Program-made: the position numbers and the translations under genes
The notes under the pieces: generated by a model
Database searches by the model: none
What the model saw: the letters and a program-made list of their open reading frames with translations, nothing else
Told to the model about the DNA's origin: nothing
From: Siphonodentalium dalli
Lineage: Eukaryota > Mollusca > Scaphopoda > Gadilida > Siphonodentaliidae
Length of the DNA: 64,000 nucleotides
Assembly: GCA_032622095.1 (NCBI GenBank)
Contig: CP136061.1
Location: 256,817,582 to 256,881,581 of the forward strand
Direction of reading: 5' to 3'
Shown here: piece after piece, positions 1 to 64,000 of the stretch
Layout: each line of letters begins with the position of its first letter
How positions within the stretch are numbered: the first letter of the stretch is position 1

Positions 1-290
1 CTGCGGTTCAATGTTAAAGGGAAACACGATAATCACATTGTGTGATGTTAAAAGAACACATGTCAATCACGTTAGCTCAATGTTAGAGCCACACACGACA
101 CTCAGTGTGTGAATGTTAAAAGGAACACGAGGCACTCGCGGCGGGAGAATGTTAAAGGGACACAAGTCACTCACGGTGGGCGAATGTTAAAAAGACACAC
201 GACTTTCAGTGTGTAAATGTTAAAGGAACACAAGTTACTCGCGGTGGTTGGATATTAAAGGGACACGGCACTCGTGGTGTGCACACATTT
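1..290 (+). repeat. ~50-bp minisatellite, first block
   Basis: Successive imperfect units carry GAATGTTAAAGGGACACA followed by a CACTC-plus-CGGTGG or CAGTGTG half. At least five units are readable, and the block runs off the left edge of the window. The same units recur in the opposite orientation at 6440-6715. Confidence 0.8.
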
Positions 291-945
291 AAAAAAAAAA
301 CTGCAATCAAAATAATTTGTTTTTAAAAGCTTTAAAGTTTTCTAAAAAACTTCAAATTTTTCAAAAAATAAATATTATTTAAAAAACGTTAGAAATTTCG
401 AAGTTTTCAAAAATCATGTTTTTATTAACTTTAAAAACTTAATTTTTTTTCGAATTATCTATTTTTTTGTTTCAAATAATTTTTTTGTTAAACATTGAGA
501 CCAGGTTCTTAATACACTTTTATGAAGAAGATAATTTCTCTGTCTCTCGCACATCTTCTCTCCCACCAGATATGAATATATAACAATATGTGACAAGCAT
601 AACATTTTGATGAAGTTTATTGAAATTTAATCGTAGTCTGAATCTTCAACCGTTAAGAGTTAATTGAATTTTCTCATCGCTCATTCGAAGCCCATTCATT
701 ATTATATGAGTTTGGTCAGCTAGCCCACTTTCCTCATTTAAAAAAACTCAAGTTTTTAAAGTTAAAATTTTTTAAAACTAAAAGTTTTTCTAAAAAAAAA
801 CTTGAAATTTAAAAAAAAAAATTATTGTTTCGAATTTTTATTTTGGATATCTGAATTTGGTCAGCTGGCCCACTTTCTTCATTTAAAAAAACTCAAGTTT
901 TTAAATTTTTAAAAACTTGAAATTTAAAAAAAAAATCTAAACAAG
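291..945. repeat. AT-rich tandem repeat with TTTGGTCAGCTGGCCCAC motif
   Basis: Long A and T runs alternate with a recognisable segment beginning TTTGGTCAGCT-GCCCACTTT near 711 and again near 856, about 145 bp apart. Further copies in the same orientation lie at 6150-6420. No coding potential is seen. Confidence 0.6.
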
Positions 946-1296
946 AAATTCAATTAATTGAGGAAAAACACCCACTGTCCTGAGTGGTACTATTGATAAG
1001 CTATTGGGGGGGGGTCTACCACTTCGCATGCAAAATAACACGAATGACACCAACAGCTTGGATGTGTGAGAATAATCCACCATATATGGTAGATATTCAA
1101 CCAGACTGTGCTTAAGTTTCTCAATTGGTGACTGATGTACATATACAGTACACACAAATAGTAATAACAATTAATGTTGTGATTTTGAAATTAACCATGC
1201 TAGAATATTGACGGTAAGGTGGTGTTAACTACTACGAGCATAATAATAGTACTATTCTTTTATAATATATGTGGGCATGATGTATGGAAATATTAA

Positions 1297-2011
1297 AGGT
1301 ACTCAATCCGATAAAACTCATCTCAATTACTATTTCAATGGCTTCGGGGGTCAAAAATATTTGATTCGAGTCGAGGAAGTCACCCATCAAAGCGCAGATT
1401 TGTTAGATATGAGGCCCCCACCCCCCGTGGAATACGGAATACCACTTAACACAGATGGTGGAATACGGAATACCAGTTAACAGCCATATGGAATACATAA
1501 AAATATATGAAAATTCCATTTTTTGGAAGGTCTGCGTACGAATACCTGTATTTTTGGAATACCGAATACCTCCTAACAGAGGGCCGGAATACGGCGTACC
1601 GCATAACAGGGCATGGAATACGGCGTACGAAAAGACGGGGTGGGGCCTCAGATATCGATTTTAGAAATCTATTATTTTTCATTATCGGGAATTCTTTCTG
1701 GCCCAGAAGACATTCAAAATTGCGTACCCTGATTATAGAGTTATTCATCCTTGTCTGTTTGAATAGAGTTTTGGCGTAAAATCTCGAGCAGGTTACCAAA
1801 TTGACGGCAGTTATTAGTACTCATCTCGAGCAATTAACAAATTTCAAAAATCAATATCTAATAACTCTGAGCTTTGTTTGATGGTTTCCTCGACTCGAAT
1901 CAAATATTTTTTACCCCCAAAGCCAAAGAAATAGTAATATAGGACCCTCTGATCGGATTGTTGTTGTTGGAATCTGTTGAGATGGGGACCCTCTTTTCGG
2001 ATTGAGTACCT
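1297..2011. mobile_element. TTAA-flanked MITE (piggyBac-like), copy 1, carrying a nested insertion
   Basis: The left end is TTAA followed by AGGTACTCAATCCG. The right end is the inverted CGGATTGAGTACCT followed by ATAA, a one-base departure from TTAA. The interior matches the second copy at 28043-28515 closely once the 239-bp nested insertion is removed. TTAA target duplications with short TIRs are the signature of the piggyBac superfamily. No transposase is encoded, so this is a non-autonomous element. The superfamily assignment rests on TSD and TIR only. Confidence 0.75.
1411..1649. mobile_element. GC-ended TIR element nested in the TTAA MITE
   Basis: It starts GAGGCCCCCACCCC and ends GGGGTGGGGCCTC, an inverted pair. 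It is flanked on both sides by AGATAT (1405-1410 and 1650-1655). The uninterrupted MITE copy at 28 kb shows the empty site. Internally GGAATACGGAATACC is repeated several times. A second copy lies at 15338-15592. Superfamily not determined. Confidence 0.75.
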
Positions 2012-2077
2012 ATAAAGGACAAACCAATAGTTACAATACAATTATAACTGTTTTTTTTTTAATTAAGAGCAAGAAGA

Positions 2078-2500
2078 GCTAATTGTGCTTAAGCACAATA
2101 AGGGATATTCCTTATTGCGCATATAAGCTCAATAAGGGAATCTCTATTGTGCTTAAGCGCAATAAGGGAATATTTAATTGCGCTTAAGCGCAATGAAGAT
2201 TATTCAAATTTCGCTGATAAAGCCTAATAATGAATCTCTTATTAAAGAATAATATATTATATATAGTACATAAACTCCTTATAATACAGATGGTGTAGTC
2301 CATCTCCATTCTCCATGGCACAATGGGTGGAACAAATATAGGATTATTCTACTATTTGCAGAAGGGTGATCTAATGAGAGATATATTAATTGTGTTTAAG
2401 TGGAATGGGAAGTAATTGCGGTTAAGCATAATAAGAAATGTCTTATTGCATTCTCATTGGGCTTAAGCGCAATTAGAGATTCCTTAAGTTATTGCGGTTA
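2078..2500. repeat. Cluster of short CTTAAGCGCAATAAGG repeats, copy 1
   Basis: Many near-copies of GCTTAAGCGCAATAAGG occur in both orientations, several containing the palindromic TTAA. The same family is found at 27607-28038, where a TTAA MITE sits exactly in one of these palindromes. No gene is apparent. Confidence 0.7.
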
Positions 2501-2880
2501 ATCGAAATTGTCTATTAAATGTCAATTTTGATTCCCATAGAGATCATCAATGATGTCTATGCGCAAGGGCGACGTGCCAATCTTCTCTATTGGGATTCCA
2601 ATTGTTGGCTCATTAAATATGCACATATGCTTAAGATACAGTCGCGCATGAAGCGCGCTCCCGTAAGTCGGGTTTTGGATCCCAGTTTATGAAAATATTA
2701 TTGAAATAATCGGTTTTCCCCAATAAACAACCATATATTCAATATACATGTTTTGGAGCAGAATTAGGCAGTCCATATTGGACGCCATCATGGAATTTAT
2801 TTTTTTTGGTTTAATTTTCACACATATTTATCAGTTATGTGGATAAAGTTCTCATTAAACCTCACATCCTTATATTGGTT
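2501..2880. other. Unassigned AT-rich DNA
   Basis: No ORF, repeat unit or structured element could be supported here. Confidence 0.5.
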
Positions 2881-2881
2881 A

Positions 2882-3010
2882 CAGTAATGCCCAAAGTAAT
2901 TGACCACTTAACCACATCAGAATTATTGGTAATTTTTCAGGATTTAAAATCCTGAAAAATTACCAATAATTATGCTGTGGTTAAGTGGTCAATTACTTTG
3001 GACATTACTG
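2882..3010. mobile_element. Palindromic MITE, unit 1 of 3
   Basis: This 129-bp element is almost entirely self-complementary, starting CAGTAATGCCCAAAG and ending CTTTGGACATTACTG, with its centre near GGATTTAAAATCC. TA flanks both sides, as in Tc1/mariner-type insertions. It would fold into one long hairpin. Confidence 0.75.
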
Positions 3011-3056
3011 TACGAGGATTGAGTTATCATTACACCTCAAATCCTTATATTGGTTA

Positions 3057-3185
3057 CAGTAATGCCCAAAGTAATTGACCACTTAACCACAGCAGAATTA
3101 TGGGTATTTTTTCAGCATTTAAAATCCTGACAAATTACCCATTATTATGCTGTGGTTAAGTGGTCAATTAATTTGTACATTACTG
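3057..3185. mobile_element. Palindromic MITE, unit 2 of 3
   Basis: Same 129-bp palindrome as 2882-3010 with a few mismatches near the centre, flanked by TA. It is separated from its neighbours by nearly identical 46-bp spacers, giving an exact 175-bp period. Confidence 0.75.
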
Positions 3186-3231
3186 TATGAGGATTGAGTT
3201 ATCATTACACCTCAAATCCTGATATTGGTTA

Positions 3232-3360
3232 CAGTAATGCCCAAAGTAATTGACCACTTAACCACAGCAGAATTATGGGTATTTTTTCAGCATTTAAAAT
3301 CCTGACAAATTACCAATAATTATGCTGTGGTTAAGTGGTCAATTACTTTGGACATTACTG
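3232..3360. mobile_element. Palindromic MITE, unit 3 of 3
   Basis: Third 129-bp palindrome in the tandem series, with the same TA flanks. The shared spacer shows that the set arose by tandem duplication of MITE plus flank rather than by three independent insertions. Confidence 0.75.
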
Positions 3361-3819
3361 TATGAGGATGGAGTTAAACCTCACATGAGTGTGTTGGGGA
3401 TTTGGACCTTGACTTGGGACCTTTTGTTTTTAACGCGACAAATGCGCATACACCTTATACACAAATTTCTTATGTAACCAGAGTTTTTCTTGGATAAGAT
3501 GAGTTTGAAGCCTGCTTACATTTCAAAATGTCGTCAGTTTTATATTGTCTGCAGCGGAACTCAACGCGTTGAAGCAAAAGTTACAAAAGATAAAATGTGT
3601 ATGTAACGAGACTATAGTACAACTGAAAAAATAAATTGAGGGAGGGGTGGGCGATACAGGGAACTAAGGGTTGAACCGATATAAATTTGTAGAGCAATAA
3701 CGACACTTTATGCATCTGAACTCAGAGATCAACTCTACTGTTGCAACAAGGTTGGTTATATGGACTCGGAGAAAAAGTGGTTTGTACCGATGAACTGACA
3801 TAAATTAGTGGAGCGATGT

Positions 3820-5845
3820 TGCATCGCGACTGTACTAAAGCAGCAATGATATCAAATTGGGGAGGGGGGGTCTGAAATTATCTATCTCTATAGATGGCAC
3901 CAGGATTATATAGAAAGGAATAGCAATTGATATACGTATACGGTATACTATAGTAATACCATAGACATATAAGTGCAAGTATCACATAATAAAATATTAC
4001 GTAACGTGACTATACCGATGAAAGAAATAAATAAATTGGACCGGGATTAGAGGTTGGGTTGGTTATATGTTGATAATTGGATATGGAATTCATACCGATG
4101 AAACGATACAAATTAGTGGAGCGATAAAGACCAATGTTGACATTTATTCAGGCTACGCGGGAGAAAATAGGGGTTTATACGATAGACCGAAATAAATTTG
4201 TCGGGTGATAATGACCAATGTTGACCTATAAAGTAACGCGACTGTACTGTCGGATAATTATCAGGTGTAACCGGTCAAATATGGACTCTAGTGACCAATA
4301 TAGAACAGCTCAGAAAACATTCGCAGGGCCCTAAAATTTATTTAACACTGCATTTGCCATTAAAATCGATTTATGTCAATAAAACTGTCATTTTTCAAAA
4401 TTTTAAGCTGAGACTTGGAGTGTGTGGGTGGGATACCTACATATTCCTAAAATGACAGAGTACAGCACGTAATTATGTTTTAGATGGAAGAAATGAATTT
4501 TTTTCAATGATAAAATTTAACATGGAATTTACCATTAAAATCGATTTATGTCGATAAAACTCTTTTTTTCAAACTTTTAGGCTGAGACTTGGTGCATGTG
4601 CGTGGGATACATATATGTTCCTAAAATGACAGAGTCCAGCGCGTAATTATGTTATAGATGGAAGAAATTTAATTTTTTTCGATGATAAATTTTAACATGG
4701 AATTGTCCCATTCAAATCTATTTATGTCGATAAAACTGTTATTTTTCAAAAATTTAAGCTGAGACTCGGTGTTTCTGCGTGGAATACCTATATATTCCGA
4801 AAACGGCAGGGTTAAGCACGTAATTATCTTTTAGATGGAAGAAATTGATTTGTTTCGATGATAAAAATCCAGCGTAAAATAATCGCCAATGGAGGCTTCT
4901 TGCATCGCGACTGTACTAAAGCAGCAATGATATCAAATTGGGGGGGGGGGGGGTATGAAATTATCTATCTCTATATATGGCACCAGGATTATATAGAAAG
5001 GAATAGCAATTGATATACGTAAACTGTATACTATAGTAATACCATAGACAAATAAGTACAAGTATCACATGATAAAATATTACGTAACGTGACTATACCG
5101 ATGAAAGAAATAAATAAATTGGACCGGGATAAGAGGTTGGGTTGGTTATATGTTGATAATTGGATATGGAATTCATACCGATGAAACGATACAAATTAGT
5201 GGAGCGATAAAGACCAATGTTGACATTTAGTCAGGCTACGCGGGAGAAAATAGGGGTTGATACGATGGACCGAAATAAATTTGTCGGGTGATAATGTCCA
5301 ATGTTGACCTATAAAGTAACGCGACTGTACTGTCGGATAATTATCAGGTATAACCGGTCAAATATGGACTCTAGTGAACAATATAGAACAGCTCAGAAAA
5401 CATTCGCAGGGCGCTAAAATTTATTTAACACCGCATTTGCCATTAAAATTGATTTATGTCGATAAAACTGTCATTTTTCAAAATTTTAAGCTGAGACTTG
5501 GAGTGTGTGGGTGGGATACCTACATATTCCTAAAATGACAGAGTACAGCACGTAATTATGTTTTAGATGGAAGAAATGAATTTTTTTCAATGATAAAATT
5601 TAACATGGAATTTACCATTAACATCGATTTATGTCGATAAAACTGTCTTTTTTCAAACCTTTAGGCTGAGACTTGGTGCATGTCCGTGGGATACATATAT
5701 GTTCCTAAAATGACAGAGTCCATCGCGTAATTATGTTTTAGATGGAAGAAATTGAATTTTTTTCGATGATAAATTTTAACATGGAATTGTCCCATTCAAT
5801 TTCAAATCTATTTATGTCGATAAAACTGTTATTTTTCAAAAAAGT
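3820..5845. repeat. 1.08-kb tandem duplication with internal ~176-bp sub-repeats
   Basis: GCATCGCGACTGTACTAAAG occurs at 3821 and 4902, and about 0.95-1.08 kb after each point matches closely. Within each copy a ~176-bp unit with ATCGATTTATGTCGATAAAA occurs about three times. No coding frame persists. The second copy is cut off near 5845. Confidence 0.8.
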
Positions 5846-6106
5846 TCCAGCTCAACACGAATCTAGTGACCTAATTGGTAGAAATACTTTAGCAGTAATT
5901 CTTAGTTTTATAAGTCATAACTCTAATTTTATTGACGATACGAGCTCAACATCATAATATGTCACTGTTTATGGCGGTGTTATCCAAACGTGTGCTTTGA
6001 TAATGGTTATAATTTTATTTTGCGATCAAACGTCAGTGCAGCCCAGCAGAAACGCATAGGCACTAGTTCAATTCAGCAGAAACGCATAAGTCCTACGATT
6101 ATAGTA

Positions 6107-6144
6107 CACCCACTGAATGCGCTTCGCGCGTTGGTCAGTGGGTG
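6107..6144. other. 38-nt GC-rich hairpin
   Basis: CACCCACTG pairs with CAGTGGGTG and AATGCGC pairs with GCGCGTT around a TTC loop, with a small GGT bulge. It borders an AT-rich repeat and could mark an element end, but no matching partner end was found. Confidence 0.6.
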
Positions 6145-6439
6145 AAAAACTTGAAATTAAAAAAAAAAAAATAGTATTGTTTCGAATTATTTTTTTTTGT
6201 ATATCTGAGTAATTTAGTAATTTTAGTTTTAGTTTAGTAATTTGTTTTAAATTTCTAAAAAACTTGAAATTTAAAAAAATTGTTTCGAATTAGTTTTTTT
6301 TTGTGTATATCTGTTTGGTCAGCTGGTCCACTTTTTCATTTAAAAAAACTGAAGTTTTTAACGTTTAAAAAAAAAAGTTTTAAAAAGTTCTTAAAATTTT
6401 AAATTATTGTTTTCTTTCTAAATGGAGTTATTGAACACA

Positions 6440-6715
6440 AATATTATTTTGTCCACCCACCGCGAGTGACTTGTGTTCCTTTCACATTCAGACACTGAGT
6501 GCTGTGTGTCCCTATAATATTCGTCCACCGTGAATGACTTTAGTGCCTCGAGTCCCTTTAACATTCACACTGTGAGTAAATCGCGTACATTTACCACCAC
6601 GAGTGCCGTCCGTTCACGCATAGCGAGTGCATTGTCTCCCTTTAATATCCACACACTGCGAGTGCATTGTGTCCCCTTAACATTCACAAACTGAGTGCAA
6701 TGTCTCCCTGTAACA
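6440..6715 (-). repeat. ~50-bp minisatellite, inverted block
   Basis: It reads as the reverse complement of the 1-290 minisatellite (CACCGCGAGTGACTTGTG, CCCTTTAACATTCACAC). AT-rich repeat DNA lies just upstream at 6150-6430. Confidence 0.75.
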
Positions 6716-7111
6716 TAATATGACGTAATACACATAATAGAAACATAGTTTAGGGCGAGGCTCCACAGTGTTCGTCGAGATCATTGCGTAATATATATAA
6801 CACATATTACGAACATACACCATTCATAGGGAGTGATACGGCCCATTGTACAGCGATGTCATCACGCAATACAGAAACGTAGTATGTGTACTGCAGCTTC
6901 CATAGGAGGGGTACTCTTCATGAAGTCATAAAATGCGTGGTGGCCCCTAAAGGTGCAGTGTATCATTACATATGTCTGTCGCTTTTGTCATGGCCTGACC
7001 AACGGCAGAATAATAGTGATGTGCATGTATGTTCCGATAGAGAAAAAACCTCTTAGTCTGAATTCCGAGTATCCAAATATTATTCGGCAAACTTATTCAG
7101 AATGTATAAAC
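6716..7111. other. Unassigned intergenic DNA
   Basis: No supported gene or repeat. It lies 3' of the candidate minus-strand gene fragment. Confidence 0.5.
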
Positions 7112-7272
7112 TTATGTTAGTGGATAAAAAAAAACAGTCTGGTAATTCGATAAATTGAGCAGGATACATGCATATGAAATGTCAGGCAATGTAACATGTT
7201 CATAAGATCGTCTGGCTGAAGGCCATGAGGGGCCGACACCACTATTATTGTATCCACTAACAGAATATCCCT
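7112..7272 (-). CDS. Possible second exon of the PAN-like gene
   Basis: On the minus strand TTTTTCAG precedes position 7272. Joining to the upstream exon in its phase gives a 52-residue continuation starting KGYSVSGYNNSG and ending in TAA at 7112. The predicted intron (7273-7425, 153 bp) would start GTAAGT. The phase match is real, but the peptide shows no recognisable domain, so this could be chance or only part of a longer exon. Confidence 0.25.
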
Positions 7273-7425
7273 CTGAAAAATTTGCCATATAAGTGTAATA
7301 TTACGTATATATATTGTTGTGTTCCGTATAATCATCGACAATATGTTATCCTTCCTACCAAGAATACAATACTTAATAATTTGGATGGTGAAATCAACCA
7401 GTGCCGTGTAAAGGATGATACTTAC

Positions 7426-7726
7426 TCATAACAAAGTGTCCACTATCATCAAGAAGCTGGTAGCATGAACTCCCATTGTAACTGAACGATCTGCATCCCA
7501 CGGTTTTCATGCAACGACCACCACAATCCATCTGAGATTTGGCATTCATGGTTTTGATAACACTGCTGGCTGTCATAAGTCCGCTGCCTTCGCGGAATCT
7601 CGAACTGATCAGAAGCTCAGACTTTACTGTTGGCAAGACATCCGATTTTACGTATTGAGATCTCTGAGATTTCACTATTAGTAACCGGAAACAGCACACA
7701 AACAGCAATACAATACACTTTGCCAT
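7426..7726 (-). CDS. Secreted protein, first coding exon with PAN/Apple-like segment (partial)
   Basis: ATG at 7726 opens a frame whose first ~21 residues are hydrophobic (MAKCIVLLFVCCFRLLIV...), a convincing signal peptide. Residues ~66-92 contain a Cys-rich stretch, QMDCGGRCMKTVGCRSFSY followed by SSCYQLLD, with the spacing of the first half of PAN/Apple domains (C-x3-C-x4-C, aromatic, then C). A strong splice donor GTAAGT at 7425-7420 ends the exon after 100 codons plus one base, so the frame should not be read on to the downstream stop. PAN/Apple domains bind proteins or carbohydrate in extracellular proteins of many invertebrates. The partner and function of this gene cannot be told. Later exons are uncertain; one candidate lies at 7112-7272. 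Confidence 0.6.
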
Positions 7727-8960
7727 TGTAATTATTCAAGGAATATGTAACTACTTTCAATGCTAATTTCACATATACAATAGAGCAAAGTGATGCTAGG
7801 ACCTAACTGACTTGCAGATAGTTACCACCTAAAATGAATGTGTTGTGTTGTGTTTGTTGTTGTGATACTGACGAACCCGTGGGCGGAACGAATGAAATTG
7901 TATCAGCTACCATCTCTATCGACTACAAACCTTACCTTGCCATCGCGTTCAATAGAAGACATCCGCAACGATCATCCGGCAACAGTTTTTGCCGGCAACA
8001 GGAAGTTTGTCATTGTTGTAAAATGTTTATTTAGATTTCAGTATTTTTTTTACGTTTGATGGAGCGGATTTGTGTGGGACCCGACCTGTCAAAGCAAGTT
8101 TTGTTTCTTTGTGTCGCACGGCCGTTCGTTGTTCATGAGTTGGACCGACTTTGCTATGTAAACTAATTGCCATAAAGGCTGAATCGACTCTGACCTCAAA
8201 CCTACCAAACGTCCTTGCTGGGACGAATGTTTGTGTTGTTAGGAAGTCTATAGAATTGACATTTCAGTTTAAGGCACAGGGATCGAAGAAAAGTTATCGG
8301 CGTCACTTATGCTAGCTTTAGAATACGAACATCAAAACATGGAGCGGTCAACTCAATATGAAAGAATAATGTTTGTAGTAATTGTCGATAGTAAAGTGGT
8401 ATGCATAGAGATGCACACTTTCTGAGATTTTGTCAGTACGGTTGCCCTTATCCCCATTTTTCTATATTCAAATTAGTTTCCAGAAAAAAATGAGTGAAAT
8501 TCAATGACATTCATTGATAGAGTTGTGTTTAGTTTTAAAAATACAAGACCATAACATGTGGAGTTTAGCTCAGTCTGAGATATTGAAATAAACACCAATT
8601 TTCGAGGCACATAGCTCAAAAAATACTCAAATACGTGTATCTGGGAAATGTTTTCTGTTCTGTAATTAGTATTGTGTGCTCTACTAAACGGATGCAAAAT
8701 TGGAAGGTCTTGCGAGAAGGATTTTCTTTTATTAACACTATGAACATTTTGCTAAATTTTGATAATTTGATTTCACAAAATTTACCATTATCGCTTTTCT
8801 TGATCGTCAAAAGAATACGGTAAATTGTAAATTCTGAGACCGATTTCCAAAATTCACGGTAAATAAAAATGTGACAAAATCAGACACAGAATTTGTGAGA
8901 GTATTGACAATAATGTTCAATGCACTATTCCTCCCCGATGACAAATAATTTGGCATAGTC
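7727..8960. other. Unassigned DNA upstream of the PAN-like exon
   Basis: It would contain the promoter of the minus-strand gene. No clear core promoter, conserved ORF or repeat is evident; short overlapping frames on both strands look accidental. Confidence 0.5.
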
Positions 8961-8961
8961 A

Positions 8962-9117
8962 ACTCCAAGCCATTCATTATCTATATAATATTACTCCAAG
9001 CCATTCATTATCTATATAATATTAATCCAAGCCATTCATTATCTATATAATATTACTCCAAGCCATTCATTATCTATATAATATTACTCCAAGCCATTAT
9101 GTATCTATATAATATTA
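8962..9117. repeat. ~31-bp tandem repeat, five units
   Basis: The unit CTCCAAGCCATTCATTATCT followed by ATATAATATTA occurs five times in a row. The last unit carries a small change (CCATTATGTATC). Confidence 0.9.
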
Positions 9118-9243
9118 CTTTATGAGCTCCATGGTCGCATTCGATCGATGAAAGAAAGACAGTTGCCGAGGTATGGGCACCACATCACTTCCATTCAGGG
9201 ATATATATTTCATCATCTATTTGACTTTTATAAATAAGGGACA

Positions 9244-9246
<3 letters not shown>

Positions 9247-9306
<60 letters not shown>

Positions 9307-9320
9307 TATATATATATACT
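9247..9320. repeat. (TA)n microsatellite
   Basis: About 70 bp of nearly pure TA with one AA interruption. It abuts a dispersed repeat starting CTAGCAGGTGACCCGACTTC. Confidence 0.95.
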
Positions 9321-9975
9321 AGCAGGTGACCCGACTTCGTCCGAGCTTTGACCTTGAATTGACCATTTTGAAGGTCAGGTCGGAGTCACGATTTGACCCA
9401 TCCAAAACACTCCCCGGACAAAATTACCCGTAGGTATCAAATTTCGTCGAAATCCGTTCAGCAGTTTTCCCGGCCATAGCTAACAGACAAACAAACAGAT
9501 AGAAGTACCAAAATAAATATTAGATCATTTGTGGGTACCCGTTTCAAGGGGAAGTCACCTCGGGCGGAAAAACTGACCCGATGAAAATCTCCCCCATTCC
9601 CATGAACCCCTAAGTACGAACACAGAATCACACAACACGCTCATGTCTGTACACAGACGAAACACGCTCATGTCTGGACACATAGACGCTCTTTATCAAC
9701 AACACTGCGGATACGAACGCTCTTTAACTATCACGAGATTAACCCACGAACTACGCATTGCGGTGGCGGGGGATTGGAGAATGAGTGCTCTGACGTTCTC
9801 AGAAGCGGTTCGATGACATTCCATCTGTGATTTCACATTTAGATAAGAAGTTTGGGCTCAATCCGTCCGACAGTTTTCCCGGCCATAGCTAACAGACAAA
9901 CAAATAAACAAACAAACAGAAGTCCCAAAATATATATTAGATCTAATATATATTTGAGGAAAGTTTGTGTGTGTG
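9320..9975. repeat. Dispersed-repeat fragments with shared CCCGGCCATAGCTAACAGAC end
   Basis: Two pieces share the segment AGTTTTCCCGGCCATAGC, then (ACAAACA)n, then CAAAATAxATATTAGATC (near 9465-9525 and 9871-9945). The second piece continues into AATATATATTTGAGGAAAG, which recurs at 36293. Likely truncated retroelement or SINE copies; class not established. Confidence 0.6.
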
Positions 9976-10044
9976 ATGGTGTGTGTGTGAGCGTACGCGA
10001 CTACGTCAAACTGGGGACGTCGACCTGATTTTATGCCTTGCACT

Positions 10045-10097
10045 GGGGACCTAAAAAAAAATGGGGACCTAAATGAGGTCCCCATTTTTTTGCCCAC
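10045..10097. other. GGGGACC hairpin
   Basis: AAAAAAAATGGGGACCT and AGGTCCCCATTTTTTT face each other across a short AAATG spacer. The surrounding DNA repeats GGGGAC several times, as does 17.4-17.9 kb. Confidence 0.7.
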
Positions 10098-10199
10098 TTT
10101 GAAATACACAAATGGGGACCTTGAACAAGAAAAAACTAAAATTAAAAAAGTCCCCAGTTTATGATTTCAGTCAGACACCTTCAGACTCCATCCTCACGC

Positions 10200-10400
10200 T
10201 GGGAGTGTGTCTCGCTAGCACAGTTCGCATTCACACACGTGTCAAGTTACTACGCATGCGCATAGGGCCTACATGTCAAATGACTGTGCATGCGCACCTA
10301 GATGCCTATGATGATACGTCACGACGATTTCTCAATGTTTTCTTGGCGCGCTCGGTGAATTTTCGGATATTTATCTTATTAGGATGCCATTTCGGTAAGT
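10200..10400 (+). promoter_or_regulatory. Possible NRF1-type promoter and first exon
   Basis: Two GCATGCGC motifs (near 10253 and 10288) resemble NRF1 sites, and a TACGTCACG motif lies near 10315. Downstream, ATG at 10384 is followed after 11 bases by a good donor, CG|GTAAGT (10395). No downstream exon was identified, so this is a suggestion from motifs only. Confidence 0.3.
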
Positions 10401-10439
10401 TTTGTTACTTTTATACATTTAATTAGCCTGACTGAATTT

Positions 10440-13199
10440 AGACTAGAGTCGAATGTGTCCATTAATATAATTTTCAATAAGCGTTTAGGTCTATAGATTA
10501 GATATTTAAACCCCCGATGTGTTAAAATTAAAATTCGAGGTGTTGGCATTTCGATCTTGTGGCCAAAAATTTATAACTCAGAAAAGATAGAAAATTCTCT
10601 TTTTATGCTTTCTTAAATTTCTGATTGCGAACATATGTAGGCCTACAGCGGGTCGTGTAAATCGACGACCTTAAAGTTAAAAGAACGTGGAGGAAATGTT
10701 AATGTAACGCCCTGATTTCCGTTCGCAACTTCGCAATTAGTTGATATTTTAAATAACATCACCATGTCAATCTGGGGACTTCGATGTGATATTAATTATA
10801 CTCTACACTAACACTGGGGACCTCAACAAACTGCATGCAGAGTTGCAGCCCCACATCATGGGCCGCCCGAATGATTAATTATCCAGGCATTTTTTTATAT
10901 TCCGGTTACGTTTCGTGACCGTAAAAAAGAAAATCAGTAAATTTTCCCTGACATATATTCACTGCCGAAGATGCAATGGAATTCGAAAAACTCTTGGATT
11001 TTTTTTAATCGCGATTATTTCTTCTTTCTGTTGTGGTTGTGTGCAGCTAATGGGTGTCTCATTTAATTTAGAACAATACTAGGTCAGTAGGTGTGTACAC
11101 TCGAGTATTTATGCAATAAATTGAATAATAAATTCTGCTACAGAATTAAGTCCTTTCTGAAGTTTCTCAGTTTCTGTAGGTGTAGCCTAGTACTAGGCTA
11201 CCAACTTCTTCTTCCTTGAAAAGCCACGGGGTGCATCCTGGTCATCGGGCCATAGGAGGTCATCGGGCCATCGAAATTATAAGTTGCAAATCGATAGTGG
11301 ATAGACGAAGATAGCGCAATTTTCAGACCAATATTAGTCATTTACCTTTCGGCTTGCTTTACGGAGTCATGCATCAACGCTATTTATAGATACATAACAT
11401 CACACTGAGCACATGTCGCACAGCACAGATTAATGCTGATGTATGGATGTGTCGATGATATAACTGATATAACGTTTGGCAAACAAATTCCTAGCTATAA
11501 AACACAGAGGCGGCCAGGCCTATGGAGCGAAATCTGATGCTCCCAGATAAATATCAGATTTTAAAACAGGAGCGTCAGGCAAAATCGGACTAGGTATAAA
11601 TATATATTATTTAAATATGCATATTATGACCTTGGCAGTGTCACTACTTCCTTGTTTTATGTCAACACAAGGCTTCATTTAAGCAATGACCTTTCACAAA
11701 ATCAAAGCATCTACACAACGTGATCTTTTGACTAAATGTAGTAACTTATCGTCGGCTTAGTGCTATCTTGTTCTAAGTCGGTAATCTGCATTTCTTGGTA
11801 AACGCGATTTGAAGTTTTGACTGCCTGGTTTGGGTATAAGGGCGCGCACCGTTGGTTCCATAATGTGGTGTTGTTGGGTCCGTGGTATTGAAAAGGTAAT
11901 GTGTGCACAATTCCATGCGATATATGTCAGTAGTCTGCATAATATATTCCACAAAATGTGTTTGGAGATAGAACAATTTGCGACCGATTTCATCTACATT
12001 TAGTTGTTCGCGTTAATGCTATAATGTCCTATAAGCTGCCGACCAATCGAATTGTCTTATTCCACAAATGCACCCAATCGTTTTGCAACGTTTGCGTACA
12101 CATCTCTGTTTTATTATAGCGATTATAAATGATCGAATATGTCGACATTCACGTCTCTGTATATTATTTATTTCTAAACGATTATACATTACATACATAT
12201 GTGCAATAGTATTAGAGCAATGAAGCCGTCAATTTAGAGCCATACCGGTATATATACAGCACTATACATGAACTTAGAACATTATAGAATTAACGGTGTA
12301 AACTTGTGCTATATTTAGCTACTAAGTGCAGTTGTTTTGTGTATTGTCATTCGCTGTGTAGTTGTCACATGGTAGCGCTCGCCCTTATAGGACATTATAG
12401 CATTACCGAAATGTGGGTTTTCGGTCTTGGAACAAGATTGCATGGCATCTCATTCAAATTTGGTGCACAATATTGCACCATGTCAAGTGTGCATAAGATG
12501 GCTAATCATATGACGACTCGACGAGTACCAATAACTCATTTTGCCGCCATTATGGACTTAGAAGTTAGAACAAGATTGCACTGAGCCGACGTTATGTGAA
12601 GATAATGCGCATAATTAAAGATGTATGTACAACATTAATTGTCAAAAATAGGTACGATACAGATATCTGAGCTATGCTACAGTTTGCAGAGCATTGGGAT
12701 ATTAATCGACAGAGGAAAGATATCAAGTTTTCATAACGCCCACATTGCACGTCACCCACAGACTTTTCATGAATTCTTCAATATTTCAAGGGTCGACTTA
12801 AAAAAAAACCCACTTTTTCTCTGATTTCTTTTAAAAGGGGTGGCTTTCTTCAATGTTGACAATATATAATGGTCTACATCAAGGTTAAACCGTTTATAAA
12901 ACTCATTTTGGCCAAAACTCTGTTATTTGAAGAAGTTCTCTAGCCACAAACTGACATTACACCTTTTATTAATAAGTTTCTTCGGTTTTCATTTCAAAGT
13001 TGTATTCTTTATTTGTTTGAAATGGTTACCTCGACTGGATTTTCAGGAAAGTCGATCCTGAAATCTGCCAGTCGACAAGTCGAGAAAACTCAATAAGATG
13101 CTTGGGATTCATAGTTTCATACAAAACATTGCATTGTGCACCTTTAAGAGATTGTGTATTTCAAGTATGTCAATGTATAATTTAGTTGATTGTGTAATA
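10440..13199. other. Unassigned AT-rich DNA
   Basis: About 2.8 kb with no convincing ORF, RNA gene or tandem structure. GGGGACCTC-type motifs near 10775-10820 recall those at 10.05 kb. It may be intronic. Confidence 0.5.
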
Positions 13200-13207
13200 C
13201 TTTGTAT

Positions 13208-13615
13208 TAGTGCCCTGCGAATTGGTAATTCCATCCTCGAATCTCGAATCGAATCGGCTGCCCGATGTCTACATCGATATCGAATACGAATCGGGACAAA
13301 AAGTAAAAGTCGGGACAAAATCCGGAAAATGACAAACTTATTATCGTATTCACGTATATTTGGATGCCAATTTCGGACTTATTATCCATTATTATCTATT
13401 CTGTTTGTTTTATTTCAACGTATTGAACGTAACCAACCATATAGGCCTATCAATGCAATATTAATATATATTAATATATGTGCAAATCTCCCGACAAAAT
13501 CGCATGTTACCCGATTAGAAAAATACCCAACACGGGCCGACAGCCGATTCTATGTCGATCCCGATTCAGCCAGATCGCCGATGTCGACATCGATTCGAAG
13601 CTTCGCAGGGCCCTA
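13208..13615. mobile_element. hAT-type MITE with 8-bp target duplication
   Basis: It begins TAGTGCCCTGCGAA and ends TTCGCAGGGCCCTA. CTTTGTAT flanks it exactly on both sides (13200-13207 and 13616-13623). An 8-bp duplication with a TAGxGCCC-type TIR is typical of the hAT superfamily. The 408-bp interior is rich in CGAATCGA/TCGATTCG-like repeats and encodes no transposase. Confidence 0.9.
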
Positions 13616-13726
13616 CTTTGTATGAATAATTTGATTCTTCCGCTTTTTAGATTATCTTGACAAAGTCAAGCTAAGCTATTGTCATCGGTCGAGCGGAAGT
13701 CTGTCAGTCTGAGTCTGTCAACAATT

Positions 13727-14000
13727 TGTTCTGTTCAGGCTACCGGCTGCATTTCTCATCCAATCATCACCAAATTTTGTATTTATGTTCATCTCAATGC
13801 CTAAGTGATTAGCGTCCCCTTTTGGTTCCGTTCCAAAATGGGCGCCATTGAGCCATCTTTGGTTTCCTGTTCTTTGTATCACTATATTTGTTTTGTTCAG
13901 GTTGCATGCCAGATTTCTCATCCTATCATCACCAAATTTTGTATATTTGTTCATCTCAATGCCTAGGTGAGAACGTTTATTGACATTTGACATGTCTAAC
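13727..14000. repeat. 162-bp imperfect tandem duplication
   Basis: TGTTCAGG followed by GCATxxCxxATTTCTCATCC and ATCATCACCAAATTTTGTAT occurs at 13732 and 13894. A related single copy is at 17405-17470. Confidence 0.7.
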
Positions 14001-14205
14001 TTCATGCTGTATTCATTTATCGGAATGGTGTGTGCGTCATTTAGAACGAAATAACATCGTTTGCAGACGATAATTTACATCGGCCAATCACGGTATATTC
14101 CGCCGTTGCTGTATGTGTGTGTTGGAGACGGAACATAACGATATCTCCCGGTATAAAACGGGACCATATTTGGGACTAGATCGATTGAGCGTTGACCAGG
14201 ACCTG

Positions 14206-14742
14206 GTAGAGAAACTCTGTGAGCGGTAGTATTCTAGTCATGTTGCACTAGTGATAGGCCTACCTGATACTTTGAAATTTAGCTACAACTCCCCTAGCCC
14301 GGGGGCAGGCTGTGATTACTCGCCTAGCCACCGATCAGATTCAGAGATACCTCGGATCTACCCCTCCCCCAAAGCAGATTTTGTCCCCTGAAACATGACA
14401 GAAAACTGAATTTTGTATTAAACCGCCGAAATTGTGTTAAGTGATAGGCTAAGTGATATAAATTAAATTATAATATTATAATAAAGTGATAAAAAAATCA
14501 TTTATTGCCTAGTCACAACTGTTACTGTCTGATCACGTGATCTGCCTGTTTAGGGTGTCTTCAGGCGGACATGATTTGATCGCAACCTCTCGCAAAAGTA
14601 GGCCCATTTATTAAATATGATTTATAATTTATATTTGGATTTTTTATACCGTAGTCCTAGTTCGAAACGTACCGAAGACGAGTTATATAGATTTCGGTAG
14701 AGAAACTTTGTGAGCGGTAGTATTCTAGTCATGTTGCACTAC
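14206..14742. repeat. ~45-bp direct repeat pair
   Basis: GGTAGAGAAACTxTGTGAGC followed by GGTAGTATTCTAGTCATG occurs at about 14206 and 14696. The intervening ~450 bp is unassigned. Confidence 0.7.
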
Positions 14743-14810
14743 CGTTGTCCATACTACTATAGTATAGGCCTATCTACTTTCAGTTTTAGTTGATACAAAT
14801 ACTCCATTTT

Positions 14811-15230
14811 TATGTGCACCCACCCTAGTGGGTCCACATAATGTCGGCATCTGAGTTGGTGATATGTCGTGTGTCACGGCGTCCGTCCGTCTGTCTGTCC
14901 GTCTGTACGAAAGACGATAACTTTTGAACCGTTTGAGATATGAACTGTATATTTGGTATGTGGTTAGGTCTCGTCCATAGGCTGGTCAAGTTCGAATATG
15001 AGCGCTGTGCGATATGACCTTGACCTTGAAATCTGGTCATATCAAGGTCAAATGCCCAAATATCACTGGATTTTAAAGAAAAATTGTATATATGGTTACT
15101 ATCATATGAGGACTAACTTGGGAATGTCCACACAGTTGGCCGACATGACCTTGACCTTGAAATTTGGTCGATTGAAGGTCAAATACCCAAATCTACCAAT
15201 TCAAGTGCTTATATGCTATATAGCTTATCT
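14811..15230. repeat. Dispersed repeat with TGACCTTGACCTTGAAA boxes
   Basis: It begins with a CACCCACCCTAGTGGGT inverted motif and a CCGTCCGTCTGTCTGTCCG pyrimidine tract, then carries two boxes TGACCTTGACCTTGAAAT ~130 bp apart, each followed by TCAAGGTCAAAT. It resembles short repeats common in marine invertebrates. Confidence 0.6.
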
Positions 15231-15337
15231 TTGCATATATGATAGGCCAATAGATATATATCTGTGTTGATTCGGTACGGTATTTAACGTACAAGTCATA
15301 TTTATAGCTCTATTAGTTGGGTTGTACATGTATGTCA

Positions 15338-15592
15338 GAGGCCCCCACCCCACCCCCATGGAATACGGAATACCACTTAACACAGAGGGTGGAATACGGA
15401 ATACCAGTTAACAGCCATATGGAATACATAAATTTTCATAAAAATATATCAAAACTTAATTTTTTGGAAGATCGGCGTACGAATACCGGTATATTTGGAA
15501 TACCGAATACCTCCTAACAGAGGGGCCAGAATACGGCGTACCTCTTAACAGGGCATGGAATACAGCGTTCGAAAAGGGGGGGTGGGGGCCTC
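15338..15592. mobile_element. GC-ended TIR element, second copy
   Basis: It has the same ends and GGAATACGGAATACC interior as the element at 1411-1649. Nearby direct repeats ATGTATGT (15328) and ATGTATGC (15593) suggest an ~8-bp target duplication, though two extra bases (CA) lie between the left repeat and the TIR. Confidence 0.7.
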
Positions 15593-15599
15593 ATGTATG

Positions 15600-16160
15600 C
15601 TAAATATGTTGATGTTCTTTGTTGGTTCTTTCAATTGATGTTATTTCACGGTGTCTGTATCGTCCAGATGATCAATTTCATTATTGTCAACTCAGTCTTG
15701 AAAAAATGCATATTTCTATTGAGAATTATTTGCTATTATTGCACAAATTATTAAATATTGAAAACAAATATACATTTGGTCAAAATTAATTATGAGCATT
15801 GAGCAGAGCCTGGTTGAAATGCTACGGTGTGGCGAATCATACTCGTCTGCGAGCGACGGTCAGAACTGATGCTATATATGCATGGTTCTATTAATGGTTT
15901 GTATTTTGATGAGGTAAACTGCTCGTAACCTCCATTGTAGACAATTTCACACCAGGTTCTATTCATAAACAAATTAGAAATTTGGCATAAGGAACTGTAG
16001 TAAACAAATGTCTGTCCAAATGACTATAGATCATTGACGACACGGCCATACATATACATACGGGTAATCCAATGTTAATAATGTAATGAGGCAGCATGTT
16101 TAACACAACCTTTATTATTAAACATTATAAAGTTAACATATTAAAGACATACAATGGACT
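15600..16160. other. Unassigned AT-rich DNA
   Basis: No supported gene or repeat. Confidence 0.5.
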
Positions 16161-16166
16161 TGTTCG

Positions 16167-16440
16167 GTGTCGTCCGATTTTTTTCACCGGAGTTATGTCC
16201 CTTAGTTTGCCGATTTTAAGGTCGTAAGCGCAATAACTCGAACAAATATTAACCGATTTCAATAATTTTTGGTATACGAGTTGCTTTCAACAATATCTTT
16301 GACAAGTTTGAAAACCAGTGTCGTCCGATTTTTCGCACCGGAGTTATGTCCCTTAGTTTGCCGATTTTTAAGGTCGTCAACGCAATAACTCAAACCAATA
16401 TTAACCGATTTCAATAATTTTTGGTATATTTTTTGTTGTT
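16167..16440. repeat. 151-bp tandem duplication
   Basis: GTGTCGTCCGATTTTT, CACCGGAGTTATGTCCCTTA and AACCGATTTCAATAATTTTT recur in order at 16167 and 16318. Confidence 0.85.
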
Positions 16441-17212
16441 ATATTTTAATATTTAATTTAAATTTCAATTTTTTTTGCTCAAATAACACTCCCAAAAGTT
16501 TATAATTTAAGTATTAAGCCCTGTTAAGGCCTGCATATTTATTTGTGGTAATGCTGTACATAACACACCAAATAGGTGAAGAGCAAACAATTAATTAGAC
16601 ATATACATACAAAAATAGGTGAAAGGGTATAGATATATTAGAGAGTGTTTTGATAGAGTAAAAGAGAGTGACGCGGGGATGTTGTCACAAGAGTATTTCC
16701 CAACAGGGAGCGCCGGCATCTTGTGTATATGTGAGTTCACTGCATGGCCACATGGCTGGTGTTATAATCTAAACAGTAAACAACCCACGACAGTAATGAG
16801 AATTTAATGAGCACTTGCACCAATGCTGAATGATAACAGTGTTTTATTAGAATAACATGATAAGCCCTTCTTCTGTGCTGTGCCTTTAATAGTTACATCA
16901 CATTTGACAATGACATATCTAATTCTGATTTGGGATTATTAGTGTGTGTAATGTTATAATGTCACTGCCTCACCAGGCCTCATTGGTTCCATCATTTTGG
17001 TAAATATATATGTACCACTGTCATCATCTGATTTTCACCCAATTCGTGTTTAAGTAAATCTTCCAAGATCATTATTCTGGTTCTCATTATTTGCAGTTAA
17101 CTTAAAGGAACTCTCAGGTGTCAATTAAACATACAGGTACCTAATCTACATATAGATATTTTATCAGATTGGAACCAAATTTGGGACAATTAGGTAAATT
17201 GTGTGTTTGTTT
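16441..17212. other. Unassigned AT-rich DNA
   Basis: A short open frame near 16.6-16.8 kb has no recognisable features. No repeat structure is seen. Confidence 0.5.
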
Positions 17213-17305
17213 CTGAAAATGTTCACCACTCGTGGAGAAGTTGGTTTTCACCCTCGCTAAACTCGGGTGAAAACCAAATTCTCCACTCGTGGTGAACATT
17301 TTCAG
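17213..17305. other. 93-bp near-perfect hairpin
   Basis: Arms of 41 bp (17213-17253 and 17265-17305) pair at about 38 of 41 positions around an 11-nt loop. They start CTGAAAATGTTCACCAC and end GTGGTGAACATTTTCAG. Transcribed, it would form a long hairpin RNA; as DNA it resembles a small foldback MITE. Confidence 0.8.
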
Positions 17306-17472
17306 GGGATATTCTATATGGCATCAGTTGTGTGGAAGTCTGAGCTGTCCATCTGTGAGTCATACCGTCTGTAAGTCTGTCCATCTGTGAGTCTGTTCAA
17401 AATAGTTTCCGTTCAAGCTACAGGTCGTATTTCTCATCCAACTATCACCAAATTTTGTACACTTTTTCATCT

Positions 17473-17645
17473 CATGTATGACAAAGGTCCCCATATGGAT
17501 GGTTAGGTGTGCTTTATCGAAAAGATAAACGCACGTCCCCAGTTACATTCACACGCATACATGTATGACAAAGGTCCCCATATGGATGGTTAGGTGTGCT
17601 TTATCGAAAAGATAAACGCACGTCCCCAGTTACATTCACATGCGC
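17473..17645. repeat. 87-bp tandem duplication with GGTCCCC motifs
   Basis: CATGTATGACAAAGGTCCCC, TGCTTTATCGAAAAGATAAA and CACGTCCCCAGTTACATTCA recur in order from 17473 and from 17560. The region 17640-18010 continues with single TCCCCA and GAGGAC motifs and a GTGTGTGTG tract. Confidence 0.8.
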
Positions 17646-18149
17646 ATCCGGTTGACAAGGTCCCCATTTTGAAGTCCCCATTCTATGGCATTATTTTTAA
17701 AATGTCGCAACGGGCAACATGTCAACAGTTCGACAGTGCTATAAGGACACGGACCAATGTGTTAAATGTACAACGGAATGGAATGATTCCAACACATCTA
17801 TCTCCGAGTCCCCATTTCCCGGGATTATGTCAAAGTCCCCAGAGACCCCCCTTGCACACGTATAGGTGTGTGTGTGTGTGGGTGTGTGTTTGTTTATATG
17901 ACCTTGTGAGGACTTCGACCTGTTTACACACCAACGTCCTGAGGACATTGTGTCATTGTGAGGACTTACACACGGGTCCTCGGAATGTTCCTCATAAATT
18001 GGTCAAGTGATGAACGCAGAAGCCAAAGAAATGTATTTTCACTTGGTCCTCAAAATGTAGTGTATCTTGATCCCTCTGCCCAGAAGTGTGTCATCACTTC
18101 CACTCGATGCACACATTACGCTTTTTGACGTGACTGGAAAAGTGCGTTA

Positions 18150-18264
18150 GTAGCTTCGCGCATGCGTAAAAGTTATCGTGCCGCCATTTTCGACGTCTTC
18201 TGAAAATCTGCCATTTTTGACGTCTCGAGAGTTTGAAAATCTTCGTCTGCCGCGCATGGTATGT
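18150..18264 (+). promoter_or_regulatory. Possible NRF1/YY1-type promoter with ATG at the first exon-intron junction
   Basis: CGCGCATGCG (18157-18166) matches an NRF1-type site, and GCCGCCATTTTC (18180-18191) and TGCCATTTTTGAC resemble YY1 sites. These combinations are typical of CpG-rich housekeeping promoters. The start codon at 18256-18258 is followed directly by GTATGT, so a first exon would end after the initiator Met. No next exon was found in the following 3 kb. Confidence 0.35.
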
Positions 18265-21230
18265 ATTATTTAGGATATCAGCTAACTTGAATCTGAAAAT
18301 GTATTTTTATTGTTCTAATTGCTTTTGTGTTTTTGACATTTGATCGAATTTGGCTACAAGCGGACAAACTAGTTTACGTTCAAAAGAAACCGATTTTATC
18401 GTACAATACATTGACCTTCATAACATTGCGAATTTGCGGTCAATGGGTGAATGACAATCATGGCAATTGGAAATTTGGTTCAAATTTGTTTTTATCAACG
18501 GATATTACATCTGATCACGGGAGATTGGAACGTTAACATAACACATATATGACCCCTAGCTGGTCCCATAATCAGTGAATTGGGGGAGGGGACGCGAACA
18601 AAGTTAGCCAGGGAGGGAAGCATTTATTGACTGGCGGTATGCCCCCTATTTGGCACTTCCAACGTACGACGTAATCTGTTGTAAATTCGTAAAAAACGAT
18701 GTTTTGGACAAACAATAGCTTCGTATAAAAAATAAACGAAAGGAAACTTCATAATTCTTTCTGTATTTATCTTTCATTTGATGTATAATTTGTGTGATAT
18801 TCATGGGATTTGTTGGCGATAATTGCGTTTGAATGGTGTGTCGGCATGAAAAGCGACGTAACGCCTACTAACGGCATGGCGGATCGGCTTTTTTGGCTGT
18901 TCCATCAATTGCGTTATATCCGGTTACGTGACCTCTGAATTCGTTGCGAAATGCATTGAATTCTGAACGTAATTTGACAAATGTCTTCGTTTAAACACAA
19001 TTAGGTTTGGTTATAACTAAAATTAGCTCTAAAATTGTTTAGTTTTGATAATACCAATATTTAAAGTGAGTTTTTGGGCAAATATTTATGATTTTTCTCT
19101 GCCAATTAAATTTGGTTTCTACTTTCACTTTGTCCCCGCGGTGACTTACCGTACTGAATATAGCATGTCAACACTGATAGAAATTTTTACAAAACAGACA
19201 TGTGCATGTAGTATGTGGACCTTTCTGCTGCAGGAATCATTTTCTTGATAATAGTCATGTGCAAAAGTCAACTTCAACATACATTTAATTTTATTACATT
19301 ACTTTATACAGCTGATAAAATTCATGTAAACAAACAATTACAACACTGACATGTGCTGGCTGCATTATATATATACTTATAGTACTAGTAGTTACTCAAA
19401 ACCATCTCAACTGCTCAAGTTGAACACCCTTGACTATTGTATGTGGTTCTCCTTTGAAATTGTCGAATTAATTATGAGGTGAAATAAATATTGTGTACGT
19501 GTCAACATTGACCAACATAAAAAAAACCATTTAAATATGCATGAATTGCACCATGAATCAATCAATAATTTGTCTAGATAACAATTCTGGAGCGCAGTCA
19601 CTTTCTAGTTCGATTTGGATTATCCTTCCTCCATTAAAAGTGGTTATGTACTTATAACATCTTTCTGGGTAATACTAATAATTAATCAGACATTGAATCA
19701 AGATTTGAATGTGCCTGCTACTGTCAATGTTCACTCATTGTTTTACTGCTATGTTTACAATATCTTACAATGTGATAGATTATCCCAGATACATTGTAAG
19801 TAATCTGTAGGTAGATGCAGATTCATAGACTCCCAACGATACTGTGTCTCTTTATGATATAACCTCATTAGTATGCAACATACTATGCGAATAGTAATTG
19901 CTGTAAATTGTAACACATTTATGAAATATTTGGCCCAGTGGTGACATGGTATCAAATTCAATGTTGATTGATCGGCAGCAGTAGTCCCTTTTTTATCTTT
20001 TATGAGCAAAACAAATAACACATCTTACTCAAATGTCAGTCAATTTTCATTTATGAAAAGAAAGTATGTGGAATTTTCTTAAAACTATTCTAGTAAATAC
20101 TCATTGATGAGTAGTTACTTCTAAGGGAATGCTCAGATAATATTCAAGATTAACAAATAAAATGAAAGGTTGTAATTGTTGAACTTATTATCTGAACATT
20201 TCCCTAAAATGTACTTGTATTTGTATTATACTTGTATTACATGAAACTGTCGTCTGCTTATTTTTTCCTGAAAACCCACCAGATGAATAATAGACCATTC
20301 CAATGCACCTTTATAACTGAGTGGGAACTTCCATTTAGTATACAATGTACACGTAGAAATGGTTATGCGATAATAACTGGCAGTCTACAGATTTTACAAG
20401 CTTTTTGTCCCTAATTAATACACCAACACGACCATCAGACTAATGTAGGAGAGACGTTACTACACTGAATTATGGATGGAAAGCACATTAGCAGTGTCTA
20501 CAGACATTGTTTGGCAACTTCAGGGTGACATAATGAGTTGACAGAATTTTTAACAACAATTGACAAAAAAATAATATTCATTGGAATTTTTTGTTTTTGC
20601 TTTCTATATGATTGTAGATGTCTCTGGCCTTGAAAAACATTGAAAATTTGATTGCCACTTGATTTTTTTCAAAAACCTGTGCTATTGCTAAATCCAGGGT
20701 GTTTTTCAAATTTCATATTGTTTACAGATTTGTGACCCCCCCCCAAAACAAATTCCCTGCACAAACAAGAATGCATATTACTATTAGGCTAGGCCTAGTG
20801 ATATATTATTAAACAATTGGTATTTTCTGTTGTCAATAGATGTGTTGTGTTTATTGTAACAATATCAATTTACCAAGGCAGGTTGGAATATGAACATATG
20901 ATTTGAAGTCTATTTGTGTCACAGTCTTTGACAACTGAGAACCGGGCCACCCCCTCGATCCTCCCTTGTACTCTCGGAATCCAAATATAATCATACATGT
21001 ACGATTATTTATTTTTTATAAGAATTCCACCCTGTACGAACATTATTTGGGTCTGTACGATACAAGAAAAAAATATATATTTCCACAAATCCAAGAAATG
21101 CTGCCAAAATGCACTAAAACCTGACACTCACAAATTGAAAAAAATTTGCCATGATAAGCATAAAAAAACTGGGAAATCAATATACTTCAGGGTATGGTAC
21201 TTCAGGGTATGGCCAACCTGTGTCCCCCTT
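18265..21230. other. Unassigned AT-rich DNA
   Basis: About 3 kb without a convincing ORF or repeat. If the promoter at 18.2 kb is real, this would be intron. Confidence 0.5.
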
Positions 21231-21247
21231 TCTTATAAAATATTTAA

Positions 21248-21332
21248 CACCCCCCCCCCCGCCAAACCCCAACCACCCCCTCCAAACCCCCACCCTACAT
21301 CCCACCCTACAAGACCCCTCCCCCTCTACCGT
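21248..21332. repeat. C-rich tract (G-quadruplex-prone on the minus strand)
   Basis: A run of ten C followed by many CCCC and CCC groups separated by A-rich spacers (CCAAACCCCAACCACCCC). Low complexity, not coding. Confidence 0.8.
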
Positions 21333-21606
21333 CTGCAAGTCACACTCATGTTATGTTGTAACACTTTTAACCTATAAATAATGCAGTGCGTGATCATTGA
21401 TCAACATCAAGTTAGTTATTAAATATTTTAGTTTAAATTAACCCACCTGGCAATGATTCAGGCAATGACTTAGGCCTAAATAAAGACGTTTGTTTCCGCT
21501 AGCAAACGGAAAAAATTAGGGTCAGTCGGTCTGCAAAACTTTTTTTTAATTAATTTTTTTGTTGTTGCTCTTTTTCATGCCATACACTACCATTATTATA
21601 TTTTTA

Positions 21607-22585
21607 TAGTGGTGTAATGATACATTGATACATCGCGATACAGTGTGTCATGATACGTGTATCGATTTGGGCCGCGCGTTTCGTCCCCAACGATACACAC
21701 CCTAAATCATGTAATATCTACCATGATTACATGCCTACATAGTGGATCTTATATAATCAGTTAATTGTCGTAAATTCTTGTGAATCACATTGTGCAGTCG
21801 TGGAAAATAAACACAAACAATTTTATTCCGCATGTAAACAACATAATTCTAAATAACTGCATCGGTTGGAGCATGTGGTGTTCGCGTGATAATTACGTGA
21901 GACCGAAGCAGTTCTCGGCAACACAAACTCGTTGAAATTGAATGCAGAGGTGAACGATCGGTCAATCGATGTCCACAAACATGACAGTGTGTAGCTGTTA
22001 ACCCCCTCATAAATTACTATTAACATGTATTTCTCCAAGGTTGCAATAAAATAATTGTTTATTTTAATTATCAACTTATTAAAATAGCGATGCTTTGTGA
22101 CAACTTAGTTTTGTATGCAAGTGCCCGGATGTGGAAATTTTATTGTAATGAACGCGCATAATAAAAACTGATGGTCTGCATTATATTGCTGCCATCATTC
22201 TATTCCCTAAAATTACGAATGCTTGATCCAGGGACATCCGGATAGCAAAGGGAAGTGCATCTACATGTATATTTAGATTTTTGAATTCCAACGTACATTC
22301 AGTTTTTGGTCTAAGATTACACACACACAAGTGTTAAATGTTTGTCTGTCCGATAGCGACAGTGTTGACAACTTGACAGTCGGCATGCATCATGGTGATG
22401 CATCATTTTTAAGCATCAAACAAATTTACATTTAGCAGAAACCTACATTAGCTCTCTGTGGTATTTTATTTTTACATAGATCACATGTAATGTTCTATTA
22501 ATTGTATCGCAATCCATATCATATCGCCAACCCTGTATCGCGATAGGTATTGTCTCGTGCAAACCTTGTATCGTTACACCCACTA
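21607..22585. mobile_element. TIR DNA transposon remnant (GTGTAAYGATAC ends)
   Basis: The left end TAGTGGTGTAATGATAC and the inverted right end GTATCGTTACACCCACTA face each other 979 bp apart. Each is followed inward by ATCGCGATAC-type motifs. TA at both extremes could be the target duplication. No transposase is readable in the interior. Confidence 0.65.
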
Positions 22586-23771
22586 TCATACTCTAAGTGC
22601 ATTGTATTTATGAGCTTTGCTCAAGAGAAACAATATACTAACTCAGACTGAAAGCTACAATTACTTTATTTCTTTCTTCCCACTGGATCTTGGCACCACT
22701 GAACTTAGCCTAGCCTCTGTACACATTGAACAATCAACATATTCAAAAATTTAAACAGTTTCTACTGCAGGTAGAATTGATTTTAATAGCTTATATGCAA
22801 TGCCTATAGTTTAGCCCAGATAGAATGAGACATTTATGCAAATTAAATATTGCAGGCCTACTACATGTAGTATACAATGTACATTAAATGTACAGCCTAA
22901 AGAAATATTCCCTAAATTTTGAAGATTCTGAGAAATATTCATTTGATCATATAACTTTAATATTTTGCAACTGCTTGTTTCAATCACACCATCTAGCACA
23001 GAGATGTTTTTTGTTTTTGCCCTAATCCAAACTGAAGTATTATAGTAAGGATGGTGTTGCAATATAATTTATATAAACTTCCTAAAGAATCTTTTTAGTG
23101 AAACATAAATGATTACATTAAGTTTCGTGTTGTTAATTTTACACATTACAGCTATGCGAAATGTACATCTAGGTGGCCTAATTTCAACTTACATGTACTG
23201 TGCATGACCAATCGACAGCGGGAATGAAATGTTCTCACCGCTTCAGATTTCCAATCTCTCAACGCTATATACGTTAGTTAGTTTTCAACGTATGTAATTT
23301 GGCATATACCAAACTTTGTTGTGATGTGCCGATTATCGGTATCGGTTATCGGTACTGGCCGATATTCCTATTATCGGTAAGATATATGTATTGGCTATAT
23401 ATTCCTTCCTGGGGCCTATACTATAAAATACAATTTTTGTAATATCAGCGTTAATTTGTGATTTACTAATTTTGTAATACATATTCTGTGTTATATAGTA
23501 TTCGACTGTATTTCTATCAGTGTATTTCTTTCATTGTAGATTGAAACTCAACATATGCCCAAAACACTTTATATGCAAAATACATTGACATTTTTACTGA
23601 GTTATGGGACATGTATCTTTTAAGTGTTTATTAGTTAGAATTAAATATTTTGCATTTACGATAAATGTCAGTTTTAATGCTACAACAATTGCCACATGGG
23701 GGTACGTGCAACACGTTTGGTGCAAATATGTGCTATGGCTAGTCTAACTAATAGCACTGTTATCTAAATTG
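22586..23771. other. Unassigned DNA with a CCGATATT-type fragment
   Basis: Around 23331-23405 a GATTATCGGTATCGGTTATC cluster resembles ends of common TIR transposons, but no partner end was found. The rest is featureless. Confidence 0.4.
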
Positions 23772-23897
23772 ATGAAATCAGCCATTGGTGACAGACACTC
23801 AATCAGGAAGCCATTCTTTGTCAAAATGCTTGATATAGAAAAACCAGAAGTCAATCCCTCATCACCATCCTTTTATGGTGAGACAACTCAATGTTAG
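23772..23897 (+). CDS. Possible upstream exon or ORF remnant next to the SANT-like exon
   Basis: A 41-codon frame starts MKSAIGDRHSIRKPFF and contains a donor-like ATG|GTGAGA near 23879-23884. Splicing at CATAG (ending about 23946) would join it in phase to the downstream exon across a very short intron. This is speculative. Confidence 0.2.
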   Translation: MKSAIGDRHSIRKPFFVKMLDIEKPEVNPSSPSFYGETTQC

Positions 23898-23909
23898 AAA
23901 CCAAAATAA

Positions 23910-24209
23910 CCTCCTCTTATCACCCCCATGCTTGTCCAGTTTATATATGACATCATAGAAAAAAGCAAAGAGAAATCCCAGAAAAGTGGTGTGAAGAAGC
24001 GTCGACTATGGTCGCAGGCAGAAAGATCAGCTGTGGAGCGCCAATTGGAAAAATACCTCCGAACTCCAACACTACCTGGGAAGTTAGAATGCGAAAACGC
24101 CAAAAGAAAGGAACCCAATTTGAAGGATCGACCCTGGCAGCAAATAAAATTCTACATTAAGAACAGGAAGTTAACGCTACAAAGGTGCCAGAAGTATCCC
24201 TCAGTGTGA
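23910..24209 (+). CDS. Terminal exon encoding a basic SANT/Myb-like domain (partial)
   Basis: The frame is open from about 23910 to TGA at 24209. Its core reads KKRRLWSQAERSAVERQL, then TPTLPGKLECENAKRKEP, then LKDRPWQQIKFYIKNRK. The pattern K/R-R-x-W-(S/T)-x-x-E-x-x-A-V, P-G-K-x-x-C, E-P-x-L, R-x-W-x-x-I-K-x-Y-I-x-N-R is one I recall at the C-terminus of uncharacterised metazoan zinc-finger-associated proteins, with SANT-like tryptophan spacing, so DNA binding is likely. The stop lies just after the motif, as expected for a last exon. No complete upstream gene is visible, so it may be a gene end with distant exons or a retained fragment. Confidence 0.5.
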   Translation, partial: PPLITPMLVQFIYDIIEKSKEKSQKSGVKKRRLWSQAERSAVERQLEKYLRTPTLPGKLECENAKRKEPNLKDRPWQQIKFYIKNRKLTLQRCQKYPSV

Positions 24210-24294
24210 TTTACATTGTACTAGCAGTTAGCCCATCGGCTCTTCTGCCACCGGGATATCTTATGAAATGGTTTTCTAAACAGTCCACGTAGAA

Positions 24295-25100
24295 AGCCTT
24301 TTTCGCTCACCTGAGACGAAGTCTTCGGTGGAGCTATAGTCATCACTCCTCGTCCGTCGTCTGTCGAGCCTTCCATCAACAATTCTTTAAACATCTTCTT
24401 CTCTGGTTCCATAATACCGAATGGGTTTATATTTGGTGTGGACTTGGCTGTTTCATATTATTTTCTTAACCACCACTTATCCAGATGAAATCATACACTG
24501 ATTTTTCAATGAAAATTTGGGGGTGTATTGGATTGAATTTGTCTTCTGTCTGTCAGGCTTCCATCCATCTGTCTGTTGGGATGTCTATCCATCCATTTAT
24601 CAACAATTGTTTTCTTCTCCATATTAAAGACCGAATGTGTTTATATATTTCAGTGTGCATGTTCCCTTGGAGACTCACAATCAGATTTGTTCAAATAAGT
24701 TCATCAGATCAAATAGGTGCGAAGCCAGGGCCATAACGCTTTCCCTTTTCTTAAAACAATTTCTTCTCAAGAAGCATTGGGCCTATAAAGCTTATATTTG
24801 GTATGGAGGGGCCTTGGGTGACCGGGGTTCAGATTTGTTCAAATGGGGCCATTTTTAGGAAATTAGGTCCCCAGAGGGTGAATTCGGTGATGCTAGTCCA
24901 CCTTGCGGAATACTTTCATTAAATTCACCTTTTGGGGACCTCATTCTGCAAAGGTCAGACACAATAAATACAGACTTGGCTGTTCCAATATTATTTTCTT
25001 AACCACCACTTATCCAGGTGAAATCATATATATATATTGGATATTGGGGGTATATTGATATTACTAGATGAATGGATCTCATAGATTGGGATTCAGATTT
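24295..25100. repeat. Dispersed repeats with ACTTGGCTGTT...TTAACCACCACTTATCCAG, two copies
   Basis: A small hairpin GCTCACCTGAGACGAAG / CTTCGGTGGAGC lies at 24309-24336, followed by a CGTCCGTCG tract. The segment with ATTATTTTCTTAACCACCAC occurs at about 24455 and 24990. These resemble repeats abundant in bivalve and gastropod genomes (recalled, not searched). Confidence 0.55.
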
Positions 25101-25889
25101 GTTCTAATAGGGGCAGAGATACGAGATTTAACTCTCCTCTATGCTGTTTGGTACTGGCATAATAATATTGATTTATAGGCAGCCTGGGTAGGGGCAATGA
25201 GGAGGGAGTGCAGATGGGTGGAGATTTGATCCCCATACTTTGATCCAAATTTAAACAGTTGGAAATTTCATGCCTGATACTACATTAGTTGTAGATTAGA
25301 TGTTCTCACCAATGTTTGATTTTCCAACATGTATGTTTTTAAACCAACAGTCCATATATTCCTACTTCAGATTAAACTGTTGAACCGATTTGGCCACAAA
25401 TTTTAACTTTATTGGGGGTGTCAGGTTGGTAATTTTCAAACGTTTGAGAGCTTGAAGTACTGGTACCAGTTGTAAAATTCAACCTACGGGGGATGTGCAA
25501 AAGGATTTTTGTGAACTTAGTACTGTGGTATTGTTGTCTTCTTTAAAAGGTAAGAGGTTGGAGATTTGTCAGTGGTGTGCAATTATAAATTTCAAGGAGA
25601 AGAGCCCTACTCATCTGAGAACCTCCAGCTATGTCCATGTTAAGAACTACTTATCTTAAGTGATTTTGTCAAGTACTGACTCTTGTAGTCTTCAGAGTCC
25701 CAGTCTTTACAGTCTGGTGAGCGACCCACAGTCATTGACTGTCTTATTAAAAAAAACACAAAGCCCTCACCGTCCACTGACCCGTGGTCATACCAATCCC
25801 GTTGACCCTACCCATGGATTTAAAGCACAGCATACTTCGGCGGCGTGTTGCAATCCCATTGACACTACCAGAGTTATTAAAACGTAGCA

Positions 25890-26240
25890 TACCGGGTCTG
25901 ATCTTCACGAAACTTCATATGCAGGTTCATGTCATGGTCTAGATGGAAACATCCTATTTTGGTTCCAGTCCACTGCCCAAAATGGCCACTGTTGGCCATC
26001 TTTGAATTTCGCTATGCATGTAGTATACATGTAAACACTACAATTTCGTATGGCGTAACCCACAAGTCCCAGTTCTTGTCGGATCTTCATGAAATTTTAT
26101 ATGCAGGTTCGTGTCATTGTCTAGTTAACAAAACCTATGGTGGCCTACAGGTCACAGTTTTGTTAGGTCTTCATGAAATTGCATACGCAGGTTCGTGTCA
26201 TGGTCTGGATTGAATGTCCTCTTGCCCAAAATGGCTGCTT
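25890..26240. repeat. ~85-170 bp repeats with TCTTCATGAAATT...GCAGGTTCGTGTCATGG
   Basis: Three copies near 25902, 26082 and 26167, each with ATATGCAGGTTCxTGTCAT and followed by AAAATGGC...TGGCCATC. Non-coding dispersed repeat. Confidence 0.6.
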
Positions 26241-27606
26241 TTGGCCATCTTGTTCATTGTCACAGTCAGAACTTTTTGTAGTGATCCACATAACATAATC
26301 CATTCAAAATATTCTAATTGCAGGAAAATAACACACCAAGTTGAGCGCTTCAGTGTCATTGACACTTACATTGTTTTTCCAATTTGTAACAAATTTAATT
26401 ACGTTTTTTGAAAAAATATCTCAAAGTTATGATCAACTCTGCTTTTTTATTCTGTCAGTAGGCATAGGATCAAGATTCCATACCCATGGAATCACAGCAC
26501 ACTATATAATACATGAAGCCTGTAGAATCCCAAATGCTCACATATATAATCATAGCCATATATAAGTAATAACATGTACATGTAATGGAGCTAGAAGTAT
26601 TGTCATAATGAAGTACTGTAAATTTGGCTTGGTAGTTATATAATTAGTTAAAATAGCCATGATAACCCATGAGATAAGATGGGATTGAATTTTTTTCCTC
26701 ATAAAAACTGGATCCACACCATGGTTTCACCATCTAAAGAGACAAATTGTGAGCAGAAAATTAAAATAGAGAGCCCACACCCCCTCACTTGTATAGGGCT
26801 ATGACATATATCCATCTGATGATTTCAGTTCATTTGATAGCTCTAACTTGTCTCAGAAATGTTTTTGGAAAACAATTGCATTAAGATGGAAAATATTAGA
26901 TTTTAGGGCTTGGAGACAAAAACCCACCCACCCGGACCTTGTATCTTGGAATTGTTTTACATTTATGGATGTGACCCCATGTATTTCAACATATTGTTTT
27001 CTGTTCTTGAGATAACATTGAAACCATTCAATTGCAACACCTGTAATTCCATAATATTTCGATTTCGTTGAAACAATGGTATGATCGAGAGTACCAAATG
27101 CCTTGGACAAATCTAGACATACAAGATAAAGTGGAATGCTGAACCAATTAATTAATATATTTCTAGGTCTTCTAGAAGAATAAGAAGATCCATAATTGGT
27201 TGTATCGTATTGTGTTTTTTTTAAACCCAAATTGATGTTGATATAGTATGTTGTTTTTATGTAGGAAGTGAGATTCTCTTATACATTGCCTATTTAAAAA
27301 TACATGTAAAATACTAATTGATCCATAATTGTTAAATTCTTAAATATTACCCTTCTTCAGAATATGGGAATGACTCTAGCTATTTTCAGATTATCAGGAA
27401 AGATGCCCATTTCAAAGGATTTACTTGTAATATACGACAACGGTTTAGATACATACTCTCACCTGCCTAATAATAATGATGGGTGGAATTTTTGGCTAAA
27501 TTAATAATAGTGATGGGGTGGCATTTTCATTGCCAAATAATAGTGATGGCTGGAATATTTCCTTCAGATGTGAAGTTATGGGATGCCAAATTGACATTTA
27601 GTAAAT

Positions 27607-28038
27607 AATTGAGCTTAAGCGCAATAAGGATGCTCTAATTTCGCTTAAGTGCAATAAGGCAAGATCTAATTGTGCTTAAGCATAATAAGGGAATATCTTA
27701 TTGTGCTGAATAAGGATGTATCTTATTATGCTTAAGCGCAATAAGGAATATCTAATTGCAGCTTAAGTGCAATAACAATTATCTTTCCTTATTGCGAAAG
27801 TAGCTACATTACATAAACTCCCTGTATTTCAAATGGTATAAGTCCATAGTGCAATGGATAAGCTGTGAAGATGGCTCATTCTACTATTTGTTGATGGGGA
27901 TATTAATTGTTCTTAGGCACAATTAGGAAATATCTAATTGCACTTAAGCGCAATAAGGAAAATTTGCATCTGATATTTCCTTATTGTGCAGATCTTGCCT
28001 TATTGCGCTTAACCACAATTAGAGTTTCCTTATCGCGC
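27607..28038. repeat. Cluster of short CTTAAGCGCAATAAGG repeats, copy 2
   Basis: Alternating direct and inverted copies of GCTTAAGCGCAATAAGG, the same family as at 2078-2500. Confidence 0.75.
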
Positions 28039-28042
28039 TTAA

Positions 28043-28515
28043 AGGTACTCAATCCGATAAAACTCCTCTCAATTACTATTTCAATGGCTTCGGGGGTCAA
28101 AAATATTTGATTCGAGTCGAGGAAGTCACCCACCAAAGCTCAGATTTGTTAGATATCGATTTTAGAAATCTATTATTTTTCATTATCGGGAATTCTTTCT
28201 GGCCCAGAAGACAGTCAAAATTTCGTTATTATTACCACTTGATTATAGAGTTATCCATCCTTGTCTGTTTTGAATAGAGTTTTGGCGTAAAATCTCGAGC
28301 AGGCTACCAAATTTACGGCAGTTATTAGTACTCATCTCGAGCAGTTAACAAATTTCAAAAATCAATATCTAATAACTCTGAGCTTTGTTTGATGGGTTCC
28401 TGGACTCGAATCAAATATTTTTTACCCCAAAGAAATAGTAATATAGGACCCTCTGATCGGATTGTTGTTGTTGGAATCTGTTGAGATGGGGACCCTCTTT
28501 ACGGATTGAGTACCT
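28043..28515. mobile_element. TTAA-flanked MITE (piggyBac-like), copy 2
   Basis: A 473-bp element begins AGGTACTCAATCCG and ends CGGATTGAGTACCT, with perfect TTAA on both sides (28039-28042 and 28516-28519). It lies inside a CGCTTAAG palindrome of the surrounding repeat cluster. It lacks the nested insertion of copy 1 and so defines the empty site. Confidence 0.9.
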
Positions 28516-28997
28516 TTAAGCTCAATTATTTATTTAAAAGTCAATTTGGCTTCCCATATGACATCACTATTATTAGGCAGGTGAGAGTAGCTTGCATATA
28601 CCACCACAATCCTTACTTGATTTAGATTTGAATGACCTAGTTCTGTCAATAATTTCCTCGGGTGTCTTTGGGAACATGAAAACATTATTGTGATACTTCG
28701 AAAGATATTGGTCAAATTTAGTATTCACATTTTGAATGGTTTGACTTGTATTATTCCCTACATTTATAGACTATTCATTAAATTCATTTGCTATATCTAC
28801 AGATGATGTGATCAATATTTCCTTTTTGAAACATGTCGGTAATATTTATAATTTCCCATGTTCTCTTCATGTTAATTTGTCTTTGTTCTCAGAAAGTGAA
28901 TTTTGATAATAATTTGATTGTTGCTGTAGTTTTATTGAACACTTTGCAATAAGATTTATATCTTCATTTTGTTTTTGGATTTGGGTTTTTGACAAAA

Positions 28998-29325
28998 CAC
29001 TTTTATCACGTGATTCCCACTAATTTACCCATGTAATATTTTGAGCATATATGACACGTGTTATATTGTCACGTGCGATGACGTCACATCGCTCTTTGTG
29101 TGACTTGCAGTCGCTGTAGTTAAAAATCGTTCTCTAAACAAAATATGTCTGTCATTTCGTGTTTATTCGCTCATGTGATAAAAATGATCTCCAACTCGTT
29201 CTATTTTATATGTAATTTATCAACTTCGTCCACTAAATTCTATTTGAGTCTCGGTAAACCTCGGCTCGAATCGAATTTAGTGAACTTGATTAATAAATTC
29301 CGTATAAAATAAAATGTCATTTTTG
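28998..29325. mobile_element. Probable short insertion in the LINE with ACTAAATTC inverted repeats
   Basis: This stretch breaks the LINE between the linker and RT pieces. It contains CACTAAATTC and GAATTTAGTG facing each other around a CTCGGTAAACCTCGG centre (about 29230-29283), and CACGTG-type motifs. Exact ends and target duplication were not resolved. Confidence 0.45.
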
Positions 29326-29529
29326 ATCCTCTATATATAATTGTTCTTTTGTTTTATTTCTGAAGATTTTAATAAACCATGTGCCATCCATTCTTGAAGC
29401 TTGATTGTTTTGTTATATATTAGATATTTGTTCAACTGGACACAGTCGTCATGTACATCTTTAATCCGTTTGATGTTATTATATGCTTGTTCTGGACATT
29501 TCTGGTCAAAAATAGAATCGTAATTCATT

Positions 29530-30620
29530 GTCGTTAATTGACATGCTAGAAACCAGTGCTATACCATAACTCACATTTCCAAATTTGTCAGTTTAATAGA
29601 TGGCAAAAAACACCTCACCCCATATTTCAGCAATACATATCCTCTTTTATGTTTGCATTTGTGACTTGTGTTATTTTGATGACATACATTTTCAAAAAAT
29701 AAATTTTGGTCTCATGACCTTTTGTTTTGTCTATCTCTTTGAATTCAGGGGTGGATCTATAATCTGGGCCCTCGACATGCGCCCTTACTATTTTCACCAG
29801 AGCAATAAGGTTTAAAGGGATATGCCAGGCTTTTAATGTCTGAACACTATTCCTAAACAGTAAACTAATTGGTCTATATTTGTAATATCCAAACATATAC
29901 ATGTTGTATATGTGTATTGCTTTTGAAAAGGTATCCGAATATGACCGTGTCGTACAATGTATATAGCATAGGTTAGAAGGAACTAAATACGAGAATTATG
30001 CCCCATAGCCAAAGTTACAGGGATACTCAAGTCAGGGTTAAAATGTGCACTGGCTGATTGGTGTATAATATCCATGAGTGTTTTATGGTAAAATAAAATA
30101 TATCCATTGCAGAAAATGTGAAGTTGGTACATATTGTTTGATGAACTGATATAGGCCTTCTAATGGGCCATTGAAAAATTAAGGGCTATATCATATTTTG
30201 GTATTGGAAATTTGGTGCAAACCTGAGGGTAGTATGAAAAACACAAAATTTAAAGTGTTAAACATCACTGTTTGGAGATGAATTTTCGTGGTGGTGAATT
30301 GCCCAAGGGAATGGAAATTTGTGGGTCTGTCTGGCAAACATTTTGTTATTTTTATGCACGATGAATTTTGTTAACGGTGTCGCCAATGGAAAATATTTAG
30401 TTACTTCTAACCGAAACGCCTCCAAAAGCTCGTAATTAATCTGTTGCGCTAATGCAATCCCCACTAATGGAATGTGTTTATGAAAAAAACGTGCAATCTT
30501 GATATCGATACTACTCCTATGCCACAGATAGGCTGGTCCTCTATATATATATTGTATGGCACAATTTTATTTTTAAAAGGGGAACCACTCAATCTACATA
30601 ATATATAGTACCCCACGCCA
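29530..30620. other. Unassigned AT-rich DNA
   Basis: No supported gene. A minus-strand peptide containing YKYRPISLL near 29.87 kb recalls reverse transcriptase but has no flanking support. Confidence 0.45.
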
Positions 30621-30626
30621 AAACAT

Positions 30627-30751
30627 GTAGCTTAGTAAACAAGTTCCACGTGGCCATATTATACCAACCTTCTCCCACGTTGATTGGCTGAGCGCGGACA
30701 CTATTCTGTATATATAGTAAGGCCACGCGTGGAACTTGTTTACGAAACTAC
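30627..30751. mobile_element. ~125-bp TIR MITE
   Basis: The ends GTAGCTTAGTAAACAAGTTC and GAACTTGTTTACGAAACTAC face each other, with similarity continuing through CCACGTGGCC / GGCCACGCGTGG. The centre is ~65 bp of unrelated sequence. Confidence 0.75.
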
Positions 30752-30759
30752 ACCTTTTG

Positions 30760-31610
30760 CGGACGATAGTATATATCAAACTCCATACAGCGCCTTCTAA
30801 GCTATCGTTGCTATGTATATCCAGCGTAGCGATGGGAGATAACTCTGCCTGGAGTTTGAGTATACATGTATATACGTATTTTGAGCAGTTCCCCAACGAG
30901 TTGTGTTGTTTCACGGAGAACCAGTCAATCGGTGTGACATGCATGTGTGTGCTATTGTCATAGTAGATCCACGCTTGAACGACCCAAACTCGCGCTTTGA
31001 GGGCAGTTAGTAACTGTTGATGCGCGATCACGTACGGGTAGCTCTTCTAAAGCGGGGATGTCGCCATTACACGACATGTCTACATGTTCAAATGCAGTCT
31101 GGCAAAATTTCAGTCTCCAACTTAATCCGGATAGCGAATGTCAAAATTGTAGCTTGTGGAATAATACTACACCAAACGTTTTATATAGCAATAACGTCGC
31201 CAGACGACGTGACTACCCATGCGATCACGTCCATAAAACGGCTTACTGTTATGGGGACACACCTGTGTTGGGAATGACACACCCATCGCACATACCATAT
31301 AGTTCACGCGCACGCAAATGACCATGTGCGCAGTATACATGAATCTCCCTGATAGATTATATATATATATATATTTTTTTCTTCTTCTTTTATTATACAC
31401 ATATAGGCATACTTTGAAGCACCTTATAGTCTGGGTCTTAATTGGATCCCAAAATACTGTGTGTCGTCCTTAATTCTTATATTTATATCTATCGTATCGT
31501 ATAACTTTTATATTATACCTATGCAACCATATATGTATTGTGATTTGTAATGTATTTGCATGTGTTACTTGCTCTCCGGTACTGGAGGAAATAAAGGAAT
31601 ATATATAATC
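30760..31610. other. Unassigned DNA
   Basis: Open frames on both strands at 30.6-31.3 kb overlap each other and lack domains. A short TA tract is at 31360. No gene is supported. Confidence 0.5.
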
Positions 31611-31627
31611 AATGCAAATGAGCAGAT

Positions 31628-31800
31628 CAATACGGTTAGGGTTAATGTTATAGTTAGGGTTATGGTTAGGGTTAGAGTAAGGATTAGTGTTAGGGTTAGA
31701 GTTATGATCAGGCGCGGCATAGCGGCAGATAAATGGATTTGTATCCACGTGTGATTCGGACGTATAGCACAAGTGTCCGTTGTTGCAAATAATTCAAGGC
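31628..31800 (+). repeat. Interstitial TTAGGG-like tract plus linked segment, copy 1
   Basis: Degenerate GGTTAGGGTTA units (31628-31706) are followed by GGCGCGGCATAGC, GTATCCACGTGTGATTCG and CAAGTGTCCGTTGTTGCAAA. The same order recurs at 32400-32690. Confidence 0.75.
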
Positions 31801-32399
31801 CGTAGCCAGCCAGGGTTCGATGGGTTCGGACGAACCCGCCCTGTGTCCAACCTGCCCTCATCAGGGGACGAGTATATGCCATTCGGACCAGCCAAGTTGA
31901 CCAAGCTGACGCGGGAAACTCGGCCCTGGGTCGAAGGCTGGCATCTTGAATAGACGGCAAAGCTAATGCGCCACATAAGATAATCCGCCCACAAATACCG
32001 TCGAAATTGTGCCCTGTCAGTCGATATGTGTAATCAGCATAATGTTCATGCTGAACGAATCATGCAGCGTGAGATTATCGCCAGATTATGAAAGATAGCA
32101 AAATTTAGACAATCAATACGCTAAATAGTGTCTATCCAAGTCAGATCCCAAATTCGCCAGGCCGAATTGGGCGAAAGTGATCAGAGTGGAGTATATGCCT
32201 GATTGCCCCTGAACACGACACGCGATATGTACAAGTATTGTTCTACTGTCAAGTCTGTTATTAACATTGTCATTATTGTCAGCATAATTATGTATGCATG
32301 ATTTATGTAATAACATACATAACCAGGGGTTTGTAACTTTGGAAAGATGTTACTTTGATTAAAAACCACCAAATATATTTGACACTTCTAAGTCCACCC
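31801..32399. other. Unassigned DNA between the two TTAGGG-like tracts
   Basis: Overlapping minus-strand frames carry no recognisable domain. Confidence 0.5.
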
Positions 32400-32690
32400 T
32401 AGGGTTATAGGGTTAAGAACTTATGGTTAGGGTTAATTTGGGGTTAGGGTTAGGGTTAGCCACGTTTCATTTATCGTTCCCGTCAGGGTTGTAGGGTTAG
32501 GGTTAGCGATAGGGTTAGTGTTTGGGTTAGGGGTTAAGGTTAGGCGCGGCATAGCCGACAGAGAAATGCAAAATTTGTATCCACGTGTGATTCGAACATA
32601 TATTTTAATTATGTGGGTGTAATTATCAATAAACTTATCTTATCTTATAGTATACAAGTGTCCGTTGTTACAAATTTCAATCACACATTT
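32400..32690 (+). repeat. Interstitial TTAGGG-like tract plus linked segment, copy 2
   Basis: TTAGGG-rich DNA (32400-32545) precedes GGCGCGGCATAGC and GTATCCACGTGTGATTCG. About 45 bp ending CAATAAACTTATCTTATCTT interrupts the linked segment, which resumes with CAAGTGTCCGTTGTTACAAA. The interruption resembles the 3' tail of a short retroelement. Confidence 0.7.
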
Positions 32691-32816
32691 TGATTCAATG
32701 GAATATATTCCACCCAATATACAACTCGTTGTGGGAGAACTATATTTGACCCAATCACGGTGACGGCGTAGTCACTTGGGTGAGGCGTGATATGGCGTGT
32801 ACACTTAAGGCGTATT

Positions 32817-33309
32817 TACGACCGAACTGATTATCCATAATCGTTATCGATTACCGTAAACGACGTATTTACGCGCACCCAAATCGAAAATGATTACCCA
32901 TAATAATTATTGAATGTATATATAACAGACAGATACAGAAAATATGTATTTGTGTTCTCCTTTGTGAAATGTCTAATTTAAATCAGAAAATGTCACTATT
33001 TTAAGCTATTGGCATATTGATATTGATTTCAATGAAGTTCAGTCAAGTTCAACTTCAACGTGATGATGATGATCAGGGACAATTTTTAGGGGGGTGAACA
33101 AATATATACAGTAGCATCACCAACATTGCGGTCGCCATTTTGCCAAACATACACCCACGTGACAAAAGAAAATCTCCCCATTTATGCCGCCCGTCACGTG
33201 ACAGGGAAATCAAAATTGATTTAGCCACATACCAGCACATACAGGGAAATTTTGGGGGTAATCAGATTTGGGGTAATCATAAATGATTTGTTCGGCGTAA
33301 ATACGCCTT
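32817..33309. mobile_element. TIR element with AAGGCGTATTTACG ends
   Basis: The left end AAGGCGTATTTACGACCGAA and the right end CGGCGTAAATACGCCTT are inverted repeats. Secondary inverted motifs GATTACCC/GGGTAATC lie further in. The 493-bp interior has no transposase. Confidence 0.75.
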
Positions 33310-33775
33310 TATATTGTGTGTTTTCCTATAAAGCGCTGTATCTTAAAATCATATAAAATACCTGATTCGTTCATGTGATATCGCGGTTATACCACTCGTT
33401 GTGCAGGCATATCATATGTTTCCACACTCATTTAATTTATTTGATTCACATTAATTACATATATAATTTTGAACACAGATGTCTCAAATTTTGAACACAG
33501 ATGTCTCAAATTCGCTCTCAATAATAGTATTTATCACATTTTCAATTCCCATTTGGATGGTTATGTATTAACTTAAATTACTGATGCATCAAAATCGCGA
33601 GGTGGGTGACACGTTTTCACAGTGTCAGCATTCATGTATAAATGAATGAACACATTGGACATACTGGCATATATAATAACCATTACACCCCTTTGCTGTC
33701 TTCTACAATAGTTTGTGTTTCCCGTTGTTTAATTGTGCAATATGTAGTTGTGGTGAGGCATGCAATAAAACACAG
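33310..33775. other. Unassigned AT-rich DNA
   Basis: Only a short direct repeat (AATTTTGAACACAGATGTCTC, twice near 33470-33510) stands out. Confidence 0.6.
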
Positions 33776-33936
33776 AATGACATATACGCGTTTGTGAATA
33801 TTTATCGCACGAGATCGATTTTGGTGGAAGGAACATTGAACTCGAAACCTTTGGTTTCTCGTTCTATATTACTCTTCCGCCAAAATCGATCTCGTGCAAT
33901 ACAAAAAATCACAGACCAAACGCGTATGTCGTTGTG
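33776..33936. other. 161-bp imperfect inverted repeat
   Basis: GACATATACGCGTTTG and GCACGAGATCGATTTTGG near the left pair with CCAAAATCGATCTCGTGC and CAAACGCGTATGTC on the right, around a ~45-bp centre. It is a small foldback element or hairpin-RNA candidate. Confidence 0.75.
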
Positions 33937-34539
33937 TATATATATACAGTATATGAGGATGGAATATACATATCAGTAAACACGAATTTGATCATATATG
34001 CAGATATAGTCAGAAAATGGTAATCTTACTCATCAAGACGGAACCGGACTCACTGTGATATCATGGGACAGAACCGGAGCCACCCAAGACAGAATCGGAG
34101 AATATGACTTGTTTACTTTATGGGTCGAGTTCTGTCTAGTTTTCGATTTATTAATAAGTTATAGTTTTGGAATTTGATGCATATATATATAACAATGATT
34201 TTGTACAATATATGGAAGCTAGTATTAGTTAAGCAAATTGATTTTCCTTCGACAACACACAAATATTTTTTTATTTTGCGAAAATTATTGGACAATCGAC
34301 CGTGATAATGGGATATAATGAGCGCATGTGCCACTATCTTATCTGGAGCGTCCGTTCCCGTTTTATTTTTTTCTAAAATGGACAGCGCGTTTACATAATA
34401 ATTCGTGCCATTGGCCTGGACCATCGTGTCTGAGTAAAATTGTTAACGAACCGGGCCCCTTTTCTCAAGACAGAGTCAGAGAACGTAAACATGTCCACAG
34501 TAACATGCAATGTTATTGAAACTTTTATTTGTCATTTGG

Positions 34540-34880
34540 TCCTCATGATTGTGGCATGCAAGATGTGTGTGTATAGCTATACAGTCCAGCAAATATAACA
34601 TGCAATTTATTTGAAACTTTCATTTGTCATTTGGTCCTCATGTGGCATGCAAGAAGGCAAGATGTGTATATGTATAGCTACAGTCCGGTCCCCACAGTGC
34701 ATGTAAGAACGGGTTTGTGCTTAAATAGCATGTCCTCAACTTGCATTTGTCATTTGGTCCTCATGTGGCATGCAAGATGTGAATAGCTACAGTCCGGTCC
34801 TCATAGTGCACATAAGAACGGGTTTGTGCTTTAATTTCATGTCCTCGAAATGCTGTCCTCGAGTTTGTGCTTTAATACCA
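34540..34880. repeat. Minisatellite with CATTTGTCATTTGGTCCTCATG
   Basis: Four or so irregular units share TTTGGTCCTCAT, GTGGCATGCAAGATGTG and TAGCTACAGTCCGGTCC. GTCCTC motifs continue to about 34905. Confidence 0.7.
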
Positions 34881-35092
34881 AGTCCTCAAAATGTTGTCCT
34901 CAAAAAGATAGCAATGTATGAAAATCATCAACTTGGCTTCTAAGTGGTCTAACATAAAAAACAACTGACCAGCCAGTTACCAATCTTAGCGTGTAACAAA
35001 TGTTAAAATTTTGAGCCTGTACAATCAAGGGTTCTATGTTTCCTCACAATGTTGTGTCACAGTCATGGTCCCCAAAAGTCATGTCATACAAG

Positions 35093-35166
35093 TAAGGGTG
35101 TGGGTGTGTGTGTGTGTATGTGTGTGGGGGTGTGTGTGGGGTGTGTGTGTGTGTGTGTGTGTGTGG
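35093..35166. repeat. (GT)n-rich microsatellite
   Basis: About 70 bp of GT/GGGTGT repeats. It precedes a GGCTAAACCGATTTCGACGA segment shared with 36360. Confidence 0.9.
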
Positions 35167-35304
35167 CCGCGATGGACTCTTAAACGGCTAAACCGATTTC
35201 GACGAAACTTGGTACGGGCACGTAGTATCACCCGAGAAACAACATAGGCCCATCCGTTTGTTCGTGCGGTGTGACCTTTACCTTCAAAACTCATATATCC
35301 GGAT

Positions 35305-36290
35305 CCACTGAGCCGCAGTGCTAAATTGCCTTACAAATAACGCTCTTTATATTTCCCATATTCGGATCGGTTAACTTAATAACGCTCTTTATCAAGCGAA
35401 CCGTTTCTTTACAATCAACACAACGCTTCTATTGCGAATTCATTCAGACTGTTTTATAGTTTACAATGAGCCGCAGTGCTAAATTGCCTTAATACTGTGA
35501 ACAATTTGAACATTTTGATTACCTGCTGACTGGTTGATTAATTTGCCTCATTCTCAAGCCAAGCAACCATTCACTCAATTTATAAATATTAACTTTGTTA
35601 GGCGCCCACTTGAAATTTCTCAGTGTATTCTGATTACCTGCTGACTGATCAATTCATTTGCCTCTTTCTCACACAAAGCAACCATTCACTCAATTTGTAA
35701 ACTGGTCGATTAATTTCCCTCATTCGCAAGCCAAGCAACCATTCACTCAATTTATAAATATTAACTTTGTTAGGCGCCCACTTGAAATTTCTCAGTGTAT
35801 TCTGATTACCTGCTGACTGATCAATTCATTTGCCTCTGTCTCACGCCAAGCAACCATTCACTCAATTTGTAAATATCAACTTTGCTTGGCACCAATTCGA
35901 ACTTTCTCAATGTGGTCGATTCACATGCCTCATTCTCACGCCAAGCTACCATACATTTCTTAATATCAACTTAGGTCATCGATTTCCCAATATCAACTGA
36001 GGTTGTATTTCGATGTGTTAACACAAATGCAGATTTGCCTATTTCCCAAGTCTGTCCTCCCAAAAATACGCACATTTTCTGCTTATACAAAACTTATATT
36101 TTAGGTATATAATCTGCTAACAATCGCTTCATTTTGAGTCGATAATGTGCTGAAAATGAGAGCGTTTTGGTCACACTCAATTTGTATCTCAAGTATTTCG
36201 ATGTGTTAACACCAATGCAGATTTCCCTATTTTCCCATTCTGTTCTCCCGAAAATACGCACATTATCTGCTTATACAAAACTTATCTTCT
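35305..36290. repeat. Nested tandem duplications (~172 and ~188 bp)
   Basis: GAGCCGCAGTGCTAAATTGC occurs at about 35310 and 35468. GGCGCCCACTTGAAATTTCT occurs at 35601 and 35773. ATTTCGATGTGTTAACACxA, with a shared CTGCTTATACAAAACTTAT end, occurs at 36007 and 36195. No coding frame. Confidence 0.8.
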
Positions 36291-36292
36291 AA

Positions 36293-36990
36293 TATATATT
36301 TGAGGAAAGTTTGTGTGTGTGAGGGTGTGTCTGTCTGTGTGAGCGCGATGGACTCCGAAACGGCTCTACCGATTTCGACGAAACTTGGTACGAGCACGTA
36401 ATTCGACCCGGGAACGAACAGGCCCGTCCATTTGTCCGTGCGAGTTTGGTATGTGGGAGCAGTGTGAGGCACCGACCGATTTCGTCGCGCCCGGATGCCC
36501 GTGCTGCGTGACCTTGACCTTTCAAATGACCTTGAAACCGTATCTCGGGATCCGCTGGGCCGATTTCCCCAATTTTTGGGGTGTTGGTATAGGTTCACAC
36601 CAGGAGTAACACGGGCATGTCCGTCTGGCCGTGCGGCGTGACCTTGACCTTCGAGTGACCTTGAACTCATATCTCGGGATATGCTGAGCTGAATTTGGTG
36701 GAAACGGGTAGTGTGAGGCGCTGAGCAATTTCGTCACACCCGGATGCCCGTGCGGCGTGACCTTGACCTTCGAATGACCTTGACTCTCTATATCAGGATC
36801 CGATGGGACGATCGGGATGAAATTTCGTAGGTAGGGATGGTTCCGGTAGCCAAACATTTTCAACGGGTAGCGGCGTGACCTTGGCCTTTAAAATTACCTT
36901 GAACCTGTATCTCGGTATCCGCTGGGCCGATTTCCACCATTTTCGGGGTGTTGGTGTAAAAAAAACAACACAACGACTCTATCCCGTCAG
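36293..36990. repeat. ~120-bp imperfect repeats carrying TGACCTTGA pairs
   Basis: GTGACCTTGACCTT followed ~10 bp later by a second TGACCTTGA and then ATCTCGGGATCCGCTGGGCC recurs at about 36508, 36638, 36757 and (degenerate) 36868. The left end matches the dispersed repeat at 9950. The right end has GACGGGTACCCAGCTAGTAT. Confidence 0.75.
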
Positions 36991-37208
36991 GACGGGTACC
37001 CAGCTAGTATATATATAAGGCTGCTTTCAACATTAGGCAGACATGGCCCTAGTACCATCATTAGGCAGACATATACAAAAAACTTTAAAACTACTCAATT
37101 TTAAACACTCTTTCTCTAGTTTTGTTCTAAATGTGACCACCAAGCTACGATCAATGGGAATTTGTGATTTCTCAAGTAATATGAAATATACAAATTCTCA
37201 GGTCTGCC

Positions 37209-37879
37209 TAATGTTAGGAGGACCAGTGACCATCATTATGCGGACTGCGACATTATGCAGACGAAATCCGGTCTGCCTGTTTTTTGCATACCAGTCACAA
37301 CTAGTTATCTGGTGCTTTAATTGTTAACACCTCTCCTTGTTCAACCGATTTATGTTGTCTTTTGTCTATAAAATGATGGGATTGAAAATAGTTTTGTTAA
37401 GGGCATTTCAGCGCCGATAATTTTGAGACATGTATATTCTGTCGATATATAGTTTCATCATTGTGCGGTCGAAACATCCACATCAACTTTTCTGGTTTTG
37501 CATTTTTTAGGTGTAGGATGCAGCAAAAAAGGAGACAACTGGCCAAATGTCATTAAAACATCGAGAAATCTGGTGTGTACATCGAAATTGAGTACAAATG
37601 TTTGGGATTGAAAAAAGACAGCAAAATTATGAAACTATATATCGATCGAATATACATGTCTCAAAATTATCGGGGCGGAAATGCCCTTAACAACAATTTT
37701 GTCAATTCCATCATTTTATAGACAAAAGACAACCTAAATCGGTTGAACAGGGAGAGGTGTTAACAATTAAAGTGCAAGATAACTAGTTGTGACTGGCATG
37801 CAAAAACTAGGCAGACCGGATTTCGTCTGCATAATGTCGCGGTTTGCCTAATGATGGTCACTGGTCCTCCTAATGATTA
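37209..37879. mobile_element. Foldback element with ~260-bp inverted arms
   Basis: The left arm (37209-37470) starts TAATGTTAGGAGGACCAGTG. The right arm (about 37620-37879) is its inverted copy ending CTGGTCCTCCTAATGATTA, with only scattered mismatches. The ~150-bp loop contains no coding sequence. Its right edge lies just before the first fragment of the 462-bp ribozyme array. Confidence 0.85.
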
Positions 37880-38435
37880 CTCTACATAGAAGAGTTGCCC
37901 AAGCAACGAAATGTATAATGAGGTGTGTCCTACATAAAATCATTGAAAATCTTCGGACTGTGTTTCTTTTCTGATACATATATACAAGAAGAGTTGCCCA
38001 AGCAACGAAATGCATAGTGAGGTGTGTTCTACATAAAATCATTGAAAATCTTCGGACTGTGTTTCTTTTCTGATTCATATATACATCTGCACGTATGTTC
38101 TTAAAATGTTGTCATATTTATATCTACGTGCATGACAAACATGGAAAGAAGAAACGGCAAAGATACATGCAAGTAAGCAAGACTACTTCATCTAAACACA
38201 AGGATCATCTGGACAAATCTTCAAAATTGACTCTGTCGGTGCCTTATATATTGTGCATGGAAATCCAAATGTACGAAATTTGGACCATAAAACTTAATTT
38301 CCGCAACAAAGGACTGACGTCACAACGGGCCAAACGCGGACCTCAAACGAAGAGAAATGTCGGAAGATTCGATCATCGTGCTGAATACGAGGAAAAGGAG
38401 TTCCTTGTACATGATACATCTGCCGAATGAACTAT

Positions 38436-38491
38436 GAACATTATCGCCTGAAGAGTTGCCCAAGCAACGAAATGCATAGTGAGGTGTGTTC
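38436..38491 (+). ncRNA. Type-I hammerhead ribozyme candidate 1
   Basis: Core CTGAAGA (38448-38454) fits the conserved CUGANGA. GTTGC-CCAA-GCAAC makes a 5-bp stem II opening with the conserved G-C pair. GAAA follows (38469-38472), and ATGCAT makes a minimal palindromic stem III. Cleavage is expected after AUA at 38478. Stem I pairs TCGC (38444-38447) with GTGA (38479-38482), then an internal loop, then GAACA (38436-38440) with TGTTC (38487-38491). This is the layout of natural metazoan type-I hammerheads, in which short stem III versions tend to act as dimers. Confidence 0.8.
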
Positions 38492-38897
38492 TACATAAAA
38501 TCATTGAAAATCTTCGGACTGTGTTTCTTTTCTGATTCATATATACATCTGCACGTATGTTCTTAAACTGTTGTCATATTTATATCTACGTGCATGACAA
38601 ACATGGAAAGAAGAAACGGCAAAGATACATGCAAGTAAGCAAGACTACTTCATCTAAACACAAGGATCATCTGGACAAATCTTCAAAATGGACTCTGTCG
38701 GTGCCTTATATATTGTGCATGGAAATCCAAATGTACGAAATTTGGACCATAAAACTTAATTTCCGCAACAAAGGACTGACGTCACAACGGGCCAAACGCG
38801 GACCTCAAACGAAGAGAAATGTCTGAAGATTCGATCATCGTGCTGAATACGAGGAAAAGGAGTTCCTTGTACATGATACATCTGCCGAATGAACTAT

Positions 38898-38953
38898 GAA
38901 CATTATCGCCTGAAGAGTTGCCCAAGCAACGAAATGCATAGTGAGGTGTGTAC
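38898..38953 (+). ncRNA. Type-I hammerhead ribozyme candidate 2
   Basis: Identical core, stem II and stem III, exactly 462 bp after candidate 1. Predicted cleavage is after 38940. The distal stem I strand is TGTAC instead of TGTTC, giving one mismatch with GAACA. Cleavage here and at candidate 1 would release a 462-nt monomer RNA. Confidence 0.75.
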
Positions 38954-39160
38954 TACATAAAATCATTGAAAATCTTCGGACTGTGTTTCTTTTCTGATTC
39001 ATATATACATCTGCACGTATGTTCTTAAACTGTTGTCATATTTATATCTACGTGCATGACAAACATGGAAAGAAGAAACGGCAAAGATACATGCAAGTAA
39101 GCAAGACTACTTCGTCTAAACACAAGGATCATCTGGACAAATTTTCAAAATGGACTCTGT

Positions 39161-42100
39161 CCCATGCATTCACATTTCCCCGTCCCGCGGCGATATTTTT
39201 ACATACAATGTTAGATTAACATCTTCTCGACATCATTGTAGCATTTTAATGACCATAATCAAGATTAAAACATGTTTTTTTTCGCTGATGGGACGGAAGC
39301 GGTAAAGCGCAGAACAACCGTAGGAAATTGCAGAACGAAAATGTAAACAAACACCAAATCACCCCATGCATTCATATTTCCCCGTCCCGCGGCGATATTT
39401 TTGCATAAAATGTTAGATTAACATCTTCTCGACAACACTGTAGCATTTTAATGACCATAATCAAGGTTAAAACAACTTTTTTTGTCGATGGGACGGAACC
39501 TTTGGAAATTGCAGAACGGGATGGGACGGTATTAGATAGGATGGGACGGTATTAGAAACCGCAGAACAGCTAAGATAGACCCATAAACTTGCTGTTTATT
39601 AATAATACAGCATGTAGCAGCACCAAAATGGCTCTATATGGTCATCAGTGCAGCATTTTATTGGTGATCCCATTTTATTGGCCATAATCAAGATGAAAAC
39701 TACTTTTTTCGTCGATGGGACGGAAGCGAAATTGCAGAACGAAAATGTAAACAAACACCAAATCACCCCATGCATTCACATTTCCCCGTCCCGCGGCGAT
39801 ATTTTTACATCAAATGTTAGATTAACATCTTCTCGACATCATTGTAGCATTTTAATTACCATAATCAAGATTAAAACAACTTTTTATGTCGATGGGACGG
39901 AACCTTTGAAAATTGCAGAACGGGATGGGACGGTATTAGATAGGATGGGACGGTATTAGAAAACGCAGAACAGCTAAGATGGACCCCTAAACTTGCTGTT
40001 TATCAATAATACAGCATGTAGCAGCACCAAAATGGCTCTATGTGGTCATCGGTGTAGCATTTTATTGGTGATCCCATTTTATTGACCATAATCAAGATTA
40101 AAACAACTTTTTTCGCTGATGGGGCGGAACCTTTGGAAATTGCAGAACGGGATGGGACGGTATTAGATAGGATGGGACGGTATTAGAAAACGCAGAACAG
40201 CTAAGATAGACCCCTAAACTTGCTGTTTATCAATAATACACCATGTAGCAGCACCAAAATAACTCTATATGGTCATCAGTGCAGCATTTTATTGGTGAAA
40301 CCATTTTATTGACCATAATCAAGATGAAAACTACTTTTTTCGTCGATGGGACGGAGGCGAAATTGCAGAACGAAAATGTAAACAAACACCAAATCACCCC
40401 ATGCATTCACATTTCCCCGTTCCACGGTGATATTTTTGCATAAAATGTTAGATTAACATCTTTTCGACATCACTGTAGCATTTTAATGACCATAATCAAG
40501 ATGAAAACAACTTTTTATGTCGATGGGACGGAACCGTTGGAAATTGCAGAACAGGATGGGACGGTATTAGATAGGATGGGACGGTATTAGAAAACGCAGA
40601 ACAGATAAGATAGACCCCTAAACTGGCTGTTTATCAATAATACAGCATGTAGCAGCACCAAAATGGCTCTATACGGTCATCAGTGCAGCATTTTATTGGT
40701 GATCCCATTTTATTGGCCATAATCAAGATGAAAACTACTTTTTTCGTCGATGGGACGGAGGCGAAATTGCAGAACGAAAATGTAAACAAACACCAAATCA
40801 CCCCATGCATTCACATTTCCCCGTTCCACGGTGATATTTTTGCATAAAATGATAGATTAACATCTTTTCGACATCACTGTAGCATTTTAATGACCATAAT
40901 CAAGGTTAAAACAACTTTTTTTGTCGATGGGACGGAACCGTTGGAAATTGCAGAACAGGATGGGACGGTATTAGATAGGATGGGACGGTATTAGAAAACG
41001 CAGAACAGATAAGATAGACCCCTAAACTGGCTGTTTATCAATAATACAGCATGTAGCAGCACCAAAGTGGCTCTATACGGTCATCAGTGCAGCATTTTAT
41101 TGGTGATCCCATTTTATTGACCATAATCAAGATTAAAACAACTTTTTTCGCTGATGGGGCGGAACCTTTGGAAATTGCAGAACGGGATGGGACGGTATTA
41201 GATAGGATGGGACGGTATTAGAAAACGCAGAACAGCTAAGATAGACCCCTAAACTTGCTGTTTATCAATAATACAGCATGTAGCAGCACCAAAATAACTC
41301 TATATGGTCATCAGTGCAGCATTTTATTGGTGAAACCATTTTATTGACCATAATCAAGATGAAAACAACTTTTTTCGTCGATGGGACGGAAGCGAAATTG
41401 CAGAACGAAAATGTAAACAAACACCAAATCACCCCATGCATTCATATTTCCCCGTCCCGCGGCGATATTTTTACATAAAATGTTAGATTAACATCTTCTC
41501 GACATCATTGTAACATTTTAATGACCATAATCAAGATTAAAACATGTTTTTTTTCGCTGATGGGACGGAAGCGGTAAAGCGCAGAACAACCGTAGGAAAT
41601 TGCAGAACGAAAATGTAAACAAACACCACATCACCCCATACATTCTCATTTCCCCGTCCCACTGTGATATTTTTGCATAAAATGTTAGATTAACATCTTT
41701 TCGACATCACTGTAGCATTGTAATGACCATAATCAAGATTAAAACAACATTTTTTGTCGATGGGACGGAACCGTTGGAAACTGCAGAACAGGATGGGACG
41801 GTATTAGATAGGATGGGACGGTATTAGAAAACGCAGAACAGATAAGATACATGTAGACCCCTAAACTTGCTGTTTATCTATAATACAGCATGCAGCAGCA
41901 CCAAAATGGCTCTATATGGTCATCAGTGCAGCATTTTATTGGTGATCCCATTGTATTGACCATAATCAAGATGAAAACTACTTTTTTCGTCGATGGGACG
42001 GAGGCGAAATTGCAGAACGAAAATGTAAACAAACACCAAATCACCCCATGCATTCACATTTCCCCGTTCCACGGTGATATTTTTGCATAAAATGTTAGAT

Positions 42101-45100
42101 TAACATCTTTTCGACATCACTGTAGCATTTTAATGACCATAATCAAGGTTAAAACAACTTTTTTTGTCGATGGGACGGAACCGTTGGAAATTGCAGAACA
42201 GGATGGGACGGTATTAGATAGGATGGGACGGTATTAGAAAACGCAGAACAGATAAGATAGACCCCTAAACTGGCTGTTTATCAATAATACAGCATGTAGC
42301 AGCACCAAAGTGGCTCTATACGGTCATCAGTGCAGCATTTTATTGGTGATCCCATTTTATTGACCATAATCAAGATTAAAACAACTTTTTTCGCTGATGG
42401 GGCGGAACCTTTGGAAATTGCAGAACGGGATGGGACGGTATTAGATAGGATGGGACGGTATTAGAAAACGCAGAACAGCTAAGATAGACCCCTAAACTTG
42501 CTGTTTATCAATAATACAGCATGTAGCAGCACCAAAATAACTCTATATGGTCATCAGTGCAGCATTTTATTGGTGAAACCATTTTATTGACCATAATCAA
42601 GATGAAAACAACTTTTTTCGTCGATGGGACGGAAGCGAAATTGCAGAACGAAAATGTAAACAAACACCAAATCACCCCATGCATTCATATTTCCCCGTCC
42701 CGCGGCGATATTTTTACATAAAATGTTAGATTAACATCTTCTCGACATCATTGTAACATTTTAATGACCATAATCAAGATTAAAACATGTTTTTTTTCGC
42801 TGATGGGACGGAAGCGGTAAAGCGCAGAACAACCGTAGGAAATTGCAGAACGAAAATGTAAACAAACACCACATCACCCCATACATTCTCATTTCCCCGT
42901 CCCACTGTGATATTTTTGCATAAATTGTTAGATTAACATCTTTTCGACATCACTGTAGCATTGTAATGACCATAATCAAGATTAAAACAACATTTTTTGT
43001 CGATGGGACGGAACCGTTGGAAACTGCAGAACAGGATGGGACGGTATTAGATAGGATGGGACGGTATTAGAAAACGCAGAACAGATAAGATACATGTAGA
43101 CCCCTAAACTTGCTGTTTATCTATAATACAGCATGCAGCAGCACCAAAATGGCTCTATATGGTCATCAGTGCAGCATTTTATTGGTGATCCCATTGTATT
43201 GACCATAATCAAGATGAAAACAACTTTTTTCGTCGATGGGACGGAAGCGAAATTGCAGAACGAAAATGTAAACAAACACCAAATCACCCCATGCATTCAC
43301 ATTTCCCCGTCCCGAGGCGATATTTTTACATCAAATGTTAGATTAACATCTTCTCGACATCATTGTAGCATTTTAATTACCATAATCAAGATTAAAACAA
43401 CTTTTTATGTCGATGGGACGGAACCTTTGAAAATTGCAGAACGGGATGGGACGGTATTAGATAGGATGGGACGGTATTAGAAAACGCAGAACAGCTAAGA
43501 TGGACCCCTAAACTTGCTGTTTATCAATAATACAGCATGTAGCAGAACCAAAATGGCTCTATGTGGTCATCAGTGTAGCATTTTATTGGTGATCCCATTT
43601 TATTGACCATAATCAAGATGAAAACAACTTTTTTCGTCGATGGGACGGAAGCGAAATTGCAGAACGAAAATGTAAACAAACACCAAATCACCCCATGCAT
43701 TCACATTTTCCCGTCCCACGGTGATATTTTTGCATAAAATGTTAGATTAACATCTTTTCGACATCACTGTAGCATTTTAATGACCATAATCAAGATTAAA
43801 ACAACTTTTTATGTCGATGGGATCGACGGAACCTTTGGAAATTGCAGAACGGGAAGGGACGGTATTAGATAGGATAGGACGGTATTAGAAAACGCAGAAC
43901 AGCTAAGATAGACCCATAAACTGGCTGTTTATCAATAATACAGCATGTAGCAGCACCAAAATGGCTCTATACGGTCATCAGTGCAGCATTTTATTGGTGA
44001 TCCTATTTTATTGACCATAATGAAGATTAAAACAACTTTTTTCGCTGATGGGACGGAACCTTTGGTAATTACAGAACGGGATGGGACGGTATTAGATAGG
44101 ATGGGACGGTATTAGAAAACGCAGAACAGCTAAGATAGACCCCTACACTTGCTGTTTATCAATAATACAGCATGTAGCAGCACCAAAATGACTCTATATG
44201 GTCATCAGTGCAGCATTTTATTGGTGAAACCATTTTATTGACCATAATCAAGATGAAAACAACTTTTTTCGTCGATGGGACGGAAGCGAAATTGCAAAAC
44301 GAAAATGTAAACAAACACCAAATCACCCCATGCATTCATATTTCCCCGTCCCGCGGCGATATTTTTACATAAAATGTTAGATTAACATCTTCTCGACATC
44401 ATTGTAACATTTTAATGACCATAATCAAGATTAAAACATGTTTTTTTTTCGCTGATGGGACGGAAGCGGTAAAGCGCAGAACAACCGTAGGAAATTGCAG
44501 AACGAAAATGTAAACAAACACCAAATCACCCCATACATTCTCATTTCCCCGTCCCACTGTGATATTTTTGCATAAAATGTTAGATTAACATCTTTTCGAC
44601 ATCACTGTAGCATTGTAATGACCATAATCAAGATTAAAACAACATTTTTTGTCGATGGGACGGAACCGTTGGAAATTGCAGAACAGGATGGGACGGTATT
44701 AGATAGGATGGGACGGTATTAGAAAAGCAGAACAGATAAAGATAGACCCCTAAACTTGCTGTTTGTCAATAATACAGCATGCAGCAGCACCAAAATGGCT
44801 CTACATGGTCATCAGTGCAGCATTTTATTGGTGATCCCATTGTATTGACCATAATCAAGATGAAAACAACTTTTTTCGTCGATGGGACGGAAGCGAAATT
44901 GCAGAACGAAAATGTAAACAAACACCAAATCACCCCATGCATTCACATTTCCCCGTCCCGCGGCGATATTTTTACATCAAATGTTAGATTAACATCTTCT
45001 CGACATCATTGTAGCATTTAATTACCATAATCAAGATTAAAACAACTTTTTATGTCGATGGGACGGAACCTTTGAAAATTGCAGAACGGGATGGGACGGT

Positions 45101-46438
45101 ATTATATAGGATGGGACGGTATTAGAAAACGCAGAACAGCTAAGATGGACCCCTAAACTTGCTGTTTATCAATAATACAGCATGTAGCAGCACCAAAATG
45201 GCTCTATGTGGTCATCAGTGTAGCATTTTATTGGTGATCCCATTTTATTGACCATAATCAAGATGAAAACAACTTTTTTCGTCGATGGGACGGAAGCGAA
45301 ATTGCAGAACGAAAATGTAAACAAACACCAAATCACCCCATGCATTCACATTTTCCCGTCCCACGGTGATATTTTTGCATAAAATGTTAGATTAACATCT
45401 TTTCGACATCACTGTAGCATTTTAATGACCATAATCAAGATTAAAACAACTTTTTTTGTCGATGGGACGGAACCTTTGGAAATTGCAGAACGGGATGGGA
45501 CGGTATTAGATAGGATGTGACGGTATTAGAAAACACAGAACAGCTAAGATAGACCCCTAAACTGGCTGTGTATCAATAATACAGCATGTAGCAGCACCAA
45601 AATGGCTCTATACAGTCATCAGTGCAGCATTTTATTGGTGATCCCATTTTATTGACCATAATCAAGATTAAAACATATTTTTTCGCTGATGGGACGGAAG
45701 AGGTAAAGCGCAGAACAACCATAGGAAATTGCTGAACGAAAATGTAAACAAACACCAAATCACCCCATGCATTCATATTTCCCCGTCCCGCGGTGATATT
45801 TTTGCATAAAATGTTAGATTAACATCTTTTCGACAACACTGTAGCATTTTAATGACCATAATCGAGGTTAAAACAACTTTTTTTTGTCGATGGAACGGAA
45901 CCTTTGGAAATTGCAGAACGGGATGGGACGGTATTAGATAGGATGGGACGGTATTATAAAACGCAGAACAGCTAACATCTTTTCGACATCATGACCAATG
46001 ATTAAAACAACTTTTTTCGCTGATGGGATAGCAGCGGCAAAACTCAGAACAACCTTTGGATATTGCAGAACTGGATGGGACGGTATTAGATGGGATGAAA
46101 TGGTATTAGATGGGTTGAGACGGTGTTAGAGAACTCAGAACAGAAAGATGGGACGGGACAAAAAAGTTAACGCCGAACAACCTTTGGAAACAACAAAATC
46201 ATTCAATGCATTTACATTTCCCCGTCCCATTGTGACATGTTAAAATGTTACATTTTCTCGACATTTGTGTGGCACAAAACAACTCGTCGCGCCGACGGTA
46301 CAGCTTGCGTCATCGATATGGGACAGAGGAGCTATGGTAAAACGCAGAACGAACATAACAAAATCAGTTTTTTCTTACAAATTGTGTGGTAAATCCAAAT
46401 ATCACATGCGAGTACTATAAGAATTCACTATTAATGAA
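39161..46438. repeat. Complex satellite with 1,243-bp higher-order repeat, block 1
   Basis: Subunits of about 177-233 bp each contain CCATAATCAAGAT, CGATGGGACGGAA and TTGCAGAACG. Landmarks at 40642, 41885 and 43128, and at 41273 and 42516, are each exactly 1,243 bp apart. In one period the subunit lengths are 177, 202, 233, 177, 227 and 227. Adjacent periods differ at only a few positions, so homogenisation is recent. Further landmarks are spaced 404, 408, 227 and about 607 bp, showing unit gain and loss. GGATGGGACGGTATTAGA is doubled inside the unit. The right end (about 45960-46438) is divergent. Open frames up to 115 codons repeat with the satellite and are not considered genes. Confidence 0.9.
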
Positions 46439-48490
46439 GATGATGATGATTTATTCTCATAATTCGCATGAACATCGAGAAGTACAGAGAAAGAAGTATT
46501 TACAAAAGAACATAAGGATATATACATTATATACATGTATCCGGTGCTATGGGGATATCTATATTCTAATATGTGAATATAATAATGTATGTTATCGTGT
46601 TTCATTTGGCTCTGTGGTATGAAATTGTTAGTACTGCTTCCTGAAAACAGATGACCCCATGTGTCATCTTTTACATCTCTGTTTAACGGTAAATAGTCAG
46701 TAATATAACAGTAGTAATTTGACAGAGTCTTTCTGATGACAGATATAGTTACATGGTGTGTTTGTCATAGCTAATTAGGAATTTTAGAGTGACAATATTA
46801 AGATAATTTGACAAATTCAGATATTTAGTTGATTGATGAGTTCGGATCAGGACCGTGTCCCATTGTGAGTGTTGCACGACACGAATGCATGCCTGCTTGT
46901 GTTGTTTATACGTGGTTCAGAACTTGTGTCTGTCTTCATGTTCAGTTATGGATTGGAAGGGGGGGGGGGGGTCAATACACAAACAATGGGCTGGTATAAA
47001 TTCGTCCCTAAAAGGGGACAGTCCTCCGTTAAATTACCGTTTAAATGAGCACCTTCAGCAATATATAATGTGTATATGTATACATGTACAATATACGCAT
47101 TTAACAATAAAGTCTATATTAGTATATATCATACAGCAATGGATTGGGTAATACATATAATGGATATGAATATATTAAATATATTTGAAGAGACAACTCA
47201 TATCTAATATACAAAAGTTGAAGTGGAATTTTAGCACAAAGTGTTATCATGATGTGCTTATGTTTGAGAGCTCTGTGTGGACTGTTCGGATCAGCATGCA
47301 TATTCTGTTTAGAATTATGGGGTCTTATGAGTTCAGGATTTCATCCATAATCAAAATATTTATTTTATCACCATATTTTTGGGGGATAATTTTCTTCCTT
47401 ATGTGCGCAAATTTTTTGCATTCCAATAAATAGTGGAATTCGTCTGCTATCATGTTATGGTTACATAGGCGACATGTTCTATCCTTGTGGGGTGTTCCGT
47501 TCCATCTCCCAGTTTCTATTGGGAGGTTGTGGTTCGCTGTTCTGAATCTGCAGAATTCAATTCGGTTTTTACTTTGTAAGATATCAAGATATTTTTCAAA
47601 GGAGAAATTGTGTTTAAATATGCGATATATTTGGCCTCTACTTGATTTGTTCATTTCAGAGTCCCACTTTATTTTAAAGTCTCTTAGAAGACTGTTTTTC
47701 ACGCAATCAAGGAATTGATTGGCACACTTTAGTTCACCAGATGTCAGTAAATCTGCCTGGCCACAGCTACGCAAGATCTCTCGGATTTCTCTTGTCCACT
47801 TAAAAAGCTTTTTATCGGCATCTCCCATAAGTTTCACTGACAAATCATAAAGCACTTTCCCATACCGTGTGTATGTCATATTTTTTATTTTCAACCAATA
47901 CTTTAACAATCTTAACTTTATTGTGATGTCCAATGGATATCTTCCTGATTCGCCATAAATCATATAGTTGGGTGTTGATGGTTTCAAATTTAGGATATGT
48001 TTTAAAAAATTTCGGTGTACATTTTCGAGTACCTGGTTATCTCCATAACCCCATATCTCACAGCCGTACAATAATATTGGCAGCACCTGTGAATCGAATA
48101 GGTCCAATTGATTAGCTACTGAGAGGCAGTTTTCTCGGGATCGTTTTATCACAGAGTACATTGCATGACTGCCTTTTGTTGCAAGAATTTGTTTTGTTTC
48201 TGTGTATGATCCCGATTTTGTATGCATAATTCCTAAATAATTGAACTTTTTCACTACTTCAAGATTAGTGCTATCAAATGTGAATTGTATGTTTCTTGGT
48301 AAGCTACGTTTTGAAATGAGTAAAATTTTCGTTTTATTTATATTTACTTTTAGTTTCCATTTATTGCAGTACAAGCTGAAAACGTTAAGTTCTTTTTGCA
48401 GTTTTTTTGGGGTTTCAGCCATAAGCACTGTATCATCTGCATATAGTATGAGAAGTAATTTCGTGTAAACATTTAATTCTTGTTCAGTCT
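46439..48490 (-). mobile_element. 5'-truncated non-LTR retrotransposon inserted in the satellite
   Basis: The satellite ends sharply at TTAATGAA (46438); the duplicate copy at 50078 continues differently. The element's minus-strand 3' end is AATAAATCATCATCATC, a short tandem tail as in CR1/L2-type LINEs. The 5' side stops at 48490, where satellite GGTATTAGATAGG resumes. About 890 bp of 3' untranslated sequence follows the ORF. The two flanks are not adjacent parts of one satellite unit, so rearrangement accompanied or followed insertion. Confidence 0.85.
47325..48488 (-). CDS. LINE reverse transcriptase, C-terminal part (5'-truncated)
   Basis: A 387-codon uninterrupted frame begins at the truncation point, about 16 residues before the RT catalytic box LYADDTVLMAE. 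It continues through the thumb region (CNKWKLKVNINKTKIL, FNYLGI, LLYGCEIWGYG) and a C-terminal zinc-knuckle-like motif CRLCNHNMIADEFHYLLECKKF (C-x2-C-x8-H-x4-C), ending at TAG. The endonuclease, RT finger domain and most of the palm are missing, so it cannot be active alone. The order of motifs fits the Jockey/CR1/L2 group. The clean reading frame suggests a young insertion. No normal start codon applies; in the parent element translation began far upstream. Confidence 0.85.
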   Translation of the reverse strand, partial: TEQELNVYTKLLLILYADDTVLMAETPKKLQKELNVFSLYCNKWKLKVNINKTKILLISKRSLPRNIQFTFDSTNLEVVKKFNYLGIMHTKSGSYTETKQILATKGSHAMYSVIKRSRENCLSVANQLDLFDSQVLPILLYGCEIWGYGDNQVLENVHRNFLKHILNLKPSTPNYMIYGESGRYPLDITIKLRLLKYWLKIKNMTYTRYGKVLYDLSVKLMGDADKKLFKWTREIREILRSCGQADLLTSGELKCANQFLDCVKNSLLRDFKIKWDSEMNKSSRGQIYRIFKHNFSFEKYLDILQSKNRIEFCRFRTANHNLPIETGRWNGTPHKDRTCRLCNHNMIADEFHYLLECKKFAHIRKKIIPQKYGDKINILIMDEILNS

Positions 48491-50078
48491 GGTATTAGAT
48501 AGGATAGGACGGTATTAGATAGGATAGGACGGTATTAGAAAACGCAGAACAGCTAAGATATACCCCTAAACTGGCTGTTTATCAATAATACAGCATGTAG
48601 CAGCACCAAAATGGCTCTATACGGTCATCAGTGCAGCATTTTATTGGTGATCCCATTTTATTGACCATAATCAAGATTAAAACAACTTTTTTCGCTGATG
48701 GGACGGAACCTTTGGAAATTACAGAACGGGATGGGACGGTATTAGATAGGATGGGACGGTATTAGAAAACGCAGAACAGCTAAGATAGACCCCTACACTT
48801 GCTGTTTATCAATAATACAGCATGTAGCAGCACCAAAATGACTCTATATGGTCATCAGTGCAGCATTTTATTGGTGAAACCATTTTATTGACCATAATCA
48901 AGATGAAAACAACTTTTTTCGTCGATGGGACGGAAGCGAAATTGCAGAACGAAAATGTAAACAAACACCAAATCACCCCATGCATTCATATTTCCCCGTC
49001 CCGCGGCGATATTTTTACATCAAATGTTAGATTAACATCTTCTCGACATCATTGTAGCATTTTAATTACCATAATCAAGATTAAAACAACTTTTTATGTC
49101 GATGGGACGGAACCTTTGAAAATTGCAGAACGGGATGGGACGGTATTAGATAGGATGTGACGGTATTAGAAAACACAGAACAGCTAAGATAGACCCCTAA
49201 ACTGGCTGTTTATCAATAATACAGCATGTAGCAGCACCAAAATGGCTCTATACAGTCATCAGTGCAGCATTTTATTGGTGATCCCATTTTATTGACCATA
49301 ATCAAGATTAAAACATATTTTTTCGCTGATGGGACGGAAGAGGTAAAGCGCAGAACAACCATAGGAAATTGCTGAACGAAAATGTAAACAAACACCAAAT
49401 CACCCCATGCATTCATATTTCCCCGTCCCGCGGTGATATTTTTGCATAAAATGTTAGATTAACATCTTTTCGACAACACTGTAGCATTTTAATGACCATA
49501 ATCGAGGTTAAAACAACTTTTTTTTGTCGATGGAACGGAACCTTTGGAAATTGCAGAACGGGATGGGACGGTATTAGATAGGATGGGACGGTATTAGAAA
49601 ACGCAGAACAGCTAACATCTTTTCGACATCATGACCAATGATTAAAACAACTTTTTTCGCTGATGGGATAGCAGCGGCAAAACTCAGAACAACCTTTGGA
49701 TATTGCAGAACTGGATGGGACGGTATTAGATGGGATGGGATGGTATTAGATGGGTTGAGACGGTGTTAGAGAACTCAGAACAGAAAGATGGGACGGGACA
49801 AAAAAGTTAACGCAGAACAACCTTTGGAAACAACAAAATCATTCAATGCATTTACATTTCCCCGTCCCATTGTGACATGTTAAAATGTTACATTTTCTCG
49901 ACATTTGTGTGGCACAAAACAACTCGTCGCGCCGACGGTACAGCTTGCGTCATCGATATGGGACAGAGGAGCTATGGTAAAACGCAGAACGAACATAACA
50001 AAATCAGTTTTTTCTTACAAATTGTGTGGTAAATCCAAATATCACATGCGAGTACTATAAGAATTCACTATTAATGAA
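48491..50078. repeat. Satellite block 2 (duplicate of the right end of block 1)
   Basis: From about 48571 it follows 43921-44340 at offset 4650, sharing the rare CCCTACACTT variant. From about 49150 it follows 45510-46438 at offset 3640, sharing GGATGTGACGG and the divergent array end. The offset change means a ~1-kb segment present in block 1 is absent here. Confidence 0.85.
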
Positions 50079-50653
50079 CGTACAAGGATAAACCAATATC
50101 AAAAATATTTGACACGGCGTTCAGTTGTTCACACCCTGTTCAACTCGGCACTGAGCTTGAGTTTACGTTGGCACTAAGCTTGTGTTTGCATAACTGGTGG
50201 CAGATGACACAGACTCTTTAGGGTGGTGATATCGTCTCAGTGAGAATACTCGCTGTTTGTGTTATGCACTTCCGAATGGTGCAGAGTATTCATGCATTTG
50301 AACGCTGTTCGAACCAGCAACATGTAGTTAATGGCAAACACATCTCTCATGGGTTATATAATATAAACTAAGAAACGCTCTATATTATAATTACAAAACA
50401 ACAAATTCATTCATATTTCGCCGTCCTATGACGACTATTCTTGACATATGTTAGATTGATATATTCACGACATCAGTGTAGCATTTTAATCTAGTTTAAA
50501 AGAACTTGTTTCGCTGATGGGACGGAAGTTGTAAAACCCAGAACAGCTTAGGAAATTGCAGAACGAAATGGTAAACAACAACATCATTCACAGACTCTTT
50601 AGGGTGGTGATATCGTCTCAGTGAGAATACCCACCTTCCAAAAAAAAAAATAT
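50079..50653. other. Mostly unique spacer with degenerate satellite pieces
   Basis: AGACTCTTTAGGGTGGTGAT occurs at about 50212 and 50592. TTTAAAAGAACTTGTTTCGC with a following satellite-like piece (50490-50585) recurs at 55713-55810. No ORF. Confidence 0.6.
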
Positions 50654-50745
50654 ATATATATATAGAGCCATTTTGGTGCTGCTACATGCTGTATTATTGA
50701 TAAACAGCAAGTTTAGGGGTCTATCGTATCTGTTCTGCGTTTTCT
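50654..50745 (-). repeat. Inverted satellite fragment
   Basis: After a short TA tract, GAGCCATTTTGGTGCTGCTA through TCTGTTCTGCGTTTTCT is the reverse complement of the main satellite. It joins directly to AAATGCATAGTGAGG of the ribozyme unit. Confidence 0.8.
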
Positions 50746-51432
50746 AAATGCATAGTGAGGTGTGTTCTACATAAAATCATTGAAAATCTTCGGACTGTGT
50801 TTCTTTTCTGATTCATATATACATCTGCACTTATGTTCTTAAAATGTTGTCATATTTATATCTACGTGCATGACAAACATGGAAAGAAGAAACGGCAACG
50901 ATACATGCAAGTAAGCAAGACTACTTCATCTAAACACAAGGATCATCTGGACAAATCTTCAAAATTGACTCTGTCGGTGCCTTATATATTGTGCATGGAA
51001 ATCCAAATGTACGAAATTTGGACAATAAAACTTAATTTCCGCAACAAAGGACTGACGTCACAACGGGCCAAACGCGGACCTCAAACGAAGAGAAATGTCG
51101 GAAGATTAGATCATCGTGCTGAATACGAGGAAAAGGAGTTCCTTGTACATGATACATCTGCCGAATGAACTATGAACATTATCGCCTGAAGAGTTGCCCA
51201 AGCAACGAAATGCATAGTGAGGTGTGTTCTACATAAAATCATTGAAAATCTTCGGACTGTGTTTCTTTTCTGATTCATATATACATCTGCACGTATGTTC
51301 TTAAACTGTTGTCATATTTATATCTACGTGCATGACAAACATGGAAAGAAGAAACGGCAAAGATACATGCAAGTAAGCAAGACTACTTCGTCTAAACACA
51401 AGGATCATCTGGACAAATCTTCAAAATGGACT
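50746..51432 (+). repeat. 462-bp tandem array with hammerhead motif, block 2
   Basis: A partial unit starts inside the ribozyme (AAATGCATAGTGAGG) and a second, truncated unit follows after a hammerhead at 51174. It lies at offset 12,738 from block 1 and has the same truncation into satellite (GGACTCTGCCCATGCATT), so the junction was copied rather than formed twice. Confidence 0.8.
51174..51229 (+). ncRNA. Type-I hammerhead ribozyme candidate 3
   Basis: Same elements as candidate 1: CTGAAGA (51186-51192), stem II, GAAA (51207-51210), AUA cleavage after 51216, GAACA (51174-51178) with TGTTC (51225-51229). Fully matched distal stem I. Confidence 0.8.
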
Positions 51433-54400
51433 CTGCCCATGCATTCACATTTCCCCGTCCCGCGGCGATATTTTTACATACAATGTTAGATTAACATCTT
51501 CTCGACATCATTGTAGCATTTTAATGACCATAATCAAGATTAAAACATGTTTTTTTTCGCTGATGGGACGGAAGCGGTAAAGCGCAGAACAACCGTAGGA
51601 AATTGCAGAACGAAAATGTAAACAAACACCAAATCACCCCATGCATTCACATTTCCCCGTCCCGCGGCGATATTTTTACATCAAATGTTAGATTAACATC
51701 TTCTCGACATCATTGTAGCATTTTAATTACCATAATCAAGATTAAAACAACTTTTTATGTCGATGGGACGGAACCTTTGAAAATTGCAGAACGGGATGGG
51801 ACGGTATTAGATAGGATGGGACGGTATTAGAAAACGCAGAACAGCTAAGATGGACCCCTAAACTTGCTGTTTATCAACAATACAGCATGTAGCAGCACCA
51901 AAACGGCTCTATGTGGTCATCAGTGTAGCATTTTATTGGTGATCCCATTTTATTGACCATAATCAAGATGAAAACAACTTTTTTCGTCGATGGGACGGAG
52001 GCGAAATTGCAGAACGAAAATGTAAACAAACACCAAATCACCCCATGCATTCACATTTCCCCGTTCCACGGTGATATTTTTGCATAAAATGTTAGATTAA
52101 CATCTTTTCGACATCACTGTAGCATTTTAATGACCATAATCAAGATGAAAACAACTTTTTATGTCGATGGGACGGAACCGTTGGAAATTGTAGAACAGGA
52201 TGGGACGGTATTAGATAGGATGGGACGGTATTAGAAAACGCAGAACAGATAAGATAGACCCCTAAACTGGCTGTTTATCAATAATACAGCATGTAGCAGC
52301 ACCAAAATGGCTCTATACGGTCATCAGTGCAGCATTTTATTGGTGATCCCATTTTATTGACCATAATCAAGATTAAAACAACTTTTTTCGCTGATGGGGC
52401 GGAACCTTTGGAAATTGCAGAACGGGATGGGACAGTATTATATAGGATGGGACGGTATTAGAAAACGCAGAACAGCTAAGATAGACCCCTAAACTTGCTG
52501 TTTATCAATAATACAGCATGTAGCAGCACCAAAATGGCTCTATCTGGTCATCAGTGTAGCATTTTATTGGTGATCCCATTTTATTGACCATAATCAAGAT
52601 GAAAACAACTTTTTTCGTCGATGGGACGGTGGCGAAATTGCAGAACGAAAATGTAAACAAACACCAAATCACCCCATGCATTCACATTTCCCCGTTCCAC
52701 GGTGATATTTTTGCATAAAATGTTAGATTAACATCTTTTCGACATCACTGTAGCATTTTAATGACCATAATCAAGATGAAAACAACTTTTTATGTCGATG
52801 GGACGGAACCGTTGGAAATTGCAGAACAGGATGGGACGGTATTAGATAGGATGGGACGGTATTAGAAAACGCAGAACAGATAAGATAGACCCCTAAACTG
52901 GCTGTTTATCAATAATACAGCATGTAGCAGCACCAAAATGGCTTTATACGGTCATCAGTGCAGCATTTTATTGGTGATCCCATTTTATTGACCATAATCA
53001 AGATTAAAACAACTTTTTTCGCTGATGGGGCGGAACCTTTGGAAATTGCAGAACGGGATGGGACGGTATTAGATAGGATGGGACGGTATTAGAAAACGCA
53101 GAACAGCTAAGATAGACCCCTAAACTGGCTGTTTATCAATAATACAGCATGTAGCAGCACCAAAATAACTCTATATGGTCATCAGTGCAGCATTTTATTG
53201 GTGAAACCATTTTATTGACCATAATCAAGATGAAAACAACTTTTTTCGTCGATGGGACGGAAGCGAAATTGCAGAACGAAAATGTAAACAAACACCAAAT
53301 CACCCCATGCATTCATATTTCCCCGTCCCGCGGCGATATTTTTACATAAAATGTTAGATTAACATCTTCTCGACATCATTGTAACATTTTAATGACCATA
53401 ATCAAGATTAAAACATGTTTTTTTTCGCTGATGGGACGGAAGCGGTAAAGCGCAGAACAACCGTAGGAAATTGCAGAACGAAAATGTAAACAAACACCAA
53501 ATCACCCCATACATTCTCATTTCCCCGTCCCACTGTGATATTTTTGCAAAAAATGTTAGATTAACATCTTTTCGACATCACTGTAGCATTGTAATGACCA
53601 TAATCAAGATTAAAACAACATTTTTTGTCGATGGGACGGAACCGTTGGAAATTGCAGAACAGGATGGGACGGTATTAGATAGGATGGGACGGTATTAGAA
53701 AACGCAGAACAGATAAGATACATGTAGACCCCTAAACTTGCTGTTTATCAATAATACAGCATGCAGCAGCACCAAAATGGCTCTATATGGTCATCAGTGC
53801 AGCATTTTATTGGTGATCCCATTGTATTGACCATAATCAAGATGAAAACAACTTTTTTCGTCGATGGGACGGAAGCGAAATTGCAGAACGAAAATGTAAA
53901 CAAACACCAAATCACCCCATGCATTCACATTTCCCCGTCCCGAGGCGATATTTTTACATCAAATGTTAGATTAACATCTTCTCGACATCATTGTAGCATT
54001 TTAATTACCATAATCAAGATTAAAACAACTTTTTATGTCGATGGGACGGAACCTTTGAAAATTGCAGAACGGGATGGGACGGTATTAGATAGGATGGGAC
54101 GGTATTAGAAAACGCAGAACAGCTAAGATGGACCCCTAAACTTGCTGTTTATCAATAATACAGCATGTAGCAGCACCAAAATGGCTCTATGTGGTCATCA
54201 GTGTAGCATTTTATTGGTGATCCCATTTTATTGACCATAATCAAGATGAAAACAACTTTTTTCGTCGATGGGACGGAAGCGAAATTGCAGAACGAAAATG
54301 TAAACAAACACCAAATCACCCCATGCATTCACATTTTCCCGTCCCACGGTGATATTTTTGCATAAAATGTTAGATTAACATCTTTTCGACATCACTGTAG

Positions 54401-54939
54401 CATTTTAATGACCATAATCAAGACTAAAACAACTTTTTTTGTCGATGGGACGGAACCTTTGGAAATTGCAGAACGGGATGGGACGGTATTAGATAGGATG
54501 GGACGGTATTAGAAAACGCAGAACAGCTAAGATGGACCCCTAAACTTGCTGTTTATTAATAATACAGCATGTAGCAGCACCAAAATGGCTCTATGTGGTC
54601 ATCAGTGTAGCATTTTATTGGTGATCCCATTTTATTGACCATAATCAAGATGAAAACAACTTTTTTCGTCGATGGGACGGAAGCGAAATTGCAGAACGAA
54701 AATGTAAACAAACACCAAATCACCCCATGCATTCACATTTTCCCGTCCCACGGTGATATTTTTGCATAAAATGTTAGATTAACATCTTTTCGACATCACT
54801 GTAGCATTTTAATGACCATAATCAAGATTAAAACAATTTTTTTTGTCGATGGGACGGAACCTTTGGAAATTGCAGAACGGGATGGGACGGTATTAGATAG
54901 GATGTGACGGTATTAGAAAACACAGAACAGCTAAGATAG
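51433..54939. repeat. Satellite block 3
   Basis: Same subunits as block 1. Its middle and right parts match 42.3-43.9 kb at an offset near 10,628 bp, including the rare CCCGAGGCGAT variant (43312 and 53940). Confidence 0.85.
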
Positions 54940-55308
54940 TGTAAACAATATTTATTTGAACAAAATAACAGAACAACACATTGACAATTATACATATTGA
55001 GTAAAAAACATAGTTCAAATGAGGATTAGATAACAAGCCATGAGCCTATGGCTTTTATAAAAATCTTTTCCTCCAAAAATGTTACCCCGAGTGTCAATAC
55101 AGACAGCTACAGGGTAAAAAGGACGGGAATTTGAATATTGTTCTGTGTTTTAAAATAAATGTTGGGAAGTTAGTTAAGCGAGTGCAGGTATCAGAAAGAT
55201 GGAGGAGTGATAGAAGGGAGGAGATTATGAAATAGACAAGAAAGATAATAAAGTAGGTGGAAAAGAAGTGTGATAAATGCTGTATACAATAATCCCTCAG
55301 TCATAATC
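54940..55308 (-). mobile_element. Short LINE 3' fragment flanked by a 130-bp direct repeat
   Basis: The inserted 369 bp read on the minus strand toward TTCAAATAAATATTGTTTACA and contain an AGCCATGAGCCTATGGCT hairpin, typical of LINE 3' ends. The satellite segment 54810-54939 is repeated at 55309-55438 with the same length and rare variants (GATGTGACGG, ACACAGAACAG) on both sides. Confidence 0.7.
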
Positions 55309-55577
55309 TAATGACCATAATCAAGATTAAAACAACTTTTTTTGTCGATTGGACGGAACCTTTGGAAATTGCAGAACGGGATGGGACGGTATTAGATAGG
55401 ATGTGACGGTATTAGAAAACACAGAACAGCTAAGATAGACCCCTAAACTGGCTGTTTATCAATAATACAGCATGTAGCAGCACCAAAATGGCTCTATACA
55501 GTCATCAGTGCAGCATTTTATTGGTGATCCCATTTTATTGACCATAATCAAGATTAAAACATATTTTAAAAGAACTT
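55309..55577. repeat. Satellite remnant between two LINE fragments
   Basis: Continues the satellite from the duplicated 130 bp to ATCAAGATTAAAACATATTTT, where it meets a TTTTAAAAGAACTT motif. Confidence 0.8.
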
Positions 55578-55712
55578 AATGTAAACATATTTTATTCCAA
55601 TCATAATAACATATATACATTTGACAAAGTGTTGACAATAAAAACAGAATAGGATAAATGATTGTTGGATTGGAAAAGGGATTAAACAACAAGCCCAAGG
55701 GCTTTTGTTAAG
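55578..55712 (-). mobile_element. 135-bp LINE 3' fragment with 14-bp target duplication
   Basis: TTTTAAAAGAACTT flanks it perfectly (55564-55577 and 55713-55726). The minus-strand end is GGAATAAAATATGTTTACATT. An AAGCCCAAGGGCTT hairpin near its inner end resembles the one in the fragment at 54940-55308, so both likely come from related LINEs. Confidence 0.8.
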
Positions 55713-55832
55713 TTTTAAAAGAACTTGTTTCGCTGATGGGACGGAAGTTGTAAAACCCAGAACAGCTTAGGAAATTGCAGAACGAAATGGTAAACAACAA
55801 CATCATTCACCGCAACCCCAACCCACCTTCCA

Positions 55833-55857
<25 letters not shown>

Positions 55858-55863
<6 letters not shown>

Positions 55864-56535
55864 GCCATTTTGGTGCTGCTACATGCTGTATTATTGATAA
55901 ACTGCAAGTTTAGGGGTCTATCTTATCTGTTCTGCGTTTTCTAATACCGTCCCATCCTATCTAATACCGTCCCATCCTGTTCTGCAATTTCCAACGGTTC
56001 CGTCCCATCGACAAAAAATGTTGTTTTAATCTTGATTATGGTCATTACAATGCTACAGTGATGTCGAAAAGATGTTAATCTAACATTTTATGCAAAAATA
56101 TCACAGTGGGACTGGGAAATGTGAATGTATGGGGTGATTTGGTGTTTGTTTACATTTTCGTTCTGCAATTTCCTACGGTTGTTCTGCGCTTTACCGCTTC
56201 CGTCCCATCAGCGAAAAAAAACATGTTTTGATCTTGATTATGGTCATTAAAATGCTACAATGATGTCGAGAATATGTTAATCTAACATTTTATGTAAAAA
56301 ATATCGCCGCGGGACTGGGAAATGTGAATGCATGGGATGATTTGGTGTTTGTTTACATTTTCGTTCTGCAATTTCGCTTCCGTCCCATCGACGAAAAAAA
56401 TTGTTTTCATCTTGATTATGGTCAATAAAATGCGACAGTGATGTCGAAAAGATGTTAATCTAACATTTTATGTAAAAATATCACCGTGGGACAGGGAATG
56501 TATGGGGTAATTTGGTGTTTACATTTTCGTTCTGC
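55858..56535 (-). repeat. Inverted satellite block
   Basis: After a TA tract, about 680 bp read as the reverse complement of the main satellite (CTAATACCGTCCCATCC, CTTGATTATGGTCATTA, TTTCGTTCTGCAATTTC). The entry point GAGCCATTTTGGTGCTGC is the same as at 50663. Confidence 0.9.
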
Positions 56536-56610
56536 GTTTGACCGTAATCGCCTATTCCCGACGTGTCTATTTTTAGCCGATAATATGATCTTTGTGTTTG
56601 CGAATGAGAC

Positions 56611-57076
56611 TATTGGAATCACTGAACTAAATGGTTTCCCATAGGCGACAGTGTTAACGTTTCGGCCAAATTCACTGAATTGAAGCCTGCAGGCCATACC
56701 AGTGATGTTTACCCAGCTAGATTGACACCAGTTGATCACGAAAATGCAAGAAAAATCATAGGTCATGTGTTTACTTTTTAAAATAAATCCCCAAGTGTAC
56801 GACAGGGCTATCCCACAGCCAAATTTGATCTGGAAAAACCCAGATCTACAACAGCTAGTTAAATACATTTCCCGCTCACAAAAATCCGTTCCCCAATTCA
56901 TTCACCAGTTTAAATTATTTAGATATTATGTACAAATCAAATAAACGCGATGTCATCCTTTAATAACGTGTCGCATGTATCAGGTGAAGGTCATTCTTCA
57001 GTTACCTTCACCTTTAGCATTCCACGGTGTACTCGCTCCCCGACTCTAGAACACATTTAGCTCCCTGATTCCTATA
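56611..57076 (+). pseudogene. Copy A of a duplicated exon-bearing segment (frameshifted)
   Basis: It matches 57966-58430 at offset ~1352. Relative to copy B, one C is missing in GGTTTCCCATAGG (near 56640), which breaks the reading frame after ITELNGFP. The segment continues past the stop region into a shared tail ending CTCCCTGATTCCTATA. Confidence 0.7.
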
Positions 57077-57965
57077 TATATATGTATATGTGTGAAACAC
57101 AGCGTTTCTTATAGTATTTTATAAAAAATATAGACCTTACTGAAATAAACAATGGATTATATCGAGCAGTAGTTTTTTATTTTTCCAATATGAGGCATCC
57201 TGAAAATTAGTGTCAATCCTCAAAATAAAGCGAAAAAATTTAGCTTTTTTTCAATTTTACTAGCTAATGCATCTTGTATAACTGAAGTATGTCCTTATAT
57301 ACCATAATACTACTAAATTGAAGAGGAAATGTTAATATACATTTTGAGAGGGATATATTGTCCAATTTTAAACCCCTTTCATGCAGAATTTGGCAATTTA
57401 TAATAAATATTTACCAAAATTAACAGAAAATAAAAATTAAACATATTTTAATAGCAATGTAAAGCAACCATAAGTCAATTTAAATATCGAAACATTATGA
57501 TACAACATCAGACACAGCTTCAGGCATGAAATTTTACCAGATGGCAGGGCATACTGTCTGTTTAACAAAGCTGCCATGACAGTTTTGCACGACAGTAACT
57601 CTAGTGGTGATGCCATCACCCCCCCCCCCCCGACTTGGGGTGGGGCTACGGTCCCAGATAAGGCTACTGGGTGCCGGAAAAGCTTAATTGGTCAAATGAC
57701 ACCTTTTCCCAATGGGGGGGGGGGGCTAACACTCCTCAGAATTGTGGGGAGGGGGGCTTTAGACCCCTGACCCCCTAATGGTACCTGACATCCATGCAAC
57801 ATTATCAGATTTATCACTTTCTTTACTATCTACAGGCGAATCCATGCGTTTCTTCTTTAAATCTGTCCAAAATGTGGTCATTATCATTTGAAAATAAGAA
57901 AATATGGAATTAACAACTTATCATGGCGAGACGTGAAATTTCGTAAAATTCAAATTTTTCTTATA
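57077..57965. other. Unassigned DNA between the duplicates
   Basis: It contains a (C)14 run near 57618 and a (G)10 run near 57715, AT-rich elsewhere. No gene supported. Confidence 0.5.
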
Positions 57966-58430
57966 GGAATCACTAAACTGAATGGTTTCCCCATAGGCGA
58001 CAGTGTTAACGTTTCGGCCAAATTCACTGAATTGAAGCCTGCAGGCCATACCAGTGATGTTTACCCAGCTAGATTGACACCAGTTGATCACGAAAATGCA
58101 AGAAAGATCATAGGTCATGTGTTTACTTTTTAAAATAAATCCCCAAGTGTACGACAGGGCTATCCCACAGTCAAATTTGATCTGGAAAAACCCAGATCTA
58201 CAACAGCTAGTTAAATACATTTCCCGCTCACAAAAATCCGTTCCCCCATTCATTCACCAGTTTAAATTATTTAGATATTATGTACAAATCAAATAAACGC
58301 GATGTTATCCTTTAATAACGTGTCGCATGTATCAGGTGAAGGTCATTCTTCAGTTACCTTCACCTTTAGCATTCCACGGTGTACTCGCTCCCCGACTCTA
58401 GAACACATTTAGCTCCCTGATTCCTATAAA
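57966..58430. repeat. Copy B of the 465-bp duplicated segment
   Basis: Near-identical to 56611-57076, including the TTAGATATTATGTACAAATC and GTGTCGCATGTATCAGGTGA parts. Both copies lie next to inverted satellite DNA. Confidence 0.85.
57967..58133 (+). CDS. Possible terminal exon of an unknown gene (copy B)
   Basis: A pyrimidine tract and acceptor (CAAATTTTTCTTATAG) precede 57967. In that phase the frame encodes about 55 residues: ITKLNGFPIGDSVNVSAKF, then TELKPAGHTSDVYPARLTPV, then DHENARKIIGHVFTF, ending at TAA (58131-58133). AATAAA overlaps immediately downstream (58134-58139). The peptide is well mixed in composition, unlike accidental frames nearby, but I do not recognise it. The opposite strand is also open here. 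The segment's presence in two copies may mean it belongs to a repeat rather than a gene. Confidence 0.35.
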
Positions 58431-58454
58431 ATTGTTGCTCCCTGTACGCCATGT

Positions 58455-58612
58455 TAATACCGACTATATATAACCATTTTGATGCCGCTACACACTGTAT
58501 TATTGATAAACAGCCGGTTTTCTAATACCGTCCCAATACCGTCCCACATACCGTCCCATGCGGTCCCAATACCGTCCCATACCGTCCCGTCCCATTTTGC
58601 GTTTTAGTCACT
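58455..58612 (-). repeat. Degenerate inverted satellite with CCGTCCCAATA repeats
   Basis: ACCATTTTGATGCCGCTAC and TATTATTGATAAACAGC match the inverted satellite, followed by about six short ATACCGTCCCA repeats. Confidence 0.75.
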
Positions 58613-58639
58613 CCCTAATTATATGCTTAGTCTGGGCGA

Positions 58640-59400
58640 AACATGGAGTTTGTAATGGCGTGTCTGCATGATGCATATGAGTCCCGGCCTGTGAGTCAGT
58701 CGGTCATGTTCATAGCGCGTCTACATGGTACCTATGCGTCCCGTCGGTGACTCAGTCGGTCATATCCATAGCGCATTATAAAGGCGGACACAGATTTGGT
58801 ATTGGCATGTCTATGCATGGTGCACATGAGTCCCGTCGGTGACTCAGTCGGTCAGGTACATAGCGCATTATCGATATATTATCTATATTTCGACGAGAAA
58901 TATCTCAGTGTCGGGTCTGGATGAAATGGCGTGTCTACATGGTACATATGCGTCCCATCGGTGACCCAGTCGGTCAGGTCCATAGCGCATTATTTATATC
59001 TTATCTATATTTCTACGAGACATATAGCTGTACCGGGGTCTGGGGAGAACGAGAATAACCGAGTTGGTAATGTCGTGTCTACAATGATGCCTATGAGTCC
59101 CATTTGGTGAATCAGTCGGTCATATGCATAGCGCATTATTGGTATCTTAGCTATATTTCGACAAGAAATATGTCTGAGTAAAAGGCGTATCGGAGTTGGT
59201 AATGGCATGACTATACAGGCTGACCACGAGTCACATCGGTGACACAGTTGGTCAGGTGCATAGAGCATTATTGATATTTTATATTTCGAGAAATATAGCA
59301 GTGTCGGGGTCTGGGGAAAAGGCGAAACACAGTTTTATGGCACCCAGGAGTCCAGTCGGTGACTCAGTCGGTCAGGTGCATAGCGCATCAGCGAAACCAA
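58640..59400. repeat. ~120-bp minisatellite, about seven units
   Basis: Units share GACTCAGTCGGTCAGGTxCA, TAGCGCATTATTGATAT and TATTTCGACGAGAAATAT, with spacings from ~55 to ~145 bp. A small hairpin ACCGCTCGCGTGAGCGGT follows at 59402-59420. Confidence 0.8.
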
Positions 59401-59639
59401 GAACCGCTCGCGTGAGCGGTATTAGTATATAAACTTGGTCTATAAAATCGACCATACTGAGCCCTCGCCGGCGCGAAGACGAAATTCACACTTGTGCATC
59501 GAGGCCGCAGTGGGCCATTTATGTCGGTGTAGTTTGTCCAAGTCAGATAGCATAACCCTGATCAATTGGAATGCAAACTAGACAGCTGTCGTCAGAGCAG
59601 TTGACCGTCAGATGACACTAGAAATTAAATCGGTTCAAA

Positions 59640-62600
59640 TTTAGGTACTTGAACAGAATTATGATAATGAATTATGAAACTGGATATATTTTACCAACAA
59701 ATTATGTACACGGTGCTAAGAGGGAGAAATTATATATAAGAAAGGGCCGACAGCCCTCCATGAGGAAAAACTGTTTTACCTTAATTATGACCACCTGGGC
59801 TGATTTTACCCATAACCAGGGATGTGGCTAGAGGGGGGGTGTAGGGGGGTGTCTCACCCCCCCCCCCCAGCAGAGAGCTATATTTTCAATAGTTGGAAAT
59901 TTCATACCTGCCACAACGAAATTTCACACCAACAATAGGTTGAAAATGTTCTTGTAGTTTGATTATAAAACAATTTATTGGGAGGAATTTATTGTTTTTC
60001 GACCAATATTTGCATATGTTCCTATTTTTGGTCAAAAATTTTGACAGAAATGGTCATCAGTTGGAAATTTTCCAACCTTAGGTGGGTGACAGGTTGGAAA
60101 TTTCCAACACTTGGAAAGCTTTTGTCCTGGTCCCTTCCCCATGGCCAGTCAAAAACTGCTAGCTAATTTAAGAAAACAATATTGTCATTCATTTGGTCAA
60201 CATTGTCCTTGGAATTGTCATCAGTTGGAAATTTTCCAACCTAAGTGGGGGTGTATGGTTTGAAATTTCCAACAGTAGGAAGGCTTGAGGCTAGTCTAGA
60301 TGTTAGGATTTTGCGATTTTCTTGTTCAGATTTAAAAAAAATTCGCACACCGGGCCGAACCATGGTCGGCCCGGTGTGTCGTTGCCCCATCCACATGGCC
60401 AATACAATACTGCTAATTAGTTTAGCAAAACAATATTTTACTACATTTGGTCAAACTTGTAGACATAAATGGTCATCAGTTGAAGAATTTTCCAACCTGA
60501 GGGGGAGCATGAGGTTTGAAATTTCCAACACTAGGAAAGCTTCAGTTGAGGCCAGTCTAGATGCTAGGATTTGCGATTTTCTTGTATAGTTTTCAAAATT
60601 TTCTCACACCGGGCCGAACAACCATGGTCGGCCCGGTGTTTCCTGGTCTGTTGTCGGTAGCTGTGTGCATTTGTCTGGAATTAGATCACTAGTTGTTTTT
60701 TTTGGGGAAATTTTCAGGTTAAAATATCTTAATGTTCTCATACTGGGAAAATAGAAGCATGGCTTATGAATATATAGGAAATTAGGCCTGAGCATGAGGT
60801 ACAAGGAGGGGGGGTGCAAATGGAATTATGAAAAAAGTTGTGTTGGTGATTCCGACTCAAGGGGGGGGGGGTGCAAATGGAATTATGCAAAAGTTGTGTT
60901 GGTGTGATTCCGACTCAAGGGGGGGGGTGCAGTTGGAAATTCCCAAGGTGGACACCCCCCCAGCGGAGACCCTCTATCCACATCCCTGCCCATAACTGAT
61001 GATACGTCATGTGATAGGGTCATATTATGTATACGAAAAGGGAACAACAGCCCTCCACAGTTCCGGACCATATCGGGTTGTTATCGGTTAACCCTTGGCG
61101 ATAAACAAAGATGTTATACTTGAAATTGGTTAACACAAATTAGAGTTTTACCCGAATTACGGCCAGCTGGGTAGATTCTACTCGCAAATGGTGGCAGGTA
61201 ATGTTATAGGATCCAATTATGTAAACATAAAGGTACGACAGCCCTCCATGTGTAATGACCATATCGGTTTGCTAGCCGTAACCATTGGCGGGTGATGTAG
61301 ATTTTAAGCGAAATTGGTCCAAATTTGAGAACTTGACCTGATTTTTCATGGCCAACTGAGCAGATTCTAACCATTATAATAATAGCACGTCATGCTATAG
61401 AACCCCATTATGTATACAAAAAGGACCGGTAGCCCTCCATGTGTAAAGAAACTATCAGCTTGCTAGCGGTTAACCCTTTGCGATTTAATTTGATTTTATG
61501 CGAAATTGGTCCCACATTTATAGTTTTATCTGAATTATGGCCAACTGGGCTGATTCTACCCATAACTGATGACAAGTCATAGTATATAATTAAATTATGT
61601 ATACAAAAAGGTACGACAGCCATCCATGTGTAATAACAATTATTATATCGGTTTCATATCAGTTAACCCTTAGCGGGGGGTGTCGATATTATGCGAAATT
61701 GGTTCAAATTAGAGAATTTGACATGAATTATGGCCAACTGGGCAGAATCTACCCATAACTGAAGACAAGTCATAATGTAAGATCCAATTATGTATACGAA
61801 AAGGTACGACAGCCACCCATGTCTAATGACAATATCGGTTTCCTATCAGTTAACCCATGGCGGGTGATGTCGATTTTATGCGAAATTGGTCCCACATTTA
61901 TAGTTTTATCTGAATTATGGCCAACTGGGCAGATTCTACCCATAACTGATGATAAGTCATATTATATAATCCAATTATGTATTCGAAAAGGTACAACCGC
62001 CATCCATGTGTAATAACAATACCGGTTTCCTATCAGTTAACCCTTGGCGGGGGTGTCGATTTTATGCGAAATTGGTTCCAATTAGATAATTTGACATGAA
62101 TTATGGCCAAATGGGCAGATTCTACCCATAAATGATGACAAGTCATAGTATAGGATCAAATTATGTATACGAAAGGGTGCGACAGCCATCCATATGTAAT
62201 GACAATATCGGTTTCCTATCAGTTAACCCATGGCGGGTGATGTCGATTTTATGCGCAATTGGTCCCACATTTATAGTTTTATCTGAATTATGGCCATCTG
62301 TGCAGACTCAGCCCATAACTGATGACAAGTCATAGTATATGATGCAATTTTGTATACGAAAAGGTACGACGGCGATCAATGTGTAATCAAAATATCGGTT
62401 TCCTACCAGTTAACCCTTGGCGGGTGATATCGATTTTATGCGAAATTGGTTCCAATTAGTGAATTTGACATGAATTATGGCCAACCGATGACACGTTATA
62501 GTATAGGATTTTATTATGTAAACAAAAAGGTACGACAGCCATCCACTTGTAAAGACAATATCGGTTTCCTGTCAGTTAACCCTTGGCGGGTGTGTCGATT

Positions 62601-63620
62601 TTATGCGAAATTGTTTCGAATTAGAGAATTGGACATGAATTATGGCCAACTGGGCAGATTCTATCAATAACTGATGACAAGTCATTATGTAGGATCCAAC
62701 TATGTATACGAAAAGGTACGACAGCCATCCATGTGAAATGAAAATATCGGTTTCCTATCAGTTAACCCATGGCGGGTGATGTCGATTCTATGCGAAAATG
62801 GTCCCACATTTAAGGTTTTATCTGAATTATGGCCAACTGGGCAGATTCTACCCATAAATCATGACAAGTCATAGTATAGGATCCAATTATGTATTCGAAA
62901 GGGTACGACAGCCATCCGTGTGTAATGACAATACTGGTTTCCTAGCAGTTAACCCTTGGCGGGCGATGTCGATTTTATGCGAAATTGGTTCACATTAGAG
63001 AATTTGACATGAATTATGGCCAACTGGGCAGATTCTACCCATAACTGATGACAAGTGATAGTATATGATCCCATTATGTATTCGAAAAGGTACGATAGCC
63101 ATCCATGTCTAATGACAATACCGGTTTCCTATCAGTTAACCCTTGGTGGGGATGACGATTTTATGCGAAATGTATAGGCTCCAATTATGTAAACGAAAAG
63201 GTACGACAGCAATCCATGTTTAATGACAATATCGGTTTCCTATCAGTTAACCCACGGCGGGTGATGTCGATTCTATGCGAAAATGGTCCCAGATTTAAGG
63301 TTTTATCTGAATTATGGCCAACTGGGCAGATTCTACCCACAACTCATGACAAGTCATAGTATAGGATCCAATTATGTATTCGAAAAGGTACGACAGCCAT
63401 CCATGTGTAATGACACTACTGGTTTCCTAGCAGTTAACACTTGGCGGGTGATATCGATTTTATGCGAAATCGGATCGAATTAGAGAATAGGACATGAATT
63501 ATGGCCCACTGGGCAGATTCTACCCATAACTGATGACAAATCATATTATAGGATTCAATTATGTATACAAAAAGGTACGACAGCCATCCACTTGTAAACC
63601 CAATATCTATTTGCTATCAG
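59640..63620. repeat. 187-bp satellite, interrupted by an hAT-type element
   Basis: The landmark GGTACGACAGCC recurs from 61611 at 193, 187, 186, 187, 166, 186, 187, 187, 111, 187 and 187 bp. Diverged units extend left to about 59640. Each unit has TATGGCCAACTGGGCAGATT, CCCATAACTGATGAC and TATCGGTTTCCTATCAGTTA. Two units are shortened (166 and 111 bp). Confidence 0.9.
59817..60988. mobile_element. 1,172-bp non-autonomous hAT-type transposon in the 187-bp satellite
   Basis: It starts CAGGGATGTGGCTAGAGGGG and ends CCCTCTATCCACATCCCTG, an inverted pair. CCCATAAC, part of the satellite unit, is duplicated exactly at 59809-59816 and 60989-60996. The 8-bp duplication and CAGGG terminus define an hAT-like element. 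The interior repeats GTTGGAAATTTxCCAAC and a CACACCGGGCCGAACxATGG / CGGCCCGGTGTG palindrome, plus poly-G and poly-C runs. No transposase. Confidence 0.9.
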
Positions 63621-64000
63621 TTTTTTTTTATAAATGTTTATTGAAGAAACAATCACATTGAGGAATGTCAAATACAGAATGTTCAATAGCATTGATAAGT
63701 GTATACAGATATGGCATTCCTCGCGTTCACACATATCTCTTTCTTACTGCACGCACTCGCCTGGCTCACATCATTCGCACACCAGTGGTATAAAGTTATA
63801 CAATACATAAACATATGCATATGCTTAGTATATATATAGTAAATGTATTATAAATATGTCGGATGTTTCGGATGGACTCAACTCTCAACATAGAGGCTAT
63901 TGTGGAGATGGTGGTAGATAGTATATGTTTTAACTGACTGCGTGATAATCGATAGGAGTCTCAAAAATTAAAGTAACTTTGTCGAATTTTTATTAAGTCG
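63621..64000 (-). mobile_element. Probable 3' end of a retroelement, running off the window
   Basis: The satellite stops at TTGCTATCAG and is followed by a T run. On the minus strand this is CAATAAACATTTATAAAAAA, a polyadenylation signal plus A tail. The remaining 380 bp are unlike any other part of the window and contain no ORF. Confidence 0.5.

Follow-up and report, generated by a model that had tools for sequence, protein, structure and literature searches.

A 462-bp hammerhead repeat of Siphonodentalium dalli, a probable non-autonomous metazoan retrozyme, and its insertion footprint at AT repeats

Animal repeats that carry type-I hammerhead ribozymes are described as non-LTR retrozymes, and give rise to linear and circular RNAs of 170-400 nt (Cervera and de la Pena 2020, PMC7229834). 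In the available sections of that source, metazoan non-LTR retrozymes are repeats of 150-450 bp with RNAs of ~170-400 nt, their copy number ranges from ~1500 canonical motifs in a coral to more than 126,000 motifs in the axolotl, and Penelope-like elements are put forward as a strong candidate for their mobilisation, with the priming step left undefined. The repeat of S. dalli analysed here has a unit of 462 bp and occupies only ~10 loci, and it combines insertion at (AT)n with a shared internal 3' end, neither of which is described in those sections of PMC7229834. Its short palindromic stem III is like that of the salamander type, which cleaves better as dimers; the newt and axolotl repeats are likewise tandem, with a weak stem III of one pair closing a palindromic tetranucleotide, but they are 330-350 bp long and present in tens of thousands of copies (available sections of PMC7229834). 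Plant LTR retrozymes are, like the 462-bp unit, non-autonomous and equipped with self-cleaving hammerheads, the circular RNA being known there and predicted here (PMC4918200, as described in PMC7229834), whereas their hammerheads are of type III and accompanied by LTR features (PMC7229834, same sections) and that of the unit is of type I. The Penelope-like element Poseidon of Anolis (Frangieh et al. 2024, PMC11167929) resembles the unit, in the available text of the source, in its tandem and partial-tandem copies, its hammerhead, its AT-rich targets and its internal start of reverse transcription, and internal initiation is known in vitro for the Anolis Penelope-like element from the same text; the unit differs from Penelope-like elements such as Poseidon in encoding neither reverse transcriptase nor endonuclease.

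The window, by which is meant the whole 64,000-nt stretch of DNA that was analysed, carries the 462-bp tandem repeat at 37889-39161, where ~2.5 units and a 99-bp fragment are found. Tandem Repeats Finder (TRF) assigns 37988-39161 a period of 462, with 2.5 copies at 99% matches, and reports a doublet of 99 bp at 37883-38086. With unit position 1 defined as the first nucleotide 3' of the predicted hammerhead cut, the features are as follows.

37889..37987, + strand: 5'-truncated, diverged fragment (unit 434-462, then 1-69, plus one extra letter)
37988..39161, + strand: array A (unit 434-462, full units at 38017-38478 and 38479-38940, partial unit 1-221)
38095..38430, + strand: lysine-rich 111-codon frame of unit A.3, judged non-coding
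38436..38491, + strand: hammerhead 1, type I (core CUGAAGA at 38448-38454; predicted cut 38478^38479)
38539..38545, + strand: AUAUAUA tract, unit 61-67 (counterpart in the next unit at 39001-39007)
38898..38953, + strand: hammerhead 2, type I (core CTGAAGA at 38910-38916; predicted cut 38940^38941)
39162..45975, + strand: 404/227-bp satellite on the 3' side of array A (TRF rows from 39324; 39162-39323 read by eye)
50746..51435, + strand: array B, ~1.5 units, carrying the third hammerhead; 3' junction with the 404-bp satellite nearly as in array A
51174..51229, + strand: hammerhead 3, in array B (core at 51186; predicted cut 51216^51217)

The repeat has the tandem, low-GC character of retrozymes: GC is 0.387 across 38001-40000 (a span that includes arrays and satellite), below the 45-50% taken as the bound for such repeats, and the period of 462 lies slightly above the range of about 150-450 bp. 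Other repeats of the window include a pair of inverted arms of ~40 bp upstream of array A (~37418-37460 and 37629-37677, recognised by eye and possibly MITE-like), degenerate interstitial TTAGGG-type repeats (31634-31704 and 32492-32544), and a satellite with a 187-bp period and higher-order periods (60989-63622) that is unrelated to the 462-bp unit.

An earlier note on this DNA had proposed tandem units with type-I hammerheads at 38436-38491 and 38898-38953. All the hammerhead parts that it named can be read directly in the sequence, and the two motifs lie 462 bp, or one unit, apart as it had said; the third site (core 51186) is additional to these. The two 5'-most copies, starting at 37889 and 37988, have their 5' end within the core, at G5, and are therefore without a complete ribozyme, so that the description holds for the sites at 38436 and 38898 and fails for these two copies. 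Hammerhead 1 consists of stem II (GUUGC/CCAA/GCAAC), GAA, the palindromic stem III AUGCAU (38472-38477) and A17 at 38478, and its local minimum-energy fold has a two-part stem I of 4 bp, a 2x3 internal loop and 6 bp; the internal loop of stem I (UA/GGU) and the loop of stem II (CCAA) are both present in this fold. In canonical type-I hammerheads loops I and II make a tertiary contact. Sequence and scans thus agree on a candidate type-I hammerhead with a complete core, as in retrozymes. The local fold has an energy of -15.1 kcal/mol (z -2.43), which 4 of 200 shuffles equalled. An unusually self-paired 462-nt circle was also considered and dropped (-99.9 against -92.5 +/- 6.4 kcal/mol for 100 shuffles, z -1.15).

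The hammerhead motif of the 462-bp unit exceeds chance expectation. A strict structural scan, which demands core, stem II, short stem III and stem I, finds three sites in the window (38448, 38910 and 51186) and 0 in 50 Markov-1 random windows, and a looser scan finds the identical three sites against 0.04 per random window. Genome-wide, a degenerate pattern of core, stem II and stem III has 14 matches, all inside loci of the 462-bp unit, and its reversed control has 0; 12 of the 14 are letter-identical, one breaks the palindrome and one breaks a stem-II pair. The covariance search with the Rfam hammerhead families, which the earlier note had offered as a check, turned up no match in the window or the genome: in the window no family reached its gathering score and no hammerhead family matched at E<=10, and Hammerhead_1 had no match in the genome (73 of 419,522 candidates scored) or in the control genomes. 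At E<=0.5, Rfam likewise placed no hammerhead on ten loci that bear other hammerhead-like motifs of the same genome, so the test is insensitive; the Rfam search as used misses short-stem-III hammerhead motifs, including those of this genome, and was dropped as arbiter of hammerhead identity. With a covariance model made from six other hammerhead-like motifs of the same genome, each of the three window sites is recovered at E 0.45, and a probably spurious hit at position 2207 scores better (E 0.019); ranking the three sites below such a hit, the home-made model was set aside as weak support.

Hammerhead-like motifs of other kinds were also seen in this genome. The loci L040 to L044 are dispersed elements that each have a motif of the CTGATGAG type at about position 1100; three of them (L040, L041 and L042) have the stem II letters GTTGC/GCAAC in common with the 462-bp unit, and blastn gave a single 17-nt match, elsewhere. 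A 90-bp hammerhead-like array on the minus strand occurs at G000 C6:222007928-222012564 (L051:3429-4401, L045:1-3765) and again at L046:319-1062. Thirteen of its units match the intact CTGATGAG pattern, and the consensus CTGACAAG is without G8, so that most units are probably dead. The flanks of the two 90-bp arrays are the same and, judged by eye, look like a dispersed element; the unit is smaller than published repeats. An independent mini-retrozyme was rejected on account of the common flanks and the loss of G8 from the consensus; a mostly dead motif that expanded locally is the likelier account.

The lysine-rich 111-codon frame, which the earlier note had counted as a feature of the element, proved to be a variant of the window. 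It is open in two of ten full units (A.3 and its duplicate B.2) and stopped in the other eight, at codon 78 in seven units and at codon 90 in one (A.4), and a coding role is rejected for this reason. Substitutions at codon positions 1/2/3 number 15/19/12, with no third-position excess; a frame of at least 111 codons arises in 6 of 1000 shuffles, which makes the one in the window variant unusual, but the family as a whole has not retained it. The unit is non-coding, as metazoan retrozymes are, and a stop-to-stop listing of its frames contains none of reverse transcriptase size (longest about 111 codons). The fusion to a large satellite claimed for the element is probably secondary: arrays A and B both give way to the 404-bp satellite at almost the same point of the unit, with the same satellite sequence next to it, so that B looks like a satellite-carried duplicate of A, and the satellite adjacency probably lies outside the element proper.

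In a search of the genome (2.23 Gb, nine contigs), at least ten loci match the 462-bp unit and represent about eight independent insertions; all first-look candidates were scored, and the counts are lower bounds. Independence was judged from flanks of 60 to a few hundred bases, with window B merged with window A and C5:163.07M merged with C5:162.64M. Each of these two pairs has private variants in common; the window pair has nearly the same satellite junction, the C5 pair has a right flank identical at 199 of the first 200 bases, and from their sequence both look like segmental duplicates. Copies range in length from 70 bp (C7) to 1543 bp (C4, 3.3 units). The first unit at C5:162.6M (L011:1288-1330) is without ~45 bp of the hammerhead region, unit position 429 being joined to ~12.

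Units resemble their array neighbours more than units elsewhere, the mean difference among ten full units being 7.9 within arrays and 15.3 between them (B grouped with A and C5:163 with C5:162, B.2 and F.2 included). With the duplicates B.2 and F.2 left out, 10 of 1680 label arrangements were as extreme as the true one in a permutation test. Variants fixed within an array were found at unit 278, 280, 310 and 311 (window), 195 and 325 (C5:127M) and 153 (C4). Those at 92 and 174 are common to several arrays, and those at 139 and 401 vary among C5:127M units; these four are not cleanly sorted by array and count against a strict one-template picture. Array homogeneity fits reverse transcription of one circle or of one homogeneous multimer alike, and could also come from unequal exchange; the duplicated C5 arrays keep their unit-specific differences in order, so exchange has not erased differences since the duplication. 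Divergence between arrays is 2-4%, which makes the family young enough for its junctions to be read.

The unit is dispersed, with junctions of retrotransposition type as expected of a retrozyme, at about eight independent sites. Five of the eight insertions (C4, C1:84.6M, C8, C5:87.6M and C7) have their outer 3' end at unit 60-67, in the tract CATATATA, and continue from there into AT repeats; at C5:127M the 3' end falls in a different AT tract (unit 97-101), in the C5:162/163 pair at unit 33, and in window arrays A and B at unit 221 and 219, against the 404-bp satellite. From the sequence of these ends we infer that the tract at unit 60-67 is a probable start of reverse transcription; the position of most 3' ends at +60-67 compares with about 85-92 nt past the cut in Anolis (computed from the available text of PMC11167929). 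A 37-nt periodic spacing of 3' ends (+33, +70, +107) was a first reading and was dropped, because two of these ends (+70 and +107) slide within AT tracts, at 60-67 and 97-101 respectively, and the pair of copies ending at +33 arose by segmental duplication.

The 5' end is different at every locus: it falls at unit 1 (C7), 129, 248, 253, 301, 352 and 377, at 409 in the direct part of C5:162, at 454 in window B and, twice, at 434 in window A. Such scatter has the appearance of truncation while copying toward the 5' side of the RNA. At C7 the copy has its first letter precisely at unit 1, the predicted cut, as would be expected from a template that had cleaved itself. If ends are uniform, the chance of a single such end in a set of about eight is ~2%, and this start is suggestive only. 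At C5:162.6M an inverted segment (unit 397-232) is followed by a direct copy from 409, a layout that resembles LINE-1 twin priming and would fit priming by both target strands, as in target-primed copying. Inverted 5' pieces are also known for rotifer Penelope elements (available sections of PMC3846280).

An (AT)8 run lies no more than 40 bp from the junction at five of the eight independent insertions, up to 12 element-side letters being allowed, and is missing at the other three (C4, the C5:162/163 pair and the window). There are 242,997 (AT)8 matches in 2.23 Gb, at most ~1% of positions are that near one, and the chance of a nearby run is at most about 2% per site with two junctions; proximity being this rare genome-wide, five of eight insertions beside (AT)8 is far beyond chance. 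Target-site duplications, which in retrozymes exceed 4 bp when present, are by eye unreadable in (AT)n, where most sites fall.

Reverse transcriptase with a C-terminal GIY-YIG domain is the hallmark of Penelope-like elements. Scoring of 150 out of 797 candidates gave at least 146 GIY-YIG matches in the genome of S. dalli, many of them in tandem arrays of 4.4-4.9 kb, and three of four scanned GIY-YIG proteins also match RVT_1 in the same frame, the fourth (L034) matching GIY-YIG only. Arrays of the L033 and L032 types have two long frames per unit, the first frame of L032 being without a Pfam match. Hammerhead-like motifs with a palindromic stem III occur in 7 of 19 fetched GIY-YIG loci, in a scan without random control; these are five copies of one family's motif, one motif in L033 and one in L031. 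The L033-type pattern has 12 genome matches against 3 for its reversed control. Strict stem-II scans of the Penelope-like loci returned no motif because the resident motifs carry an extra nucleotide after A9, and a scan without the stem-II condition found them; the Anolis template, by our own reading of the available text of PMC11167929, has this nucleotide too, and the 462-bp unit does not.

In all three L032-family arrays that were examined, the 3' ends fall within a AAAATATATATA tract inside the element. The tract, sought by its exact letters with any final letter but G, has 125 matches, and among the 100 of these that were listed the next unit follows in 53 and the sequence leaves the element in 47; of the latter, 23 enter at least five further AT repeats and 24 do not. 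CTAG flanks, noted by eye in six of the 47, suggest recurrent neighbours. This 3' end lies ~344 nt upstream of the hammerhead-like cut, whereas that of the 462-bp unit lies just downstream of it. In one array of a second Penelope-like family the element ends in an ACACAC tract at (AC)n. Among the arrays at L033 and L047 and at L032 and L048-L050, 3' ends enter (AC)n or (TA)n, the latter in two of three L032-family arrays. The AU tract and the (TA)n ends together indicate that the 3' end of one or more resident Penelope-like families is internal to the RNA, in a tract that matches the dinucleotide target, and the 462-bp unit shows similar behaviour.

The preferred reading, to which a probability of about two in three is given, is that the 462-bp unit is a non-autonomous, non-LTR metazoan retrozyme spread by target-primed copying, probably by a Penelope-like enzyme. 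The features read from the sequence are its hammerhead architecture, dispersal, truncation, common 3' ends, (AT)n sites and array-specific variants, together with the co-resident Penelope-like elements. The retrozyme-like element with type-I hammerheads that the earlier note had proposed from the window is thereby upheld, by the sequence itself, by the ~8 dispersed sites with retrotransposition-type junctions and by resident Penelope-like elements with hammerhead-like motifs.

A retrozyme mobilised by a LINE-type enzyme instead of a Penelope-like one is considered unlikely. Inversion and truncation at the 5' end are also habits of LINEs, and a LINE-like reverse transcriptase fragment lies between the two window arrays (47325-48494, minus strand; a 389-residue frame with RVT_1 and a cysteine-rich end, without a GIY-YIG match), but placement at (TA)n and an internal AU-tract end are what the unit has in common with a resident Penelope-like family. 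Ranked behind this, and doubtful as well, is the possibility that the unit is a pseudo-LTR or an internally deleted derivative of an unrecognised Penelope-like element. Tandem and partial-tandem copies, 5' truncation, inverted 5' pieces and hammerheads, all seen here, have been described for Penelope-like elements, and the resident ones carry hammerhead-like motifs; yet unit positions 71-422 match the same 462-unit loci only (20 genome matches, all 19 candidates scored), blastn of the unit against the 19 fetched GIY-YIG loci gives words of 12-13 nt only, and the core of the unit is without the extra nucleotide of the resident motifs. The unit has a hammerhead, and this is not joined to a Penelope-like frame. 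Neither the genome search nor the 19 GIY-YIG loci yielded an element that encodes reverse transcriptase and shares sequence with the unit, so that it is target sites and motif architecture that link the unit to Penelope-like elements; an autonomous partner sharing unit sequence turned up in neither search, though one may exist.

Spread at the DNA level, in which a hammerhead satellite moved by recombination at (AT)n, by extrachromosomal circles or by segmental duplication, is improbable as an account of the family. The window A/B and C5:162.6M/163.1M pairs do look like plain segmental duplicates, but five other loci have the same 3' end and different 5' ends, which fits 3'-to-5' copying of RNA, and short copies of 70-280 bp exist. 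That the hammerhead is a chance look-alike in an ordinary satellite is very improbable, the missing Rfam match and weak covariance-model score being set against 0 sites in 50 random windows under the strict scan and 12 identical plus 2 near-identical motifs across the 462-unit loci with a reversed control of 0.

For the retrozyme with a borrowed Penelope-like enzyme, we infer cleavage, circularisation, a circular template and the identity of the enzyme, and the following course may be proposed. A genomic tandem array would be transcribed, and its type-I hammerheads would cut after A17 to leave 462-nt monomers; with the palindromic AUGCAU as stem III, the hammerheads probably work best as pairs in a multimer. 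A host ligase could circularise the 462-nt monomers, the circle being a prediction. A borrowed reverse transcriptase, most likely that of a resident Penelope-like RT/GIY-YIG element, would nick TA-rich DNA, the (TA)n end would pair with the AUAUAUA tract that lies inside the unit, 60-67 nt beyond the cut, and backward copying, sometimes for more than one round, would produce 5'-truncated arrays of up to 3.3 units. As a tentative generalisation, which is possible rather than probable, the circles of animal retrozymes may be copied in trans by microsatellite-seeking Penelope-like enzymes, the genomic (TA)n cut end priming on the AUAUAUA of the circle and rolling-circle reverse transcription laying down a tandem array in one event. 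A circular RNA would have no 3' end of its own, and the AU tract, matching that of the Penelope-like element, would be the targeting signal of the retrozyme. Neither the insertion of retrozymes into (TA)n nor an internal start tract common to their copies was described in the literature searched, which had most subscription journals outside it.

The 462 family is a new member of the metazoan retrozymes, slightly over the published range in size. The interesting part is its insertion footprint, a concrete clue to the possible mode of movement of small circular-RNA parasites in animals. Since its junctions can be read, showing an internal start tract common to several copies, targets in (TA)n, truncated 5' ends and one start at the predicted cut, beside a resident Penelope-like family of similar target preference, the question of retrozyme mobility may be reducible to a single RNA, a single protein and a single (TA)n target.
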